A DNA stretch of 60,224 bases from Loigolactobacillus bifermentans DSM 20003. Its GTDB lineage: Bacteria > Bacillota > Bacilli > Lactobacillales > Lactobacillaceae. The notes under the pieces are model-generated. The model did not search any database. It was given only the letters and a program-made list of their open reading frames with translations, and was not told the DNA's origin. Positions 1 through 60,224 of this stretch are shown in pieces. The stretch is taken from NCBI RefSeq assembly GCF_001434575.1, contig NZ_AZDA01000082.1, positions 1 through 60,224 on the forward strand, given 5' to 3'. Position numbers and translations under genes: made by a program. Numbering within the stretch: the stretch's first letter is position 1; each line of letters opens with the position of its first letter.

Positions 1-192
1 TTCGACTACAAGAAGGCTGACTTCACGAAGATCCCTGACTTCTTGGAAACACAAACGCGTTTCTCACGCTTACATGGTGTGAAGAAAGACGATGCTGTCG
101 TTGAAGAGATGTTCGACAAGACCGTTGACGATATGAAGCAGCGTACGAATAACTACGCCCAAATGGCTGCTATGAAAAAAGGCGGCAAATAA
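1..192 (+). CDS. 3' end of a probable pyruvate (2-oxoacid):ferredoxin oxidoreductase
   Basis: An open frame runs from the window edge to a TAA at 190-192 and gives 63 residues. The pattern of an 'FLETQTRFSRL' segment, then a helix with 'EEMFDKTVDDMKQR' and a terminal Tyr-Ala stretch resembles the C-terminus of NifJ-type pyruvate:ferredoxin/flavodoxin oxidoreductases, as I remember that family. These enzymes decarboxylate pyruvate to acetyl-CoA and pass electrons to ferredoxin. Codons are C-ending and strongly biased (ttc, gac, aag, atc), unlike most of the window, which suggests high expression. A hairpin terminator follows. Most of the gene lies outside, so the family call is tentative. Confidence 0.4.
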   Translation, partial: FDYKKADFTKIPDFLETQTRFSRLHGVKKDDAVVEEMFDKTVDDMKQRTNNYAQMAAMKKGGK

Positions 193-203
193 TAAAAACA
201 AAT

Positions 204-264
204 AAATGCAATTGCATTTGAATCAGATTGTTTTGAGCACTTCCTTCATTGGAAGTGCTTTTTT
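204..264 (+). terminator. Rho-independent terminator, preceded by a 16-bp palindrome
   Basis: A nine-pair stem (agcacttcc / ggaagtgct, 236-244 and 251-259) with a six-base loop is followed by a T run to 264. It ends the gene at the window edge. A perfect palindrome, aaatgcaattgcattt, lies at 204-219 between the stop codon and the terminator; its role is unknown. Confidence 0.85.
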
Positions 265-549
265 GTTGTTTAAATGAATTAGGATGTATGACATAAATAA
301 CATTTTAAATATATTACAAATGAATATGAATGTCAATTAGAAAATAGCGCTTTATTCATTGCAACAATAGGAAGGAAACCGTTTAATGGCCTTAATACCA
401 ATCATATCAATGTAAATGCTAACAGTGCTTGTTTAGTTAACTTTGAAATGTTTATATTTAAAAAGTATATAACGATTGCTAGCTAGATGGCTAAGTGTAT
501 TTTGTGATCATTTAGCGTGCGGATTGTTGGCGCCAGGTTGTTGCAGAAC
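265..549. other. AT-rich intergenic stretch, no gene seen
   Basis: About 285 bases between two terminators contain no credible reading frame on either strand, no Shine-Dalgarno-led start and no RNA motif that I recognise. It may be decayed sequence. Confidence 0.5.
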
Positions 550-587
550 ATATAAAAAAGGCGCTGATGATCGGCACCTTTTTTATA
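550..587 (-). terminator. Terminator of padR, possibly bidirectional
   Basis: An inverted repeat pairs ataaaaaaggcgc with gcaccttttttat with one mismatch. It lies at the 3' end of padR and gives a T run on the minus strand. Confidence 0.7.
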
Positions 588-591
588 TGAT

Positions 592-1128
592 TTAAAGTTG
601 ATGCAGTGCATCTTGCAGCCACACTGTGTAATCACGTTCACGACGTACAGCGTGGGTTAAAATCAAAAAATGACCAAAATCAGTGGCGTTGGCACCGGTT
701 GGAAATTTGGTGGTTAATTGCTGTGTCAGGTGGTTCAAACGTTGCTCATGTAACATTAGTTGTTCGATGAGCATTGGCCGCAAACGTGGATCATTTTGTT
801 GCTGAATAAAATATAGTTTTAATACAAATTCGTCTTTGCCGTTGTGTGATTCTGGTGTCGGTGCACGCAGCCATTGGTTGAGTAGGGCTTGGCCGGTTTC
901 AGTAATGGTGTAACGCTTACGTGTTAATTTTTCACCAGTTACTTCATCAGTGTGTGTCAGTAAGGCTTTGGCTTCAAGTGTTTTAAGCTGTGGATAGATT
1001 TGACTGTGTTTGGCGGACCAAAATTCGCCAATATCGTTATCAAAGGCTTTTGTTAAATCATATCCAGTTAAAGGTCGTTCATGAATTAAACCTAAAATAA
1101 TAAATTGTAAAATATTGCGTTGTGCCAT
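592..1128 (-). CDS. padR: PadR-family repressor of phenolic acid stress response
   Basis: The 178-residue protein has an N-terminal winged helix ('ILQFIILGLIHERPLTGYDL' with 'SQIYPQLKTLEAKALL' as recognition region) and a C-terminal coiled dimerisation helix with 'LMLHEQRLNHL'. Both are hallmarks of PadR. In Bacillus and lactobacilli PadR represses the phenolic acid decarboxylase gene and is released in the presence of p-coumarate or ferulate. It is divergent from padA, and an operator-like palindrome lies between them. The start ATG follows an AGGGGG Shine-Dalgarno on the minus strand. Direct control of padA is inferred from family and position. Confidence 0.92.
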   Translation of the reverse strand: MAQRNILQFIILGLIHERPLTGYDLTKAFDNDIGEFWSAKHSQIYPQLKTLEAKALLTHTDEVTGEKLTRKRYTITETGQALLNQWLRAPTPESHNGKDEFVLKLYFIQQQNDPRLRPMLIEQLMLHEQRLNHLTQQLTTKFPTGANATDFGHFLILTHAVRRERDYTVWLQDALHQL

Positions 1129-1183
1129 AATTTCCCCCTTGACGATGTTTTAAAAATAGTTTATCATAATTAGGTCGACAAAA

Positions 1184-1203
1184 ACATGTAAATAATTACA
1201 TGT
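1184..1203. promoter_or_regulatory. Probable PadR operator between padR and padA
   Basis: A perfect dyad ACATGTAA-ATAA-TTACATGT lies 30 bases before the padA start and contains an ATGT-N8-ACAT core of the kind reported for PadR. It is followed directly by a -10-like TATAAA, so a bound repressor would block padA transcription. Binding is inferred. Confidence 0.8.
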
Positions 1204-1233
1204 ATAAAATTAATAGTAAGAGGCGATTCAGTA

Positions 1234-1788
1234 ATGACACAACATAATCAAATGGATAAGCAATTCAAAACGTTAGATGATTTCTTAGGGACACACTTTA
1301 TTTATACGTATGATAATGGTTGGGAATATGAATGGTATGCTAAGAATGACCATACCGTTGATTATCGGATTCATGGTGGTATGGTGGCTGGACGCTGGGT
1401 AACCGATCAGACGGCCAACATTGTGATGCTGACCGCTGGCATTTATAAGGTTGCCTGGACGGAGCCAACAGGAACAGACGTGGCGTTGGACTTTTTGCCA
1501 AATGACCATAAGGTTAACGGAACGATTTTCTTTCCAAAGTGGGTGCAAGACCATCCTGAAATTACAGTGACTTATCAAAATGAGCATCTCGATGTGATGC
1601 ATGCTGCACGAGAAAAATATGCCACTTATCCAAAACTAGTCGTACCTGAATTTGCAACGATTACGTACATGGGTAATGCGGGTCAGGATAACAATGAAGT
1701 GATTAGCGAGGCACCTTATGCCACTTTGCCGGACGATATTCGTGCAGGTCAATACTTTGATGCCGATTACCGACGCTTAAACCATTAA
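1234..1788 (+). CDS. padA: Phenolic acid decarboxylase
   Basis: The 184-residue protein converts p-coumaric, caffeic and ferulic acids to the 4-vinyl derivatives plus CO2 without a cofactor, a cytoplasmic detoxification step. It matches the family throughout. The catalytic residues known from Bacillus and L. plantarum enzymes are present: two tyrosines in '[11 protein letters not shown]' (Tyr24, Tyr26), Arg54 in 'VAGRW' and Glu77 in 'WTEPTGTD'. An AAGAGG Shine-Dalgarno lies ten bases before ATG 1234. The gene ends in its own terminator and is therefore monocistronic. PadR control is expected from the upstream palindrome. Confidence 0.97.
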
Positions 1789-1829
1789 AAAATACCGCAA
1801 GCCGACTAACAGGCTTGCGGTATTTTTGT
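1788..1829. terminator. Bidirectional terminator between padA and a lysR pseudogene
   Basis: A perfect 16-pair stem (aaaaataccgcaagcc / ggcttgcggtattttt) with an eight-base loop has A and T runs on both sides. It can stop both convergent genes. Confidence 0.95.
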
Positions 1830-1831
1830 CG

Positions 1832-2743
1832 CTAAAAAAGCGCCATATTCTCAATCTGGAATGCCTGGCAAAATTCCTGATAAAAGACGCGCGCGCCAGG
1901 GTTGTGGTCTGTTTCGCGATAATAAATGTATTCATCATAACGACAATGCCGATTTGCTAGCGGAATAAAATGCAAGTTGTCCGGTGCAATCCGCTGTGCA
2001 AATTCTGGCACAATGACAATTCCCGAACCAGTTGAAGCTTCAAAAAGCGCAGTTGCTAAGTTTGGCATTTTTAAATAAGTGAGCTTGTTTTCAGTATAAT
2101 TTTCCGCAATTTTCCAAATTTTGGCATAAGGCCCAAAGAGTTCATTGGCAAACGGCACGAGTAAGTTCTAACCGATCAGGTCGTTCATTAAAATCAAGTT
2201 TTTAGTTCGTAATGGATGTTTCGGGTGTAAGGCCACTGCCACTGCTTGACTATCAATAAAGCGCTTCTGAATGTGTGGTGGGGTGGTTACAAAGCGACAA
2301 GGTGTGAGAATAATATCGTAAGCAGGATCTTGCAAGACGGCTTCAGGGGTACCATTTGTTAGAACTTGAATATCAGTACGAATATTAGGGTGCTGCAAAC
2401 GAAACTGTTGAATAAAATCGATTAAGCGTTGGGCATAAGATAATTCAACCACGCAAGCGATTCGAATGGTGGCTTCTGTGACATTGTGCCAGAACCGACT
2501 ATTAACAATGGCACGGTCGCATTGGTCAATTAATTCCGGCGCCTTTTGTGATAAGACACGGCCAGCTTCCGTTAAGTTGACGTGGTGGGTGCTACGTGTT
2601 AATAGCGGGACATTAAATTCTTGTTCTAGTTCTTTAATATGGCGTGAAAGAACTGGTTGTGAGATATAAAGAATTTTCGCGGCTTTACTAAAGTTCAAGG
2701 TTTTTGAAAGCACAATAAATTCATATAACATTTGAGTATCCAT
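1832..2743 (-). pseudogene. LysR-family regulator interrupted by an in-frame TAG
   Basis: Reading from 2743, a LysR protein with an N-terminal winged helix ('FSKAAKILYISQPVLSRHIKELEQEF') runs 191 codons to a TAG at 2170-2168. The same frame continues without a shift through the rest of the substrate-binding domain ('PFANELFGPYAKIW ... EFCQAFQIENMALF') to 1832. Without the TAG the protein would be about 303 residues, the usual LysR length. This looks like one nonsense change, perhaps from CAG (Gln). The N-terminal piece could still bind DNA, and a GTG at 2158 could restart the C-terminal piece. It is transcribed just behind the intact LysR at 2749-3639. Confidence 0.8.
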
Positions 2744-2748
2744 TTCAG

Positions 2749-3639
2749 CTATTCCTTTCTCAAAAAGCGGCTGAGTTCTTCAATAAAGGTTTTGCCAGCC
2801 TCTGAGTAAGGGGGCTTTGTGGCAAATAATGCGTAATTTGGACGTTGTGAAATGCCAGTTAATGGTCGTGCAACACAGCCGGTTGGGACTTGGGTGAACG
2901 CCATTGGATAAAGCAAAATGCCTTTTTTCATGGCAACCAGGTCGTTATAAAACAATAAGGTTGAGATCTGGCGATAAGGCTGTGTTTCAAAGTGAGCGGT
3001 TTTTAAAAGATGAACCTGAAAATCACGGATCAGCGTATTTTTAGTTGTAGGGTACAAAATAAATTGTTCATTTTTTAATTGTGAAAGGGCAATCCGTTTT
3101 TGGGTGGCTAAAACATGGTCAGCAGGGAGCAAAACTTGTGGTGTGGTAGTCATCAGATTGATTTGAACCAGGTCAGTGGCGGCTAGTGGTTGGTCACTAG
3201 GGGCAAGGTAAAAGTCGATTAGGTGATTTCGGAGACCCTGGTGAAGCTCAAATTGCGTTTCATCAAAAATTTTAAAATGGATTTCTGGATGGACTAAGTT
3301 CCAATTAACCAAAAAAGTTTGTAAAAAACGAGGCATGCCTTCACCGGCAATCGCTAACTTCAACATGGTACGGTGTTCGTGAGCAATTTTACGTAGTGAG
3401 CTACTTAAGGTGCGATAAGCCTGACAAGCCTTTAAAGCCTCAGGATAAAAGTTTTCAGCTTCCTTGGTCAGCATGAGTTGGCCATGATCATAGGTGAACA
3501 GTGGGAATCCAAGATGATTGGCAAAACTTTTTTGACGTCGACTTAAGGTGGCCGGATTAACAGCTAAACATTTAGCGGCCTCTGTAAAGCTGCTTTTTTC
3601 AGCAATAACGACAAATTCATGTAATCGTTGAAAGTCCAT
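2749..3639 (-). CDS. LysR-family transcriptional regulator
   Basis: The 296-residue protein has a LysR helix-turn-helix ('SSFTEAAKCLAVNPATLSRRQKSF') followed by a two-lobed effector-binding domain. The start is placed at ATG 3639 because GAAGGTG lies nine bases before it; a GTG four codons upstream falls inside that Shine-Dalgarno. It is divergent from the molybdoenzyme operon and is the best candidate for its activator, since LysR proteins usually control the adjacent divergent operon. The broken LysR gene follows five bases after its stop. The effector is unknown. Confidence 0.85.
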   Translation of the reverse strand: MDFQRLHEFVVIAEKSSFTEAAKCLAVNPATLSRRQKSFANHLGFPLFTYDHGQLMLTKEAENFYPEALKACQAYRTLSSSLRKIAHEHRTMLKLAIAGEGMPRFLQTFLVNWNLVHPEIHFKIFDETQFELHQGLRNHLIDFYLAPSDQPLAATDLVQINLMTTTPQVLLPADHVLATQKRIALSQLKNEQFILYPTTKNTLIRDFQVHLLKTAHFETQPYRQISTLLFYNDLVAMKKGILLYPMAFTQVPTGCVARPLTGISQRPNYALFATKPPYSEAGKTFIEELSRFLRKE

Positions 3640-3896
3640 AATGAGAAACACCTTCTTTGCTTAATTTCCATATGTTCAGATTAACACGAATGGTCAGATA
3701 AAAGGGTTACTTTTTAAGAATTTACGGCCGCCACACAAAAAAAGTGTATAACCCTTTGATCAAGTTACTTGAAAGCAGTTCTCAATTAAAAAATGAAAGT
3801 AAGATTTGTCGCGTTTTATGTTTTAACGGGATTTTTGAAAGTGATTATAAAGTGAAAGAATACACAAAATTATCATCTAATCACTTTTTGACATCT

Positions 3897-3926
3897 CGGT
3901 TCAAACGCCTTAACCGTTGCTATAAT
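3897..3926 (+). promoter_or_regulatory. Candidate LysR box and extended -10 promoter of the molybdoenzyme operon
   Basis: A dyad CGGTT-N10-AACCG (3897-3916), of T-N11-A type, sits just upstream of TGCTATAAT, an extended -10 at 3918-3926. No good -35 exists at the right distance; a TTGACA at 3888-3893 is 27 bases away. A weak -35 overlapped by a LysR-type dyad fits activator-dependent transcription. This is inference from sequence alone. Confidence 0.5.
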
Positions 3927-3972
3927 CGACTTATAAATCAGATGATATGATTTTTAAGAAAAATGTAGTCGT

Positions 3973-3999
3973 GATTGTCATCACGTGTTGATGACAATC
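3973..3999 (+). promoter_or_regulatory. Perfect 11-bp inverted repeat in the molybdoenzyme 5' leader
   Basis: GATTGTCATCA-CGTGT-TGATGACAATC lies about 45 bases after the -10 and ends ten bases before the AAAGGAGG Shine-Dalgarno. It could be an operator or an RNA hairpin near the ribosome binding site. There is no T run, so it is not a terminator. Confidence 0.6.
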
Positions 4000-4024
4000 T
4001 GATCCAGTTAAAGGAGGCAACATG

Positions 4025-6700
4025 ATGTCGAAAGAAGATTTTTTAGCGGCGACTAATATGGCGGTGAATTTGACCTTAGATGGCGACAGTCAAACCAAGT
4101 TCGTTGATGCGTCACAGGCGTCTGAGGACGATGGCGATACTGTTAAAATTATCAAAACGGCTTGCCGAGCCTGTATTTCTAATTGTGGCGTCTTGGCGAC
4201 GGTTAAAAATGGTCGCGTGATTCACTTAGAAGGTAATCCGGAAGATCCGATGAGTAATGGTCATATGTGTGCCAAAGGGTTGTCAGGAATTCAGGCGCTG
4301 TACAATCCAAATCGAAATAAGTACCCACTGATTCGGGTTGGCAAACGTGGCGAAAATAAATGGAAACGCATTTCTTGGAAGGAAGCCATTGATACAATTG
4401 CGCATAAATTAATGGCCGCCAAAAAAGATTTTGGCGCAGAAAGCGTCTTTTGTTCAACAGGTGGCGGGGGCAACCCAGAATTCTGGAGTATTTCCCGTTT
4501 CTGTAATATTTTTGGGACACCAAACTGGTTTGAACCAGGCTGCGCGCAATGTTATCTACCACGGATGTGTGTTTATGACATGATGTATGGCGGTACCAAT
4601 GCGAGTATCGCGGATTCAAACGCGCAGGAAATTTATTTTGCCCATGATACAAAAATGAAGTCATTGGTTTTGTGGGGGGCTGATCCATCCTATTCAAGTC
4701 CGGCTTCCGGTGGCAGTGCTTTGGTTAATTTACGCGCACATGGCGTTAAAACGGTGGTCATTGATCCACGGATGACGCCAGACGCTGCGAAAGCAGATGT
4801 GTGGTTGCCTGTTCGACCAGGTTCAGATGTAGCCTTACAGTTGGCTTGGATCCGCTATATTATTGATCACAAACTTTATAATCATGACTTTGTGATGAAA
4901 TGGACTAATTTACCTTATTTGGTCAACGTTGAAACCAAGTTGGAGTGGCGTGCCGCGAAAAGTTCGGATTCAAACCAGCCAGATACATTTATGGTGTGGG
5001 ATCAAAAGACGAATGCGCCACAACCGCTTGCTTATCCTTGGAATGAGGATTTGGATGTGGCTTTAGAAGGGACCTTTGTGATCAACGGGGTCACTTATAA
5101 AACGGGTTTTCAATTATTAAAAGAGCGTGTTGAAGCCTATACCCTTGAAGAAGCAGCGAAGATTTGCTGGGTACCTCAAGATAAAATTGAAGCAGCGATT
5201 TTAACCTTTACTAATAATATGCCTGGAGGCCTCTGCATTGGGGTCGCTACGGATCAGTCACCAAACTCTGCTCAGGCTGCCATGGCCGCTGGGATCATTG
5301 ATATGTTAATGGGGGATGTTGAACGACCAGGGGCCTTGCTGCAGCGCTTCGGTTCAGCTGGCGCCACCAACATGATTGGTTACTGTGTACCTCCCGCACA
5401 ATCAAAATTACCAGATGAACAGTTGAAGAAGCGTTTAGGCACCATTGAACATAAGGGCTTGCACATGTGGTTAGCAGGTCATGCGCCTTCTGTGTTGCAT
5501 GCTATTGAAACAGGTGACCCTTATCCATTACGTGTTTGGTTGGAACGTTCGGGTAATAAATTAGTGAATTTAGCGGATAGTCAGCGCTGGGCCAAAGCAA
5601 CTGAAAAAGTTGATTTCATTGTGCATATGTACATGTATCCAACATCATTTTCAGCTTATGCGGATATGTTATTACCAACTGAAGAATGGCTTGAAACAGA
5701 CATGATCGTTGAAACCTGTAATAAGTTAATGGCCCGTCAAGCGGTGACTCATTTGTGGGAAACCATTGATGAAACAGTCATTTGGTCGAAACTGGCTAAA
5801 CGTTGTGCTGAATTAGGCCATGAAGGTTGCCGGAAAGCCTTTGATGCTGAGTATATGGGTGATGACTTACCTTATTGGGATTCAATGGAGGAATTACTGG
5901 ATGCTAACCTAAAGAATACCAAGTTCACTTGGCAACAATTAAAGGCTGAGGCACCAGTTGAATACATGTCTGAAAAAGAATATCGCAGTTACTACACTTA
6001 TTTGAAACCGAATGCAGCTGGACAACCACAAGGCTTCCCAACACCATCAAAGAAATTGGAACTTTATTTGGAAAGTATGATCACGTTAGGGCGTACAGGA
6101 CAGCCTTACAGTCATTGTGAATTGCCAGCAGCGTCTCAAGATTACGATCCATTACCATACTATGAAGAGCCATATGAAAGTCCACTACCAGGCAGTAAAA
6201 TGGCGGCAGAATACCCACTGGTCATGACCAATGGCCGGATTCCTTATTACCATCATGGCACGTTACGCAACGTTGCTTGGACACGGGAATTATACCCAGC
6301 ACCTGAAGTGTGGATCCACCCACAAGCTGCTAAAAAGTACGGTGTTCAAGATGATCAATGGATTTGGGTTGAATCTTTGCGCGGGAAAGTCCGGGGTATT
6401 GCTCATATTACCTCAGGCATCAATCCAGGTTCTGTGTATATGGAGCGTTTCTGGGCCCCTGAAAACTTAAACAGCAAGACCCATGGTTGGCAAGAAATGA
6501 ACGTTAACGTATTAGCCCGTTCAAAAGGGCCTTACAATGACGTATTTGGGACATATACGCTACGCGGCTATTTGGTTAAGATCTATCCTGCACCAGAAGG
6601 CGCACCAGAAGGGGTTTACTTAGAGCCAAAAGAATTTAAGTCGTTTTTAGCAACGCCTTCGGCCAAAACACCTGATATGACGAAGGGAGAAACAGTATAA
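4025..6700 (+). CDS. Molybdopterin oxidoreductase, DMSO-reductase family, cytoplasmic catalytic subunit
   Basis: The 891-residue protein begins after about 45 extra residues with a [4Fe-4S] motif C-x2-C-x3-C-x27-C (Cys47, 50, 54, 82) and a following Lys in 'CAKG'. The molybdopterin-binding oxidoreductase core comes next and the C-terminal cofactor-binding domain ('YPLVMTNGRIPYYHHGT ... VWIHPQAAKKYGV') closes it. 'PGCAQCYLPRMC' (Cys173, Cys176) lies where the Mo ligand is expected, so Cys ligation is likely. There is no twin-arginine signal or membrane segment. AAAGGAGG is seven bases before the second ATG, 4025, and only four before ATG 4022, so 4025 is preferred. Substrate unknown: a polysulfide/thiosulfate reductase-like enzyme or a catechol dehydroxylase are both possible. 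No cofactor synthesis genes lie in the window. Confidence 0.85.
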   Translation: MSKEDFLAATNMAVNLTLDGDSQTKFVDASQASEDDGDTVKIIKTACRACISNCGVLATVKNGRVIHLEGNPEDPMSNGHMCAKGLSGIQALYNPNRNKYPLIRVGKRGENKWKRISWKEAIDTIAHKLMAAKKDFGAESVFCSTGGGGNPEFWSISRFCNIFGTPNWFEPGCAQCYLPRMCVYDMMYGGTNASIADSNAQEIYFAHDTKMKSLVLWGADPSYSSPASGGSALVNLRAHGVKTVVIDPRMTPDAAKADVWLPVRPGSDVALQLAWIRYIIDHKLYNHDFVMKWTNLPYLVNVETKLEWRAAKSSDSNQPDTFMVWDQKTNAPQPLAYPWNEDLDVALEGTFVINGVTYKTGFQLLKERVEAYTLEEAAKICWVPQDKIEAAILTFTNNMPGGLCIGVATDQSPNSAQAAMAAGIIDMLMGDVERPGALLQRFGSAGATNMIGYCVPPAQSKLPDEQLKKRLGTIEHKGLHMWLAGHAPSVLHAIETGDPYPLRVWLERSGNKLVNLADSQRWAKATEKVDFIVHMYMYPTSFSAYADMLLPTEEWLETDMIVETCNKLMARQAVTHLWETIDETVIWSKLAKRCAELGHEGCRKAFDAEYMGDDLPYWDSMEELLDANLKNTKFTWQQLKAEAPVEYMSEKEYRSYYTYLKPNAAGQPQGFPTPSKKLELYLESMITLGRTGQPYSHCELPAASQDYDPLPYYEEPYESPLPGSKMAAEYPLVMTNGRIPYYHHGTLRNVAWTRELYPAPEVWIHPQAAKKYGVQDDQWIWVESLRGKVRGIAHITSGINPGSVYMERFWAPENLNSKTHGWQEMNVNVLARSKGPYNDVFGTYTLRGYLVKIYPAPEGAPEGVYLEPKEFKSFLATPSAKTPDMTKGETV

Positions 6701-7317
6701 TGAAAAAAATCGCATTTGCAGTGGAATTAGATCGCTGTATTGGTTGTAAAGGCTGTCAGGTCGCTTGCAAAATGGAAAATCACCTGCCATTAGGCACCAA
6801 TCGAACTTCTGTCAAGGAAATTGGACCAACAGGGGAATATCCCAATATTCAAATGTACTTTTTACCTGCCATGTGTCAGCAATGTGAGAATCCCACTTGT
6901 GTCAAAGTTTGCCCAACTGGCGCCTGCCACGTCAATCCTGAGGACGGTGTGATTGAAATTGATCGCGATAAATGTATCGGCTGTAAATCGTGTATTCGTG
7001 CCTGTCCTTACGAGGCCATTAGCTTTAACGAAGAATTACACGTTTCTGATAAGTGTGATGTGTGTGCCTTACGGCGCTTAACCGGCAATTTACCGGCTTG
7101 TGTTAAAAATTGTACAGGGGGCGCGTTACATGTTGGTGATCTTAACGATCCAAACAGTGATGTTTCAAAGTTGATTGCTGACGCTGGTGAAGAAAATGTG
7201 TATTCATTGCGTGATTTTGGTAACGGGCCTTCCGTAAAATACATTTTAAAAAATGATAAATGGCTGGATGTTTTACCACAAGAATGTGTCAGTGTCAGAA
7301 GGGGGAAGCGCAAATGA
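6700..7317 (+). CDS. Four-cluster ferredoxin-like electron transfer subunit (DmsB/PhsB type)
   Basis: The 205-residue protein holds sixteen cysteines in four groups (13/16/19/23, 59/62/67/71, 92/95/98/102, 119/122/134/138), the pattern of four [4Fe-4S] clusters in DmsB, PhsB and PsrB subunits. These proteins wire electrons to the Mo subunit. The start overlaps the upstream stop by one base (TAATG) and its own stop overlaps the next start (ATGA), so the genes are translationally coupled. No membrane-anchor gene (DmsC/PsrC type) is present, so the electron source must be soluble, most simply the AsrA/AsrB-like proteins encoded next. Confidence 0.92.
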   Translation: MKKIAFAVELDRCIGCKGCQVACKMENHLPLGTNRTSVKEIGPTGEYPNIQMYFLPAMCQQCENPTCVKVCPTGACHVNPEDGVIEIDRDKCIGCKSCIRACPYEAISFNEELHVSDKCDVCALRRLTGNLPACVKNCTGGALHVGDLNDPNSDVSKLIADAGEENVYSLRDFGNGPSVKYILKNDKWLDVLPQECVSVRRGKRK

Positions 7318-8990
7318 GCCCTAGTGAAGTGCAAACCTTAAATCAAAATCGACTTCATTTTTATCAATTGTTAGCCCGAGTGTATCAACATGAATTGTCT
7401 CAGAGCATGATTCAACAATTGGTACATGTAACGTTTCCTAAGCAAACGGGCTCGGCTGAAATGGATCGTGGTTATGGCTTGTTAGAACGCTATTTTGTTA
7501 ATCATCAAATTGCTGCCATTGAGGAAGACTTGGCTTGCGACTATGCCAAAGTTTTCTTAGCAGCTGGTGAAACGAAAGGCAATGCTGCTTTTCCATATGA
7601 ATCTGTTTATACTAGTGATGAGAAATTAGTCATGCAACAAGCTTGGGCCGATGTGCGCGCCATTTATGGTTTAGAGAAGCTGGCCTTAGACACTGAAATG
7701 GCGGATATTAAAGAAGATCATATTGCAGTTGAATTGAAGTTTATGGCCTACTTGTGCGAAAAAAACAATTTAGAAGCGCAACAAACGTTTTTAAAAACAC
7801 ATTTGTTAGATTGGATCGTCGATTTTTGCGAAGATATACGCAAGTATAGCCACACCGATTTTTATCGTGGTATCGCTGATTTAACAGTGGGCTTTTTGAA
7901 ACGGGATGCAGCGTTGATTGAAACGCTGCAAACTGCAGCGCAGGCGCCTGCCACAAGTTTTACCATGGCCAATTCGGATTTTGATGCACTGATTCAGCAG
8001 TGGCAACAACATTATCATGTTTTTGCGCCAGCCTTTGTAAACGGGCGCAGTAATCAACACCGACCATTAGTCCGCTTCCAAGAAATCAACCAGGTCAGCG
8101 ATATTGTTTACGATCGTCAGTCAGATTTTTCCGCCAAGGAAATTTATTATCCGATTATGCAAACCATGTTTTACTTCACGGAGCATGAGGTGAAGGAAAG
8201 CCGGTTGAAAGACGATAAGGATTATCTGATTTTTATGCACCCTTGCGATATTAATGCGTTGCGTCGAACCGATACCGTTTTCATGAAAAACGGTGGCTTA
8301 ACGGATAGTTATTATAAACGGCTACGGGATAAAGTGAAAATTGTCATGATGGAATGCACACAAAGTTGTGAGAACTGTTTCTGTGTATCGATGAATTCAA
8401 ATCGGTCGGATCATTATGATATGGCGGTGCGTTTTGATCAGCATCAAATGAATGTTAATGTGAAAGACCCAAGTTTCTTAGCTGATTTTCAAGCAGCGCA
8501 AACCAGTGATTTTCAACCACAGTTTATTTCAGAGAATCAAGCAACCGTAACCTTACCTGAAATTAATTCGCGGGAAGAATTGGATTTAGCCGGTCATTTG
8601 GATTATTGGCAAACCTTTAATGAACGTTGTATTGGTTGTGGTGGCTGTAACACAGTGTGCCCAACGTGTACTTGTTTTGACACGTTAGATGTGACTTATG
8701 ACGAAAGCGGCAAACAAGGCGAACGGCGGCGCGTTTGGTCTTCTTGTATGTTGGATACTTTTACCCAAACAGCTGGTGGTAATCGCGCGCGGAAAACACC
8801 AGGCGATAATATGCGCTTTAAAACCTTGCATAAAGTTTACGATTACAAACAACGTTTTGGTGAAGAAAACATGTGTGTCGGCTGTGGCCGTTGTGTGATG
8901 CGCTGTCCCAAAGATATTTCATTTAGCGACACGATTAATGGCTTTACAGCTGCTTTCGCACAGGCTAAACAAGAACAGGCGGTGAAATAA
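7314..8990 (+). CDS. Fusion of a TorD-like chaperone with an AsrA-like iron-sulfur subunit
   Basis: The 558-residue protein has two parts. Residues 10-205 look like a TorD/DmsD chaperone, with the signature 'PYESVY' (94-99) and 'EDHIAVELKFM' (134-144). Residues about 221-558 match AsrA, the anaerobic sulfite reductase A subunit, with 'HPCDINALRRTD' (309-320), a Cys-rich 'ECTQSCENCFC' (347-357) and two [4Fe-4S] motifs (Cys439/442/445/449 and 521/524/527/531). AsrA-type proteins are usually near 340 residues and lack the chaperone part. ATG 7314 is chosen over an in-frame ATG at 7260 because it has an AGGGGG Shine-Dalgarno and a 4-bp overlap with the gene before. One protein may thus both mature and reduce the Mo enzyme. 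Confidence 0.88.
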   Translation: MSPSEVQTLNQNRLHFYQLLARVYQHELSQSMIQQLVHVTFPKQTGSAEMDRGYGLLERYFVNHQIAAIEEDLACDYAKVFLAAGETKGNAAFPYESVYTSDEKLVMQQAWADVRAIYGLEKLALDTEMADIKEDHIAVELKFMAYLCEKNNLEAQQTFLKTHLLDWIVDFCEDIRKYSHTDFYRGIADLTVGFLKRDAALIETLQTAAQAPATSFTMANSDFDALIQQWQQHYHVFAPAFVNGRSNQHRPLVRFQEINQVSDIVYDRQSDFSAKEIYYPIMQTMFYFTEHEVKESRLKDDKDYLIFMHPCDINALRRTDTVFMKNGGLTDSYYKRLRDKVKIVMMECTQSCENCFCVSMNSNRSDHYDMAVRFDQHQMNVNVKDPSFLADFQAAQTSDFQPQFISENQATVTLPEINSREELDLAGHLDYWQTFNERCIGCGGCNTVCPTCTCFDTLDVTYDESGKQGERRRVWSSCMLDTFTQTAGGNRARKTPGDNMRFKTLHKVYDYKQRFGEENMCVGCGRCVMRCPKDISFSDTINGFTAAFAQAKQEQAVK

Positions 8991-9785
8991 ATGGAAAATA
9001 TAATGTTGCCTGAACCGCATCAAATCTTAGATGTGGTCAAAGAAACGCAAGCAGAATATACTTTTCGGGTAGCGTATGATAAGCCGACCCAGTATAATCA
9101 ATTTTTCCAATTGTCCATCCCGAAAGTGGGGGAAGCGCCTATTTCAGTGAGTGGGAAAGGGAATGGTTACCTTGAATTCACCATGCGCAAAGTCGGTCGC
9201 TTAACAGAAGGGGTTTTTGGCCTTGATAAAGGGGATACGCTCTTTATGCGCGGCCCTTATGGCAATAGTTTTCCAGTTGCTGATTTTGAGGGTAAAGATC
9301 TGGTTGTTATCTGTGGTGGGACAGGGATGTCGCCAGTAAAAACGGTATTAACACACTTTATGGATCATCCTGAAATTTCTAAATCGGTACATTTCATTGT
9401 GGGTTTTAAGGATATTAACAGTGTCTTGTTTACGGACGCATTGAAAACCTTTAGTGAACAGCCGAAATTCCGCACCACGTATTGTTTGGACAACAGTGAA
9501 GCACCCGGTTTTCATAAAGGTTTTGTCACCCAATATATTAAAAACGTGCCCTTTGCTGATTTTGATGACTATAATGTTGCGATTGTTGGACCACCGATGA
9601 TGATGGGATTTTCAGCACAAGAATGTTTGAAAAATGGGGCTGACCCTAAGAAAATCTGGGTTTCCTTTGAGCGTCGCATGTCGTGTGCTGTTGGTAAATG
9701 TGGCCATTGTAAGATCAATGATACCTATGTGTGTTTAGATGGCCCCGTATTCAATTATACGAAGGCAGCCCATTTATTTGATTAA
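8991..9785 (+). CDS. AsrB-like FAD/NAD(P)H oxidoreductase subunit
   Basis: The 264-residue protein has a ferredoxin-reductase fold: FAD site 'RGPYGNSFP' (87-95), NAD(P)-binding 'CGGTGMSP' (108-115) and a C-terminal [2Fe-2S] motif (Cys232, 237, 240, 248), as in AsrB and dihydroorotate dehydrogenase K subunits. It should take electrons from NADH or NADPH and hand them to the AsrA domain encoded directly upstream; ATG follows the preceding TAA without a gap. The siroheme subunit AsrC, needed for sulfite reduction, is absent. The pair therefore most likely serves the molybdoenzyme. The operon ends in a terminator. Confidence 0.92.
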   Translation: MENIMLPEPHQILDVVKETQAEYTFRVAYDKPTQYNQFFQLSIPKVGEAPISVSGKGNGYLEFTMRKVGRLTEGVFGLDKGDTLFMRGPYGNSFPVADFEGKDLVVICGGTGMSPVKTVLTHFMDHPEISKSVHFIVGFKDINSVLFTDALKTFSEQPKFRTTYCLDNSEAPGFHKGFVTQYIKNVPFADFDDYNVAIVGPPMMMGFSAQECLKNGADPKKIWVSFERRMSCAVGKCGHCKINDTYVCLDGPVFNYTKAAHLFD

Positions 9786-9788
9786 ACT

Positions 9789-9830
9789 AAAAACGAGGTA
9801 ACGTCAATTTTGAGACGCTGCCTCGTTTTT
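9789..9830. terminator. Bidirectional terminator after the molybdoenzyme operon
   Basis: Arms aaaaacgagg and cctcgttttt, extended by an inner cgtc/gacg, form a long hairpin. It starts three bases after the AsrB stop and overlaps the 3' end of the convergent LysR gene. Confidence 0.9.
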
Positions 9831-10727
9831 AATTGCCTGCAACAATGGCTTTAACATGGGATTTTTGTTTTTAGGATCGTATAATGCCACAATGTCATAC
9901 CGTTGCGTGTGTGAATCGACAATGGGTAAATAATTAATTTGTTGGTCAGCTTGAAGTTGTTTTTGAGAAATCAGACCACTGGGATAAAAAGCGTAGGCTT
10001 GATCCAGTGCGACTAAAAAATGCATTTGTTCCGTGCTGGTGACCCGTTGAATTTGCTCGTAATCGTGAATAAAGGGCATTGTTGCGAGAAAGCGATTTAA
10101 TAAAAAGGTTGAACTTTCAGGACTGTAATAGAGCATTGGACGATTCCGCAGGTCTGTCGGTGTCAATTGGGTGTGTTGGCTAAGCGGATTTAACGTACTC
10201 ACCCCAATGACCATCTTACCTTGATAAATGGACTGCGCCATCAGGGTTGAATCGTCAGGTAGTGAGGCAGTTCCATAACCAATGGATAGCGCTAAATCTA
10301 ATTCGCCATTACTGACATTGTGTGTCAGGTGCTCGTTGCTACTTTCATGAATGTCAACCGCTAATCTAGGAAATTGTTGCCGAAGTTGAAATAGTGGATC
10401 TTGTAGCAGGTGCTTTTCGAAGGCCGAGAAATAGCCAACGCGCAGTCGTTGCTGTGTTTGATCATAATGTTGTAATGCCGTAAGCGCACTCATATAATGA
10501 TTCACAATATCTTGAGCCGAAGTCAAAAATACTTTGCCTTGCGTTGTTAATGTGATTTTGTTGTTACCACGAATGAAAAGTGGCACATTTAATTCCGTTT
10601 CCAGCTGGGCCATTTGTTTAGACACAGCCCGTTGTGTCAAGTACTCCTGGGCAGCAACTTGCTTGAAACTGCCGTATTGTGCGACTTTTAAAAAGGTTCT
10701 TAAACGATTAATATCGATACTGATCAC
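9804..10727 (-). CDS. LysR-family regulator next to the flavoprotein reductase gene
   Basis: The 307-residue protein starts with a typical LysR helix-turn-helix ('INRLRTFLKVAQYGSFKQVAAQEYLTQRAVSKQMAQLE') followed by an effector-binding domain. It is divergent from the flavoprotein gene at 10906 and probably regulates it. The start is uncertain: GTG 10727 has no Shine-Dalgarno of its own, and the AGGTG that contains it is spaced six bases from an ATC codon at 10718 where relatives would have ATG. I keep GTG as the conservative choice. The signal could be a phenolic compound given the padA locus nearby, which is inference. Confidence 0.85.
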   Translation of the reverse strand: MISIDINRLRTFLKVAQYGSFKQVAAQEYLTQRAVSKQMAQLETELNVPLFIRGNNKITLTTQGKVFLTSAQDIVNHYMSALTALQHYDQTQQRLRVGYFSAFEKHLLQDPLFQLRQQFPRLAVDIHESSNEHLTHNVSNGELDLALSIGYGTASLPDDSTLMAQSIYQGKMVIGVSTLNPLSQHTQLTPTDLRNRPMLYYSPESSTFLLNRFLATMPFIHDYEQIQRVTSTEQMHFLVALDQAYAFYPSGLISQKQLQADQQINYLPIVDSHTQRYDIVALYDPKNKNPMLKPLLQAIKNEAASQN

Positions 10728-10742
10728 CTGATGAACCAGAAC

Positions 10743-10828
10743 AAAAAGTTCGGCTGTTGAACTTTTTAAGCGGTTTGAATTTGATTGGTTTGCGGTTATG
10801 ATGGACTTGTTTCATGAGGCAACCAATC
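10743..10828. promoter_or_regulatory. Divergent promoter region with two dyads (LysR operator candidate)
   Basis: A perfect dyad AAAAAGTTC-N7-GAACTTTTT (10743-10767), of T-N11-A type, lies just upstream of a promoter-like TTTGAA (10774-10779), 17 bases, TATGAT (10797-10802) directed at the flavoprotein gene. A second repeat, GATTGGTT (10783-10790) and AACCAATC (10821-10828), flanks that -10. Regulation by the adjacent LysR is inferred. Confidence 0.55.
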
Positions 10829-10905
10829 TATTCATTATAAGGATAGAAGCCGTTTACCGTCAATTGTTCAAATTATAACTTGTGTCAAGCAAGGGGGAAT
10901 CATAG

Positions 10906-12360
10906 ATGACGATTAGTCAAAAAGAACGTTATGATATTGTCGTAGTTGGAACAGGTGCTGCTGGCACATCAGCGGCCTTGGAAGCAACACAACAAGGTGC
11001 CACTGTTTTGTTACTTGAAAAGGGACGCCATACAGGTGGCAGTAGTAATTATACAGAAGGGCTATTTGCGGTCGATTCATATCTCCAAAAGCAGCAAGGC
11101 ATTCAGGTTTCTGGTACAGATGTTTTGAAAGAAGAAGTTGAATACTCAAAATTTAAAGCGGATTCACGCATTTGGCGGCGGTATGTCGATGATAGTGCAA
11201 ATACCGTTCAATGGTTACGTGATCAAGGTGTGACTTATGAAGGTGTTCAGGCCATGGGGGCCGGTGAAGCAACTTGGCACATTTATGATGGGATGGGTCA
11301 GTCTGTGTTGCATGATCACTTATTACCACAGGCTGAAAAATTAGGTGTCGAATTATTAACATCTACCACAGCAGTTGAATTATTACAGGATCAAACAGGG
11401 GCGATCACTGGGGTTAAAATCCAAGATGAAATTACCCGCGATTTGCAAAATGTCCAAACATCAGCCGTGATTTTAGCCACCGGTGGTTATTTGAACAATC
11501 CTGAAATGATGGCCCAATTAACGGCCTATGACACGTCACGTTTGGTGCCGGTCAGCTCAGGAAAGGGCACGGGCGATGGGTTGCGGTTAGCCTGGAACGC
11601 AGGTGCAAAACAGTATGGCACTGGCATGGCCATGTTATTTGGCGGTTATCTCAAAGATCCAGACGAACCATCGTTTAAACTGATGGCATCCCAAATGAAT
11701 ACCGCCGCTGGTCAACAGCCGTTACTTTGGGTCAATGAACACGGTGAGCGTTTTGTAGATGAATCTGTTGTGTATAATTTTTCATATGCTGGTAATGCGT
11801 TGTATACGCAAAACCAAGTTTTCAGCATTTTAGACCAAGGCGTGATCGATAAAATGGCCACTGACGGTCATTTTATGGGACTTGGCGTTTATGTGAAGCG
11901 TGGTGAAAAAATGGCCACTTTGCAGGCCGAGTTAGATGAAACTGTGGCTGCCCATAAACCGTTTATTTTTAAAGCAGATACGATTGAAGCGTTAGCGCAG
12001 GCTATGGGGATGTCGGAAACAGCCTTGACACAAACTGTGTTAACTTACAATCAGTTTTGTGCAGCTGGTGTCGATCAGGACTTTGGTAAGGCGCAGCAAT
12101 ATCTTGTGCCAGTTACAAAAGGACCGTTTTATGGTTTTAAGTTAAACGTTGGTGCGTTTTGCACCATGGGTGGCTTACAAGTCACAACTGACAATGCCGT
12201 TTTAACAAATGCCGGCACGCCGATTCCAGGCCTATATGCTGCTGGTAATGACGCGTCTGGTTTAACCGGTGATACCTATGGGCCCAATATGCCAGGCACT
12301 TGTGTTGGGTATGCTTTCTATTCAGGTCGCAACGCTGGCCACCATGCGGCGCAAGCTTAA
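10906..12360 (+). CDS. FAD-dependent fumarate-reductase-like enzyme, possibly vinylphenol reductase
   Basis: The 484-residue protein is a single FAD_binding_2 flavoprotein. It has the dinucleotide motif 'VVVGTGAAGTSAALEA' near residue 12, 'GGSSNYTEG' and a C-terminal FAD motif 'PGLYAAGNDASGL'. It lacks the FMN-linked or heme domains of other fumarate or urocanate reductases. L. plantarum VprA, which reduces 4-vinylphenols to 4-ethylphenols, belongs to this broad group, and the presence of padA about 9 kb away makes that role attractive. Other alkene substrates (fumarate, enoates, steroids) are possible. AAGGGGGAA precedes ATG 10906. The gene stands alone between its LysR and a terminator. Confidence 0.7.
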   Translation: MTISQKERYDIVVVGTGAAGTSAALEATQQGATVLLLEKGRHTGGSSNYTEGLFAVDSYLQKQQGIQVSGTDVLKEEVEYSKFKADSRIWRRYVDDSANTVQWLRDQGVTYEGVQAMGAGEATWHIYDGMGQSVLHDHLLPQAEKLGVELLTSTTAVELLQDQTGAITGVKIQDEITRDLQNVQTSAVILATGGYLNNPEMMAQLTAYDTSRLVPVSSGKGTGDGLRLAWNAGAKQYGTGMAMLFGGYLKDPDEPSFKLMASQMNTAAGQQPLLWVNEHGERFVDESVVYNFSYAGNALYTQNQVFSILDQGVIDKMATDGHFMGLGVYVKRGEKMATLQAELDETVAAHKPFIFKADTIEALAQAMGMSETALTQTVLTYNQFCAAGVDQDFGKAQQYLVPVTKGPFYGFKLNVGAFCTMGGLQVTTDNAVLTNAGTPIPGLYAAGNDASGLTGDTYGPNMPGTCVGYAFYSGRNAGHHAAQA

Positions 12361-12443
12361 AAATAAGGTGAAAACTCAGATTTAAAAACAGATTGTTAAG
12401 CTGTGTCTCGTTATCAAGAGACTGTGAATGGCAGCGACAAAAC

Positions 12444-12491
12444 AAATACCCGATTATCATGACGAGCTTTGGTCATGATAATCGGGTATTT
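12444..12491. terminator. Bidirectional terminator, 20-bp perfect stem
   Basis: Arms aaatacccgattatcatgac and gtcatgataatcgggtattt are perfectly complementary around an eight-base loop. It separates the flavoprotein gene from the convergent methylglyoxal synthase gene. T runs are short, so efficiency is uncertain. Confidence 0.8.
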
Positions 12492-12551
12492 ACTTGGACC
12501 GCGTTTTGGTAAAGCTTTGCCAGTCACTGTTGCATCAAGTATTTTGTTTGG

Positions 12552-12983
12552 TTATTCTGCTGGGTAGCCATCGTGGCGACTTTCATCCCCGTTGACAACT
12601 TGTCGAAAGTCGAGAAAGTGCGCATCTGCTGCCCGTAGTAGCGCCTCAGCGCTTCCTAAATTGGTGGCTAAAGGAATATTGTAAACGTCAGCCAGTCGAA
12701 TCAGGGCGTTAACATCTGGTTCATGTGGTTGGGCGGTTAGTGGATCGCGCAAAAAGATGATTAGGTCCAATTTGTTTTGCGCAATTAAGGCACCGATTTC
12801 TTGGTCGCCACCTAGCGGTCCGGAGTTAAAACAGGTTACAGGTAAGCCAGTCGTTTCTGCAATTAAAGTGCCAGTATGGCCCGTGCCAAATAGTGTGTGT
12901 TGTGCCAAAATATCACGGTAGGCCAGTACCAACTGTTTCATAAAGGGTTTCTTTTCATCGTGGGCAATGAGAGCAATATTTAT
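12552..12983 (-). CDS. mgsA: Methylglyoxal synthase with an apparent ATA start codon
   Basis: This enzyme turns dihydroxyacetone phosphate into methylglyoxal plus phosphate. The recognisable protein (143 residues) reads from codon ATA at 12983-12981: '[16 protein letters not shown]', then 'GTGHTGTLI', '[14 protein letters not shown]' and '[15 protein letters not shown]', all family signatures. The His and Lys of 'AHDEKK' correspond to phosphate-site residues of E. coli MgsA (His19, Lys23), so a start at the first ATG (12941) would remove them. In-frame TGA lies two codons before ATA, and AAAGGTGG is seven bases from it. Translation from AUA, a recent ATG-to-ATA change, or a sequence error are the options. 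Confidence 0.85.
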
Positions 12984-13182
12984 GAGTCAACCACCTTTCT
13001 AAAATCAGTATACAAAAGCAGCTGGTGACAATGCAACTGTAAAGTGGTCGCCTCTGTTTTTCTTGATCAGAAGTGCTATGATGAATGTTAGTGTAACCCC
13101 TTTCTTTTATATCGTAATCATGGCATACTAGTGATAACGATTGTGGATGTTGAAAGGTTACAAAGCGAAAGGAGTTTTTTGC

Positions 13183-14955
13183 ATGCATTATACCAATGGA
13201 AACTATGAAGCTTTTGCCAGACCACGAAAACCAGCTGGCGTTGATCAGAAATCGGCCTATATTGTGGGGACCGGTTTAGCCGGTTTAGCGGCTGCTGCAT
13301 TTTTAATTCGGGATGGTCAAATGCCCGGAGACCACATTCATTTGTTTGAAGAATTACCATTAGGTGGGGGCTCATTAGACGGTGAAAGTCGGCCTGATAT
13401 TGGTTTTGTAACCCGTGGTGGTCGTGAAATGGAAGATCACTTTGAATGTTTATGGGATCTTTATCGTTCTATTCCATCTTTAGAAATTGAAGGGGCCTCA
13501 TATTTAGATGAATATTACTGGTTGGATAAAGATGATCCTAACTCATCGAATTGTCGCCTAATCTATCAACGTGGGAATCAAGTGCCGGATGATGGCCAGT
13601 ATACGTTAGGCAAAACATCAAAGGAAATTATGAAGTTGGTGCTGACGCCAGAAGCTAAGTTGGGCAAGCAAACAATCGGTGAATACTTTACACCGGCGTT
13701 TTTTGATAGTAATTTTTGGATCTATTGGTCAACCATGTTTGCTTTTGAAAAATGGCATTCAGTGGTTGAAATGCGGCGTTATGCCATGCGTTTCATTCAT
13801 CATATTGATGGCTTGCCTGATTTCACCGCACTGAAATTTAACAAGTACAATCAATATGACTCAATGGTCTTACCACTGATCAAGTACTTAGAAAGTCACC
13901 AGGTTGCGATTCAGTACGATACCACGGTGCAAAACGTGATCGTGACGACTAAAGGTGCCGAGAAACACGCTGAGAAGCTGTTGTTAACGGTAAAAGGTGC
14001 ACCACAAGAAATCAATTTAACGGACAATGATTTGGTTTTCGTGACCAACGGTTCCATTACTGAAAGTACAACTTATGGGGATCATCACACACCAGCACCC
14101 GTTTCCAAAGCAGTCGGTGGCAGCTGGCAGCTATGGGAAAATTTGGCCAAGCAATCACCAGATTTCGGTCATCCCAAAGTCTTCTATAAGAATATTCCGG
14201 CTAAAAGTTGGTTTGTATCCGCAACGGCCACGATTGAAAATACAGCAGTTGATCCGTATATCGAACGTCTGACAAAGCGGGATCTACATGATGGTAAAGT
14301 CAATACCGGTGGGATTATCACGGTAACAGATTCAAGCTGGGATCTTAGTTTTACCATTCACCGGCAACCACATTTTAAGAACCAAAAGCCAAATGAAACG
14401 GTGGTTTGGATCTATGCGCTGTACTCTGATACAGAAGGTGATTACATTCATAAAAAAATCACAGACTGTACCGGAGAAGAGATTACCCAAGAGTGGTTGT
14501 ATCATTTAGGTGTCCCGACCAGCTTGATTGGTCAATTGTCACAACAAGAATCGATTAACACAAATCCAGTGTATATGCCTTACATTACGGCATACTTTAT
14601 GCCTCGTTTGAAAGGTGACCGGCCAGCTGTTGTTCCAAAAGGCTCACAAAATATTGCCTTTATTGGAAACTTTGCGGAGTCACCATCGCGAGATACCGTG
14701 TTTACCACTGAATATTCTGTGAGAACGGCAATGGAGGCAGTTTATACGCTATTAGCGATTGAACGTGGCGTGCCAGAAGTCTTTAATTCCGTTTATGACA
14801 TTCGTGAATTATTAAAATCAACCTATTATTTAGGCGATAAGAAAAAATTAACTGAAACCAAGCTACCGATTCCAGCACCGATTAAACGCCGAATCGTGCG
14901 TAAAGTTCGTGGGACTTGGATCGGTGAACTATTACGCAATGCAAAATTATTGTAA
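13183..14955 (+). CDS. ohyA: Oleate hydratase (myosin-cross-reactive antigen family)
   Basis: The 590-residue FAD protein adds water to the cis-9 double bond of oleic or linoleic acid, giving 10-hydroxy fatty acids. That is a detoxification step at the inner face of the membrane. Family motifs are clear: '[20 protein letters not shown]' near residue 28, 'PLGGGSLDG', '[16 protein letters not shown]' and '[20 protein letters not shown]'. ATG 13183 is eight bases after GGAG; an upstream in-frame TTG at 13141 lacks a Shine-Dalgarno. It appears monocistronic. Length fits the family (about 565-590). Confidence 0.96.
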
Positions 14956-14989
14956 GTCAACAATTCAATCTTGTACAATTAAGTTTCAC

Positions 14990-15018
14990 TTGACTATTTA
15001 GAATGATTCTCTTATAAT
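14990..15018 (+). promoter_or_regulatory. dps promoter with an embedded PerR-like box
   Basis: TTGACT (14990-14995) and TATAAT (15013-15018) are spaced 17 bases. Between them TTAGAATGATTCTCT (14998-15012) matches 13 of 15 positions of the PerR consensus TTANAATNATTNTAA. A repressor bound there would block polymerase, as expected for a peroxide-inducible dps gene. Binding is inferred. Confidence 0.8.
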
Positions 15019-15062
15019 AATAGTTGTCAATAAGACAATCAAATTTAACTGGAGGTTTTTAA

Positions 15063-15530
15063 ATGTCAGATTTTACACAAACAAAGCAGCAGCTAAACCA
15101 ACTCATTGCAGATCTCAGTCAATTACAAGTCAATATTCAACAAACGCATTGGTTTGTTCGTGGCCCACAGTTCTTCAAGATCCATCCTTTAATGGATGAC
15201 TATAATGATGCGTTAGCAGCTCAGTTAGATGAAGTCGCAGAACGTTTAATTGCCATCGGTGGGACGCCTTATGCAACGACCCATGAATTTATCGAACATA
15301 CTGGGTTACCTGATGAAAAAATCACTTGGAATCAATATTCAATGGTTGAATTGATGACACGGTTAAATGATCAATTTAAGTATCTGAATACGCAGTATCA
15401 AAAAGGAATTGAGATTACGGATGCTGAAAAAGATTTCTCAACCCAAGATATGTTGATTGCGGCGCACACAGAAATTGATAAGTATATTTGGATGATCTCT
15501 GCTTACTTAGGCAAAGGTCCCCAAGAATAA
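15063..15530 (+). CDS. dps: Dps-family ferritin-like DNA-protection protein
   Basis: The 155-residue four-helix protein carries the Dps ferroxidase signature: His in 'QQTHWFVRGPQFF' and Asp/Glu in 'MDDYNDALAAQLDEVAERL'. Dps dodecamers oxidise and store iron using peroxide and can bind DNA, protecting against oxidative damage. GGAGG lies well before ATG 15063. A strong sigma-A promoter with a PerR-like box sits about 50 bases upstream and a terminator follows, so this is a single-gene unit. Length and motifs are normal for the family. Confidence 0.96.
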   Translation: MSDFTQTKQQLNQLIADLSQLQVNIQQTHWFVRGPQFFKIHPLMDDYNDALAAQLDEVAERLIAIGGTPYATTHEFIEHTGLPDEKITWNQYSMVELMTRLNDQFKYLNTQYQKGIEITDAEKDFSTQDMLIAAHTEIDKYIWMISAYLGKGPQE

Positions 15531-15537
15531 AATTAAT

Positions 15538-15575
15538 AAAAAATGCTTGCCTCGATGATGAGACAAGCATTTTTT
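15538..15575. terminator. Bidirectional terminator between dps and the diguanylate cyclase gene
   Basis: Arms aaaaaatgcttg and caagcatttttt, with an inner ctc/gag pairing, form a hairpin with A and T runs on both sides. Confidence 0.92.
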
Positions 15576-16722
15576 ATTGGTCTGAACGGAACGATTGCCC
15601 CTCAACTGTTATTTGGTCACGGCCATTCCGCTTTGATTGGTATAAATAATCATCTGCGCGTTTAAAACCTGCTGTGGCGTCATGATCGTTACCGTTGATG
15701 TAAGCGAGTCCGAAAGAGGCTGTAATTTGAAAATTAATATCAGTCGTTGTGATTGACATGGTGCGCAATTGTTGTTGGCACATGGTCGCAATTTTAGTAG
15801 CTGTTTGGAGGTCCGTTGCGGGTAAAATAATCGCAAATTCTTCACCGCCAGTGCGATACAGGTCATAACGGCTGTTTTGTTGTTTTAAAATGGTGCTGAA
15901 TTGAGTTGCAACCATCATTAAGACTTGATTGCCCACTAGGTGGCCATGTTGATCATTAATTTGCTTAAAATGATCAATATCAAAAACAATTAAACTAAAA
16001 TGGGTGGGCAGTTCTGAATACACTTGCGTAAGGTCGTGTCGAAAGGTAAACCAATTGCGTGCACGGGTCAGCGCATCATATTGTGCCTCACGGGTTAATT
16101 TTGTGATGACTTGCTGATCGTGTTGGCGGGTATTATCATAAACCCATAACGCATAGTAAGCCCAGGCAAAGGCAATGTATTGCCCAATCGTAAACCACCA
16201 ATTGAGACGTACTGGAAACATGGTATGTAGTTTCAGCCAAAACATCGCGCCTACAAATAATGGCGGCAACAAATAGAGAATTGGCCGTTTAGCCAGGTAA
16301 TCGCCATACCAGTGTTCGCCGTAAACAATCATATTTGCAATTAAAAAAAGGATCCAGTTGCTGAAGGTCATGCCGCCAGCCGCAACGAATGTCATTGCAC
16401 CAACAACTTGTACCACTGTAAAAGCCAGGAAGTTAGGAATTAAAAGGTTGCTATACAACATGACGATCACTTGAATATTCAATAGAATCCAGTAAAGTGT
16501 ATTATTTGTCCCAACACCAATAAAATGCAAGAGGACAATAACCAAGCAAAGATATAAGATTTGTGGGTAGTTTTCCTGTAATGGACTTAGCCAATGGTGT
16601 TTGATCGCGTTTTGACGCGTACCGTGGTCGATTTGATCGTAGACAACAGCCAAACCTTGGGTACTGGCCACAACAAGTAAAATACTGGTTAAATAGTAGC
16701 GTAGCAGTGTAGCCACCTCCAA
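15574..16722 (-). CDS. Membrane-bound GGDEF diguanylate cyclase
   Basis: The 382-residue protein has about six hydrophobic segments in its first 200 residues and a GGDEF domain after that ('DALTRARNWFTFRHDL', 'IVFDIDHFKQINDQHGH', 'YRTGGEEFAIILP'). The active-site loop is GGEEF, compatible with making cyclic di-GMP from two GTP. The product-inhibition site RxxD is missing; Asn and Tyr occupy those positions. No EAL or PilZ gene lies in the window. The start is uncertain: TTG 16722 has AAGG seven bases upstream, while GGAGGT starting inside the frame is spaced for a CTG at 16707. Confidence 0.9.
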   Translation of the reverse strand: MEVATLLRYYLTSILLVVASTQGLAVVYDQIDHGTRQNAIKHHWLSPLQENYPQILYLCLVIVLLHFIGVGTNNTLYWILLNIQVIVMLYSNLLIPNFLAFTVVQVVGAMTFVAAGGMTFSNWILFLIANMIVYGEHWYGDYLAKRPILYLLPPLFVGAMFWLKLHTMFPVRLNWWFTIGQYIAFAWAYYALWVYDNTRQHDQQVITKLTREAQYDALTRARNWFTFRHDLTQVYSELPTHFSLIVFDIDHFKQINDQHGHLVGNQVLMMVATQFSTILKQQNSRYDLYRTGGEEFAIILPATDLQTATKIATMCQQQLRTMSITTTDINFQITASFGLAYINGNDHDATAGFKRADDYLYQSKRNGRDQITVEGQSFRSDQ

Positions 16723-16794
16723 GCGTTAACCTTATCATAGGGGTTTAATGAACGTGCGTCAATTGATCAACCAAGTATGAATCTAATTGCATTA

Positions 16795-16844
16795 AAAACG
16801 GTCTCACAAAATATGCGTCAAAACATATTTTGTGAGACCGTTTT
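16795..16844. terminator. Terminator with 21-bp perfect stem
   Basis: Arms of 21 bases (16795-16815 and 16824-16844) are perfectly complementary around an eight-base loop. It ends the transcript of the ABC transporter/flavodoxin genes on the minus strand; the other side faces the 5' end of the cyclase gene. Confidence 0.92.
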
Positions 16845-16846
16845 GC

Positions 16847-17284
16847 TTAACTATCTTTTAATTGTGCCACGATTTGTTGTGCATAGCGACCTGCAGCGGC
16901 ACATTCAGTAATGGTAGGATGTTGTCGGTTAAGTTTGCCAAAAGCACCACGACAGGCAAAATCTGAATGCAGCACCTGCAAGGCAGGATCACGTAAGTTT
17001 TTAGTGACTTGTGTGACAATTGACCCTTGCCAATTGGACGTACTGAATACGGCAATCCGAGTGACTTGTTGTGAGGTTAAGGCTTGGATAAATTGTTGTA
17101 AGTGTCGATTGAGGTGACCAGCAATATATGGTGCGCCACCAAGAAACAGTAATTCAACGGGTTCAGTCAAAGGTTCAGAAATTGGTTTTGCTGGCACACC
17201 AATGGCCGAACCAATTGCGGTGGCTAGCTTTTGGGTACTACCGGAGCGAGAATAATAACGAATGGCAATTTTCAAGTGGCTCAC
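16847..17284 (-). CDS. Flavodoxin-family protein
   Basis: The 145-residue protein has the flavodoxin-like FMN phosphate loop 'RYYSRSGSTQKLATAI' near residue 8 and a central 'FLGGAPYIAGHLN' strand, as in short-chain flavodoxin/nitroreductase-like domains. It probably binds FMN and carries electrons in the cytoplasm. GTG 17284 is six bases after the stop of the ABC permease gene, so it may be the last gene of that operon, although a functional link is not obvious. It could supply electrons to HydG or other radical SAM enzymes; this is speculation. Confidence 0.75.
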   Translation of the reverse strand: MSHLKIAIRYYSRSGSTQKLATAIGSAIGVPAKPISEPLTEPVELLFLGGAPYIAGHLNRHLQQFIQALTSQQVTRIAVFSTSNWQGSIVTQVTKNLRDPALQVLHSDFACRGAFGKLNRQHPTITECAAAGRYAQQIVAQLKDS

Positions 17285-17290
17285 AGCTTT

Positions 17291-19894
17291 CTATTCATTT
17301 GATTTTAAGGCTTCAATCATATCAATGTGTTGCAACTTGCGATGGGTGACCAGCATGACAATGGCTGTAAACCCAATCATCAGAAGGGTTGCAGCAACGT
17401 AACCTGGCCAGTGAATGAGTACTGGGAAAATGATTTGGGCAGTAGCGGCTTGTTTTAAAATAAATGCCAGCAAGGCCCAACCCGCACCATAACCGACCAC
17501 GATACCGATAATGGTCAACATGATATTTGCACGAATAATATACATGGTCACTTCATTGTCGAAAAAGCCCAAGACTTTGATGGTTGATAATTCACGGATC
17601 CGTTCGGAAACATTAATATTCGTCAAGTTGTAAAGGACGACAAACGACAGTAGACCTGACAATAAAATAAAAATGAAAACAACTGGATTTAATGAACTCG
17701 ACATCGTTTTGACAGCCGTCAGTTGTGTTGCCGTGAAGCTTGTTCCCATAACGGCTTTTTGATCCAAAAGCTTGTGCGCCAATGTATTGCGCTGCTTTGC
17801 AGTCATTGCACTAAGCCGAACGAATAACGTATTGCTGGTCGGCGTTTTATGGAATGCCTGACGATAGGCGGCGGGACTTAAGTAAGCGTAAACGCCCATA
17901 TAGTTTTCGGTTACAGCGGCAATCTTAATCGTTGCAGTTTGACCAGTGGTCGGCGTAAATGTCACACGATCGCCTTTTTTTAAATGTAATTGGGTTGCAA
18001 TTTTTTGGCTAATGACCAAACCGTGTTGCGGCAAGGTCAAGCGCTTGTTACCTTGTTTTAAGGTGACATAATGGCTAAATGCCGATTTCTTTTGTGGCGT
18101 GATGAGTGTGACGTCAGTTAACTGTTGACCAGTTGTTTTCAATTTGCCAACAGCTGAATTGGCTTGAGTCGCACTTTGATAGTGCGGATTTGCGCGTAAA
18201 ATTTTTAAGGCCGGTGTTGCTTGATGATCGTGTTTTAAAGCAAGCAGTGCGTCGTAATGGGTAATATCATTGAACTGAGTGCTTGCCGTTCCACCGATAG
18301 AATCTCGCAAACCAAATCCAGTGAGCAGTAGTGCCGTCCCACCGGCAATCCCAATAATCGTCATGATCATACGACTTTTATAGCGAAATAAATTCCGATA
18401 AGAAACTTTTTGGTTAAAGCTAAGTCGGTGCCATAGCGGCGTGATCCGTTCCATTAAGATTCGCTTGGCTGATTTAGGTGCACGCGGCCGCATGAGTTCA
18501 GCGGGTTTCTCAGATAATTCACGCCGCACCACAATAAGGGCCGCCCCGACCGTGGCCAATAATGCAAAGCAAAGCGCCAAACCAAAAATTGGCCACATAA
18601 ATGGTACGTCTACAATCAATGGAATACACATGTGATACAGTGAAATCACAATTCGTGGCAAAGTGAAGTTTCCAATGAGGCCGCCTAATACGGCGCCAAT
18701 CATCCCGGCCATTAAGGCATACGTCAGATAGTTGCGGGCAATCGCAAATTTACCGTACCCCAAAGCCTTGAACGTACCGATCTGACTGCGTGCTTCCTCA
18801 ACCATGCGCGTAATGGTGGTAAAGGTGATCAAAGCAGCAATTAGAAAGAAGAAAACTGGAAAGACGTTGGCGATGGCCGCAATTCGCGTTGAGGAATCAT
18901 GGTAATCACTAAAACCAGGTAAATCGGCTCGGGTTTGCCAAGTGTAGTGGGTGGCCGTTTTTGAGCGTAGGGCTTGTTGGGCCTGATTCAGCTTGGACTG
19001 TGCCGCAGCAAGTTGCTTCGCTTGCGCGGTTAAAGTAGCATTGGTTGACTGCCCACTAGCTTGTGCTTGCTTTTGGGCAGCAACAAGTTGCTGCTTGGAC
19101 TGTGTGAGCTGTGTCTGTTGGCTTTTTAAAGGCTGACTAGCCTGCTGATAAAGCGTCCGACTACGCGTTTTGGCACGTTGTTTAAAGTGTTGCTTTAGCG
19201 CGGCCACTTTTTTAGCCACACGTGTCTTATAAGCGCTGTCATAGGTGTTAAAGCGTTGTAGGGCACTAAAACGGATATTTAATAAAGTCGCTGTTTTAAG
19301 TTGTAGCTGTGCTGCAGGTAAGTAGGCGAAGAAATGAATGGTCCCGTCACCGATATTGGTTGCCCCGCGGGTATTATCGTCAATGTAATTTGGCACATCT
19401 CCGAAGCCAACGACTGTATAGGTACGATGCTTTAAACCAGCATTTTTGGCAAATGTGATGGTCTCTCCGAGTCGGTAATGATAAGTGGTCTTAGCCCGTT
19501 GATCGAGAACGATTTGTCGATTTGAACGTGGTAAGTGACCACTTTCTAGGGTCAATTGGTTTTGTTGTTGTTTTTGCGTATAGCCATAAAGGGCAATCGC
19601 ATCGTTATCTTTGCCACCAATTACGTTTTTGTATTGAATGGCCTCGGCTTGGGCACCACTGATTTTTTCAGCGGTTTTCACGTCAGTAGCTGTAAAGCCA
19701 GTCGTTGAAAGAAGTTGGACGTCACTTAATCGGCTACGCTTGACAGTGGTGTCCAGTGAATCATTCAGACCGGGACCGGCTGCCTTAATACCGACAAATA
19801 CCAAGGTGCCTAATAAAATAATCAGAATAATCGCAACGAATCGGCCTTTATTAGCCCCAATTTCGCGCCACATATTTTTTGTCATTGGTTTCAT
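17291..19894 (-). CDS. ABC transporter permease, FtsX/MacB-like
   Basis: The 867-residue protein has a transmembrane segment near residue 20, a large extracellular region with a Gln/Ala-rich coiled coil around 230-305, an FtsX-type membrane domain near 335-460, a second periplasm-like domain, and a final FtsX domain (about 740-860, 'LSGLLSFVVLYNLTNINVSERIRELSTIKVLGF'). Such two-FtsX-domain permeases work with the adjacent ATPase in lipoprotein release, peptide or antibiotic export. ATG 19894 follows AGGTG with six-base spacing; GTG 19903 overlaps that signal. The substrate is not evident. Confidence 0.9.
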   Translation of the reverse strand: MKPMTKNMWREIGANKGRFVAIILIILLGTLVFVGIKAAGPGLNDSLDTTVKRSRLSDVQLLSTTGFTATDVKTAEKISGAQAEAIQYKNVIGGKDNDAIALYGYTQKQQQNQLTLESGHLPRSNRQIVLDQRAKTTYHYRLGETITFAKNAGLKHRTYTVVGFGDVPNYIDDNTRGATNIGDGTIHFFAYLPAAQLQLKTATLLNIRFSALQRFNTYDSAYKTRVAKKVAALKQHFKQRAKTRSRTLYQQASQPLKSQQTQLTQSKQQLVAAQKQAQASGQSTNATLTAQAKQLAAAQSKLNQAQQALRSKTATHYTWQTRADLPGFSDYHDSSTRIAAIANVFPVFFFLIAALITFTTITRMVEEARSQIGTFKALGYGKFAIARNYLTYALMAGMIGAVLGGLIGNFTLPRIVISLYHMCIPLIVDVPFMWPIFGLALCFALLATVGAALIVVRRELSEKPAELMRPRAPKSAKRILMERITPLWHRLSFNQKVSYRNLFRYKSRMIMTIIGIAGGTALLLTGFGLRDSIGGTASTQFNDITHYDALLALKHDHQATPALKILRANPHYQSATQANSAVGKLKTTGQQLTDVTLITPQKKSAFSHYVTLKQGNKRLTLPQHGLVISQKIATQLHLKKGDRVTFTPTTGQTATIKIAAVTENYMGVYAYLSPAAYRQAFHKTPTSNTLFVRLSAMTAKQRNTLAHKLLDQKAVMGTSFTATQLTAVKTMSSSLNPVVFIFILLSGLLSFVVLYNLTNINVSERIRELSTIKVLGFFDNEVTMYIIRANIMLTIIGIVVGYGAGWALLAFILKQAATAQIIFPVLIHWPGYVAATLLMIGFTAIVMLVTHRKLQHIDMIEALKSNE

Positions 19895-19903
19895 GAAGGA
19901 CAC

Positions 19904-20605
19904 CTACCATTCAATGGCGCTAACCGGAATGGGGTCGGCGTTGTCTTCAATCGAGCGTACTTTGGCATCGTTGATGCGAATCACGCGGTCAGCCATTTTT
20001 GCTAACGCAGCATTGTGGGTGATGATCAAAACTGTTTTGTGATCTTGTCGGCTGGCATTTTGTAATAAGGTCAGCACTTGTTTACCGGTTTCGTAGTCTA
20101 GGGCGCCAGTCGGTTCATCACATAATAATAGTTTTGGGTTTTTGGCCAGTGCGCGGGCAATCGCCACGCGCTGTTGCTCGCCACCTGAAAGTTGTGAGGG
20201 AAAATTTTCCAAACGATTGCCAAGCCCTACCTGTTGCAAGGTGGTAGTTGCATCTAAGGCATCTGGCACAATTGAATTGGCGAGTTCAACGTTTTCTTTT
20301 GTGGTTAAATTTGGAATCAAATTATAAAACTGGAAGACAAAGCCAACATCTGTTCGCCGATAAGCGGTGAGCTGTTTTTCGTTAAATTTGGCAATGTCGA
20401 CACCGTCAATTAAAACTTCACCACTGGTCGGTGTATCCATGCCGCCAAGAATATTTAAAACAGTCGATTTGCCGGCGCCAGAGGGGCCTAGAATAACGGT
20501 CAGTTGGCCTTGCTCACATTTAAAATTAAGATCATGGTTGGCCATGATCGTGGTTTCGCCCATTTGATAACTTTTGGTTTCATGGCGTACTTCAATATAA
20601 CTCAT
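19904..20605 (-). CDS. ABC transporter ATP-binding protein, LolD/MacB type
   Basis: The 233-residue ATPase shows Walker A 'GPSGAGKST', the signature '[15 protein letters not shown]', Walker B '[12 protein letters not shown]' and a switch His in 'VLIITHN'. It energises the FtsX-like permease encoded next. ATG 20605 is used because GGAGGA stands six bases upstream; a longer frame to 20677 starts before that Shine-Dalgarno. It is divergent from a TetR regulator, the usual arrangement for inducible exporters. Confidence 0.95.
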
Positions 20606-20746
20606 GCTCATTCCTCCATTATTTAGACACAGTGTTGGTATTATATTGATTATAAGGGACGCGAATAGGTGCGACAACCAACAAACAGCGTTATTTTGTT
20701 ATTGAGCCAGCACTCTCTTAAAATCTGTTGGAAAGAAGACGAAAAA

Positions 20747-21316
20747 ATGGTAGGCATTAAAAATAATCGCCGTACACAATACACACAAACGAGCCTTAAG
20801 CAGGCGCTGATTCAATTGTTACAACAGCAACCACTGGCAAAAGTCACCGTAACGGAACTTTGCCAACAAGCAGATCTTAATCGCAGTACCTTTTACACCC
20901 ATTACCATGACCCAATGGCATTATTTCAAGCAATTGAAAGCGATTTGATCACGGCGATTCGACCGTTACTTGCCGGGACTGAACCTGATTTACCAGCAAT
21001 TTTAACGGTGCTGCAGCAACAGCAGGCAGCGACACTGGTGATTTGCCGGAACTTAAATGAATCAACGCGACTGCAACAGTTTTTAACCTCGATTCGGCAT
21101 GAAACCGCGTTAGATTACCGCCATTGGTTTCAAACAGATGACCCCGTGATGCTCGATTATTATTTTGATTTTTTTCTAGGTGGTTCATTGCGCGTGATCA
21201 CCACGTGGTTGCAAAATGGCGCACAACAGTCTCCAATACAAGTTGCGACCGTGATTATGACCATTATGCAGCGGTTAGCGACTGATCAAAATCGTCATGA
21301 AACCCTTTTCAATTAA
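20747..21316 (+). CDS. TetR/AcrR-family regulator
   Basis: The 189-residue protein has an N-terminal TetR helix-turn-helix ('QALIQLLQQQPLAKVTVTELCQQADLNRSTFYTHY') and a variable C-terminal ligand domain of the type seen in many lactobacillar TetR proteins. Divergent from the ABC exporter, it likely represses it until a substrate binds. ATG 20747 has a weak purine-rich ribosome site (GGAAAGAAG). The TPP riboswitch begins 25 bases after its stop, with no terminator between, so its transcript could run into the riboswitch. Confidence 0.88.
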   Translation: MVGIKNNRRTQYTQTSLKQALIQLLQQQPLAKVTVTELCQQADLNRSTFYTHYHDPMALFQAIESDLITAIRPLLAGTEPDLPAILTVLQQQQAATLVICRNLNESTRLQQFLTSIRHETALDYRHWFQTDDPVMLDYYFDFFLGGSLRVITTWLQNGAQQSPIQVATVIMTIMQRLATDQNRHETLFN

Positions 21317-21340
21317 ACGCAAATGTGGTAAGTTTAAGTT

Positions 21341-21415
21341 ACCTGCAAGGGGCGCCAATTGGCTGAGATCGAACCCTTGAACCTGATCTGGCCAGTACCA
21401 GCGGAGGAATGCAGC
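21341..21415 (+). ncRNA. TPP riboswitch aptamer (THI element)
   Basis: The conserved core is complete: P1 CTGCA (21343-21347) with TGCAG (21410-21414), P2 AAGGG with CCCTT, a short P3 GCC/GGC, then CTGAGA, ACCTGATCTGG, and P5 CTGG/CCAG followed by CGGAGGAA. The last element departs by one base from the usual CGNAGGGAA. TPP binding closes P1. The element is on the same strand as the hydroxyacid dehydrogenase gene. Confidence 0.95.
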
Positions 21416-21478
21416 CTTCATTCTGGAAATCAAAGACTTTCCTTTTCAAGGCTGAATTCTTTTGGATTCGGTCTTTTT
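21412..21478 (+). terminator. TPP riboswitch expression platform: antiterminator and terminator
   Basis: CAGCCTT (21412-21418), which overlaps the 3' strand of P1, can pair with AAGGCTG (21448-21454). The latter also forms the base of a terminator stem GGCTGAATTC / GGATTCGGTC (21450-21459, 21464-21473, with G-U pairs) followed by TTTTT. TPP should stabilise P1 and so permit the terminator, turning the gene off. Confidence 0.85.
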
Positions 21479-21577
21479 GCGTTATGAATGTGGTAAACGA
21501 TTGATCTGCTGATTTTAGCTGCAGATCAGTTGTCATAAAGTTAAAGTGGTATCAATCAATCATTTGGAGGCTTTGAA

Positions 21578-22540
21578 ATGTCAAAAGTTTATCTATCAGC
21601 ACAACTACCAGCTGTTGCACAGAATGCGCTTGCGGCACATGGATTGGATGTCAGTGTTTATGAAGGTGATGGTCTGATTTCACATGAAGAACTGTTAAAA
21701 CAAGTGCCGGATATTGATTTTTTGATCACGCCTTTATCAACTAAAGTGGATCGTGAAGTGATCGATGCAGCGCCAAATCTGAAACTGATTGCCAACTTTG
21801 GGGCTGGTTTTAATAACATTGATGTGGCGTATGCCAAGGAAAAGGGGATTCCAGTGACCAATACCCCGGCTGTTTCAACCAATGCCGTGGCAGAAGTGAC
21901 GATTGGGTTACTACTGGCATTAAGCCATCGATTTGTGGAAGGCGATCAGAAAATGCGTCACGAGGGCTTTCCTGGTTGGGCGCCGTTGTATTTCTTAGGC
22001 CATGAAATTGCTGGTAAAACGTTAGGCATCGTCGGTCTGGGTAATATTGGTAGTGACGTTGCACGGAAAGCAAATGCGTTGGGGATGCACGTTCAGTACT
22101 ATAAACGGCATCCACTTTCTGACCCTGAGGAACGGTCCATGAAAGTAACCTACGTTGATTTAGAGACCTTAATGACAACAAGTGATTTTATTAGCATTAA
22201 CGCACCGCAAACAGCTGAGAATCATCACCAATTTGATGCAGCAGCGTTTAAGAAGATGAAAAAATCAGCTTATTTGGTAAATGTCGGACGAGGGCCAATC
22301 GTTGATGAGGCAGCACTGCTAACGGCTTTACAAACCAATGAAATCGCTGGGGCCGCACTAGATGTTTACGAACATGAACCAGCAGTGGACGATGGGTTTA
22401 AAGCATTAAAAAATGTGATTTTAACCCCACATGTTGGGAATGCTACGGTGGAGGCACGCGATGCAATGGCAAAAATTGTGTCTGATAATACCCTGCTTGT
22501 TGCAGCGGGTAAGTCTGCTAAATTTATTGTGAATCCATGA
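21578..22540 (+). CDS. D-isomer-specific 2-hydroxyacid dehydrogenase
   Basis: The 320-residue NAD(P)-dependent enzyme reduces 2-oxoacids to D-2-hydroxyacids. It shows the nucleotide loop 'GIVGLGNIGSDVA' near residue 149 and the catalytic set Arg in 'VNVGRGPIVDE', Glu in 'YEHEPAVDD' and His in 'LTPHVGNAT'. The sequence is closer to glyoxylate/hydroxypyruvate/branched 2-oxoacid reductases than to D-lactate dehydrogenase, by my reading. TTGGAGG precedes ATG 21578. It is the first gene after a TPP riboswitch, an unusual target, and a terminator follows, so it would be the only regulated gene. Confidence 0.9.
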   Translation: MSKVYLSAQLPAVAQNALAAHGLDVSVYEGDGLISHEELLKQVPDIDFLITPLSTKVDREVIDAAPNLKLIANFGAGFNNIDVAYAKEKGIPVTNTPAVSTNAVAEVTIGLLLALSHRFVEGDQKMRHEGFPGWAPLYFLGHEIAGKTLGIVGLGNIGSDVARKANALGMHVQYYKRHPLSDPEERSMKVTYVDLETLMTTSDFISINAPQTAENHHQFDAAAFKKMKKSAYLVNVGRGPIVDEAALLTALQTNEIAGAALDVYEHEPAVDDGFKALKNVILTPHVGNATVEARDAMAKIVSDNTLLVAAGKSAKFIVNP

Positions 22541-22559
22541 TTAAAACGCTGCTTTGACT

Positions 22560-22604
22560 AAAAGAGCACTTTATGCAGTTGAATCTGTATAAGGTGCTCT
22601 TTTT
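22560..22604 (+). terminator. Terminator after the hydroxyacid dehydrogenase gene
   Basis: Arms aaaagagcac and gtgctctttt with further pairing inside (ctttatgcag/ctgtataagg) are followed by T residues. Confidence 0.9.
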
Positions 22605-22966
22605 AAGGTGTTTTCTTGCGTTAACTAAAAACAAGGTGCCTTTTGAAACGCGTTTAAGTGGCTTTTTGGCACCAGGCTTAGTATGATAAGATTAAATTGG
22701 TCTATTCGCTAGTTGGTTAAAACGGACTATACCAGCAAGGCATCTTAGAATTTAGTGAGAACTTAATTTGAAATTGGTATGCTATCCTTCGTAAAACATT
22801 ATCAGACTATTTAAAAGAATTGATTTTATAATCATACATCGAATTATGAAAACGCTGTTTTGACAATTTAATAGACTTAATAAGTCTATTAAATTATGTG
22901 GCTAGTAAGCGGATACAATGCTATCTTGGTATCGTACCCTAAAGGCTAACTGGAGGTGACGGTCAC
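22605..22966. other. Intergenic control region before the PRD regulator
   Basis: No gene is seen in 360 bases. The segment contains a weaker ggtgcc/ggcacc hairpin near 22637-22674 and the cre-like site and long dyad described separately. A sequence aaaacgctg(c/t)tttgac occurs twice, at 22543-22558 and 22849-22864, at both ends of the stretch. Confidence 0.5.
22847..22895 (+). promoter_or_regulatory. cre-like site, TTGACA and a 15-bp-arm dyad upstream of the PRD regulator
   Basis: TGAAAACGCTGTTT (22847-22860) matches a CcpA cre consensus at 12 of 14 positions. TTGACA follows at 22860-22865. AATTTAATAGACTTA and TAAGTCTATTAAATT (22865-22879, 22881-22895) form a perfect dyad around one base, 72 bases before the start. 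It is a candidate operator for the regulator itself. Confidence 0.55.
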
Positions 22967-24847
22967 TTGTTTTCATTAACAGCATTAGAAATCAAAATTG
23001 TGACTTATCTCTTAACACAGGGTAAAACGCACTATCAGGAATTGATGACGATGACTGGTTTGTCACGGATGACGGTTGTGAAAACACTCGATCATATTAG
23101 CGAACAACTACAGCCCCATGGTATTCAACTGGTGCGTAAAAAAGGTGATGGGTTGTATCTTACTGGGGATACGGCGCAATTGTTACAGGTGAGCCAACAA
23201 AGTCAAACCTCAGAGCTCAGTCGAGTTGATGCACTAACAGTATTGTTGCTTTTACAAACAACACCATTAACGATTAAACGCCTGGCCGAAACGTTTTACT
23301 TAAGTCGTAATGCGTTACAAGGTGATTTAAAACAGGTTCGGCAGCAGCTGATTGCACAGCAATTGGTGTTGAAAACAACGCATCGTGGTCTGGTTGTAAA
23401 TGGCATGGAAAGTCAAAAGCAACGAGCATTAGCTGCTATTTTACAACAATATTGGCAAGGGTTTGAATCACCAGCGACGCCGCAAATTTTTAAACTTGCG
23501 GCGCCACAGTTATTTGATCAGGGCTACTTGCAGCATTTAATGCAAATGACGCAATTGTTTTTAAAGACTTACCGGTTGGATTATACGGACTATCAATTGA
23601 AAACATTGGTCATCACATTAGCAGTGATGGTCCAGCGCCTACAAGCCGATCAGGTCCTAGCAGCACCTACAATTGTAAAACCACTATTACCAGTGACGCG
23701 GGTTTGGCTCACTATGGTACAGGAACAGTTGGCCGTGACGTTACCAGTAGCCGAACAGCAGCTTTTAGATCAGCAGTTACAAGCATTACAATGGCAAAGT
23801 CGAACGGGAACTTCAGAACAGTCTCAACAAATTTTGGAACGCTTTTTACGTGGAACGTTAGCAGCAGAGGCCGTCGATCATACGTTGATTCGAGAACTTG
23901 CCCAGCATCTAGGTGAAACGCTGGAACGTTTAAAACGAGGGATTGTGATCCATAATCCTGAAACGGAAACGATTAAAAAACAATTTCCATTTAGTTTTGA
24001 ACGTGCGGTTCAATTAGCCAGCCAGCTATGTGATCAGTACCAGTTGATGATGTCAGATGATGAGATTGCCTATGTTGCCTTGCATTTTCAAAGCTTTTTG
24101 GAACGTCAGGCCAAGACACATCAGATTTCAGCCATTGTGGTCTGCAGTAGCGGGACCGGTTGGATGCGTCTGTTACGACAGCGTTTGATGGCGCGGTATG
24201 AGTCCCAAATGACGATTCAGCGGGTCATGACGTTGGCTGAATTTCAGCGCACGCCGGTAAGTACCGCGTTGATCATTACAACCGTCCCATTGCCTCAGGC
24301 AACGGCAAAGGTGGTGGTGGTCAGTGCACTACTCAACCAATTAGACCAAGAAAAAATACAATTGGCGTTGCAACAATTGACGGTGATTCAAGATCCGGCC
24401 CAGCCGTTACTAAATTTACTTGATCCAACTGCGATTTATTGGCGCTCTGATTTACCAGACGCACCAGCAGCGATTCGTTTCTTAGGACAACAGTTGATTC
24501 AGCGGGGGCTTGCAACAGAAGGGGTGCTCGTAAGCACATTATCGCGGGAAATTTTTTCAAGTACAGTCGTTCGTCAAACAGCCATGCCGGCGGCACAGGT
24601 CAATGAAGTGTTGCAACCTAGTTTATCCATGCTGATCGCACCAAAAGGGATTAATTGGTATGGTCAATCGGTACAGGTAGTTTTCTTTTTGGCATTGGAT
24701 CATTCGGCACAAGCCGTTCTGCCAGAAATTTATCAAGGGTTGACGCAACTGAAAACCACGGCTTTTGTCAAGCAGTTGGTCAAGTGTACTGATGCGGCAG
24801 CAGCCTACCAACTGATCCAGCAACAATTAACAGCAGCATTTAAATAA
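22967..24847 (+). CDS. PRD-containing transcriptional regulator (MtlR/LicR type)
   Basis: The 626-residue protein appears to contain two N-terminal helix-turn-helix domains (about 1-60 and 85-145), PRD1 (about 170-275), PRD2 (285-390), an EIIB-like domain with a Cys ('IVVCSSGTG', near 393) and an EIIA-like domain (about 495-620). PTS proteins normally phosphorylate His in PRDs and EIIA. Here PRD2 keeps 'AQHLGETLERL' and 'YVALHF', but PRD1 reads 'LVITLAVMVQR' where His is usual, and the EIIA site reads 'TAMPAA' instead of a P-H motif. The TTG start has TGGAGGTGA seven bases upstream. It lies directly before talC-tkt-rpe and probably activates them. No PTS transporter gene is near. Confidence 0.88.
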   Translation: MFSLTALEIKIVTYLLTQGKTHYQELMTMTGLSRMTVVKTLDHISEQLQPHGIQLVRKKGDGLYLTGDTAQLLQVSQQSQTSELSRVDALTVLLLLQTTPLTIKRLAETFYLSRNALQGDLKQVRQQLIAQQLVLKTTHRGLVVNGMESQKQRALAAILQQYWQGFESPATPQIFKLAAPQLFDQGYLQHLMQMTQLFLKTYRLDYTDYQLKTLVITLAVMVQRLQADQVLAAPTIVKPLLPVTRVWLTMVQEQLAVTLPVAEQQLLDQQLQALQWQSRTGTSEQSQQILERFLRGTLAAEAVDHTLIRELAQHLGETLERLKRGIVIHNPETETIKKQFPFSFERAVQLASQLCDQYQLMMSDDEIAYVALHFQSFLERQAKTHQISAIVVCSSGTGWMRLLRQRLMARYESQMTIQRVMTLAEFQRTPVSTALIITTVPLPQATAKVVVVSALLNQLDQEKIQLALQQLTVIQDPAQPLLNLLDPTAIYWRSDLPDAPAAIRFLGQQLIQRGLATEGVLVSTLSREIFSSTVVRQTAMPAAQVNEVLQPSLSMLIAPKGINWYGQSVQVVFFLALDHSAQAVLPEIYQGLTQLKTTAFVKQLVKCTDAAAAYQLIQQQLTAAFK

Positions 24848-24874
24848 GCAACACGTTTTTGTTTAAAAATAAAT

Positions 24875-24888
24875 TGTAAGCGATTTTA
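24875..24888 (+). promoter_or_regulatory. cre-like CcpA site before talC
   Basis: TGTAAGCGATTTTA matches 13 of 14 positions of TGWAANCGNTNWCA. It lies 20 bases before the talC start and after the regulator stop, where CcpA would act as a roadblock. Catabolite control of the pentose phosphate genes is inferred. Confidence 0.55.
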
Positions 24889-24907
24889 GAAAGGTGGCCA
24901 ATAGGCA

Positions 24908-25564
24908 ATGAAGTTTTTCTTAGACACAGCAAATTTAGAGGATATTAAACATTACGCTGAATTAGGTTTAGTTGATGGGGTGACAACCAATCCATCCTTG
25001 ATTGCTCGCGAAGGAAAGGATTTTGAAACAGTCATCAAATCAATTGCCAAGGTTGTTTCCGGGCCAATTTCTGCCGAAGTTACGGCGACAGACGCTGAAG
25101 GCATGATCACTCAAGCGCAAGGTTTAGCAAAATGGGCGACTAATATTGTCGTGAAGATTCCGATGACAGAAGCCGGGTTAAAGGCCGTTAAAACATTAAG
25201 TGGTCAAGGAATTAAAACAAACGTTACATTGGTTTTCTCAGCAGCACAAGGGTTATTAGCTGCTAAAGCCGGTGCAACTTATATTTCACCTTTCTTAGGT
25301 CGGTTAGATGATATTGGTTCTGATGGCCTTGAATTAGTTGAAAAATTACGTCAGATTCTTGATATTTATGACTTTGATACGGAAATTATTGCAGCTAGCA
25401 TTCGTGGTCCGCAACATGTGGAAAATGCTGCGTTGATTGGGGCAGATATTGCAACGATTCCAGCTGCTGTTTTTGGTAAATTATGGTCACACCCATTAAC
25501 TGATAAAGGTTTGAAACAGTTTGAAGCGGATTGGCAAGCTTTTCAGGCCAAGCAAGGCAACTAA
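24908..25564 (+). CDS. talC: Transaldolase / fructose-6-phosphate aldolase-like protein
   Basis: The 218-residue protein belongs to the short transaldolase subfamily, which includes fructose-6-phosphate aldolase. Motifs: '[13 protein letters not shown]' at the start, '[10 protein letters not shown]', the Schiff-base Lys in 'NIVVKIPMT', and '[13 protein letters not shown]'. It moves a dihydroxyacetone unit between sugar phosphates. With the next gene, transketolase, it forms the non-oxidative pentose phosphate branch. AAAGGTGG precedes ATG 24908. The sequence does not separate transaldolase from aldolase activity with certainty, but the tkt neighbour favours transaldolase. Confidence 0.92.
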
Positions 25565-25594
25565 AACGATTGTTTAGAAAAGGAGCGATTGCGC

Positions 25595-27589
25595 ATGTTC
25601 GATGAAACAGATCAATTAGGGGTTAATACGTTACGGACGTTGAGTATGGATATGATTCAAAAAGCCAATTCTGGGCATCCCGGGTTGCCACTTGGGGCGG
25701 CACCAATGGCATATGTGTTGTGGACACGCCATTTGAAAATTAACCCAGCAACGTCATTAAAATGGCCAAATCGGGATCGATTTGTCTTATCGGCAGGACA
25801 CGGTTCGGCTTTGTTATACAGTTTGTTACACTTAGCAGGTTATCAAGTATCAACGGCTGATTTGAAACAGTTCCGTCAATGGGGCAGTCATACCCCAGGC
25901 CACCCAGAATATGGGGTGACAGATGGCGTTGAAGCAACAACCGGGCCTTTAGGACAAGGTATCAGTATGGCAGTTGGGATGGCAATGGCTGAAGCGCATT
26001 TAGGCGCCCAATATAACAAGCCGAATTATCCCATTATGGATCACTACACCTATACTTTAATTGGTGATGGCGATTTAATGGAAGGCATTTCTCATGAAGC
26101 CGCTGCCTTAGCGGGACATTTGAAGTTAGGCAAACTGATTGCATTGTACGATTCCAATAATATTTCGTTAGATGGCCCGACGGATGCTGCCTATACCGAA
26201 AATGCCGGCGAGCGGTTTGAGGCCTATGGCTGGCAACATTTATTAGTTGAAGATGGCACGAATTTAGCCGCAATTGACGCTGCAATCGCAGAAGCCAAAT
26301 CAGTGACTGATCGACCAACTATTATCGAAATCAAAACGGTTATTGGCTTTGGTGCACCAAAACAAGGCACCCATGATGTACACGGTAGTCCTTTAGGTGA
26401 AGCAGGGGTTGCAGCTGCTAAAAAGGCTTATGGTTGGGATTATCCTGCTTTTACAGCACCTGAAGCCGTTCAAGCTCGTTTTAAAGCCGAGGTTCAAACC
26501 AAAGGCGCAGATGCAGAGGATCAATGGCATGCCTTGTTTACCAAATATGCGGCTGACTATCCTGATTTAGCGGCACAGTTTGAAGCCGGGTTTAAGCAAG
26601 CCTTACCAGCTGGTTTGGCAGGTGCTTTACCAACTTATGCCGGTGATGACAAACTCGCTTCACGGGCTGCTAGCGGCAAAGCCATTAATGCATTAGCAAA
26701 AGTACTGCCTAATTTTTGGGGTGGTTCAGCTGATTTATCGGGTTCTAATAAAACCACGATTGCAGACGAAGTGCCATTTGAACCAGGCAGTTATGCAGGG
26801 CGAAATATTTGGTTTGGTGTTCGTGAATTTGGAATGGCCGCGGCTTTAAATGGTATTTCACTTCATGGCGGAACCCGCGTCTTCGGCGGCACTTTCTTCG
26901 TGTTCACAGATTACTTACGTGCTGCCATTCGAGTTTCTGCGTTACAGCATCAGCCTGTTATTTATGTTTTGACGCATGATTCGATTGCGGTTGGGGAGGA
27001 TGGTCCAACCCATGAGCCAATCGAACAATTGGCCAGCTTACGTTGCATGCCAAATGTACAAGTTTTACGGCCAGCTGACGGTAATGAAACGTCGGCTGCC
27101 TGGGCAACAGCTTTAGCGACGACGGATCGACCGACTGTACTCGTCTTAAGTCGTCAAGGCCTGGCAACCTTGCCAAATCCGGCTAGCACTGCGTTGGCTG
27201 GGGTTACACGCGGTGGTTATGTTGTCAAAGCGGCTGAAAAGGCAACGCCAGATGGGTTGTTGATCGCAACTGGTTCTGAAGTCAATCTGGCACTGGCAGC
27301 ACAAGCACAGTTAGCGACTGAAGGTCAGGCTGTTAGTGTGATCTCAATTCCAAGCTTTGATCGTTTTGAAGCGCAAGATGCTGCTTATCGCGCAAGTGTT
27401 TTGCCAGCTGCTGTTACCAAACGTTTAAGTATTGAAGCAGCATCAACCTTTGGCTGGGCACAGTATGTCGGTGACAAAGGGGCTGCTTTAGGCATTGACC
27501 GCTTTGGTGCTTCTGCGCCTGGCGACACTAACTTGAAAGAATTTGGGTTTAGCGTCGAAAATGTTGTTGCAAAATATAAAGCACTTTAA
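25595..27589 (+). CDS. tkt: Transketolase
   Basis: The 664-residue thiamine-diphosphate enzyme transfers two-carbon units between sugar phosphates. It has N-terminal '[20 protein letters not shown]', the TPP motif '[33 protein letters not shown]', catalytic His residues in 'AGHGSALLY' and '[20 protein letters not shown]', and '[13 protein letters not shown]'. ATG 25595 follows AAAGGAG by nine bases; a TTG at 25589 is too close. It is cotranscribed with talC, 30 bases upstream. Its cofactor is the ligand of the riboswitch located 4 kb upstream, which may be coincidence. Confidence 0.97.
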
Positions 27590-27610
27590 AAGCATTGGTT
27601 TTAAGCGGAA

Positions 27611-27635
27611 AGCGGCGACTTAGTCGGCGCTTTTT
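27611..27635 (+). terminator. Weak terminator between tkt and rpe
   Basis: Arms agcggcgac and gtcggcgct pair with one mismatch around TTA and are followed by TTTTT. It may reduce read-through into rpe. Confidence 0.65.
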
Positions 27636-27674
27636 GCGCATGTTCTTCATAAAAGGTTAGAAAGAAGGCAAATG

Positions 27675-28322
27675 ATGTTAGTAGCACCCTCTGTTTTAAG
27701 CGCCAATTTTATGCAATTAGGCCAAGATATTCAAATGGTTGAAGCTGCAGGCGCACAATACCTCCATTTGGATTTGATGGACGGTCATTTTGTTCAAAAC
27801 CTTACCTTTGGACCAGAATTTATTAAGCAAATCAGACCTGAAACAAAAATGAAATTGGATTGCCATTTAATGGTCAGCAATCCTGATCAATATCTAGAAC
27901 AATTGGCTGCAAATGGTGCTGATATTTTAAGCGTGCATTTTGAAGGTAATGACCACATTCATGCGTTATTACAGCAAATCAACGGTTTAGGCTGTGCCAG
28001 TAGTTTGGTGTTAAACCCAGGGACAGCAGTCGCTTCTGTGACAGAATTGTTGCCCTTGGTGAAGCAGGTATTAGTGATGACCGTCAATCCTGGCTTTGGT
28101 GGACAACAGTTTATTGCATCTTGTTTGGGTAAAATGGAACAACTTGCGGCTTATCGTCAAGAACACGGCCTTGACTTCAATATTGAAGTTGATGGTGGTG
28201 TCAATAGCGAGACTGGGCAACGTTGCGTAGCGGCTGGCGCTGATGTGCTAGTAGCCGGTTCTTATGTGTTTGGTCAAGCTGATCCTGCTGCACAGGTTGC
28301 GCGCTTACTTGCATTACATTGA
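27675..28322 (+). CDS. rpe: Ribulose-phosphate 3-epimerase
   Basis: The 215-residue TIM-barrel enzyme interconverts ribulose 5-phosphate and xylulose 5-phosphate. Motifs: 'APSVLSANFMQL', the metal ligands in 'HLDLMDGHFVQNLTFGP' and 'KLDCHLMV', 'VMTVNPGFGGQQF' and 'IEVDGGVN'. Two adjacent ATGs exist; AGAAGG is better spaced for 27675 than for 27672. Its position after tkt completes a pentose-phosphate interconversion set under the PRD regulator. A strong terminator follows. Confidence 0.96.
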   Translation: MLVAPSVLSANFMQLGQDIQMVEAAGAQYLHLDLMDGHFVQNLTFGPEFIKQIRPETKMKLDCHLMVSNPDQYLEQLAANGADILSVHFEGNDHIHALLQQINGLGCASSLVLNPGTAVASVTELLPLVKQVLVMTVNPGFGGQQFIASCLGKMEQLAAYRQEHGLDFNIEVDGGVNSETGQRCVAAGADVLVAGSYVFGQADPAAQVARLLALH

Positions 28323-28334
28323 TCATGAGATATG

Positions 28335-28370
28335 AGCCGATCAGGATAATTTGTCTTGATCGGCTTTTTT
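28335..28370 (+). terminator. Terminator after rpe
   Basis: Arms agccgatca and tgatcggct enclose a 13-base loop and are followed by T residues to 28370. Confidence 0.92.
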
Positions 28371-28479
28371 AATTGCGAATCGGTATCAGTAATATCTTTT
28401 TTAATGAATTGATTTATGATAAAACGTGTAGGTGCTTTCCCTGAATTTTATCAGTGCCTGTCAATTGTTGCGACTTAAA

Positions 28480-28618
28480 AATCCTATGGTGATAGGATTC
28501 ATGAAATTCTAATCTTTAAAAGTAGGTCAAGGTACTAATTGACTTTGGTTTTATGCGCTGTCTATACTGAAACTATATAAGAATTTATCATCAATAAGCG
28601 TAATTTAGTTACGCTAAT
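28480..28618 (+). promoter_or_regulatory. leuCD promoter region
   Basis: TTGACT (28539-28544), 18 bases, TATACT (28563-28568) is a good sigma-A promoter. A perfect dyad AATCCTAT-GGTG-ATAGGATT (28480-28499) lies 40 bases upstream of the -35 and may be an operator. In the leader, AGCGTAA/TTACGCT forms a seven-pair hairpin before the AGGAGG site. No T-box motif is seen. Confidence 0.65.
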
Positions 28619-28638
28619 GATTTAGGAGGTTTTTCAGA

Positions 28639-30015
28639 TTGGGAAAAACATTATTTGATAAATTGTGGGATCGCCACGTTGTTGCTGGCAAAGATGGTGA
28701 ACCACAGCTGATCTATGTTGATTTGCAGCTCATTCATGAAGTGACATCACCACAAGCATTTGACGGTTTGCGTCAAAATAAGCGTTCTGTGCGGCATCCA
28801 GAGTTAACGTTTGCAACGCTTGATCATAATGTCCCCACTGAAGATATTTTTAACATTCAAGATGCGATTTCACGTAAGCAGATTGAAACCCTTGAAGCGA
28901 ATTGTAAAGATTTCGGAATTCGTTTGGCGGATTTAGGGACTAAAGAACAAGGTATCGTGCACGTCATTGGACCTGAATTAGGGTTAACGCAGCCAGGGAT
29001 GGTGATTGTTTGTGGAGATTCACACACCGCAACACACGGTGCGTTTGGTTCAATTGGTTTTGGAATCGGCACCAGCGAAGTGGAACATGTCCTGGCCACC
29101 CAAACAATTTGGCAAACCAAACCTAAGAATATGGGGGTTCACGTTCATGGCAAGTTGCCAAATGGGGTCTATGCCAAAGATATTATTTTAGGATTGATTG
29201 GCCGTGAAGGTGTTGCGTTTGGAACGGGTTACGCAGTCGAATATTATGGTGATACAATCGATAGCCTAAGTATGGAAGAGCGCATGAGTATCTGTAATAT
29301 GACCATTGAAGGTGGTGCTAAGTATGGTTGTATCAAGCCAGACCAAACCACTTTTGATTATATTCAAGGGCGCAAGTATGCGCCAGCTGATTTTGCAAAT
29401 GCGCAGGCAGACTGGGAGACGCTTTATACAGATAGTACAGCGGACTACGATGTGATCATTGACGTAGATGCCAGTCAATTAGCACCAATGGTTTCATGGG
29501 GAACAAATCCTGGGATGACCGGTCCTGTTGATGAGCCTTTCCCAGAAATCGACGGGGATGCAAATGTACAACAGGCCTATAATTATATTGGGCTGCAGCC
29601 TGGTCAGACCGCCGATCAAATTCCAATCACCTATGCTTTCTTTGGTTCCTGTACAAATGGCCGGTTATCAGATTTAAAGATAGCCGCTAAGATCTTAAAG
29701 GGTAAAACAGTCGATCCTCGGGTAACGGTTTTGGTTGTACCTGGCTCCCGCCAAGTGAAGCAGGCTGCAGAAGCGTTGGGGCTGGATCAAATCTTTAAAG
29801 ATGCAGGTTGTGATTGGCGTGAACCAGGCTGTTCTGCTTGCCTGGCCATGAACCCAGATAAAATTCCGGCAGGGGAACATTGTGCCTCAACGACGAATCG
29901 GAACTTTGAAGGCCGGCAAGGCGCAGGGGCACGAACACACTTGGCCAGCCCAGCCATGGTGGCTTACGCGGCTTTAAATGGTCATTTCATTGATATTAGA
30001 AAGGTGGTTGACTAG
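28639..30015 (+). CDS. leuC: 3-isopropylmalate dehydratase large subunit
   Basis: The 458-residue aconitase-family protein binds a [4Fe-4S] cluster (Cys in '[13 protein letters not shown]' and '[17 protein letters not shown]') and contains 'DNVPT'-like '[11 protein letters not shown]' and '[31 protein letters not shown]'. With LeuD it isomerises 2- to 3-isopropylmalate in leucine synthesis. The start is TTG 28639 after AGGAGGTTTTT. leuA and leuB are not adjacent, contrary to the usual leuABCD order, so this pair may work on isopropylmalate made elsewhere or on a related 2-hydroxy diacid. Confidence 0.93.
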
Positions 30016-30016
30016 G

Positions 30017-30592
30017 ATGCAAGCTATCAAAAAGGTTACCAGTCCAACCGTCGCAATTTTAAAAGATAATATTGATACCGGTCAGTTAGTACCGCGGACA
30101 GCGCTTAAAGCTACTGATGACAATGTTAATTATGCTGATCGGTTATTTTATGGCGCGCGTTATTTGGCGTCAGGTGCACCGAATCCTGATTTTCCATTAA
30201 ATGATCCTGCGCATCAGGCAGCCCAAATTTTGGTAACGGGGGAAAACTTTGGCTGTGGCTCCTCATGGGAACATGCGGCCTGGGCGTTAAGAGATTATGG
30301 GTTTAAAGTGGTCATTGCGAAAAGCTTTAATAGTATTTTCTATATGAATGCGTTGAATAACGGTTTATTACCGCTCACATTGCCAGTCGCCCAGTGGGAA
30401 CAATTGGCAGCATTACCAGCCGATGTGCAAGTAACGGTTGATTTGGCTGCTAAAACGGTTCAGTTAGGCCAGCAACAATGGCCATTTGAAATTGAAACCT
30501 TATGGCAGGAACGGTTACTAAAAGGCATTGATGATATTACCTTTACAGAGGGCTATCAGGCTGATATTGAACGTTTTGAGGCTCAAAAATAA
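30017..30592 (+). CDS. leuD: 3-isopropylmalate dehydratase small subunit
   Basis: The 191-residue swivel-domain partner of LeuC shows 'DNIDTGQLVPRTAL', 'ILVTGENFGCGSSWEHAAWALRDYGFKVVIAKSFNSIFYMNALNNGLLP', all family signatures with the substrate-contacting 'GCGSS' loop. ATG 30017 begins one base after the LeuC stop with AAAGGTGG nine bases upstream, so the two subunits are made in step. The operon ends at a hairpin shared with hydG. Confidence 0.94.
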   Translation: MQAIKKVTSPTVAILKDNIDTGQLVPRTALKATDDNVNYADRLFYGARYLASGAPNPDFPLNDPAHQAAQILVTGENFGCGSSWEHAAWALRDYGFKVVIAKSFNSIFYMNALNNGLLPLTLPVAQWEQLAALPADVQVTVDLAAKTVQLGQQQWPFEIETLWQERLLKGIDDITFTEGYQADIERFEAQK

Positions 30593-30598
30593 GGTTAC

Positions 30599-30636
30599 AA
30601 AAATGGCTTTCACTGAAAAGGTGAAAGCCATTTTTA
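30599..30636. terminator. Bidirectional terminator between leuD and hydG
   Basis: A perfect 15-pair stem (aaaaatggctttcac / gtgaaagccattttt) with a seven-base loop and A/T runs on both sides separates the convergent genes. Confidence 0.95.
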
Positions 30637-30643
30637 GGTGAGC

Positions 30644-32062
30644 TTAAATTCTAAAATCGCGTGCGCCAACTGCAATTTCGTCGATATGCTTACCGACGAC
30701 TTCACGAATGCGTTCGTTTGGAATATCCGTTAGTTTTTCGTGGATCACCCGATTACCCAGTGCAACTGTTTCAGGACTCGCATAATCTTCAAGATATTCC
30801 TTCAAGGTCATCAAAGCATTTGGGTGACAGCAGTTTTGAATTTGACCACTTTTACAAAGCGACATAAAGCGGTCGCCTGTTCGACCAGCACGGTAGCAGG
30901 CTGTGCAGAAACTTGGAATATAACCAAGTTCCATTAGCCAACGCACCACTTCATCAAGGGTTCGTTTGTCACTGGTATCAAACTGGTTCGATTCTAAGCT
31001 ATCGCGATCTGTTCCTGCATAACCGCCGACGCTGGTGACAGAGGCCCCACTAATTTGTGAGATACCTAAGTCCAAAACGTTACGACGTGTGGCCATACTT
31101 TCCCGCGTGGACATGATCATACCAGTGTAAGGAACAGCAATGCGAATACAAGCGACGATCTTTTCAAACGTTTCTTCACTGATCCCGTTGTCGAAAGTAT
31201 CCGGATCAATATCGTCAGCTGGCCGAATTCGGGGCACTGAGATCGTATGCGGTCCAACGCCAAAAGCGGCCTCCAGATGTTCTGCATGCATTAAAAGCCC
31301 AGCAAATTCGTAGCGGTATTTATCAAGACCGAATAAAACACCGATCCCAACGTCATCAATGCCACCTTCTTGTGCCCGATCCATCGCTTCAGTATGATAA
31401 TCATAATCATGTTTAGGGCCCCAAGGGTGTAATTTCAAATAACTTGCTTTGTGATAAGTTTCTTGGAATAGAATGTAAGTGCCAATACCAGCTTCGTGTA
31501 ATTTACGATAATTTTCAACAGTCGTTGCTGCAATATTAACGTTGACACGGCGAATCGCGCCATTTTTATGTTTAATGCTATAAATTGTATTAATGGATTC
31601 TAACACGTATTCAATCGGACAATTCCGAGGATCTTCGCCAGTTTCCAAGGCTAAGCGTTTGTGGCCCATATCTTGCAGGGCAATTACCTCGCGCCGGATC
31701 TCGTCTTGGGTCAGTTTTTTACGCGGAATGTGCTTGTTTTGACCATGGAATGGGCAATAAACACAACCGTTGACACAATAGTTAGAGAGATATAATGGCG
31801 CGAATAAAACGATTCGGCTGCCATAAAAGGCCTCCTTGATCCCTTTGGCCAAACCAAGGATCTCTGCATTTTTATCAGGTAGGGTACAAGCTAATAAAAC
31901 AGAAGCTTCCCGGTGGTTTAAGCCCTTATGTAGTTGTGCTTTTTCCAGGATCTGATCGATCAATGCCGCATTTTCTTTATTGGCGTCGGCATACGCCAAG
32001 GTATCTTGAATTTCATCATCGCTGATAAATTCAGTGGCAACGTGAGATTTTGGATTATACAT
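30644..32062 (-). CDS. hydG: [FeFe]-hydrogenase H-cluster radical SAM maturase HydG
   Basis: The 472-residue protein is a radical SAM enzyme: CxxxCxxC at Cys96/100/103 ('NYCVNGCVYC'). The C-terminal motif C-x2-C-x22-C (Cys386, 389, 412) is exactly the second-cluster signature that separates HydG from the shorter thiamine protein ThiH (about 375 residues). HydG cleaves tyrosine to p-cresol and builds the Fe(CO)2(CN) unit of the hydrogenase H-cluster. HydE, HydF and a hydrogenase are not in this window, so it is either a dispersed member of the system or has another role. The start ATG has AAAGGAAGG upstream. No decay is seen. Confidence 0.9.
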   Translation of the reverse strand: MYNPKSHVATEFISDDEIQDTLAYADANKENAALIDQILEKAQLHKGLNHREASVLLACTLPDKNAEILGLAKGIKEAFYGSRIVLFAPLYLSNYCVNGCVYCPFHGQNKHIPRKKLTQDEIRREVIALQDMGHKRLALETGEDPRNCPIEYVLESINTIYSIKHKNGAIRRVNVNIAATTVENYRKLHEAGIGTYILFQETYHKASYLKLHPWGPKHDYDYHTEAMDRAQEGGIDDVGIGVLFGLDKYRYEFAGLLMHAEHLEAAFGVGPHTISVPRIRPADDIDPDTFDNGISEETFEKIVACIRIAVPYTGMIMSTRESMATRRNVLDLGISQISGASVTSVGGYAGTDRDSLESNQFDTSDKRTLDEVVRWLMELGYIPSFCTACYRAGRTGDRFMSLCKSGQIQNCCHPNALMTLKEYLEDYASPETVALGNRVIHEKLTDIPNERIREVVGKHIDEIAVGARDFRI

Positions 32063-32623
32063 GGTGGTCCTTCCTTTCTAAGGGGTCAGATAAGACTTTC
32101 CCCGCAGCGAGTGACAGACGACGATTAATGCATGTATCATAAAATCAAACCGTAACAGGCTTGTTTTTATCTCAGTGAACAGTTGCTTAGTCAGAAAAAG
32201 ATTTTAATTCAGATTAGTATGTGAAATTAAAAGCATATTAACTTAATAACCACTTTGAATTTAAACGATTTTAAAGCGATTGTCAATTGTTTTTTGAAAA
32301 ATATTTTTAAAATAAAAAGCGTTTCCAATACTGATATATCAATATACTATGCTTTTAAAGACTGCTGCGGGAACATCACGGTATTCTAATGCTTAAATTA
32401 TTAATTTCTAAACAAAAGACATAATGTTAAATTCACAAACGAACAATATCATTTATTTTTTTTGCAATAAATTGAGCGTTGACAGTTGATTCAATTCGAA
32501 TATTTGTGCACTGCTGTGAATGAATGAAGTTTTTTTTGATAATTTGATTTAAATTTGGACTTGAGTTGAGCGGTGACTCGTTGTATCGTAATCTCAATAC
32601 AGATTAGAAAAGAAGATGAGCCG
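32063..32623. other. AT-rich divergent intergenic region between hydG and nudC
   Basis: About 560 bases without a convincing gene. The hydG promoter lies near 32258-32286 on the minus strand. A TTGACA at 32479-32484 with TATTTG at 32501 could serve nudC. A degenerate cre-like sequence at 32315-32328 was seen, but two or three mismatches make it weak. No riboswitch was recognised. Confidence 0.5.
32258..32286 (-). promoter_or_regulatory. Probable hydG promoter
   Basis: On the minus strand TTGACA (32286-32281), 17 bases, TAAATT (32263-32258) gives a good sigma-A promoter with a leader of about 190 bases before hydG. Confidence 0.65.
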
Positions 32624-33463
32624 ATGTTCCAAGATATTGCACCACACGCACTTAATACGAAATATACACCAAGACCTGTTCAGGCGGCTGATTATGTGAT
32701 TGTCCTGCATAACAATCAGCTCCTATTAGAAGCCGGACAATTGCCAACGTTTGCTGATTTGCAACAACACTATTCGCAATCGTTAGCAGATCCGATTTAT
32801 CTGTTATCGGTTGAGAAGACTCATTTTTTCTATTTAAACACCACGTTGGCAACCGATGACGCTTACCGCTATGCCAGCTTAAATGTGTTCCGTACTTTAC
32901 AACCCAAGTGGTTGGCCTTTGCGGCAGTTACCGCAGCACATTTAGCAGCATGGTACCGTGATAATCAATTTTGTGGACGTTGTGGTCAAATATTGACGCG
33001 CGGCTCAGAGCAACGCGAACTCATTTGTCCAAATTGTGGTTTGGAGATTTTTCCGAAGATTTCACCAGTGATTATTGTTGGGGTGAAGCATGGGGAACGA
33101 CTGCTGTTGACAAAATATGCCGCTCAATCTGGCTACAGCCATTATGCGTTAATTGCGGGCTTTGTTGAAATTGGTGAAACGTTAGAAGGGGCGATTCGGC
33201 GGGAAGTTTTTGAAGAAACGGGATTAGAAGTCAAAAATGCGCAGTATTTTCAGAGTCAACCTTGGGGCTTTTCGCAATCGATTTTAATGGGCTTTTTTGC
33301 TGATCTAGCCGATGATGCGTATGATACCGCGCTTTATAAAGATGACCGTGGCGAGCTTTCTGAACGGAAATGGTTTGAACGTCAGGTGATCCCAGATGAT
33401 GACACAACGCTTAGTTTAACTTGGACGATGATCAAAGCGTTCCATAATGGTGAAATTGCCTAA
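32624..33463 (+). CDS. nudC: NADH pyrophosphatase (RNA deNADding enzyme NudC family)
   Basis: The 279-residue Nudix hydrolase splits NADH to NMNH and AMP and can remove NAD caps from RNA. A zinc ribbon is formed by 'FCGRCGQ' and 'LICPNCG', followed by 'FPKISPVIIV', the Nudix box 'GFVEIGETLEGAIRREVFEETGLEV' region, and 'SQPWGFSQS'. The last departs from the usual SQPWPFPxS at two Pro positions. ATG 32624 has a weak AGAAGA ribosome site. It is monocistronic, with a terminator after it. Confidence 0.92.
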   Translation: MFQDIAPHALNTKYTPRPVQAADYVIVLHNNQLLLEAGQLPTFADLQQHYSQSLADPIYLLSVEKTHFFYLNTTLATDDAYRYASLNVFRTLQPKWLAFAAVTAAHLAAWYRDNQFCGRCGQILTRGSEQRELICPNCGLEIFPKISPVIIVGVKHGERLLLTKYAAQSGYSHYALIAGFVEIGETLEGAIRREVFEETGLEVKNAQYFQSQPWGFSQSILMGFFADLADDAYDTALYKDDRGELSERKWFERQVIPDDDTTLSLTWTMIKAFHNGEIA

Positions 33464-33464
33464 T

Positions 33465-33501
33465 AAAAACACGCCTTGCAAACTGTGCAAGACGTGTTTT
33501 T
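33465..33501. terminator. Bidirectional terminator between nudC and a small membrane protein gene
   Basis: Arms aaaaacacgccttgca and tgcaagacgtgttttt pair with one mismatch around a short loop. Confidence 0.9.
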
Positions 33502-33504
33502 AGG

Positions 33505-33741
33505 CTATTCAGGCCGTTTCATTGTAAATAAGAAAATGAGAAAAACCAACGGTACGATCACCTGTAGGTAAGGAATTAAAACGCCTAGGTTAACACCTAG
33601 TAAAAATAAAATTCCAACGATGATACAAGCAATCCATAAGCTAAGGCGCACAATACGATTTGTGTAACGGCGCATGGCATGACTGTCAGGGCTGGACGCA
33701 TTTGAGGTGGGCACTAGCTCGTCTCGGTCATCAGATTTCAT
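33505..33741 (-). CDS. Small two-helix membrane protein of unknown function
   Basis: A 78-residue protein is read from ATG 33741, which is preceded by GGAGG about ten bases upstream; the longer frame to 33879 passes through that Shine-Dalgarno. The first 30 residues are polar. Two hydrophobic segments follow ('LSLWIACIIVGILFLLGV' and 'VLIPYLQVIVPLVFLIFLF') separated by a very short turn, with a positively charged C-terminus, giving a helical hairpin in the membrane. I do not recognise a family. Confidence 0.65.
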   Translation of the reverse strand: MKSDDRDELVPTSNASSPDSHAMRRYTNRIVRLSLWIACIIVGILFLLGVNLGVLIPYLQVIVPLVFLIFLFTMKRPE

Positions 33742-33921
33742 CGCAAAAACTCCTCCAAGTACTGTGAACAAATGAACGGGGACGTGAATTGTGAAGGTGA
33801 CGACAGCTACTGGTGTCGTCACCTTCATTGTAAGGGGTTTAAATTGAAAAAACAAGTTACCTTGTGAGATAGTAAACATCGTTTACGAGCATTATGTGGC
33901 GCAAGTGAATAATTGTTGGTA

Positions 33922-35310
33922 TTAGTGTGGTACAACAGTTGCTGGTGCAGCTGCTTTTTTAGTTTTAGGGGCGGTTTTAGCGGCTGGGAAAATTAAATTC
34001 GTAATGATACCAACAAAGGTCGTCGCAGCAATGCTATCGCTAAAGATTACTTTTAGCCAGTCTGGTAAACCAGCAATTGCTTGGGCATTACCGGCTAGGC
34101 CCAGGCCCATGGCGAAGGTGATCCCCATTACCATAATGTTGCGCTCATTAAAGCCAGCCTGTGCCAGCATCTTAACGCCATTAATGGTGATCATTGCAAA
34201 AACTGAAATTAAGGCACCGCCAAGCACAGCGCTTGGAATCGATGCAAAGATGGCACCTAACTTTGGTAAAAAGCCGCAAATAACCAGGACGGCTGCGCCT
34301 AGTGAGATACACCACCGGTTAATGACTTTTGTCATCGATACGATACCAGCATTTTGACCAAAGGCGGTTTGCGGCATTGAGCCGAAAATAGCAGCGACAA
34401 AACAACCGATGGCATCTGCAATGACAGAACCGGCAGTTTCAATGGCAGTTGCCGGACGGTCAAAGGCTGCAATTGTGATACCAGATGTATTGCCAATGGT
34501 TTCCATTGCGACTGTGATGTAGATGGCAATAAAGCTAACGATGACTTTGGTATCGAATGTTGGGATAAAGTGCAATGGCATTGGCACTGTGAACCATGAT
34601 GCTGAACCGACAGCACTAAAGTCGACTTTTCCGAAAAATAACGCCACAATGTAACCGAAAACCAGACCGAATAGTAAGGCCGCCGTTTTTACGACACCTT
34701 TGAAAAAACGTTGCAGTACAACAACAAAAAGGAAAGTGACAAAGGCAATGGTTAAATTTTGCCAAGAGCCATAGTCCTTAGCGCCAGCACCGCCGGCAAA
34801 GTAATCTCGCGCAACACTTAGAAGATTGATGCCGATCGCAATTAAGGTGCAACCGATCACCAATGGTGTGAAGAAGCGTTTTAAGTAAGGATAAAAAATA
34901 CCGATCAAGCCTTCAACGATACTCCCAATCAGCGCACCACCAAGGACGGCAGGAATCCCGCCAGCCGCAGCGGCGGCCGAGGCAGTTGGCACAAATGCAA
35001 AACTAGTTCCCATAACGATGGGTAAGCGTGATCCCATTTGAAAACGGCCGATTTTAATCGGATACAATTGCAAAAAAGTTGCTAGGCCTGAAACAAGCAT
35101 CCCAGCTTGAATCATGGTAACGGTGTCGCTGGCACTAGCCTTTGCCACCGTGGCAATAATCAGCATCGGTGCAAGATTACCTGCAAACATCGCTAAAACG
35201 TGTTGCATCCCTAATGGAAAAGCAATTGAAAATTTGGGACGACCATCCAGCTGGTAGACCATTTCCTGATCTGTAAGCTTTTTCTGAGTGTTAGGTGTTG
35301 TTTGATTCAT
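33922..35310 (-). CDS. NCS2 family xanthine/uric acid-type purine permease
   Basis: The 462-residue protein has about 14 membrane segments and the nucleobase:cation symporter-2 signatures 'GMQHVLAMFAGNLAPMLII' near the start, 'VAMETIGNTSGI' (the substrate-site Glu) and 'GSMPQTAFGQNAGIVSMTKV'. By pattern it is nearer to xanthine permease (PbuX) than to uracil permease. The C-terminus is Ala/Lys/Pro-rich. ATG 35310 follows GGAGG on the minus strand. No adjacent xpt gene exists. A PurBox-like sequence lies upstream, suggesting PurR control. Confidence 0.88.
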   Translation of the reverse strand: MNQTTPNTQKKLTDQEMVYQLDGRPKFSIAFPLGMQHVLAMFAGNLAPMLIIATVAKASASDTVTMIQAGMLVSGLATFLQLYPIKIGRFQMGSRLPIVMGTSFAFVPTASAAAAAGGIPAVLGGALIGSIVEGLIGIFYPYLKRFFTPLVIGCTLIAIGINLLSVARDYFAGGAGAKDYGSWQNLTIAFVTFLFVVVLQRFFKGVVKTAALLFGLVFGYIVALFFGKVDFSAVGSASWFTVPMPLHFIPTFDTKVIVSFIAIYITVAMETIGNTSGITIAAFDRPATAIETAGSVIADAIGCFVAAIFGSMPQTAFGQNAGIVSMTKVINRWCISLGAAVLVICGFLPKLGAIFASIPSAVLGGALISVFAMITINGVKMLAQAGFNERNIMVMGITFAMGLGLAGNAQAIAGLPDWLKVIFSDSIAATTFVGIITNLIFPAAKTAPKTKKAAAPATVVPH

Positions 35311-36027
35311 TCAAAAAACCTCCGTTTGTCATGGCAAGAAAAAGATTTTGGGCTTCCAGTCGTGCAAAATCAAAGTTGTTTGCCTTATGCTTTCAAAACT
35401 AGCACAAAACGAAACAGGATTCAAAGCTTTTTTGCGATAATGTTCGATAAAATTACGATTATATGCTTTTTAAAGCTAACATAGCGTGTGATATTGTTAT
35501 ATATCTTAATATTAAAATAATTAGTCTGAAATATTGTTTGTGTTTTAAATGGAAGGCGGTTGACAACAAAATATCCTATTTTAGATGTGCTGCCATTTGA
35601 AATAGGGGTCTCCTTTAATGAAGTCTTTTTGTGTTGGCGCTGGCCAAGGTGTCAGTTCCAACTTCTAGGTTGATTTTGTGATGTGATAGGGGCTCGATCT
35701 TGCTTTAAGCCAAAGCTTTGTATGCTGTTAGGATAATGAGTCGAGCGTTAAGCGTCATTGGTTGCGAAGTGGGTGTCCCAAAATAGGCCGATTTGATTGG
35801 CTAACGCTTGCTGATTGTTTTTACTGTTGTGTTATAAGACGCCATAAAGTGATTCATGCCGCAAGTGTTTGGATCGTGAACTTGGTGGACGGTATTGTGG
35901 GTATTCGCATCATAGAAAAATTGAAATCTCTGAAAAGGACAAGTATACTTTGAATGATAGTAATGACAATCGATAAAATAAAAGTTTACGGCCGCAAACT
36001 CGTAAGCAACCTATTAGGAGGGTTAAT
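35311..36027. other. 717-base intergenic region without a recognised gene
   Basis: The left end carries the purine permease leader and the right end the mtnN ribosome binding site. The middle (about 35520-35960) has no Shine-Dalgarno-led frame that looks coding; a 63-codon frame at 35762-35953 has no recognisable content. It may be gene remains or an unrecognised RNA. Confidence 0.5.
35439..35463 (-). promoter_or_regulatory. PurBox-like motif and TATAAT upstream of the purine permease
   Basis: On the minus strand TTTATCGAACATT (35451-35439) matches the PurBox AWWWCCGAACWWT at 11 of 13 positions. A TATAAT is just upstream (35463-35458). The relative position is not the classic activating one, so the role is uncertain. 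Confidence 0.4.
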
Positions 36028-36720
36028 TTGAAAATTGGAATTATTGGCGCAATGCCAGAAGAAACCAAATTATTACAATCAAAAATGACACAACCGCAGC
36101 ATGAAGTGATTGCAGGGGTCGATTTTTATTGTGGCGAGATCGACCATCAAATGGTCATTTTAGTGCGTTCTGGTATTGGCAAAGTACAGGCAGGAATGAC
36201 CACAGGTATTTTGTTAGAAAAATACCAACCAGATGTTGTGATCAATACGGGTTCGGCCGGTGGTATTGGAACCGGGCTTCAAATCGGTGATTTAGTTGTT
36301 TCTTCGAAGGTGTTATATCATGACGTTGATGCCACAGCTTTTGGCTATGAGATCGGTCAATTACCTGAGCAGCAGCCAAGTTTTACGGCGGATCCAACTT
36401 GGTGTCAGCGCATTGAACAAGCTGCTCAAACAGTCGGTTTGGCCACGCATGAAGGGCTAATCGTAACGGGAGATCAGTTTATTGCAGGAAAAGCTGCAAC
36501 AGACAAAATTCTAGCCAACTTTCCAGATGCATTAGCTTGTGAAATGGAAGGTGCTGCCATTGCACAGGTGGCGACCCAATTTAAGGTTCCGTTTGTGGTG
36601 ATTCGCGCCATGAGTGATGTGGGCGATGAATCAGCCGGCGTTAATTTTGATGATTTTATTATTGATGCTGGCAAGCAATCAGCGGCATTGGTTTTGGCAT
36701 TACTAGGACATTTGGCTTAG
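36028..36720 (+). CDS. mtnN: 5'-methylthioadenosine/S-adenosylhomocysteine nucleosidase
   Basis: The 230-residue enzyme removes adenine from methylthioadenosine, S-adenosylhomocysteine and 5'-deoxyadenosine. Signatures: 'GIIGAMPEETKLL' (catalytic Glu near 12), 'INTGSAGGIGTGL', 'CEMEGAAIAQVA' and the catalytic Asp in 'RAMSDVGDESA'. TTG 36028 with AGGAGGG upstream is the start. In S-ribosylhomocysteine recycling it feeds LuxS, and it also clears the deoxyadenosine made by radical SAM enzymes such as HydG. Followed closely by the cysteine desulfurase gene, though a separate promoter is likely. Confidence 0.96.
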   Translation: MKIGIIGAMPEETKLLQSKMTQPQHEVIAGVDFYCGEIDHQMVILVRSGIGKVQAGMTTGILLEKYQPDVVINTGSAGGIGTGLQIGDLVVSSKVLYHDVDATAFGYEIGQLPEQQPSFTADPTWCQRIEQAAQTVGLATHEGLIVTGDQFIAGKAATDKILANFPDALACEMEGAAIAQVATQFKVPFVVIRAMSDVGDESAGVNFDDFIIDAGKQSAALVLALLGHLA

Positions 36721-36736
36721 TCATTAAAGCCGAATG

Positions 36737-36745
36737 TGTTATACT
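36737..36745 (+). promoter_or_regulatory. Extended -10 before the cysteine desulfurase gene
   Basis: TGTTATACT is an extended -10 element about 38 bases before the start; no good -35 is seen. Confidence 0.45.
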
Positions 36746-36782
36746 AAATATGCTTACTTTTTTATAGTGAAGGGGAATTGAA

Positions 36783-37949
36783 ATGACGCATATTTATCTT
36801 GATAATGCGGCGACAACACCGATGGCGCCAGAAGTTATTACAGAAATGACGCAGCAGATGACTGAAAACTTTGGCAATGCTTCAAATATCCATTATTTTG
36901 GGCGGCAGGCGCGCCAAGTATTGGATGCTAGCCGCCAGGTATTAGCACAAAGCATTCATGCTCAGGAATCAGAAATTGTATTCACCAGTGGCGGTACGGA
37001 AAGTGATAATACGGCAGTCCTGCAAACTGCTTTTGCACGCCAAAGTTTAGGCAAGCATTTGATTACCACGGCAATTGAACATGAAGCAATTTTAAAACCG
37101 ATGCACTTTTTAGAAACACAAGGGTTTGAAGTGACTTATTTGCCAGTTGATGAAAATGGCCAGATTTCAATGACAGATTTTAAAAATGCATTGCGACCAG
37201 ATACCATTTTAGTTTCCATTATGACTGGGAATAATGAGGTCGGCAGCCATATGCCAATTCATGAAATTGGCGAGTTGTTAAAAGATCATCAAGCTTGGTT
37301 CCACACAGATGCGGTTCAGGCCTATGGGCTATTGGATATTGATGTGCAACGTGATCACATCGATTTGTTATCTGTGTCAGCCCATAAATTAAATGGACCT
37401 AAATTTTTGGGCTTTTTGTACCGTCGTCAAGGCTTAAACTTTCCTAGTTTTGTCAAAGGTGGCGATCAAGAAGACAAACGCCGGGCTGGGACTGAAAATA
37501 TTCCTGCAATTGCTGGATTTGCTAAAGCGGTGCGCTTGATCACACCGACTGAAAAGGCACAACGGCAGGCGAAATATGCTGGGTTTAAACAGCAGATCAT
37601 TGCTGGGTTGAAAGCGGCACACATTGATTTTGAGCTTAATGGCAGCTTGGCAGCAGATAATTTACAACATGTGTTGAACTTGTGGATCAAAGGCGTTTCC
37701 ACCACTATTTTACAAATGAATTTGGATCTTGCTGGTTTTGCCATTTCAGGTGGTTCAGCTTGCACAGCGGGTAGCCTAGAACCATCGCATGTATTAACAG
37801 CCATGTATGGTGCTGATAGTCCACGCATTAGCGAATCGATTCGCGTCAGCTTTGGGAAGGATAATACAGCTACGGAAATCGATGCCTTTGTGCAAGCGTT
37901 AGTTCAAAATGTACAACAAATTAAAGCACGTCAAAAAACATTGATTTAA
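36783..37949 (+). CDS. Cysteine desulfurase (IscS/NifS-like, tRNA thiolation type)
   Basis: The 388-residue PLP enzyme takes sulfur from cysteine to form a persulfide. It shows 'YLDNAATTPMAPEV', 'SGGTESDNTAV', the PLP Lys in 'SVSAHKLNGPKFLG' and the active Cys in 'SGGSACTAGSLEPSHVL'. The order desulfurase, DUF1831, mnmA is typical of lactobacilli and points to sulfur supply for 2-thiouridine in tRNA. A GAAGGGGAA ribosome site precedes ATG 36783. General Fe-S assembly usually uses a separate SufS. Confidence 0.94.
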   Translation: MTHIYLDNAATTPMAPEVITEMTQQMTENFGNASNIHYFGRQARQVLDASRQVLAQSIHAQESEIVFTSGGTESDNTAVLQTAFARQSLGKHLITTAIEHEAILKPMHFLETQGFEVTYLPVDENGQISMTDFKNALRPDTILVSIMTGNNEVGSHMPIHEIGELLKDHQAWFHTDAVQAYGLLDIDVQRDHIDLLSVSAHKLNGPKFLGFLYRRQGLNFPSFVKGGDQEDKRRAGTENIPAIAGFAKAVRLITPTEKAQRQAKYAGFKQQIIAGLKAAHIDFELNGSLAADNLQHVLNLWIKGVSTTILQMNLDLAGFAISGGSACTAGSLEPSHVLTAMYGADSPRISESIRVSFGKDNTATEIDAFVQALVQNVQQIKARQKTLI

Positions 37950-37966
37950 GGAAAGGCGGTAGGCGC

Positions 37967-38305
37967 ATGGCACTTGCAACAACAGCAACCTTAAAAGGTG
38001 ATACGACAGTTTATCAGTTGTCACCAGAAGTAAAACGGTATACGTTACGGGATGTTGGGTTTATCGAAAAGAAGAATGGGAGTTATTTATTGGAACAGCC
38101 CTTGGATATTTCGGTATTACCGCAAAAATCAATCAAACTTAAACTCACCGTGAATAAAGATCTGCAACATTTTAGCATGGGGGTTGTTAGCGCCAACGGG
38201 TTACAGCCGGTGGATATTTTCAATCAACCGGCTATGGCGGATAAACTGGAACAATTTCAATTTGTGATTCAAAACTTATTGGATCGGAAAGTATTGACCC
38301 ATTAA
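37967..38305 (+). CDS. DUF1831 family protein linked to cysteine desulfurase
   Basis: The 112-residue protein ('VYQLSPEVKRYTLRDVGFIEKKNGSYLLEQPLD') matches a small Lactobacillales family that is regularly encoded between the desulfurase and mnmA. Its function is unknown; a role in sulfur relay is inferred only from this neighbourhood. It has no conserved Cys that could carry a persulfide. AAAGGCGG precedes ATG 37967. Confidence 0.8.
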   Translation: MALATTATLKGDTTVYQLSPEVKRYTLRDVGFIEKKNGSYLLEQPLDISVLPQKSIKLKLTVNKDLQHFSMGVVSANGLQPVDIFNQPAMADKLEQFQFVIQNLLDRKVLTH

Positions 38306-38310
38306 AAGTG

Positions 38311-38338
38311 TTGCTTTCTAGTAACTGCTTGCTATAAT
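38311..38338 (+). promoter_or_regulatory. mnmA promoter
   Basis: TTGCTT (38311-38316), 16 bases, TATAAT (38333-38338) with an upstream TGC forms an extended sigma-A promoter. Confidence 0.7.
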
Positions 38339-38403
38339 AAAACATACTGAATTCAACGACCTTCAAATCGTGGATTTTCAGAATCTATTTGAAATGATGG
38401 TGA

Positions 38404-39546
<1,143 letters not shown>

Positions 39547-39548
39547 TG

Positions 39549-39578
39549 AAAAGCACTTGCGCAAGCGGGTGCTTTTTT
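39549..39578 (+). terminator. Terminator after mnmA
   Basis: Arms aaaagcac and gtgctttt with an inner cttg/caag pairing are followed by a T run. Confidence 0.88.
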
Positions 39579-39652
39579 ACGTCCAGCCTTGAATTTCAGC
39601 GCTAAATTCAGCATAATAGCCTGTATAGGATGATTTAGAAGGGGCGTTAATT

Positions 39653-40312
39653 GTGACAACTTTGTATTTTGTACGGCATGGTAAAACACAGTGGAATTTA
39701 GAAGGACGGTATCAAGGTGGGCACGGGGACTCTCCTTTGTTACCAGAAAGTTATCAAGAAATCAAAGAGTTGGCGCACTTTCTCGCACCAGAACCTATTC
39801 GACATATTTACAGTAGTCCGTTATTACGCGCAAAAACCACGGCACTGGAATTGGATCGCCAATTACCAGGCCAAATTCCGATTACCATTGATGATCGGTT
39901 ACGGGAATTTAACTTGGGTAAAATGGAAGGGATGCGCTTTACGGATGTTGCGACGCAGTTTCCAGCGCAGCTACATGCATTTCGCCATGCACCAGCTGAT
40001 TATGACCCAACCGTTATTGCAGGTGAGGGCTTTCCTGAACTGGTCGCACGCATGCGCCCAGCTGTCGACGAAGTGGCCCAAGCGGATCACGGTACAGGTT
40101 GTTATTTGTTTGTCAGTCATGGGGCGGCGTTAACCGCGTTATTGCAAACCTTGATCGGGACACCCTTAGCAGAATTGCGCAGCCATGGTGGGTTATCGAA
40201 TACGAGTTTAACCACTTTAGAAACGATTGATCATGGCGAACACTATCGGCTCGTAAAGTGGAATGACGTGCATTATTTATCGAAGACACCTGAAGCCAGT
40301 GATACGATCTAG
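39653..40312 (+). CDS. Histidine phosphatase family protein (phosphoglycerate mutase-like)
   Basis: The 219-residue protein starts with the catalytic 'YFVRHGKTQWNLEGRYQG' and has the second His in 'FVSHGAALTALLQTL'. The family includes cofactor-dependent mutases and small phosphatases; the length and loops fit the broad phosphatase group, so glycolytic mutase activity is not implied. The start is GTG 39653 with AAGGGGCG upstream. It precedes a TPR protein and recD2 with short gaps, so the three are probably one transcript. Confidence 0.88.
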   Translation: MTTLYFVRHGKTQWNLEGRYQGGHGDSPLLPESYQEIKELAHFLAPEPIRHIYSSPLLRAKTTALELDRQLPGQIPITIDDRLREFNLGKMEGMRFTDVATQFPAQLHAFRHAPADYDPTVIAGEGFPELVARMRPAVDEVAQADHGTGCYLFVSHGAALTALLQTLIGTPLAELRSHGGLSNTSLTTLETIDHGEHYRLVKWNDVHYLSKTPEASDTI

Positions 40313-40320
40313 GTGATATA

Positions 40321-40986
40321 ATGAAAAAATTAGACATTAAGGCATTATGGCAAGCCGGGCAGCAGCAAGAAGCCGTTAAAGCATTAGTCAATGTTATCGA
40401 ACAGCATCCAGATCAAGTGGATAATTATTTGGAACTGGCTGCTTTTTTGACGACGTTGCAAGATTTTGAACAAGCGCAACAGTTGTTGCAACAAGTTCAG
40501 CAACGCTTTCCGGATAACCAGGATATTCAATATAGTTTAGCAACCACTTATTATGCGGCCGGGCGTTATGATCTAGCCGAACCGTTATTTTTAAAGCTAA
40601 CAGATTCACGTTTGAAAACCGATCAAAATTATATGTTAGGTGCGCTTTATCACCAAAAACAAGATGACAAGCGGGCCTTGGCTTTTGCCTTAACCGCCCA
40701 GCAAGCGGCACCTCAGCGATTAGATGCGACGCAACTCGTTGGTGATATTTGGCTAAGTTTAGGGCAATTTAAGGCCGCAGAACAAGCCTATCAGCAGGTG
40801 TTATCGCAACAGCCTGATGTCGCGGCTGCTTATTTTAATGTTGGCTTAGCGTTATTAGGCGCAGGTGAAGATGCAGCGGCTTATTTTAAAAAAGCGGATG
40901 CATTGGATCATGATTATTTTCAACAGCAACAACAACGTTTGGCTGATATTGAGCGTTATTTACAAGCACAAAAGAAGCAACAGTAA
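40321..40986 (+). CDS. Tetratricopeptide repeat protein
   Basis: The 221-residue protein consists of about five TPR-like helical pairs ('LELAAFLTTLQDFEQAQQLLQQVQQRFPDNQDIQYSLATTYYAAGRYDLAEPLF') rich in Gln and Ala. It has no signal peptide, so it is a cytoplasmic scaffold. Such a gene is a common neighbour of recD2 in Firmicutes; the partner is not known. AGGTGATATA precedes ATG 40321. Confidence 0.85.
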   Translation: MKKLDIKALWQAGQQQEAVKALVNVIEQHPDQVDNYLELAAFLTTLQDFEQAQQLLQQVQQRFPDNQDIQYSLATTYYAAGRYDLAEPLFLKLTDSRLKTDQNYMLGALYHQKQDDKRALAFALTAQQAAPQRLDATQLVGDIWLSLGQFKAAEQAYQQVLSQQPDVAAAYFNVGLALLGAGEDAAAYFKKADALDHDYFQQQQQRLADIERYLQAQKKQQ

Positions 40987-41010
40987 ATTTGTTAGAAAGC
41001 AGGTCGCATA

Positions 41011-43464
41011 ATGGCAACTGAAATGACCTTATTTCCCGAAGAAAAAGCGCAACCCGAGGTAACAGGCAAAGTCAGCGCCATTTTTTTTCAAAATCCAGAC
41101 AATTTTTATAAAGTTTTGTTGGTTCAAGTTGAACAAGTGAACTTCGATTGGACAGATAAAGAGGTTGTGGTTACTGGCAGTTTTGGTGACATTAAAGAGG
41201 AAGAAAGTTATCGTTTTGTCGGTAAAATGGTCACACATCCGAAGTATGGCATGCAATTTCAGGCCAGTAACTATGAAAAAGATCAACCGACCACTAAGGC
41301 AGGCTTGATTGCCTATTTGGCAGGTGATCAGTTTCCTGGTATTGGTCAGAAAACAGCTGAAAAAATTGTTAGTGCGTTGGGCCTAGATGCGATTCAAAAG
41401 ATTTTAGCAGACCCAGCAGTCTTGAAAAATTTAGGTATCAAAACAGAACGCATTCAAACCTTAGTGGAACAGTTAACTAAGAATAATGGGATGGATCAAA
41501 TCATTATTGGCTTGAATAGCTATGGGTTCGGAAGCCAGTTGGCCTACACGATTTATGAAAAGTATCATGAAGAGACGTTGCAGGTGTTGGCCGAGCGTCC
41601 TTATCAATTGGTGAAAGACATTCCGGGAATTGGTTTTAAAAAAGCAGATCAAATCGCTGCGCAACAGCATATTGCGGCAGACGCACCTGAACGGATCCAA
41701 GCCGCTATTTTACAAGAGATCACAGAATTAACGCAAGCTGAAGGGGATACCTACACCCAGGCGCAGCCACTTTTGAATGCGACCTTGAATTTGTTGCGGG
41801 AAAGTCGGCAACAAGCCTTATCTCCTGATGCTGTTGCGAATCAAATGATTCAACTCGCTGATCAAGGGGATATTATCAGTGAAGATAATCGTATTTATTT
41901 GCGTCAGTTATACCGTAGTGAGTGGAAAATTGCGGAAAATTTACAACGCTTAATGAAAATGGTGTCCTTACCAGACTATGATGACGCACAGGTAGATCGC
42001 GAAATTCGTCGAATTGAGAAGCTTTTTAAAATGACCTATGGCGATTCACAAATTGCGACGATCAAAGCGGCGTTGAATAGTCCTGTATTTCTGTTAACAG
42101 GTGGCCCAGGAACTGGCAAAACGACCATTATTAATGCAATCGTCTTATTATTTGCGAAGCTAAATGACCTTTCATTAGAGTTAACCGACTATAAAGAAAA
42201 GCCGTTTCCAATTTTGCTAGCGGCACCAACAGGGCGTGCGGCGAAACGAATGAGTGAAGTAACTGGGTTACCGGCAAGTACGATCCATCGTTTATTAGGT
42301 TTAAACGGGCGTGAAAATGGGGATGTGATCACCAAAGATTTAGAGGGTGCCCTACTGATCATTGACGAAATGTCGATGGTTGATACCAGCTTATTTCGAC
42401 TATTGATGCAGGCCGTTTCTAATAATATGCAAGTTATTCTAGTCGGCGATCGGGATCAACTGCCTTCTGTTGGCCCGGGACAAGTTTTCAGTGATTTGTT
42501 AATGAGTCACATTTTACCAAGTTCGGAATTAACGGAGATCTACCGCCAAGATGATGGTTCTTCAATTATTCCGTTGGCCCATGCCATTAAAGGTGGTCGG
42601 TTACCAGCTGATTTTACCAAAAATCAGAAAGATCGTTCGTTTATTCCTTGTAGTGCTTATCAAGTGGCACAAGCTATCGATCAAATTGTGACACGGGCGA
42701 AATCCAAGGGCTTTACCAGCCAGGACATTCAAGTGCTGGCACCGATGTATCGTGGGGCTGCTGGGATCACAAAGCTCAATCTAGAAGTTCAGCAAATTTT
42801 AAATCCGAAAACAGGCCCCCGCCAAAAGGAAATCACATTTCGGCAGCAAACATTTCGCGTCGGGGATAAGGTGCTTCATTTGGTCAACAGTCCAGAGCTA
42901 AATGTCTTTAACGGTGATATTGGTGAAATCGTAGGCGTTGAATTGGCGAAGGACAAGGGCAATGAAGATAAAACGGATAAACTGACGATTCGCTTTGATG
43001 CCACCGAGGTGACTTATGGGCGGAATGATTGGTCGAAGCTCACATTGGCGTTTTGTACATCGATTCATAAAGCGCAGGGCAGTGAGTTTAAAATGGTGAT
43101 TTTGCCGATTGTGCACCAATACCAACGGATGTTGCAGCGTAATTTACTGTATACGGCGATTACGCGTGCACAAGACTTACTGATTCTAATTGGGGAGCAA
43201 GATGCGTTTGCAACAGCAGTGGCACATGAATCAATCAATCGCAAAACGACGCTACAACAACGGTTGCAAACTGTGTTTAATGGCGAACAACCAGTGCAAA
43301 CACCGGCTAAAAAAGAACCAGCTGAAACCGTAACTGCGACGCCAGTCGTGGCAATGTCTGAACCAGATCAGACGATTTTAACAACTGCGATGGTGGAACA
43401 GCGACAGGTAGATCCGATGATTGGTATGAAAAATTTAACCCCGCAAGATTTTAAAACAGCTTAA
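41011..43464 (+). CDS. recD2: RecD2-like ATP-dependent DNA helicase
   Basis: The 817-residue superfamily 1B helicase has the N-terminal OB and helix-hairpin-helix domains typical of RecD2 ('LIAYLAGDQFPGIGQKTAEKIV', 'LVKDIPGIGFKKADQIA'). It also has Walker A 'LTGGPGTGKTTIINAI', motif II 'LLIIDEMSMVD', 'LVGDRDQLPSVGPGQVF' and C-terminal 'IHKAQGSEFKMVILP'. RecD2 unwinds 5' to 3' without RecBC and acts in replication-fork stability and mismatch repair. The last 80 residues are a loose Pro/Thr/Ala-rich tail. ATG 41011 follows AGCAGGT. Confidence 0.95.
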   Translation: MATEMTLFPEEKAQPEVTGKVSAIFFQNPDNFYKVLLVQVEQVNFDWTDKEVVVTGSFGDIKEEESYRFVGKMVTHPKYGMQFQASNYEKDQPTTKAGLIAYLAGDQFPGIGQKTAEKIVSALGLDAIQKILADPAVLKNLGIKTERIQTLVEQLTKNNGMDQIIIGLNSYGFGSQLAYTIYEKYHEETLQVLAERPYQLVKDIPGIGFKKADQIAAQQHIAADAPERIQAAILQEITELTQAEGDTYTQAQPLLNATLNLLRESRQQALSPDAVANQMIQLADQGDIISEDNRIYLRQLYRSEWKIAENLQRLMKMVSLPDYDDAQVDREIRRIEKLFKMTYGDSQIATIKAALNSPVFLLTGGPGTGKTTIINAIVLLFAKLNDLSLELTDYKEKPFPILLAAPTGRAAKRMSEVTGLPASTIHRLLGLNGRENGDVITKDLEGALLIIDEMSMVDTSLFRLLMQAVSNNMQVILVGDRDQLPSVGPGQVFSDLLMSHILPSSELTEIYRQDDGSSIIPLAHAIKGGRLPADFTKNQKDRSFIPCSAYQVAQAIDQIVTRAKSKGFTSQDIQVLAPMYRGAAGITKLNLEVQQILNPKTGPRQKEITFRQQTFRVGDKVLHLVNSPELNVFNGDIGEIVGVELAKDKGNEDKTDKLTIRFDATEVTYGRNDWSKLTLAFCTSIHKAQGSEFKMVILPIVHQYQRMLQRNLLYTAITRAQDLLILIGEQDAFATAVAHESINRKTTLQQRLQTVFNGEQPVQTPAKKEPAETVTATPVVAMSEPDQTILTTAMVEQRQVDPMIGMKNLTPQDFKTA

Positions 43465-43467
43465 TTA

Positions 43468-43513
43468 AAAACGGACAAGCTTAGCACAACGAGGTGCTAA
43501 ACTTGTCCGTTTT
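43468..43513. terminator. Bidirectional terminator between recD2 and the lipid kinase gene
   Basis: 20-base arms (43468-43487, 43494-43513) pair with one mismatch around a six-base loop. Confidence 0.93.
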
Positions 43514-43517
43514 CTGT

Positions 43518-44462
43518 TTAAAAAATAAATTTCTGGTGCCGGACACTAAACTTAAAGTGAAAGGACCGCTTGCCAAGGTCTTCGCCATCTGCTTGACCAA
43601 ATTGTGGCGTTGTACTTTCAACCGTTAAGGTATCAGCCTGATAGTGGTGGACCGCTTTAAAACGTGTATGTAAATGGCCTGGCAGCATCATTAAAGCGAA
43701 TAAGCCAATAAAGGCAACGGTTGGAATCCGTTCGACAATCACGAGATCTAAGCGGCCATCGTGAAGTGTTGCCTGTGGCATAATTGGCACGCCGCCACCA
43801 AAATAAGGATGGTTGGTGGTTGTTACTAAAAAGGCCCGCTTAAATTGTACTTTTGTGGTTGGCGTTTGAATCTGGATTGGAAAGGACCGTTGTTTAAAAA
43901 AGGCGCCGATCAAAGATGCTAGGTAAGCTAATGAACCCAGATGATATTTATTTAAATAGCGTTTTGAAGCGGAAAGATTGGTTCGATGAACGACATGGGC
44001 ATCAAAGCCAATGCCGATATTATTGCTGAAAACACACCAATTATGGTTTTCGAGATTTTCACAAAAGCCAATATCAAGTGTGTGTTGTTGTGGCTGTGTT
44101 AATAAGTGTTGTAAGGCAGTTGTCGGTTCAAGGGCAATGCCTGCACCGCGGGCGAAATCATTGCCTGAACCGCAAGGAACATAGGCCAGCGTCACTGATG
44201 GATCAGGACGCTGGGCAACACCGTTTAAGGCTTCATGTAATGTGCCATCACCGCCAATAACCAGTAAAATAATTTGTGTAGATTGCTGATCTATAATTTC
44301 TTGTGCCAATTGATTGGCGTGCCCGGCATACTGTGTTTCATGAACTTGATACGTTACTTGGGCGTGATCCAATTGCTGCTGTAGCTTAGGCCAGACGATA
44401 TGTACCCGGCCACTACCAGCAAATTGGTTTAAAATAATTTCATAATGCTGACTTGCTGCCAA
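43518..44462 (-). CDS. Diacylglycerol/lipid kinase family protein
   Basis: The 314-residue protein has the catalytic-domain motif 'VIGGDGTLHEALNGV' near residue 72 and 'YVPCGSGNDFARG', followed by the beta-sandwich half ('GGGVPIMPQATLHDGRLDLVIV'). These fit DgkB/YegS/BmrU enzymes. A soluble diacylglycerol kinase would recycle diacylglycerol made during lipoteichoic acid synthesis. TTG 44462 is the start with GGAGG about nine bases upstream. RNase J lies upstream on the same strand beyond a terminator. Confidence 0.88.
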   Translation of the reverse strand: MAASQHYEIILNQFAGSGRVHIVWPKLQQQLDHAQVTYQVHETQYAGHANQLAQEIIDQQSTQIILLVIGGDGTLHEALNGVAQRPDPSVTLAYVPCGSGNDFARGAGIALEPTTALQHLLTQPQQHTLDIGFCENLENHNWCVFSNNIGIGFDAHVVHRTNLSASKRYLNKYHLGSLAYLASLIGAFFKQRSFPIQIQTPTTKVQFKRAFLVTTTNHPYFGGGVPIMPQATLHDGRLDLVIVERIPTVAFIGLFALMMLPGHLHTRFKAVHHYQADTLTVESTTPQFGQADGEDLGKRSFHFKFSVRHQKFIF

Positions 44463-44553
44463 AAGCGAGTCCTCCTTTTCACAATGTTCTTATTATAGCG
44501 ATGATATTTGTGGAAGACAAGCCCGAAAAGCAGGATACGGGGTGATGATGGTA

Positions 44554-44581
44554 TAAAAAAAGAGGATCCGAAAATCCTCTT
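44554..44581 (-). terminator. Terminator of rnj
   Basis: On the minus strand aagaggat/atcctctt forms a stem overlapping the stop codon, followed by seven T residues. Confidence 0.88.
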
Positions 44582-46262
44582 AAATCGTCACTAACATTGG
44601 TAAAATCATTGGGTGACGCTCGGTTTTATCAAACAAGAATTCTTGCAGGTCAGCAATAATGGCTTCGCGTAACTGGGCTTCCGTAACGGCTTCGTTATTT
44701 TTGAAGCAATTCCGAATCACCCGATAAATACGCCGTTGACCTTGATTGATCAATTCGCCAGATTCACGCATATAGACAAAACCACGCGATAGAATATCTG
44801 GTCCAGCCAGAACTTCTTTCTTTTTCAGATTTAAGGTGGCCACAACAATGACAATGCCTTCTTCTGAAAGTACTTGCCGATCATGTAAAACAACGTTGCC
44901 AATATCACCAATGCCACTGCCGTCAACATAAACATCACCAGCACTGAAATGGCCAGCAATTCGTGCCGAATCACTGGTTAAGGCGAGCACGTCACCATTT
45001 TGTAGAATAAACGTATGATCTTCAGGAACGTGGGTTTGTTCTGCTAATTCAGTGTGGATCTTTTGCATCCGATATTCACCGTGAACTGGCATGAAGAACT
45101 TAGGCTTCATTAACCGCAGCATGAGTTTTTGGTCTTCTTGGCCACCATGTCCAGAAGTATGCACGTTGTTTACTTTACCGTGAATAACTTCAGCACCAGC
45201 TTCGGCTAGTTCATTGATCACATGATTCACACTGGTGGTATTCCCAGGAATTGGGTTACTAGAGAAGACGACGGTGTCACCAGGCTGAATGGAAATCTGC
45301 CGATGTGTGCCGTTGGCAATCCGGCTTAGGGCAGCCATTGGTTCACCTTGCGACCCGGTACAGAGAATCAAGACTTCATTTGCAGGCAGATGATTGATCT
45401 CGTTGGCATCGACGAGCATTTCCTCAGGAATGTTCAAATAGCCTAAATCAGTGACGTTGACGATGGCATTTTGCATGGAGCGGCCAAAAACTGCAATTTT
45501 ACGGTTGTTTTTCAGTGCCGCATCCGCTGCTTCACGAATACGGGAAATGTTGGAAGCAAAGGTTGCAAAGATGATTCGGCCATCAATTTTATCAAAAATA
45601 TGTCGAATTGAGGTTTCCACAAAACGTTCGGATTTTGTAAAGCTTGGGACTTCGGCATTGGTACTATCTGACATTAAACATAACACACCGTCGCCACCTA
45701 ATTTAGCCATTTTTTGAAAATTAGGTGCAGGCTGATCACCAACAGGCGTCAAATCGAACTTGAAATCGCCTGTTTCAACAATCATACCTTGCGGTGTTTT
45801 AACGGCTACCCCTAACGTATCTGGGATAGAGTGGGTCGTTCTAAAGAAAGAAACACTGGTTTTACGGAATTTCAAAACGGTATCTTCGTTGATTTCATGC
45901 AATTCAGCATCTTTAAGTAAACCACGTTCTTCCAATTTGCCACGAATCAACGCCAAGGCTAAAGGCCCTGCATAAATGGGGAGATTAACTTGTTGTAATA
46001 GGAAAGGAATCCCACCAATGTGATCTTCATGGCCGTGGGTGATCACTAAAGCTTTGATTTTAGCTTGGTTTGCCATGACATATGAGAAATCAGGAATGAC
46101 ATAGTCGATCCCAAGTAAATCATCTTCAGGAAACTTGATGCCACAATCAACTAAGATAATTTCATCTTGAAATTGAATGCCGTACATATTTTTACCGATC
46201 TCACCAAGCCCTCCGATGGCGAAAACGGCAGTTTCATTATTCTTGACGGTCAGTTTTTTCAT
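44580..46262 (-). CDS. rnjA: Ribonuclease J (RNase J1 type)
   Basis: The 560-residue metallo-beta-lactamase/beta-CASP nuclease has '[17 protein letters not shown]' (zinc ligands), '[16 protein letters not shown]', '[11 protein letters not shown]', '[20 protein letters not shown]' and '[34 protein letters not shown]'. It degrades RNA 5' to 3' and also cuts internally. ATG 46262 has GGAG seven bases upstream and lies inside the end of rpoY, an overlap of 26 bases. The rpoY/rnjA arrangement is conserved in Firmicutes. Confidence 0.96.
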
Positions 46263-46476
46263 TTGTGAACTCCGTTAAGTGATAGTTGGCACTCTTTTGT
46301 TCGTAGTCTAAATGATTGCCAGTTAATTCTTGAATGAGCTCAATATTATAGTTCGTGTTTGCCTGAATCGTCGCACGAGCTTCAATTGAATTTTCGGCCT
46401 CCATATAGAGGGTTTCGGTGGTTTCCCGCCGTGGGGCCTGATCTTTACTTTCTTGGTACAATACTTTATAAATCAT
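46237..46476 (-). CDS. rpoY: RNA polymerase epsilon subunit
   Basis: The 79-residue protein starts '[27 protein letters not shown]', the hallmark of RpoY (formerly DUF1447), a small subunit bound near the polymerase core in Firmicutes. It is usually about 70 residues; here the C-terminus is slightly longer because the frame runs into rnjA. ATG 46476 is preceded by AAAGGAG. Confidence 0.92.
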
Positions 46477-46506
46477 GCAATAGTTCGCTCCTTTAAATTT
46501 GTTTAC

Positions 46507-46543
46507 CTAAAAAACCCACACAGGAAATGTGGGACAGATAATA
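46507..46543 (-). promoter_or_regulatory. rpoY-rnjA promoter -10 and 5'-terminal hairpin
   Basis: On the minus strand TGGTATTAT is an extended -10 (TATTAT at 46543-46538). The expected start point near 46531 falls at a hairpin CCCACA/TGTGGG (46533-46528, 46520-46515) that is followed by six T residues. The mRNA would carry this hairpin at its 5' end, as an attenuator or as end protection. Confidence 0.55.
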
Positions 46544-46669
46544 CCATTTTTGTGATCAATTACCGAACGATTGGTTGTGAAAACAACATGTACAGCAATT
46601 TTAGCATAGATTAAGAAAGAAGTATACCGGCTCGATTACTGAAATTAAGGTTTCTTTAGGATTAGCATT

Positions 46670-46687
46670 AAGATAGGGTTCTATCTT
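46670..46687. promoter_or_regulatory. Inverted repeat upstream of the 46743 gene
   Basis: AAGATAG-GGTT-CTATCTT is a perfect dyad about 55 bases before the start of the small membrane protein gene; possible operator. Confidence 0.35.
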
Positions 46688-46742
46688 GATTTATGGTACA
46701 TTAAAGCTAAGTAATCAGTGTTCAATAAGAGAGGTGAGCAAT

Positions 46743-47243
46743 GTGCTGATGATCGGCATCATTTTAGTTGTCATTTTTGTGCTTTTGCTAGGCTTTTTTG
46801 TGCATCGCAGCCGACAAAAGCGGGTACAGCTCATGCTGCAACGGAATGCACAACAGACAACCAATCAAGCTGTGACAGTCGCGTTAGTGGCCTTAACGAA
46901 ACAACATCCAGATCAAGTGAGTTTTTCAAATCAAGAAGTGGCGCAGTCACAAGTGAATTCAAAAATATGGGGACGAGGTGTCCTACTGTTTAGCTTTGAG
47001 ATCAGATTGCAACAACCGACTGTTGATCTTGTGACGTTAAAAGAACAGTTTGAAACAACCTTAAACCGTAGCGCTATCGAGCAAGGGTTAGTTGCGGCCA
47101 GTCAGCAGCTACAACCATTTGTGATTTCTGATAGCTGGCAGCAGGCGGGACAATGGCATGTTGATGTGGCCTTTACGGCGAATCAGGCCACTGTGAATTA
47201 TGTGCGTGATATGCAAAAAGTAACAACACCGACAGAAGCGTAA
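46743..47243 (+). CDS. Unknown protein with one N-terminal membrane segment
   Basis: The 166-residue protein is read from GTG 46743, six bases after AGAGGTG. An ATG at 46749 would be twelve bases away, and the longer frame to 46686 crosses the Shine-Dalgarno. Residues 2-20 are strongly hydrophobic ('MIGIILVVIFVLLLGFFV') and followed by Arg/Lys, so the remaining alpha/beta-looking domain is cytoplasmic. It has no motif that I know. It stands alone between the rpoY promoter and def. Confidence 0.75.
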   Translation: MLMIGIILVVIFVLLLGFFVHRSRQKRVQLMLQRNAQQTTNQAVTVALVALTKQHPDQVSFSNQEVAQSQVNSKIWGRGVLLFSFEIRLQQPTVDLVTLKEQFETTLNRSAIEQGLVAASQQLQPFVISDSWQQAGQWHVDVAFTANQATVNYVRDMQKVTTPTEA

Positions 47244-47246
47244 TCA

Positions 47247-47290
47247 AAAAGCACCTCATTTCACGTTATAACGTGAAATGAGGTGCTTTT
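47247..47290. terminator. Bidirectional terminator, near-perfect 44-base palindrome
   Basis: aaaagcacctcatttcacgt / acgtgaaatgaggtgctttt pair perfectly around TATA and separate the convergent genes. Confidence 0.95.
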
Positions 47291-47293
47291 AAG

Positions 47294-47848
47294 TTATTCA
47301 ATGATCAAATCACTGTCGTCCATGGTAAATGGTTCTTTTTTATCAATATGATCGTAGAATAAAATGCCATGTAAATGATCGATTTCATGTTGGCAAACAA
47401 TTGCTGGATAGTTCTTTAATCGAATTTTATGTTCGTTACCATCAACATCATCATAACGTAAAGTGATGCGATCATGACGAACAACATAACCAGGAACATC
47501 TTTGTCAACAGACAAACAACCTTCGCCTTCAGACAGCGCGGCACCTTGAACTGAATGGCTCACAATGACGGGATTGACGATCACATCTTTAAATAGGATC
47601 TCATTATCAGGGCCAGGTACTAATACGGCTGCCATTTGTAATGAAACATCAACCTGTGGCGCTGCCAAGCCAACACCAGCGCGTAAATGATATTTTTCGG
47701 CAATTTTAGGATCTTGGCTGTTTTCCAAGTAAAGCATCATATCTTCTGCCAATTTTTTTTGTTCAGCTGTTAAGGGGAACGTTACTTTAGCAGCTTCTGC
47801 CCGCAAGGTTGGTTTACCATCGCGGATAATATCTTTCATCTTAATCAA
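47294..47848 (-). CDS. def: Peptide deformylase
   Basis: The 184-residue metalloprotease removes the formyl group from new proteins. The three motifs are present: 'GVGLAAPQ', 'EGCLSV' (metal Cys) and '[10 protein letters not shown]' (metal His residues and catalytic Glu). The length and insertions are those of type II (Gram-positive) enzymes. TTG 47848 is preferred as start, since GGAGGT stands seven bases upstream. The longer frame to TTG 47863 begins at that signal. Confidence 0.95.
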
Positions 47849-47984
47849 ACGGTTGACCTCCAATAATTAAACGTTTCGCTAGCAATAATTTTAGCATATT
47901 TTGCAGACAAACGGTGTCTATTGTGCCATTTTTCCAGCAAATTGACAACAAACTTGTTACAATAGGAAGGGAGGTTTGGGGCGT

Positions 47985-48911
47985 ATGAAGAAAAAAGTGG
48001 TAATTTATGGTGATTCAACTCAAGTCCAGCTAGTGGCAACGACTTTGATCAATGCTGATTTGGAATTGGATATTCATTTTATTGAGGATCATTACTTTAA
48101 TGAAGCAAATTTTAAGCAACTCATGGCGTTAAGTGTGTTAGCGCCTAATATCACGTTAACCCGCAGTCCAATGGCTTATTTTAAGGAAGCCGATCTCTTG
48201 CTACTGGTTGATTTTGTACCTGCTACATCAGATACATTAATGAAAGAATTTGTAACGGCTAATTTACCTGAGTTTCGTGAAATAATCAGTCATGCGATGA
48301 GTCAGGGGTTTGCAGGACAGATCTGTAGTTTACAAACTTATGATGAAGTTTGGACTTATTTAGCTTGGAAATTTTCAGGTTTGCCACAGCAACAAATTTT
48401 TGGCTTAGGGACTTTTACGGCAACCTTAGTCTTACAGCGGCTACTACAAGCTAAATTTCATGTAGGGGATCATGACGTGCGAACTTATGTACTGGGGACG
48501 TTTGCACAGCCGGCTATTATTTGGAGTCGGACGATGATTGGTGGTTTTCCTTTATTACGTTTGATTGCAGATGCACATAATGACTTGGATGCCACCTTGC
48601 TAACGGAATTGACACAACGCTTACAGGCGTTGTTGGCCCAGGATGCTCGAACGCTAGCTGTTAGTAGTTTGCCAAAACTACTGCAAGGTTTAACCCATGA
48701 AATCGGCTTTATTTCAGCATTAACAGTGTTGACTGAGACCAATGATCAACAATTAAGTTATAGTTTACCTGTTTATTTGAATCAAACGGGAACACGCGAG
48801 TTTATGACCGCTTCATTGACGGAGGCGGAGCAAGAAGCGGTGACGACAAGTTATCAACCTGGGCGAGCACTATTGACCCAAATTGAAACAGGTAAATTGG
48901 AAGGAAAATAA
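47985..48911 (+). CDS. Lactate-dehydrogenase-like protein lacking catalytic residues
   Basis: The 308-residue protein aligns by eye over its length with L-lactate dehydrogenase: 'FAGQICSLQTYDEVWTYLAWKFSGLPQQQIFGLGT' and 'RTYVLGTFAQPAIIWSRTMIGG' mirror well-known LDH stretches. The active-site residues are changed. The catalytic His in GEHGD becomes Phe in 'GTFAQ'. The Asp and Arg after SGT are gone ('FTATLVLQ'), the loop Arg is missing and the Gly-rich NAD motif is altered ('YGDSTQVQ'). It is therefore very unlikely to reduce pyruvate. It precedes a UPF0223 gene with no gap. GGGAGG is upstream of ATG 47985. Confidence 0.75.
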   Translation: MKKKVVIYGDSTQVQLVATTLINADLELDIHFIEDHYFNEANFKQLMALSVLAPNITLTRSPMAYFKEADLLLLVDFVPATSDTLMKEFVTANLPEFREIISHAMSQGFAGQICSLQTYDEVWTYLAWKFSGLPQQQIFGLGTFTATLVLQRLLQAKFHVGDHDVRTYVLGTFAQPAIIWSRTMIGGFPLLRLIADAHNDLDATLLTELTQRLQALLAQDARTLAVSSLPKLLQGLTHEIGFISALTVLTETNDQQLSYSLPVYLNQTGTREFMTASLTEAEQEAVTTSYQPGRALLTQIETGKLEGK

Positions 48912-49193
48912 ATGCAAGCAAATTATCAATACCCATTGCCGGAAGGTGTGACCACGGCCGAATTAATTAAAGTGACGGATTTTTATCAGCAAGTGGAACA
49001 GCTTTATGAGCGTCACTGTGATAGGGCAACATTTTTAGCTGCCTATCAGGCTTTTAAGGCTGTGATTCCGAGTAAAGCAGAGGAAAAACAACTTGATCGT
49101 GATTTTCAAAAAGAGTCAGGCTATTCAATTTACCGCGCGGTGAAGTTTGTGCAAACCCATCAACGGAAACAGTTAAAATATACGGACGCATAG
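48912..49193 (+). CDS. UPF0223 family protein
   Basis: The 93-residue protein ('YQYPLPEGVTTAELIKVTDFYQQVEQLYE ... ESGYSIYRAVKFVQ') fits UPF0223 (B. subtilis YktA), small helical proteins of unknown function common in Firmicutes. ATG directly follows the stop of the LDH-like gene with GGAAGGAAAA upstream. An inositol monophosphatase gene follows, as in other Firmicutes. Confidence 0.85.
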   Translation: MQANYQYPLPEGVTTAELIKVTDFYQQVEQLYERHCDRATFLAAYQAFKAVIPSKAEEKQLDRDFQKESGYSIYRAVKFVQTHQRKQLKYTDA

Positions 49194-49205
49194 AAGAGGC
49201 GAATT

Positions 49206-49991
49206 ATGGACATTCAGGCACTTGACCAGTTAGTGATGCAGTGGCTACAACATGGTGCAAATCGTTTGATTGCACATTTAGATGATCAGTTACAGGTAAA
49301 CACCAAAAGCGGCCGCTCCGATCTCGTTACGAACTTAGATCGTGAAACGGAGCAGTTTTTAGTGGGACAGATCAAACAGACTTTTCCAGATGATCAAATT
49401 TTTAGTGAAGAGGGATTTGGTGATCACGTACAGTCGTTGAAAGGCCGCGTTTGGTTTGTCGATCCGATTGATGGCACGCTGAACTTTGTGAAACAGCATG
49501 ATAATTTTGCCATGATGGTGGCACTTTATGAAGACGGCCAACCAGTTTATGGCAATATTTTAGATGTGCGTCGGCAACGATTTGTACATGGTGGCCCTAG
49601 CATGGGCGCTTATTTGAATCAGTTCAGAATTGCACCTGTGACACCACGACCATTGGCGGACGGTCTGTTTGGCGTGAATGGCCCAATGTTTGCGAAAAAT
49701 CGTTATCATGTCCAAGATATGGCATTGGCCAGTTTAGGAACCCGCGTGTTAGGCAGTGCCGGTTTGGAATTCCAACAAGTGGTGCTGGGAAATTCGATTG
49801 GCTATTGTTCTTATTTAGCACCTTGGGATGTTGCGGCTGGTCGCGTGTTGGCAGAAACTGTGGGGTTAAAAGTTGTTGTCCCACCAGAAAATGCGTTAAG
49901 CATGCTGAAGCGCGAATTGATTGTGACGACCAATGCGCAGGCGTTACAAGAAGTGCAACAGATCATGCAAGGGGATCACAACACAAAATAA
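49206..49991 (+). CDS. Inositol monophosphatase family phosphatase
   Basis: The 261-residue Mg-dependent phosphatase has 'SEEGFG' (metal Glu), 'WFVDPIDGTLNFVKQHDNFAMMVAL' and 'APWDVAAGRVLAE', the family's three signatures. In Firmicutes such proteins (YktC) hydrolyse inositol phosphate, NADP or other small phosphates; the substrate cannot be told here. GAAGAGGCG precedes ATG 49206. It is the last of a three-gene run before typA. Confidence 0.92.
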   Translation: MDIQALDQLVMQWLQHGANRLIAHLDDQLQVNTKSGRSDLVTNLDRETEQFLVGQIKQTFPDDQIFSEEGFGDHVQSLKGRVWFVDPIDGTLNFVKQHDNFAMMVALYEDGQPVYGNILDVRRQRFVHGGPSMGAYLNQFRIAPVTPRPLADGLFGVNGPMFAKNRYHVQDMALASLGTRVLGSAGLEFQQVVLGNSIGYCSYLAPWDVAAGRVLAETVGLKVVVPPENALSMLKRELIVTTNAQALQEVQQIMQGDHNTK

Positions 49992-50032
49992 TCAGTGAGT
50001 CACACTAAATCTTATATTTTTTCAGAAAACAT

Positions 50033-50060
50033 TTGTAAGTCGGATTTTTTCTGTTATAAT
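50033..50060 (+). promoter_or_regulatory. typA promoter
   Basis: TTGTAA (50033-50038), 16 bases, then TATAAT (50055-50060) with TGT upstream forms an extended sigma-A promoter. Confidence 0.7.
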
Positions 50061-50115
50061 TAAAAGTCGAGTGCAATTTACCAGAAAAAAACTGGCTTGA
50101 AAGGAAGAATATTCA

Positions 50116-51963
50116 GTGAATCGTAGAGATGATATTCGTAATATCGCTATTATTGCCCACGTCGATCATGGTAAAACAACATTGGTCAACGAAATGCTTA
50201 AACAATCCGATACTTTAGATGAACATATTAATTTGGAGGATCGGGCAATGGATACCAACCCGATTGAAAAGGAACGTGGGATTACGATCCTTTCGAAAAA
50301 CACGGCCGTTGACTATCAAGGAAAGAAAATTAATATTTTAGATACCCCAGGACACGCAGACTTCGGTGGCGAAGTTGAACGGATCATGAAAATGGTTGAT
50401 GGGGTGTTGCTTGTTGTTGATGCCTTTGAAGGGACTATGCCACAAACACGTTTCGTGCTTAAAAAGGCATTGGAACAACATTTAACACCAATTGTTGTCA
50501 TTAACAAGATCGACCGCCCAGGCGCACGTCCTGAAGAAGTCGTTGATGAAGTACTTGATTTGTTTATCGAATTAGGTGCTGATGATGATCAATTAGAATT
50601 CCCAGTTGTTTATGCAAGTGCTATTAATGGTACTTCAAGCATGGATTCTGATCCTGCTGCACAAAAACATACGATGAACCCATTGTTTGATACGATTATC
50701 AAAACAATTCCAGCACCAATTGATAATTCTGACGAACCTTTACAATTCCAAGTTGCCTTATTGGACTACAACGAATACGTTGGTCGGATCGGGATTGGTC
50801 GGATTTTCCGTGGGAAGATCAAAGTAGGCGATCAAGTTTCTGTTATGAAGCTTGATGGTTCAGTTAAAAACTTCCGGGTGACTAAGTTATTTGGTTTCTT
50901 CGGTTTACAACGTGTTGAAGTCAATGAAGCCAAGGCTGGTGATTTGATTGCTGTTTCAGGGATGGAAGATATTTTCGTCGGCGAAACCGTCACGCCAGTT
51001 GATCATCCAGAAGCATTGCCGATTTTACGGATCGACGAACCAACCTTACAAATGCAATTTGTTGCGAATGACTCACCTTTTGCTGGTAAAGAAGGTAAGT
51101 TTGTCACAGCACGTAAGTTGGAAGACCGTTTAAAGGTTCAATTACACACTGATGTGTCGTTACGAGTTGAAGACACTGATTCTGCAAGTGCTTGGACGGT
51201 TTCAGGCCGTGGGGAATTGCATTTGTCAATCTTAGTTGAACAATTACGTCGTGAAGGCTATGAATTACAATTGTCACGTCCACAAGTTATTTATCGCGAT
51301 GTTGACGGTGAAAAATGCGAACCATTTGAATCTGTTGTCATTGACACACCTGATGAATATACTGGGACGATCATTGATTCAATGTCACAACGTAAAGGTG
51401 AAATGCAAAATATGGAAAGCGAAGGCAATGGTCAAACGCGCTTAACTTTCTTAGCACCTTCACGTGGCCTGATCGGTTACTCATCAGAATTCTTATCACA
51501 AACTGGTGGTTATGGGATCATGAACCATACCTTCTCTAAATATTTGCCAGTGATCAAGAATTGGGAACCTGGCCGTCGTAATGGTGCCTTGGTTTCAATC
51601 AACTCTGGTAAGACCACAACTTATAGCTTGGAAAATATCGAAAGCCGCGGCCAATTATTCTTAGGCGCCGCAATTGATATTTACGAAGGTCAGATTGTTG
51701 GTCAAAGTAACCGTGAAAATGATATTTCAGTGAACGTTACCAAAGGTAAGAAGATGACCAATACCCGTGCTTCTGGTAAAGATCATTCTGCTGCGATTGC
51801 AGTACCACGTAAGATGACACTTGAAGAATCAATTGAATTCTTAAACGAAGACGAATACTGTGAAGTAACACCTGAAAGCATTCGTTTACGTAAAAAGATT
51901 TTAAACACAGGTGATCGTGAACGGATTACCAAGCGTAAGAAGATTGCTTCTAAAAAAGGTTAA
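50116..51963 (+). CDS. typA: Ribosome-associated GTPase TypA/BipA
   Basis: The 615-residue translational GTPase has G1 '[15 protein letters not shown]', G2 'EKERGITI', G3 '[15 protein letters not shown]', G4 'NKIDRP' and the EF-G-like domains followed by the BipA-specific C-terminus ('[46 protein letters not shown]'). It acts in 50S assembly, mainly in the cold. GTG 50116 is the start after AAAGGAAG. The codons are well adapted. Confidence 0.97.
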
Positions 51964-51976
51964 TCATTTGTTTTAT

Positions 51977-52008
51977 GAGGGCGTCCTTAGAAAGGACGCT
52001 CTTTTTTT
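51977..52008 (+). terminator. Terminator after typA
   Basis: A stem gcgtcctt/aggacgc extended by gag/ctc around a four-base loop is followed by seven T residues. Confidence 0.92.
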
Positions 52009-52191
52009 AATCATTTTTTTATTTTTTTCGAAAAGTCGTTAGGAGTATTAAGGGCTATGCTATAATATTTAAATAAATAGAGAATTTTAAACTTATATCA
52101 CAAATGTGCTGATTTAATTGACCATCAGCAGTGATATGGTATGCTGAGTCCAAGACTTGAACAGTATAATGATTGTGGGAGATGTTTAAAG

Positions 52192-52476
52192 ATGATCGAT
52201 ACATCGGAAAAAGAACGTGCTTTATCAGTTTTAAAGGACGATGCAGAGAATATTATTCAATTAGTCGGCAAACAGCAGAATTCATTGTGCTTAACGCAGT
52301 GTCCGGCTTTTGAAGAAGTTGTGGATACCCAAATGTTTGGCTATTCGAAAGAAGTGGCGTTTGTGGTCCGCATGGGCTACTTAACGCCTAAAGCTGGTCA
52401 ACATATGGTCAGTGAGCTTGAAAAACGACTGAATCAAATTTATGCGGATAGCTTCGAAAAATCGAAAGAGCAATAA
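52192..52476 (+). CDS. ylaN: YlaN family protein
   Basis: The 94-residue helical protein ('EKERALSVLKDDAENIIQLVGKQQNSLCLTQCPAFEEVVDTQMFGYSKEV') matches YlaN of Bacillus and Staphylococcus, reported to bind Fe(II) and to influence Fur. ATG 52192 has GGGAGA nine bases upstream; the frame to 52141 starts before that site. ftsW follows, the usual order. Confidence 0.92.
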   Translation: MIDTSEKERALSVLKDDAENIIQLVGKQQNSLCLTQCPAFEEVVDTQMFGYSKEVAFVVRMGYLTPKAGQHMVSELEKRLNQIYADSFEKSKEQ

Positions 52477-52498
52477 AGATAGGAAGTAGGAGCTGGAC

Positions 52499-53662
52499 GT
52501 GCGAGAAAAGTTACGAAATATTGACTATTACATTTTAGTCCCTTACCTGATTCTATGTGCAGTGGGGATCGTGATGGTGTATAGTTCAAGTTCAGATTTA
52601 GCGAGTATGCGTGGTCAAAACCCCAGTTACTATTTGATTCGACAAGTCATGTGGGTCATTGTCGGATTAGGGGTTACCACATTTTTTTATAGCTTGAGGT
52701 TAAGCGTATTCCACAAAGGCCGCAATGTGATGATTTACTTGCTTTTCATTTTTGCTGGAATGGTGTATTTGAAAATTCATGGCACGGCGACGAATGGTGC
52801 GGCGGCCTGGATTCCATTGGGACCAATTAACATTCAGCCCAGTGAATTTGCGAAGCTTGGCTTGATTCTGTATTTAGCCCATATGTTTAGTTTGCGCGAA
52901 AAAAAATTACCACAAGCGCAAACGTGGGCGCAATGGCTAACGCGTTCGTGGGGACCGTTAACCATTGTCTTTTTGTTATTATTGTTAACTTTAGTACAAC
53001 CGGATGTTGGTGGCTTTTCAATTTTACTGACAATTGCATTTGTAATGGCGTTGACGAGTGGTGTCACGTTGCGATCCGGTTTTGGCTTAGGCGGTATGGG
53101 GGTATTAGGCGTTTGTGTCGGTTATTTTTTGGTAACCCATTTGAATGTCGGTAAGTTTTTACATGGTTATCAAGCCCAACGACTACTCGCCTTTGTTGAC
53201 CCATTTAAACTGTCCAAAGGGGCAGGCCAACAATTGATCAATTCGTACTATGCAATTCATAATGGTGGTTTGTTCGGTGCTGGTTTAGGCAATAGCATTC
53301 AGAAAAAGGGCTATTTACCAGAACCCAATACCGACTTTATCATAGCAGTAACGGCAGAAGAACTTGGGGTGATCGCGGTGATCATCTTGATTGGTTTGAT
53401 CTTCTTCTTAACTGTCCGGATCACACTGATTGGTATTCGTGCCAAAGATCCATTTAATGCGTTGATGTGTATCGGCATCGGTACCATGCTTTTCATCCAG
53501 ACCACGTTTAATTTAGGCGGGGTTTCGGGGTTGTTACCGATTACTGGTGTTACATTTCCATTTGTAAGTTATGGGGGATCTTCGATGTTGGTGCTGACGA
53601 TATCCATTGGACTGGTATTGAATATTAGTGCAATGGAGAAACGTCGGCTGAAAGCGTCGTAG
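52499..53662 (+). CDS. ftsW: FtsW/RodA/SpoVE family peptidoglycan glycosyltransferase
   Basis: The 387-residue SEDS protein has ten or so membrane segments and the family motifs 'PLGPINIQPSEFAKLGLILYLA', 'QPDVGGFSILLTIAF' (catalytic Asp region) and 'PITGVTFPFVSYGGSSMLVLTISIGLVL'. It polymerises lipid II at the septum together with a class B penicillin-binding protein. The location between ylaN and pycA is where FtsW sits in Bacillus and lactobacilli. GTG 52499 is the start after GGAAGTAGGAG. Confidence 0.93.
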   Translation: MREKLRNIDYYILVPYLILCAVGIVMVYSSSSDLASMRGQNPSYYLIRQVMWVIVGLGVTTFFYSLRLSVFHKGRNVMIYLLFIFAGMVYLKIHGTATNGAAAWIPLGPINIQPSEFAKLGLILYLAHMFSLREKKLPQAQTWAQWLTRSWGPLTIVFLLLLLTLVQPDVGGFSILLTIAFVMALTSGVTLRSGFGLGGMGVLGVCVGYFLVTHLNVGKFLHGYQAQRLLAFVDPFKLSKGAGQQLINSYYAIHNGGLFGAGLGNSIQKKGYLPEPNTDFIIAVTAEELGVIAVIILIGLIFFLTVRITLIGIRAKDPFNALMCIGIGTMLFIQTTFNLGGVSGLLPITGVTFPFVSYGGSSMLVLTISIGLVLNISAMEKRRLKAS

Positions 53663-53709
53663 TGCGCTGTAGGTTACAACAAAAAAGAAAAATGAAAGGT
53701 GATGAAAGC

Positions 53710-56700
53710 ATGAAGAAGGTTTTAATCGCGAACCGTGGTGAAATCGCGGTACGGATTATTCGTGCATGTCGAGAACTTGGTTTGAAGACGGTTGCTATTT
53801 ATGCAAAGGAGGATGAGTATTCATTACACCGCTTCCGGGCTGATGAGGCCTATTTAGTCGGCGAGGGGGAACAACCGATTGCGGCTTATTTGGATATTGA
53901 AGCGATTATTCAAATTGCCAAGGAAAGTGGTGCGGATGCCATTCATCCGGGGTATGGTTTCTTATCTGAAAATGCTGTTTTAGCACGGCGTTGTCAGGAA
54001 GAAGGAATTACCTTCGTTGGACCAACACCTGAGCTTTTGGAAATGTTCGGTGACAAAGTAGCTGCGAAACGCGCTGCTGCTGAAGCAAATGTGCAAGCGA
54101 TTCCGGGCTTAGACGAACCGGTTAGTGGTTTGGATGAAGTGAAGGCCTTTGGTGAAAAACACGGCTTTCCAATGATGATCAAGGCTGCCATGGGTGGTGG
54201 CGGTCGCGGGATGCGAGTCGTATCTCGACCAGAAGACTTGGCTGAAAGTTTTGAACGGGCTAAAAGTGAAGCCATGCAGTCTTTTGGCAGTGATGAGATC
54301 TACGTTGAACGTTACATTAAATCAGCGAAGCACATTGAAGTGCAAGTGTTAGCTGATCAACATGGACATGTCATGCATTTATTTGAACGTGATTGCTCTG
54401 TTCAAAGACGGCATCAAAAAGTGATTGAAGTTGCACCTTGTATTTTATTGACAGATGAGCAACGGAACCGAGTTTGTCAAGCAGCGGTTCGATTTATGGA
54501 ACACGTGCATTATCAAAATGCGGCAACTGTTGAATTCCTTTTTGAACCTGAACGGGATGAATTTTATTTCATTGAAGTTAACCCCCGGGTACAAGTTGAA
54601 CATACGATCACTGAAATGATCACTGGCATTGATATTGTCCAAACACAGTTGAAAATTGCGCAAGGAATGGATCTTTACAGTGAAATTGGCTTGCCTCATC
54701 AAGAAGATTTAACCTTTACAGGGGCGGCCATTCAGTGTCGTGTCACAACGGAAGACCCACAAAATAACTTTATGCCAGATACAGGGACCATTGAAACTTA
54801 CCGGTCACCAGGTGGCAATGGGGTTCGGTTAGATGGTGGGAATGCTTATTCTGGTGCCGTTATCACACCCTACTTCGATTCATTATTGGTAAAAGCTTGC
54901 ACGCACGGTTTAACGTTCCAACAAGCAGCCAACAAAATGGTACGTGTGTTGCACGAATTCCGGATTCGCGGTGTCAAAACGAATTTGAAGTTTATGGAGA
55001 ATGTTGTCAAACATCCAACATTCCTGTCTGGTGAAGCAGAAACGACCTTTATCGATGAGACGCCAGAATTGTTCACGTTCCCACGTGAAATCGATACAAG
55101 TGCACAGAAACTGCAATATATTGGGGATATTACCGTGAATGGCTTTGGTGACATTGAACACCATGAAAAGAAATACTATCCTGAAAATCAATTTATGGAA
55201 GAATTCAAGCCATTTCCAAAGGGGTTAGTAACGGCCAAGACGGTGTTAGATGAATCTGGCACAGACGGTGCCGTTCAATGGATCAAGGACCAGAAACAAT
55301 TGTTACTGACAGATACAACGTTGCGGGATGCGCATCAAAGCTTGTTTGCAACCCGGATGCGGACACATGATATGTTAGCTATCGCTGATGATATGCAACA
55401 AGCGATGCCAAATCTGTTTTCTTATGAAATGTGGGGCGGTGCCACCTTTGATGTCGCCTATCGTTTCTTGGTTGAAGACCCATGGCAACGCCTTAAGAAG
55501 TTACGTCAGAAGTTGCCTCATACCTTATTACAAATGTTATTCCGTGGGAGTAATGCAGTCGGTTATAAGAACTATCCTGACAATGCAATTGCAGCCTTCA
55601 TCAAACAATCAGCGATTGACGGTATTGACGTGTTCCGGATTTTTGATAGTTTAAACTGGGTACCGCAACTTGAAAAGAGTATTCAAGCTGTTCGAGATAC
55701 AGGAAAACTGGCCGAAGTTGCAATTTGTTACACGGGTGATATTTTAGATCCAGATAAACAAAAATATAATTTGAAGTATTACACGGATTTAGCAAAAGAA
55801 TTGCAAGCTGCTGGGGCTCATATTTTAGCCATTAAAGATATGGCAGGCTTGTTAAAACCAGAAGCAGCGTACACCTTGGTAAGTGCCTTAAAAGACGCTG
55901 TTGATCTTCCAATTCACTTGCACACCCATGATACAGCTGGTAATGGTGTCATCACTTATCAACGGGCAGCAGCTGCCGGTGTTGATATTGTGGATGTTGC
56001 GCAAAGTGCAATGTCTGGGACAACCAGTCAGCCTAGTATGCAAAGTTTGTACTATGCTTTAGCGAATACGGATCGCAAACCAGATTTAGATATTCAAGCA
56101 ACTGAAACTTTAAATCACTATTTTGAAGGTATTCGGCCATTTTATGATGATTTCTCTAACGGTTTAAATGCCCCACAAACTGAAAACTACACTGCTGAAA
56201 TGCCAGGGGGGCAATACTCTAATTTACGGCAACAAGCACGTGCGGTTGGGTTAGGTGAACGTTGGGAAGACGTTAAGAAGATGTATCGAACCGTTAACTT
56301 AATGTTTGGTGATATTGTTAAAGTAACGCCGTCTTCTAAAGTTGTTGGGGATATGGCATTATTTATGGTACAACATGATTTAACAGAAGAACGGATCTAT
56401 GCTGAATCTGCAAGTATTGATTTCCCAGATTCTGTCATCAACTTCTTTATGGGGAATTTAGGCCAACCAGTTGGTGGTTTCCCGAAGAAGTTACAAAAGG
56501 CTATTTTAAAAGGGAAGACACCATCTACTGCTCGGCCAGGAAGCTTGGCGCCTGCAGTTGATTTTGAAGCCGTTAAAAAAGAATTAACTGAAAAAATCAA
56601 GGCTGAGCCAACGGATGAAGATGTCTTAAGTTATATCATGTATCCTGATGTCTTCTTACAATATCAAGACCGTTTGGATCTATACGGGGATGTTTCGACC

Positions 56701-57162
56701 TTAGACACGCCAACCTTCTTCCAAGGAATGCGCCTTGGCGAACGAATCGAAGTGTCATTACGTCCTGGTAAGACACTGCTTCTTGCGTTAAATGAAGTCG
56801 GGCAACCTGATATTGAAGGTAACCGGACCTTATACTTCACTGTTAACGGACAACGTAGTGAAGTTGTCATTCACGACAAGCACGCCCAAACGAGTAGTGT
56901 TACTGCTAAGAAAGCAGAACCAACGAACCGTGAGCAAATTGGGGCCTCAATGACAGGGACTGTTTTGAAAGTCTTAGTCAAAACAGGGCAAAATGTGCAA
57001 CAAGGGGATGCCTTGTTGGTAACAGAAGCGATGAAGATGGAAACAACGGTTCAAGCGCCATTTACCGGACGTGTTAGTCATCTGTATGTTAAACCAGGTG
57101 ATTTAATCGACAGTAATGACTTATTATTGGAATTAAAGGCTGAAAAAGAAGAAAACGAATAG
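53710..57162 (+). CDS. pycA: Pyruvate carboxylase
   Basis: The 1150-residue biotin enzyme makes oxaloacetate from pyruvate, bicarbonate and ATP. Domains in order: biotin carboxylase (1-450, 'KKVLIANRGEIAVRII', 'KAAMGGGGRGMRVV', 'EVNPRVQVEHTITE'), carboxyltransferase (about 530-800, 'LLTDTTLRDAHQSLFATRMRT'), allosteric linker, and biotinyl domain with Lys in 'TEAMKMETTV' near 1114. ATG 53710 has GAAAGGTGATG upstream; the frame to 53662 overlaps the ftsW stop. A lactic acid bacterium uses it for aspartate supply. YlbF follows with two bases between. Confidence 0.98.
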   Translation: MKKVLIANRGEIAVRIIRACRELGLKTVAIYAKEDEYSLHRFRADEAYLVGEGEQPIAAYLDIEAIIQIAKESGADAIHPGYGFLSENAVLARRCQEEGITFVGPTPELLEMFGDKVAAKRAAAEANVQAIPGLDEPVSGLDEVKAFGEKHGFPMMIKAAMGGGGRGMRVVSRPEDLAESFERAKSEAMQSFGSDEIYVERYIKSAKHIEVQVLADQHGHVMHLFERDCSVQRRHQKVIEVAPCILLTDEQRNRVCQAAVRFMEHVHYQNAATVEFLFEPERDEFYFIEVNPRVQVEHTITEMITGIDIVQTQLKIAQGMDLYSEIGLPHQEDLTFTGAAIQCRVTTEDPQNNFMPDTGTIETYRSPGGNGVRLDGGNAYSGAVITPYFDSLLVKACTHGLTFQQAANKMVRVLHEFRIRGVKTNLKFMENVVKHPTFLSGEAETTFIDETPELFTFPREIDTSAQKLQYIGDITVNGFGDIEHHEKKYYPENQFMEEFKPFPKGLVTAKTVLDESGTDGAVQWIKDQKQLLLTDTTLRDAHQSLFATRMRTHDMLAIADDMQQAMPNLFSYEMWGGATFDVAYRFLVEDPWQRLKKLRQKLPHTLLQMLFRGSNAVGYKNYPDNAIAAFIKQSAIDGIDVFRIFDSLNWVPQLEKSIQAVRDTGKLAEVAICYTGDILDPDKQKYNLKYYTDLAKELQAAGAHILAIKDMAGLLKPEAAYTLVSALKDAVDLPIHLHTHDTAGNGVITYQRAAAAGVDIVDVAQSAMSGTTSQPSMQSLYYALANTDRKPDLDIQATETLNHYFEGIRPFYDDFSNGLNAPQTENYTAEMPGGQYSNLRQQARAVGLGERWEDVKKMYRTVNLMFGDIVKVTPSSKVVGDMALFMVQHDLTEERIYAESASIDFPDSVINFFMGNLGQPVGGFPKKLQKAILKGKTPSTARPGSLAPAVDFEAVKKELTEKIKAEPTDEDVLSYIMYPDVFLQYQDRLDLYGDVSTLDTPTFFQGMRLGERIEVSLRPGKTLLLALNEVGQPDIEGNRTLYFTVNGQRSEVVIHDKHAQTSSVTAKKAEPTNREQIGASMTGTVLKVLVKTGQNVQQGDALLVTEAMKMETTVQAPFTGRVSHLYVKPGDLIDSNDLLLELKAEKEENE

Positions 57163-57164
57163 GA

Positions 57165-57605
57165 ATGAGAACTGTGATTATCAATGAGACAACGTTTGCA
57201 ATGCTCGACCAAGTCGATCTTGTCAGCTCGAAATTAAAAGAAAGCTCTGTTTTTCAGGCTTATTTAGTGGCTAAACGTCGGCTTGCACAAGATCAGGCGG
57301 CACAGATCAAGGTAAGTGCTTTGCAAGAAGCAAAGGCTGCTTACGATCAAATTAAAGATTATGGGCAGTATGCGCCTGATTATCGTCAATTACGCCGCCG
57401 CGCACAAAAGGCACAACGGGTCGTTGCATTAGACCCAAGCGTTGCTACTTTTCGGCAGTGTGAGCTTGATCTGCAAACTGTGTTAGATGAAATCAGTGTG
57501 ACAATTGCAAACAGCATTTCAAAAGATATCATGGTTGCAACCGGCAATCCGTTTTTCGAAACTGGCCGACCAACAGCACATCATTGTACAGTAAAGGGTG
57601 AGTAG
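57165..57605 (+). CDS. ylbF: YlbF/YmcA family regulator
   Basis: The 146-residue protein is largely helical ('SSKLKESSVFQAYLVAKRRLAQDQAAQIKVSALQEAKAAYDQI'), like YlbF, which in Bacillus forms the Y-complex with YmcA and YaaT and directs RNase Y. ATG 57165 overlaps the spacing of AGGA; GTG 57174, nine bases after AGGA, may be the true start. It is coupled to ylbG by a TAGATG junction. Confidence 0.85.
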   Translation: MRTVIINETTFAMLDQVDLVSSKLKESSVFQAYLVAKRRLAQDQAAQIKVSALQEAKAAYDQIKDYGQYAPDYRQLRRRAQKAQRVVALDPSVATFRQCELDLQTVLDEISVTIANSISKDIMVATGNPFFETGRPTAHHCTVKGE

Positions 57606-57947
57606 ATGGCATTTACAAAAACAGAACGACAAGGGATCGTGGTTTGGCTGTATAGCTTAAAGCAGTTGCGTCAACTGCGCCGCTATGGCCTAATTTATTA
57701 CACGTCCCGGCGGATGAAATATTGCTTCCTTTACGTGGATCAAGCCGATGCGACAACAACAGCTGAGCAATTACGAAAGTTACATTTTGTACGGCAAGTT
57801 GAGTTTTCGCATCGCTCAGAATTAGACATGAATTTTGGTGCGCGCGTTGGTCAGCAATTCGATGATGAGGAAGAACGTCCACAAATCGTCAATGAATCGC
57901 GGGTCTTAATGACCAGTCAGGATTTACGACAACAGCATATTATTTAA
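57606..57947 (+). CDS. ylbG: YlbG family protein (UPF0298)
   Basis: The 113-residue protein ('RQGIVVWLYSLKQLRQLRRYGLIYYTSRRMKYCFLYVD') fits the UPF0298/DUF2129 family, encoded between ylbF and rsmD in most Firmicutes. Its function is unknown. It starts one base after the ylbF stop, with AAGGGTGAG upstream. A terminator-like hairpin follows. Confidence 0.9.
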   Translation: MAFTKTERQGIVVWLYSLKQLRQLRRYGLIYYTSRRMKYCFLYVDQADATTTAEQLRKLHFVRQVEFSHRSELDMNFGARVGQQFDDEEERPQIVNESRVLMTSQDLRQQHII

Positions 57948-57950
57948 CGA

Positions 57951-57986
57951 AAAAAGGTGATGGCCCTGGTCATGGCCTTTTTTCAT
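57951..57986 (+). terminator. Terminator after ylbG
   Basis: Arms aaaaaaggtgatggcc and ggtcatggcctttttt pair with one mismatch and two wobble pairs and end in a T run. Confidence 0.8.
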
Positions 57987-58079
57987 TTGGTTCAAACTGT
58001 GTTGTATTTATGATTTACAATGATAGGTGAGTTGTGAAATAATAGATAATCATAATGATAAGTTGGAAGGAAGACGTAC

Positions 58080-58628
58080 ATGCGAATAATTTCTGGTGAT
58101 TTTGGTGGTCGACGTTTAAAGCCAGTGCCTGGCCGGGCAACACGTCCAACCACCGATAAGGTCAAGGAATCAATTTTTAATATTATTGGCCCTTATTTTT
58201 CAGGTGGTCAGTGTTTGGATTTATTTGCCGGAAGTGGCGCATTGGGTATTGAGGCTGTTTCACGGGGAATGGACCATGCCGTTTTAATTGATCGACAATA
58301 TGCGGCGATTCAAGTTATCAAGGAAAATGTCGCGACTACGAAAGCACCGGAACGGTTTAAAATTATTAAAACCAATGCAGAACGTGCACTTAGTCAATTG
58401 CAAACACCATTTGATCTCGTATTGTTGGATCCGCCTTATGCGCAGCAAAAAGTGGTTGCGAATTTGCAGTTTATGCAACAAGCGGGGTTATTAAATCCAG
58501 CTGCACAAATTATGTGTGAAACTAGTAGTGAAACGGTTTTACCAGATACATTGACTGGTTTTACGTTTAAAGGGCGTCATTTATATGGCTTAACGGCCGT
58601 TACCATTTATCAGAAAGCGGGTCTCTAA
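58080..58628 (+). CDS. rsmD: 16S rRNA (guanine966-N2)-methyltransferase
   Basis: The 182-residue enzyme has 'MRIISGDFGGRRLKPVPG', 'TRPTTDKVKESIFNII', the SAM motif 'CLDLFAGSGALGIEAVSRG' and the catalytic 'LLDPPYAQQ'. It methylates G966 of 16S rRNA during small-subunit assembly. GGAAGGAAG precedes ATG 58080. coaD follows after one base, a pairing conserved across bacteria. Confidence 0.96.
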   Translation: MRIISGDFGGRRLKPVPGRATRPTTDKVKESIFNIIGPYFSGGQCLDLFAGSGALGIEAVSRGMDHAVLIDRQYAAIQVIKENVATTKAPERFKIIKTNAERALSQLQTPFDLVLLDPPYAQQKVVANLQFMQQAGLLNPAAQIMCETSSETVLPDTLTGFTFKGRHLYGLTAVTIYQKAGL

Positions 58629-58629
58629 A

Positions 58630-59127
58630 ATGGCAAAAAGAATTGCATTATTTCCGGGATCGTTTGACCCATTTACCAACGGGCATTTAGCGACTGTTCA
58701 ACAAGCCAGCAAATTGTTTGATCATGTGACCATTGCCATTATGACCAATACCAACAAATCCCCACTATTTACCAGTGATGAAAAATTAGCATTAGTCCAA
58801 ACTGCTGTGGCACGGCTGTCAAATGTTGATGTGGTTGCAGCAGCAACCCAGTTAACCGTTGATTTGGCACGCCAAATTGGAGCAACTGTGATTATCCGTG
58901 GCCTACGCAATACGACGGATTTTGAATACGAGCAAGCGATTGCGGCCATGAATAAGCTTCAAGCACCTGACATCGAAAGTGTCTTTTTAATGTCAGATCC
59001 CCAATATGCTTTTCTGTCTTCCAGTTTGTTAAAGGAAGTTGCTGCGTTTAATGGTGATATTGAAAAGTTGGTTCCAAAAAATATTGCTGAAGCGTTAAAT
59101 GCAAAGTTGGCTCAGAAGGAAGGCTAA
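58630..59127 (+). CDS. coaD: Phosphopantetheine adenylyltransferase
   Basis: The 165-residue nucleotidyltransferase makes dephospho-CoA from 4'-phosphopantetheine and ATP. Motifs: 'ALFPGSFDPFTNGHL' with the HxGH-like loop, 'IIRGLRNTTDFEYEQAIAAMN' and 'YAFLSSSLLKEVAAFNGD'. The ATG lies one base after the rsmD stop, so the two are translated together. Length is normal. Confidence 0.97.
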   Translation: MAKRIALFPGSFDPFTNGHLATVQQASKLFDHVTIAIMTNTNKSPLFTSDEKLALVQTAVARLSNVDVVAAATQLTVDLARQIGATVIIRGLRNTTDFEYEQAIAAMNKLQAPDIESVFLMSDPQYAFLSSSLLKEVAAFNGDIEKLVPKNIAEALNAKLAQKEG

Positions 59128-59131
59128 TGAT

Positions 59132-60160
59132 TTGCGAAAACGTTGGCGTTATCCGGTTTTCTTAATTGTATTACTCGGGCTGGTGGCCGGGTTATTTTGG
59201 CCATTGCCTGATTATATCGAAAGCCCAGGGACTGCTGAACGCATCAGTCGGTTTGTCACAATCAATCAACAGCACGATCGGCGTCAAGGCGGTTATTATT
59301 TAATGACAGTGGCGTTGCAACAAGCACATCCGATAACCTGGGTGATTGCACACTTACGCTCGGATATGACGGTTTTAAAACAAGCAGACGTATTAGGTGG
59401 GACGACGTCGCAAGAATATGATCGTCTAGAACACTACGAAATGTTGAGTTCTGAAAATGATGCAATTCAAGTGGCCTATCGTAAGGCAGGCAAGCAGGTA
59501 CAGCGTCAATACCTTGGCATTTATGTGTTATCCATTTTAAAACGATCGAAGTTTAAAGGACAGTTAGCATTAGGTGATACGGTGACGGCTGTCAATCAGC
59601 AACACTTTAAAACGGCAAAGGGGTTTATGACTTATATTCAGCAGCAAAAAGTGGGTCAAAAAGTAACGATCACTTATTTACATCATCATCAAACTAAACA
59701 TGCGACTGCAGCATTGATTCGCCTGCCAGGCACGAAAAAGCCGGGTTTAGGGATTACATTAACAGATCACAATACGATTAAAACTGATCCTAAGATTAAA
59801 GTGAATGTGAATCGAATTGGCGGTCCTTCTGGTGGTTTAATGTTCACCACTGCAATCTATGATCAATTGACAGGTGGACATTTACGTGCAGGTCGTAAAA
59901 TTGCTGGTACAGGAACGATTGATTTAAACGGTAAGGTGGGGGCAATTGGGGGCATTGATAAGAAGGTGATTGCTGCCAATCGCGCAGGTGCAACTATTTT
60001 CTTTGCGCCGAACACACCACGTACTCAAAATCGCAAATTACCACTAGATGAGCAAAATAATTATCAAGTGGCCAAGCGCACTGCAAAGCGGATCCATAGC
60101 CATATGAAAGTGATACCAGTCAAAACATTTGATGATGTTTTGACTTATTTAAAGAAGTGA
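59132..60160 (+). CDS. sepM: SepM/YlbL family PDZ-Lon-like membrane protease
   Basis: The 342-residue protein has one N-terminal membrane segment ('YPVFLIVLLGLVAGLFWPL'), an extracytoplasmic PDZ domain ('LGDTVTAVNQQHFKTAKGFMTYIQ') and a Lon-type S16 protease domain. The catalytic Ser lies in 'GGPSGGLMFTTA' and the Lys in 'GIDKKVIAANRAGA'. In streptococci SepM trims the competence pheromone; in Bacillus YlbL acts after DNA damage. TTG 59132 is eight bases after AAGGAAGG; the frame to 59099 lies inside coaD. Confidence 0.93.
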   Translation: MRKRWRYPVFLIVLLGLVAGLFWPLPDYIESPGTAERISRFVTINQQHDRRQGGYYLMTVALQQAHPITWVIAHLRSDMTVLKQADVLGGTTSQEYDRLEHYEMLSSENDAIQVAYRKAGKQVQRQYLGIYVLSILKRSKFKGQLALGDTVTAVNQQHFKTAKGFMTYIQQQKVGQKVTITYLHHHQTKHATAALIRLPGTKKPGLGITLTDHNTIKTDPKIKVNVNRIGGPSGGLMFTTAIYDQLTGGHLRAGRKIAGTGTIDLNGKVGAIGGIDKKVIAANRAGATIFFAPNTPRTQNRKLPLDEQNNYQVAKRTAKRIHSHMKVIPVKTFDDVLTYLKK

Positions 60161-60175
60161 CGACGGTCGCTTCTT
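60152..60175 (+). terminator. Terminator overlapping the sepM stop codon
   Basis: aagaagtgac and gtcgcttctt form a ten-pair stem with a four-base loop; the T run is short and interrupted. Confidence 0.7.
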
Positions 60176-60189
60176 TTCTACCATTAGTC

Positions 60190-60223
60190 AAGAGAAAGTT
60201 GCTACATTGGGCTTTCTCTTTTT
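60190..60223 (+). terminator. Second terminator at the window end
   Basis: aagagaaag and ctttctctt form a nine-pair stem around a 13-base loop followed by T residues. It reinforces the previous terminator or serves a gene beyond the window on the minus strand. Confidence 0.7.
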
Positions 60224-60224
60224 G

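Follow-up and report, generated by a model that had tools for sequence, protein, structure and literature searches.

Catechol dehydroxylases of the Eggerthella type (Dadh, Hcdh and Cadh) comprise a molybdenum (Mo) subunit, a four-cluster ferredoxin and a membrane anchor, together with a chaperone and two membrane ferredoxins. The accessory set of dopamine dehydroxylase is described, in the accessible part of PMC11887054, as a chaperone with NapG/NapH-like ferredoxins, and acetylene hydratase is given as the nearest relative of catechol dehydroxylases in the available sections of PMC7028382. According to the same sections, catechol dehydroxylases of the Gordonibacter type are soluble alpha-beta enzymes without a Tat signal, like the enzyme studied here. 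Unlike this enzyme, however, they lack the Fe-S motif of the catalytic subunit and have a simpler two-component make-up, as described in the available text of PMC11574389. The parts of both sources at hand (PMC7028382, PMC11574389) make no mention of AsrAB for the Gordonibacter type. NADH-driven, Mo-dependent dehydroxylation of a phenol is described for urolithin C dehydroxylase (Ucdh) of a gut Clostridium in the accessible part of PMC12771579. We propose a likeness to this system but do not claim homology; Ucdh belongs to the xanthine-oxidase family, which is a different family of molybdenum enzymes (PMC12771579, same part).

We analysed a stretch of 60,224 nucleotides (the window) from Loigolactobacillus bifermentans DSM 20003. 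The original prediction placed here four tightly coupled genes, and all four were found on the forward strand with their ends touching or overlapping. The first gene (4022..6700; 892 aa) encodes the catalytic bis-MGD molybdenum (or tungsten) subunit, and the second (6700..7317; 205 aa) a ferredoxin with four [4Fe-4S] motifs of the PsrB/NrfC/DmsB type. The third (7314..8990; 558 aa) encodes a fusion of a TorD-type molybdoenzyme chaperone domain (7314..7928; approximately residues 1-205) with an AsrA domain, a 4Fe-4S electron carrier (7956..8990; TIGR02910), and the fourth (8991..9785; 264 aa) encodes AsrB, an NAD(P)H/FAD-type reductase. The Mo gene overlaps the ferredoxin gene by one base (TAATG), the ferredoxin gene overlaps the TorD-AsrA gene through ATGA, and the gap between the TorD-AsrA gene and the AsrB gene is zero. 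As predicted, the operon contains no gene for a membrane anchor, NrfD-type subunits included.

The same gene order was found again in two other lactobacilli, Loigolactobacillus binensis and Agrilactobacillus yilanensis. Because the order is repeated in these species with dN of 0.11-0.34 among the lactobacillar copies and almost saturated synonymous sites (pS 0.73-0.83), the operon is real and chance is excluded. Contamination was ruled out by the housekeeping genes around the operon, by the matching GC content (43.3% in the operon vs 42.7% in the window) and by the fact that L. binensis and A. yilanensis have the operon too.

The Mo gene has an ATG at 4022 and another at 4025. The latter agrees with the spacing to GGAGG, as judged by eye, and with where the A. 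yilanensis orthologue begins, and is the probable start. The protein carries the 4Fe-4S motif C48-C51-C55-C83, and Cys177, invariant in 42 of the 42 family members, is probably the metal ligand. Cysteine is also the metal ligand in PsrA/PhsA and in acetylene hydratase. The catalytic 4Fe-4S motif and the four-cluster beta subunit are shared with the Eggerthella type. In contrast to that type, the window enzyme has neither a Tat signal nor an anchor, and an NAD(P)H module replaces the quinol partner. Its N-terminal extension (4025..4153, forward strand) lines up with the Tat signal that exported relatives carry, SKEDFLAATN in the window standing against NRRDFLKSTA. The missing Tat signal of the original prediction was borne out, as the extension has no twin arginine and no hydrophobic stretch; it is of low confidence in the structure model. 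The operon seems to encode a respiratory enzyme of the Tat-exported kind that was internalised and whose Tat signal has decayed. The original prediction did not include this reading.

The ferredoxin subunit contains 18 cysteines, among which four four-Cys groups were read by eye. In the fusion protein, the N-terminal part is a TorD/nitrate-reductase-delta domain (PF02613, 3.5e-23) with fold matches to DmsD, YcdY and TorD, and the TorD model PRK04976 scored 93 bits, below its cut-off of 132. Residues 215-550 match the AsrA model TIGR02910 with 382 bits (cut-off 323), and AsrB matches TIGR02911 with 319 bits (cut-off 288.6) as well as PF00175 and PF10418. AsrB ends with a 2Fe-2S motif (Cys 232, 237, 240 and 248). 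The nearest solved relatives of the electron-input module belong to the NADPH-linked sulfhydrogenase I of Pyrococcus furiosus (9nez), with the beta subunit (9nez_B) nearest to AsrA in both sequence and fold and the gamma subunit (9nez_C) nearest to AsrB. The terminal partner in sulfhydrogenase I is a NiFe hydrogenase, unlike in the window enzyme. The window set also differs from the AsrABC sulfite reductase: it lacks the siroheme subunit AsrC, its AsrA is fused to TorD, and its terminal enzyme is a molybdoenzyme.

Absence of AsrC extends to the whole host genome, where TIGR02912 scored 43 bits at best (cut-off 324); TatC had no match in this genome either. A check of the full genome for molybdopterin synthesis genes showed that molybdenum cofactor genes are present. 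The operon product is a soluble and probably NAD(P)H-linked molybdoenzyme that has neither an anchor nor AsrC. The original claim of a cytoplasmic NAD(P)H:acceptor molybdoenzyme stood with regard to solubility, the missing anchor and AsrC and the cofactor genes, and its NAD(P)H link is probable.

In the electron path that we propose, AsrB would accept two electrons from NAD(P)H at its FAD, and these would pass via the 2Fe-2S cluster of AsrB and the 4Fe-4S clusters of AsrA to the four-cluster ferredoxin. From there they would enter the catalytic subunit by its 4Fe-4S cluster and reach the bis-MGD metal with its Cys ligand, where a small acceptor would be reduced. Reduction of the acceptor would re-oxidise NAD(P)H, and the enzyme would therefore act as an electron sink. 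As the chaperone part of the fusion with AsrA, the TorD domain may load and guard the catalytic subunit during assembly. Sequence cannot tell whether NADH or NADPH is preferred, nor the direction of the reaction.

The Mo subunit was present in 3 of the 397 genomes of the family and in 1 of the 395 genomes of the order, the latter being the window's own; its counterparts in L. binensis and A. yilanensis are 84% identical. A database search for the four-gene order recovered it in these two lactobacilli and in many Clostridia, with gut and rumen species among the hosts. Its rarity in the family and order against its repeated presence in Clostridia ruled out a lactobacillar invention. Literature on Asr or lactobacilli, covered mainly through titles and abstracts and exclusive of preprints and most subscription papers, described no such complex. 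The original prediction knew of no described lactobacillar system of this composition; the composition is common in Clostridia and reached lactobacilli, so that it is not peculiar to the latter.

Sporomusa, Sutterella, Deferribacterales and other hosts have this Mo subunit (52-64% identical) in another setting, as a respiratory enzyme that is exported by Tat and linked to NrfD/NapG. These exported relatives carry an anchor, a chaperone and NapG/NapH-like ferredoxins, as does the Eggerthella type. No Coriobacteriia were found among the 80 loci of Mo-subunit relatives. At three loci (L049, L072 and L090) AsrAB does not adjoin the Mo gene although the surrounding DNA is present, and at two (L042 and L065) AsrA is weak or partial only.

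The two architectures differ in export. A Tat motif with a hydrophobic stretch occurred in 17 of the 17 NrfD/NapG-type rows vs 0 of the 50 AsrAB-type rows, in a count of 77 rows of which 10 were unassigned to either architecture. Loci L060, L074, L091, L103 and L105, for which the script found no single Mo ORF, were left out of this count and of the Mo tree, and L116 (684 aa) was left out of the Mo tree. TatC was present in 16 of 17 NrfD/NapG-type hosts vs 3 of 40 Asr-type hosts (one of the three being that of L065), many of the hosts being incomplete MAGs. On the Mo tree, the swap of the donor module is one change, and the branch that parts the architectures has low support (38 and 43). The Mo-linked AsrB sequences (50 of 50) fall in one clade (SH-aLRT 97) beside the AsrC-linked AsrB of sulfite reductases, and the window's AsrB is nested among AsrC-linked AsrB; for 22 AsrB rows, the link to AsrC was assigned by reading the neighbouring ORF, without a model. 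Three Clostridium rows (L046, L059 and L067), in which TorD is separate from AsrA, adjoin the architecture boundary on the Mo tree and, in the AsrB clade, lie at its base, which is unresolved. Placements of L053 and L054 differ between the two trees.

These trees suggest an ancestor that would have been a Tat-exported, NrfD-anchored, quinol-linked reductase and would have taken AsrAB from an asrABC sulfite reductase in one event. Export and anchor would then have been lost, leaving a cytoplasmic enzyme that spread through mostly Tat-less fermenting Clostridia and was later transferred to a few lactobacilli. The best explanation appears to be a cytoplasmic NAD(P)H-dependent Mo reductase whose respiratory ancestor captured AsrAB once (probability roughly 0.75). 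Such a donor swap suggests a path from a membrane respiratory enzyme to a soluble fermentative one, with intermediate-looking forms still extant, and predicts that a missing Tat system favours internalisation. If so, AsrAB would be a general NAD(P)H plug for both siroheme and molybdenum enzymes. Gut and rumen Clostridia have many unassigned molybdoenzymes that would thereby gain an electron donor and a role open to testing, and some lactobacilli would possess a hidden electron sink.

By analogy with catechol dehydroxylases, the likeliest substrate class would be a phenol of the catechol or pyrogallol type that is reductively dehydroxylated, an assignment that we make tentatively and at somewhat less than even odds. 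Acetylene hydratase, the published nearest relative of catechol dehydroxylases, ranked first among solved structures for the Mo subunit by summed bits (226 vs 201 for PsrA) and by Foldseek E-value, but PsrA led by best single stretch and marginally by TM-score; the Eggerthella type was compared through descriptions and not by sequence. An lpdCB-like decarboxylase pair in the host, scoring under curated cut-offs, could produce catechol or pyrogallol. The catechol hypothesis is open to test in the isolates of L. binensis and A. yilanensis. A fuller version, possible but rather doubtful, would be a Tat-exported, quinol-linked, catechol-dehydroxylase-like reductase that was internalised only once, took over the NAD(P)H module of a sulfite reductase, had its Tat chaperone fused to this module later, and now serves Tat-less fermenters including lactobacilli as a cytoplasmic NAD(P)H-regenerating phenol dehydroxylase and hence as an electron sink. 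Alternatively, the AsrAB donor may have retained a sulfur substrate while the siroheme subunit was swapped for a PhsA/PsrA-like Mo subunit, giving a cytoplasmic NAD(P)H-dependent reductase of thiosulfate, polysulfide or a related sulfur compound with the same electron route. The origin of AsrAB from sulfite reductase, the Cys metal ligand, PhsA as the best NCBIfam model and a ferredoxin nearest to PsrB fit this alternative, and so does PsrA (2vpw) itself, which was second by summed bits but first by single stretch (156 vs 119.5 bits for acetylene hydratase) and level in TM-score (0.69 for PsrA and ArrA, 0.68 for acetylene hydratase). However, the PhsA model (NF012032) reached 283.7 bits against a cut-off of 694, acetylene hydratase outranks PsrA by the two measures given above, and the NapG/NapH-like set of the exported relatives resembles that of dopamine dehydroxylase; we consider a sulfur reductase unlikely.

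That the enzyme uses the NAD(P)H route to reduce some other small acceptor, organic or inorganic (such as an N- or S-oxide, arsenate or selenate), is a real possibility, well short of an even chance. The wide range of hosts, from gut and rumen Clostridia to Sporomusa, Sutterella, Deferribacterales and lactobacilli, agrees with it, as does the lack of any conserved transporter or catabolic neighbour noticed by eye in the 60 largest ORF clusters, whereas the DmsA, TorA, ArrA and NapA models all scored far under their cut-offs on the Mo subunit. The first rank of acetylene hydratase could also point to non-redox chemistry, as in a hydratase or in pyrogallol transhydroxylase. This is highly improbable, given the complete NAD(P)H chain attached to the enzyme and the replacement of the catalytic Asp of acetylene hydratase, which we take to be Asp13 beside a 4Fe-4S cysteine: at the aligned site, 36 of the 42 family members have Ile and the other 6 have Thr. 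Moreover, the large subunit of pyrogallol transhydroxylase (AthLS) was missing from the 51 PDB sequence matches of the Mo subunit; its small subunit showed a weak likeness to the ferredoxin (55.7 bits). In Eubacterium oxidoreducens, a transhydroxylase role was not favoured, the genome having 6 PF00384 genes. The complex might finally run in reverse, oxidising its substrate and passing electrons to NAD(P)+, since FAD/NAD(P) modules like this one can work in both directions, as in sulfhydrogenase. The relatives are, however, NrfD-type, reductase-like complexes, and AsrABC is an NADH-linked sulfite reductase according to the available part of PMC10949509, which makes this direction quite unlikely.

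The neighbourhood was clustered all-against-all with 1239 ORFs from 82 loci (the 80 loci, L034 and the first 20 kb of the window), and for each of the 60 largest clusters one member was read over its first 60 residues. These clusters comprised mainly operon genes, NrfD/Nap genes, regulators and molybdenum cofactor genes. The adjacent padA locus was weakened as a substrate clue: padA/vprA is not conserved and is missing from the 20-22 kb surrounding the operon in both other carriers, the search for padA covering the operon surroundings. In A. yilanensis, VprA had no match at 1e-60 and UbiD had no match. BaiCD-like flavoenzymes and MtaA/CmuA-like methyltransferases, all under cut-offs, occur near one copy in Parasporobacterium and one in Sporomusa, which is suggestive of methoxyaromatic use in these cases but not in general.

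Upstream of the operon, two genes on the reverse strand were named LysR-type regulators from reading their sequences. The divergent one (2749..3651) has a homologue at the same place in A. yilanensis (42% identical). The second (1832..2743) contains one in-frame stop; L. binensis and A. yilanensis have similar genes upstream of their operons, without such an interruption. A palindrome, GTGAT-N4-ATCAC (3971..3984, forward strand), precedes the ATG at 4022 by 37 bases and lies inside a longer inverted repeat (3973-3999). It has what we take to be a Crp/Fnr-type shape and occurs at a similar place in all three lactobacilli.

The operon (window 4022-9785, forward strand) encodes, in order, a molybdopterin oxidoreductase of 892 amino acids (the Mo subunit; PF04879, PF00384, PF01568), a four-cluster ferredoxin (205 aa), a TorD-AsrA fusion (558 aa) and AsrB (264 aa). 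AsrA scored 382 bits against an NCBIfam cut-off of 323, and AsrB 319 bits against 288.6; these models and the gene calls confirmed the predicted four-gene set. The junctions (TAATG, ATGA and TAA-ATG, respectively) suggest that translation is probably coupled throughout. The Mo subunit exceeded the cut-off of none of the 25 NCBIfam models shown (26 in all), the best-scoring being PhsA. Cys177, Gln176 and Lys85 were conserved in 42 of 42 family sequences. The profile alignment pairs Cys177 with the metal-ligand Cys of acetylene hydratase, and Lys85 presumably occupies an electron-transfer position. The nearest solved relatives of AsrA and AsrB by sequence were the beta and gamma subunits of Pyrococcus furiosus sulfhydrogenase I; the beta subunit was also nearest to AsrA by fold. 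Electrons from NAD(P)H would enter at FAD and pass to a 2Fe-2S cluster, both in AsrB, then via the 4Fe-4S clusters of AsrA, the four 4Fe-4S clusters of the ferredoxin and the 4Fe-4S cluster of the Mo subunit to bis-MGD. In fold, the TorD domain matched DmsD, YcdY and TorD-type chaperones (fusion model: pLDDT 82.5, pTM 0.58); with no Tat signal to proofread, its remaining task is likely cofactor loading or docking.

We used tblastn with the parts of the window operon and with NrfD, TorD, NapG and NapH of genome G1062 (locus L034) to class each locus as AsrAB type or NrfD/NapG type, the latter comprising Tat-exported, membrane-linked relatives. The AsrAB label was given from AsrA alone in L042, L065 and L084, the match being weak in L042 and L065. 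A single Mo reading frame and its N-terminus could be placed in 77 of the 82 rows (80 loci, L034 and the window), the exceptions being L060, L074, L091, L103 and L105. A Tat signal, defined as a twin-arginine motif and, after it, a hydrophobic stretch free of charged residues, was present in 17 of 17 NrfD/NapG-type rows versus 0 of 50 AsrAB-type rows (Fisher p ~3e-16, with related sequences treated as independent), and in two of the ten rows without architecture label. The AsrAB rows L063 and L075 had paired arginines and failed the hydrophobic test. The N-termini of exported and AsrAB-type Mo subunits can still be aligned, as in NRRDFLKSTAITG (G1062), NKKDFLSATNITG (Clostridiaceae BL-3) and SKEDFLAATNMAV (window). 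The Tat signal of the window protein appears to have degenerated in situ; in its model, residues 1-37 have a pLDDT below 50. Near the exported G1062 operon, at L034 3212-5460 (reverse strand), a Tat-type FAD-dependent reductase and a small FMN-binding-like lipoprotein were recognized by eye. In Sporomusa acidovorans one exported copy is followed downstream (L086 18664-22056) by another molybdoenzyme, bisC/dmsA-like but below cut-offs, and by a ferredoxin.

TatC (PF00902) was searched in G1062, in the window's own genome and in the host genomes available for 61 of the 80 loci, and the matches were cross-tabulated with the architecture labels. It was found in 16 of 17 NrfD/NapG-type hosts, the sole miss being a 1.5-Mb Campylobacter MAG, versus 3 of 40 AsrAB-type hosts (C. 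lacusfryxellense, L056, and L065, in which AsrA is a mere fragment); the Fisher p was 2.6e-10, with many hosts being incomplete MAGs, which inflates absence. Among six hosts without label, only L092, whose Mo subunit has a Tat signal, had TatC. No PF00902 match was found in the window's genome, Loigolactobacillus binensis or Agrilactobacillus yilanensis. Despite the incomplete MAGs, the internalised form is still associated with hosts lacking a TatC match.

Both of these species have all four genes in an identical order; with the window's genome they were the only carriers of the Mo subunit among 397 genomes sampled from the family (one congener and one member of another genus), and in the order-level sample (395 genomes) only the window's own had it. 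In the phylum-level sample, 21 of 398 genomes matched at 1e-50; apart from the window's own genome, the closest was G1062 (62% identity). A scan of species genomes yielded 112 relatives. The best 80 of them (L038-L117), judged by title, came mostly from Lachnospiraceae, Oscillospiraceae and Clostridium (Eubacterium oxidoreducens and Parasporobacterium paucivorans among them) and also from Sporomusa, Sutterella, Parasutterella, Deferribacterales and others. The system is present in three lactobacilli and recurs widely in Clostridia. The three lactobacilli formed one clade of the Mo tree (SH-aLRT 100), to which a gene of a Flavonifractor MAG (L040, 77-78% identical) attached with a support of 91. 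The lactobacillar copies are thereby nested in a clostridial radiation, from which we infer that the operon reached lactobacilli by horizontal transfer.

Mapped onto the Mo tree, built from 76 family rows plus an outgroup, the donor label required one change, against a shuffled mean of 15, and again one when the outgroup was removed. The branch parting the architectures had a support of 38-43, so that a single swap of the donor module is not strongly shown by this tree. The AsrB tree, of 79 rows, gives stronger evidence: 50 of 50 Mo-linked AsrB fell in one clade (SH-aLRT 97), within a wider starred group that adds six AsrB with an AsrC neighbour, as read, and L159 without AsrC. TorD and AsrA shared one reading frame in 27 of the 52 loci with AsrA matches and were separate or out of frame in 24; in L085 TorD was not found. 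In the Mo tree, three loci with separate TorD (L046, L059, L067) adjoin the NrfD type; in the AsrB tree they branch at the base of the Mo-linked clade, where the branching order is not resolved and where L053/L054, placed elsewhere on the Mo tree, also lie. In the simplest account, a single exported enzyme acquired AsrAB from an asrABC operon, and TorD and AsrA fused later in part of its descendants. That a respiratory molybdoenzyme, once exported, should become cytoplasmic and NAD(P)H-linked by capturing a sulfite-reductase module looks new; we found no description of it in the literature covered on Asr with molybdoenzymes and on lactobacilli, which leaves out most subscription papers. Clostridial Mo-ferredoxin-TorD sets had no adjoining AsrAB in L049, L072 and L090, although DNA was available, and only weak or partial AsrAB in L042 and L065; all five possibly use another electron donor.

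Molybdopterin synthesis genes, whose absence would have counted against the earlier interpretation, were present in the host genome (3.13 Mb, 147 contigs). On contig C49, near nar genes, moaA, moaC and mobB exceeded their cut-offs; moaE-, moeA-, moaB- and moeB-like genes matched clearly, yet below equivalog cut-offs, and two short frames taken by eye as moaD and mobA had no match at 1e-20. The genome has three PF00384 genes: the operon's own, a NarG-sized one (C49) and a 924-aa frame (C63). C49 (L031, L032) also carries narGHJI-like nitrate reductase genes and two-component, GAF-like and menaquinone genes, named mostly by reading; menB exceeded its cut-off. The window further encodes a complete HydG (30647-32062, reverse strand; TIGR03955, 893 bits against 312), the radical SAM maturase for the [FeFe]-hydrogenase H-cluster.

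Among solved proteins, profile searches ranked acetylene hydratase highest in summed bits (226, versus 201 for PsrA and 155 for perchlorate reductase), and PsrA highest in the best single stretch (156 versus 119.5 bits). Foldseek E-values placed acetylene hydratase first, perchlorate reductase next and PsrA eighth, with TM-scores of 0.69 for PsrA and ArrA versus 0.68 for acetylene hydratase. Hydration is unlikely, because the family has Ile or Thr opposite the catalytic Asp of acetylene hydratase. Maini Rekdal and colleagues (PMC7028382) report acetylene hydratase as the nearest relative of catechol dehydroxylases, and homologues of the latter in Desulfitobacterium and Clostridium ljungdahlii. 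Dopamine dehydroxylase requires, according to PMC11887054, accessory proteins including a chaperone and two membrane-spanning ferredoxins, a set that, by this published description, is much like the genes beside the exported relatives. We tentatively suggest a phenol of the catechol or pyrogallol type as substrate (probability about 0.4), the catechol dehydroxylases of Coriobacteriia having been compared through published descriptions. Against a phenol count the best NCBIfam model, PhsA, and the genomic context elsewhere: padA (1234-1788) and the downstream vinyl phenol reductase gene vprA (10906-12360; NF053717, 829 bits against 600) flank the operon in the window, but neither is near it in L. 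binensis or A. yilanensis. This weakens padA and vprA as clues to the substrate. The earlier interpretation is right in outline, but the system extends beyond lactobacilli and is not linked to the phenolic genes. A source of catechol or pyrogallol in the host could be an lpdCB-like decarboxylase pair (PF01977 over cut-off; VdcC 368 bits against 650 and VdcB 261 against 290, both below), adjoined by a LysR gene read by eye; A. yilanensis had no UbiD match. A second VprA-like gene (45% identical) lies on contig C97, and an oleate hydratase gene (13141-14955; 874 bits against 567) downstream of the operon.

A palindrome, GTGAT-N4-ATCAC, ends 37, 38 and 49 bases 5' of the start used in the window, L. 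binensis and A. yilanensis, respectively; the longest open frame in A. yilanensis begins nearer, 10 bases past it. By chance, 0.09 such palindromes would be expected in the window and 0.01 in a 20-kb locus. It has the form of a Crp/Fnr-type site, and Crp-type helix-turn-helix matches exceeded the cut-off in all three lactobacillar genomes. In three clostridial loci taken as asrABC by reading (L164 359-372, L165 410-423, L175 409-422), the same palindrome ends 56-108 bases before the asrA frame, as if both operons were under a Crp/Fnr-type regulator. Divergent LysR-type genes also lie upstream of the operon; one of the two in the window (1832-2743, reverse strand) bears an in-frame stop, and similar genes upstream of the operon in L. 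binensis and A. yilanensis are uninterrupted.
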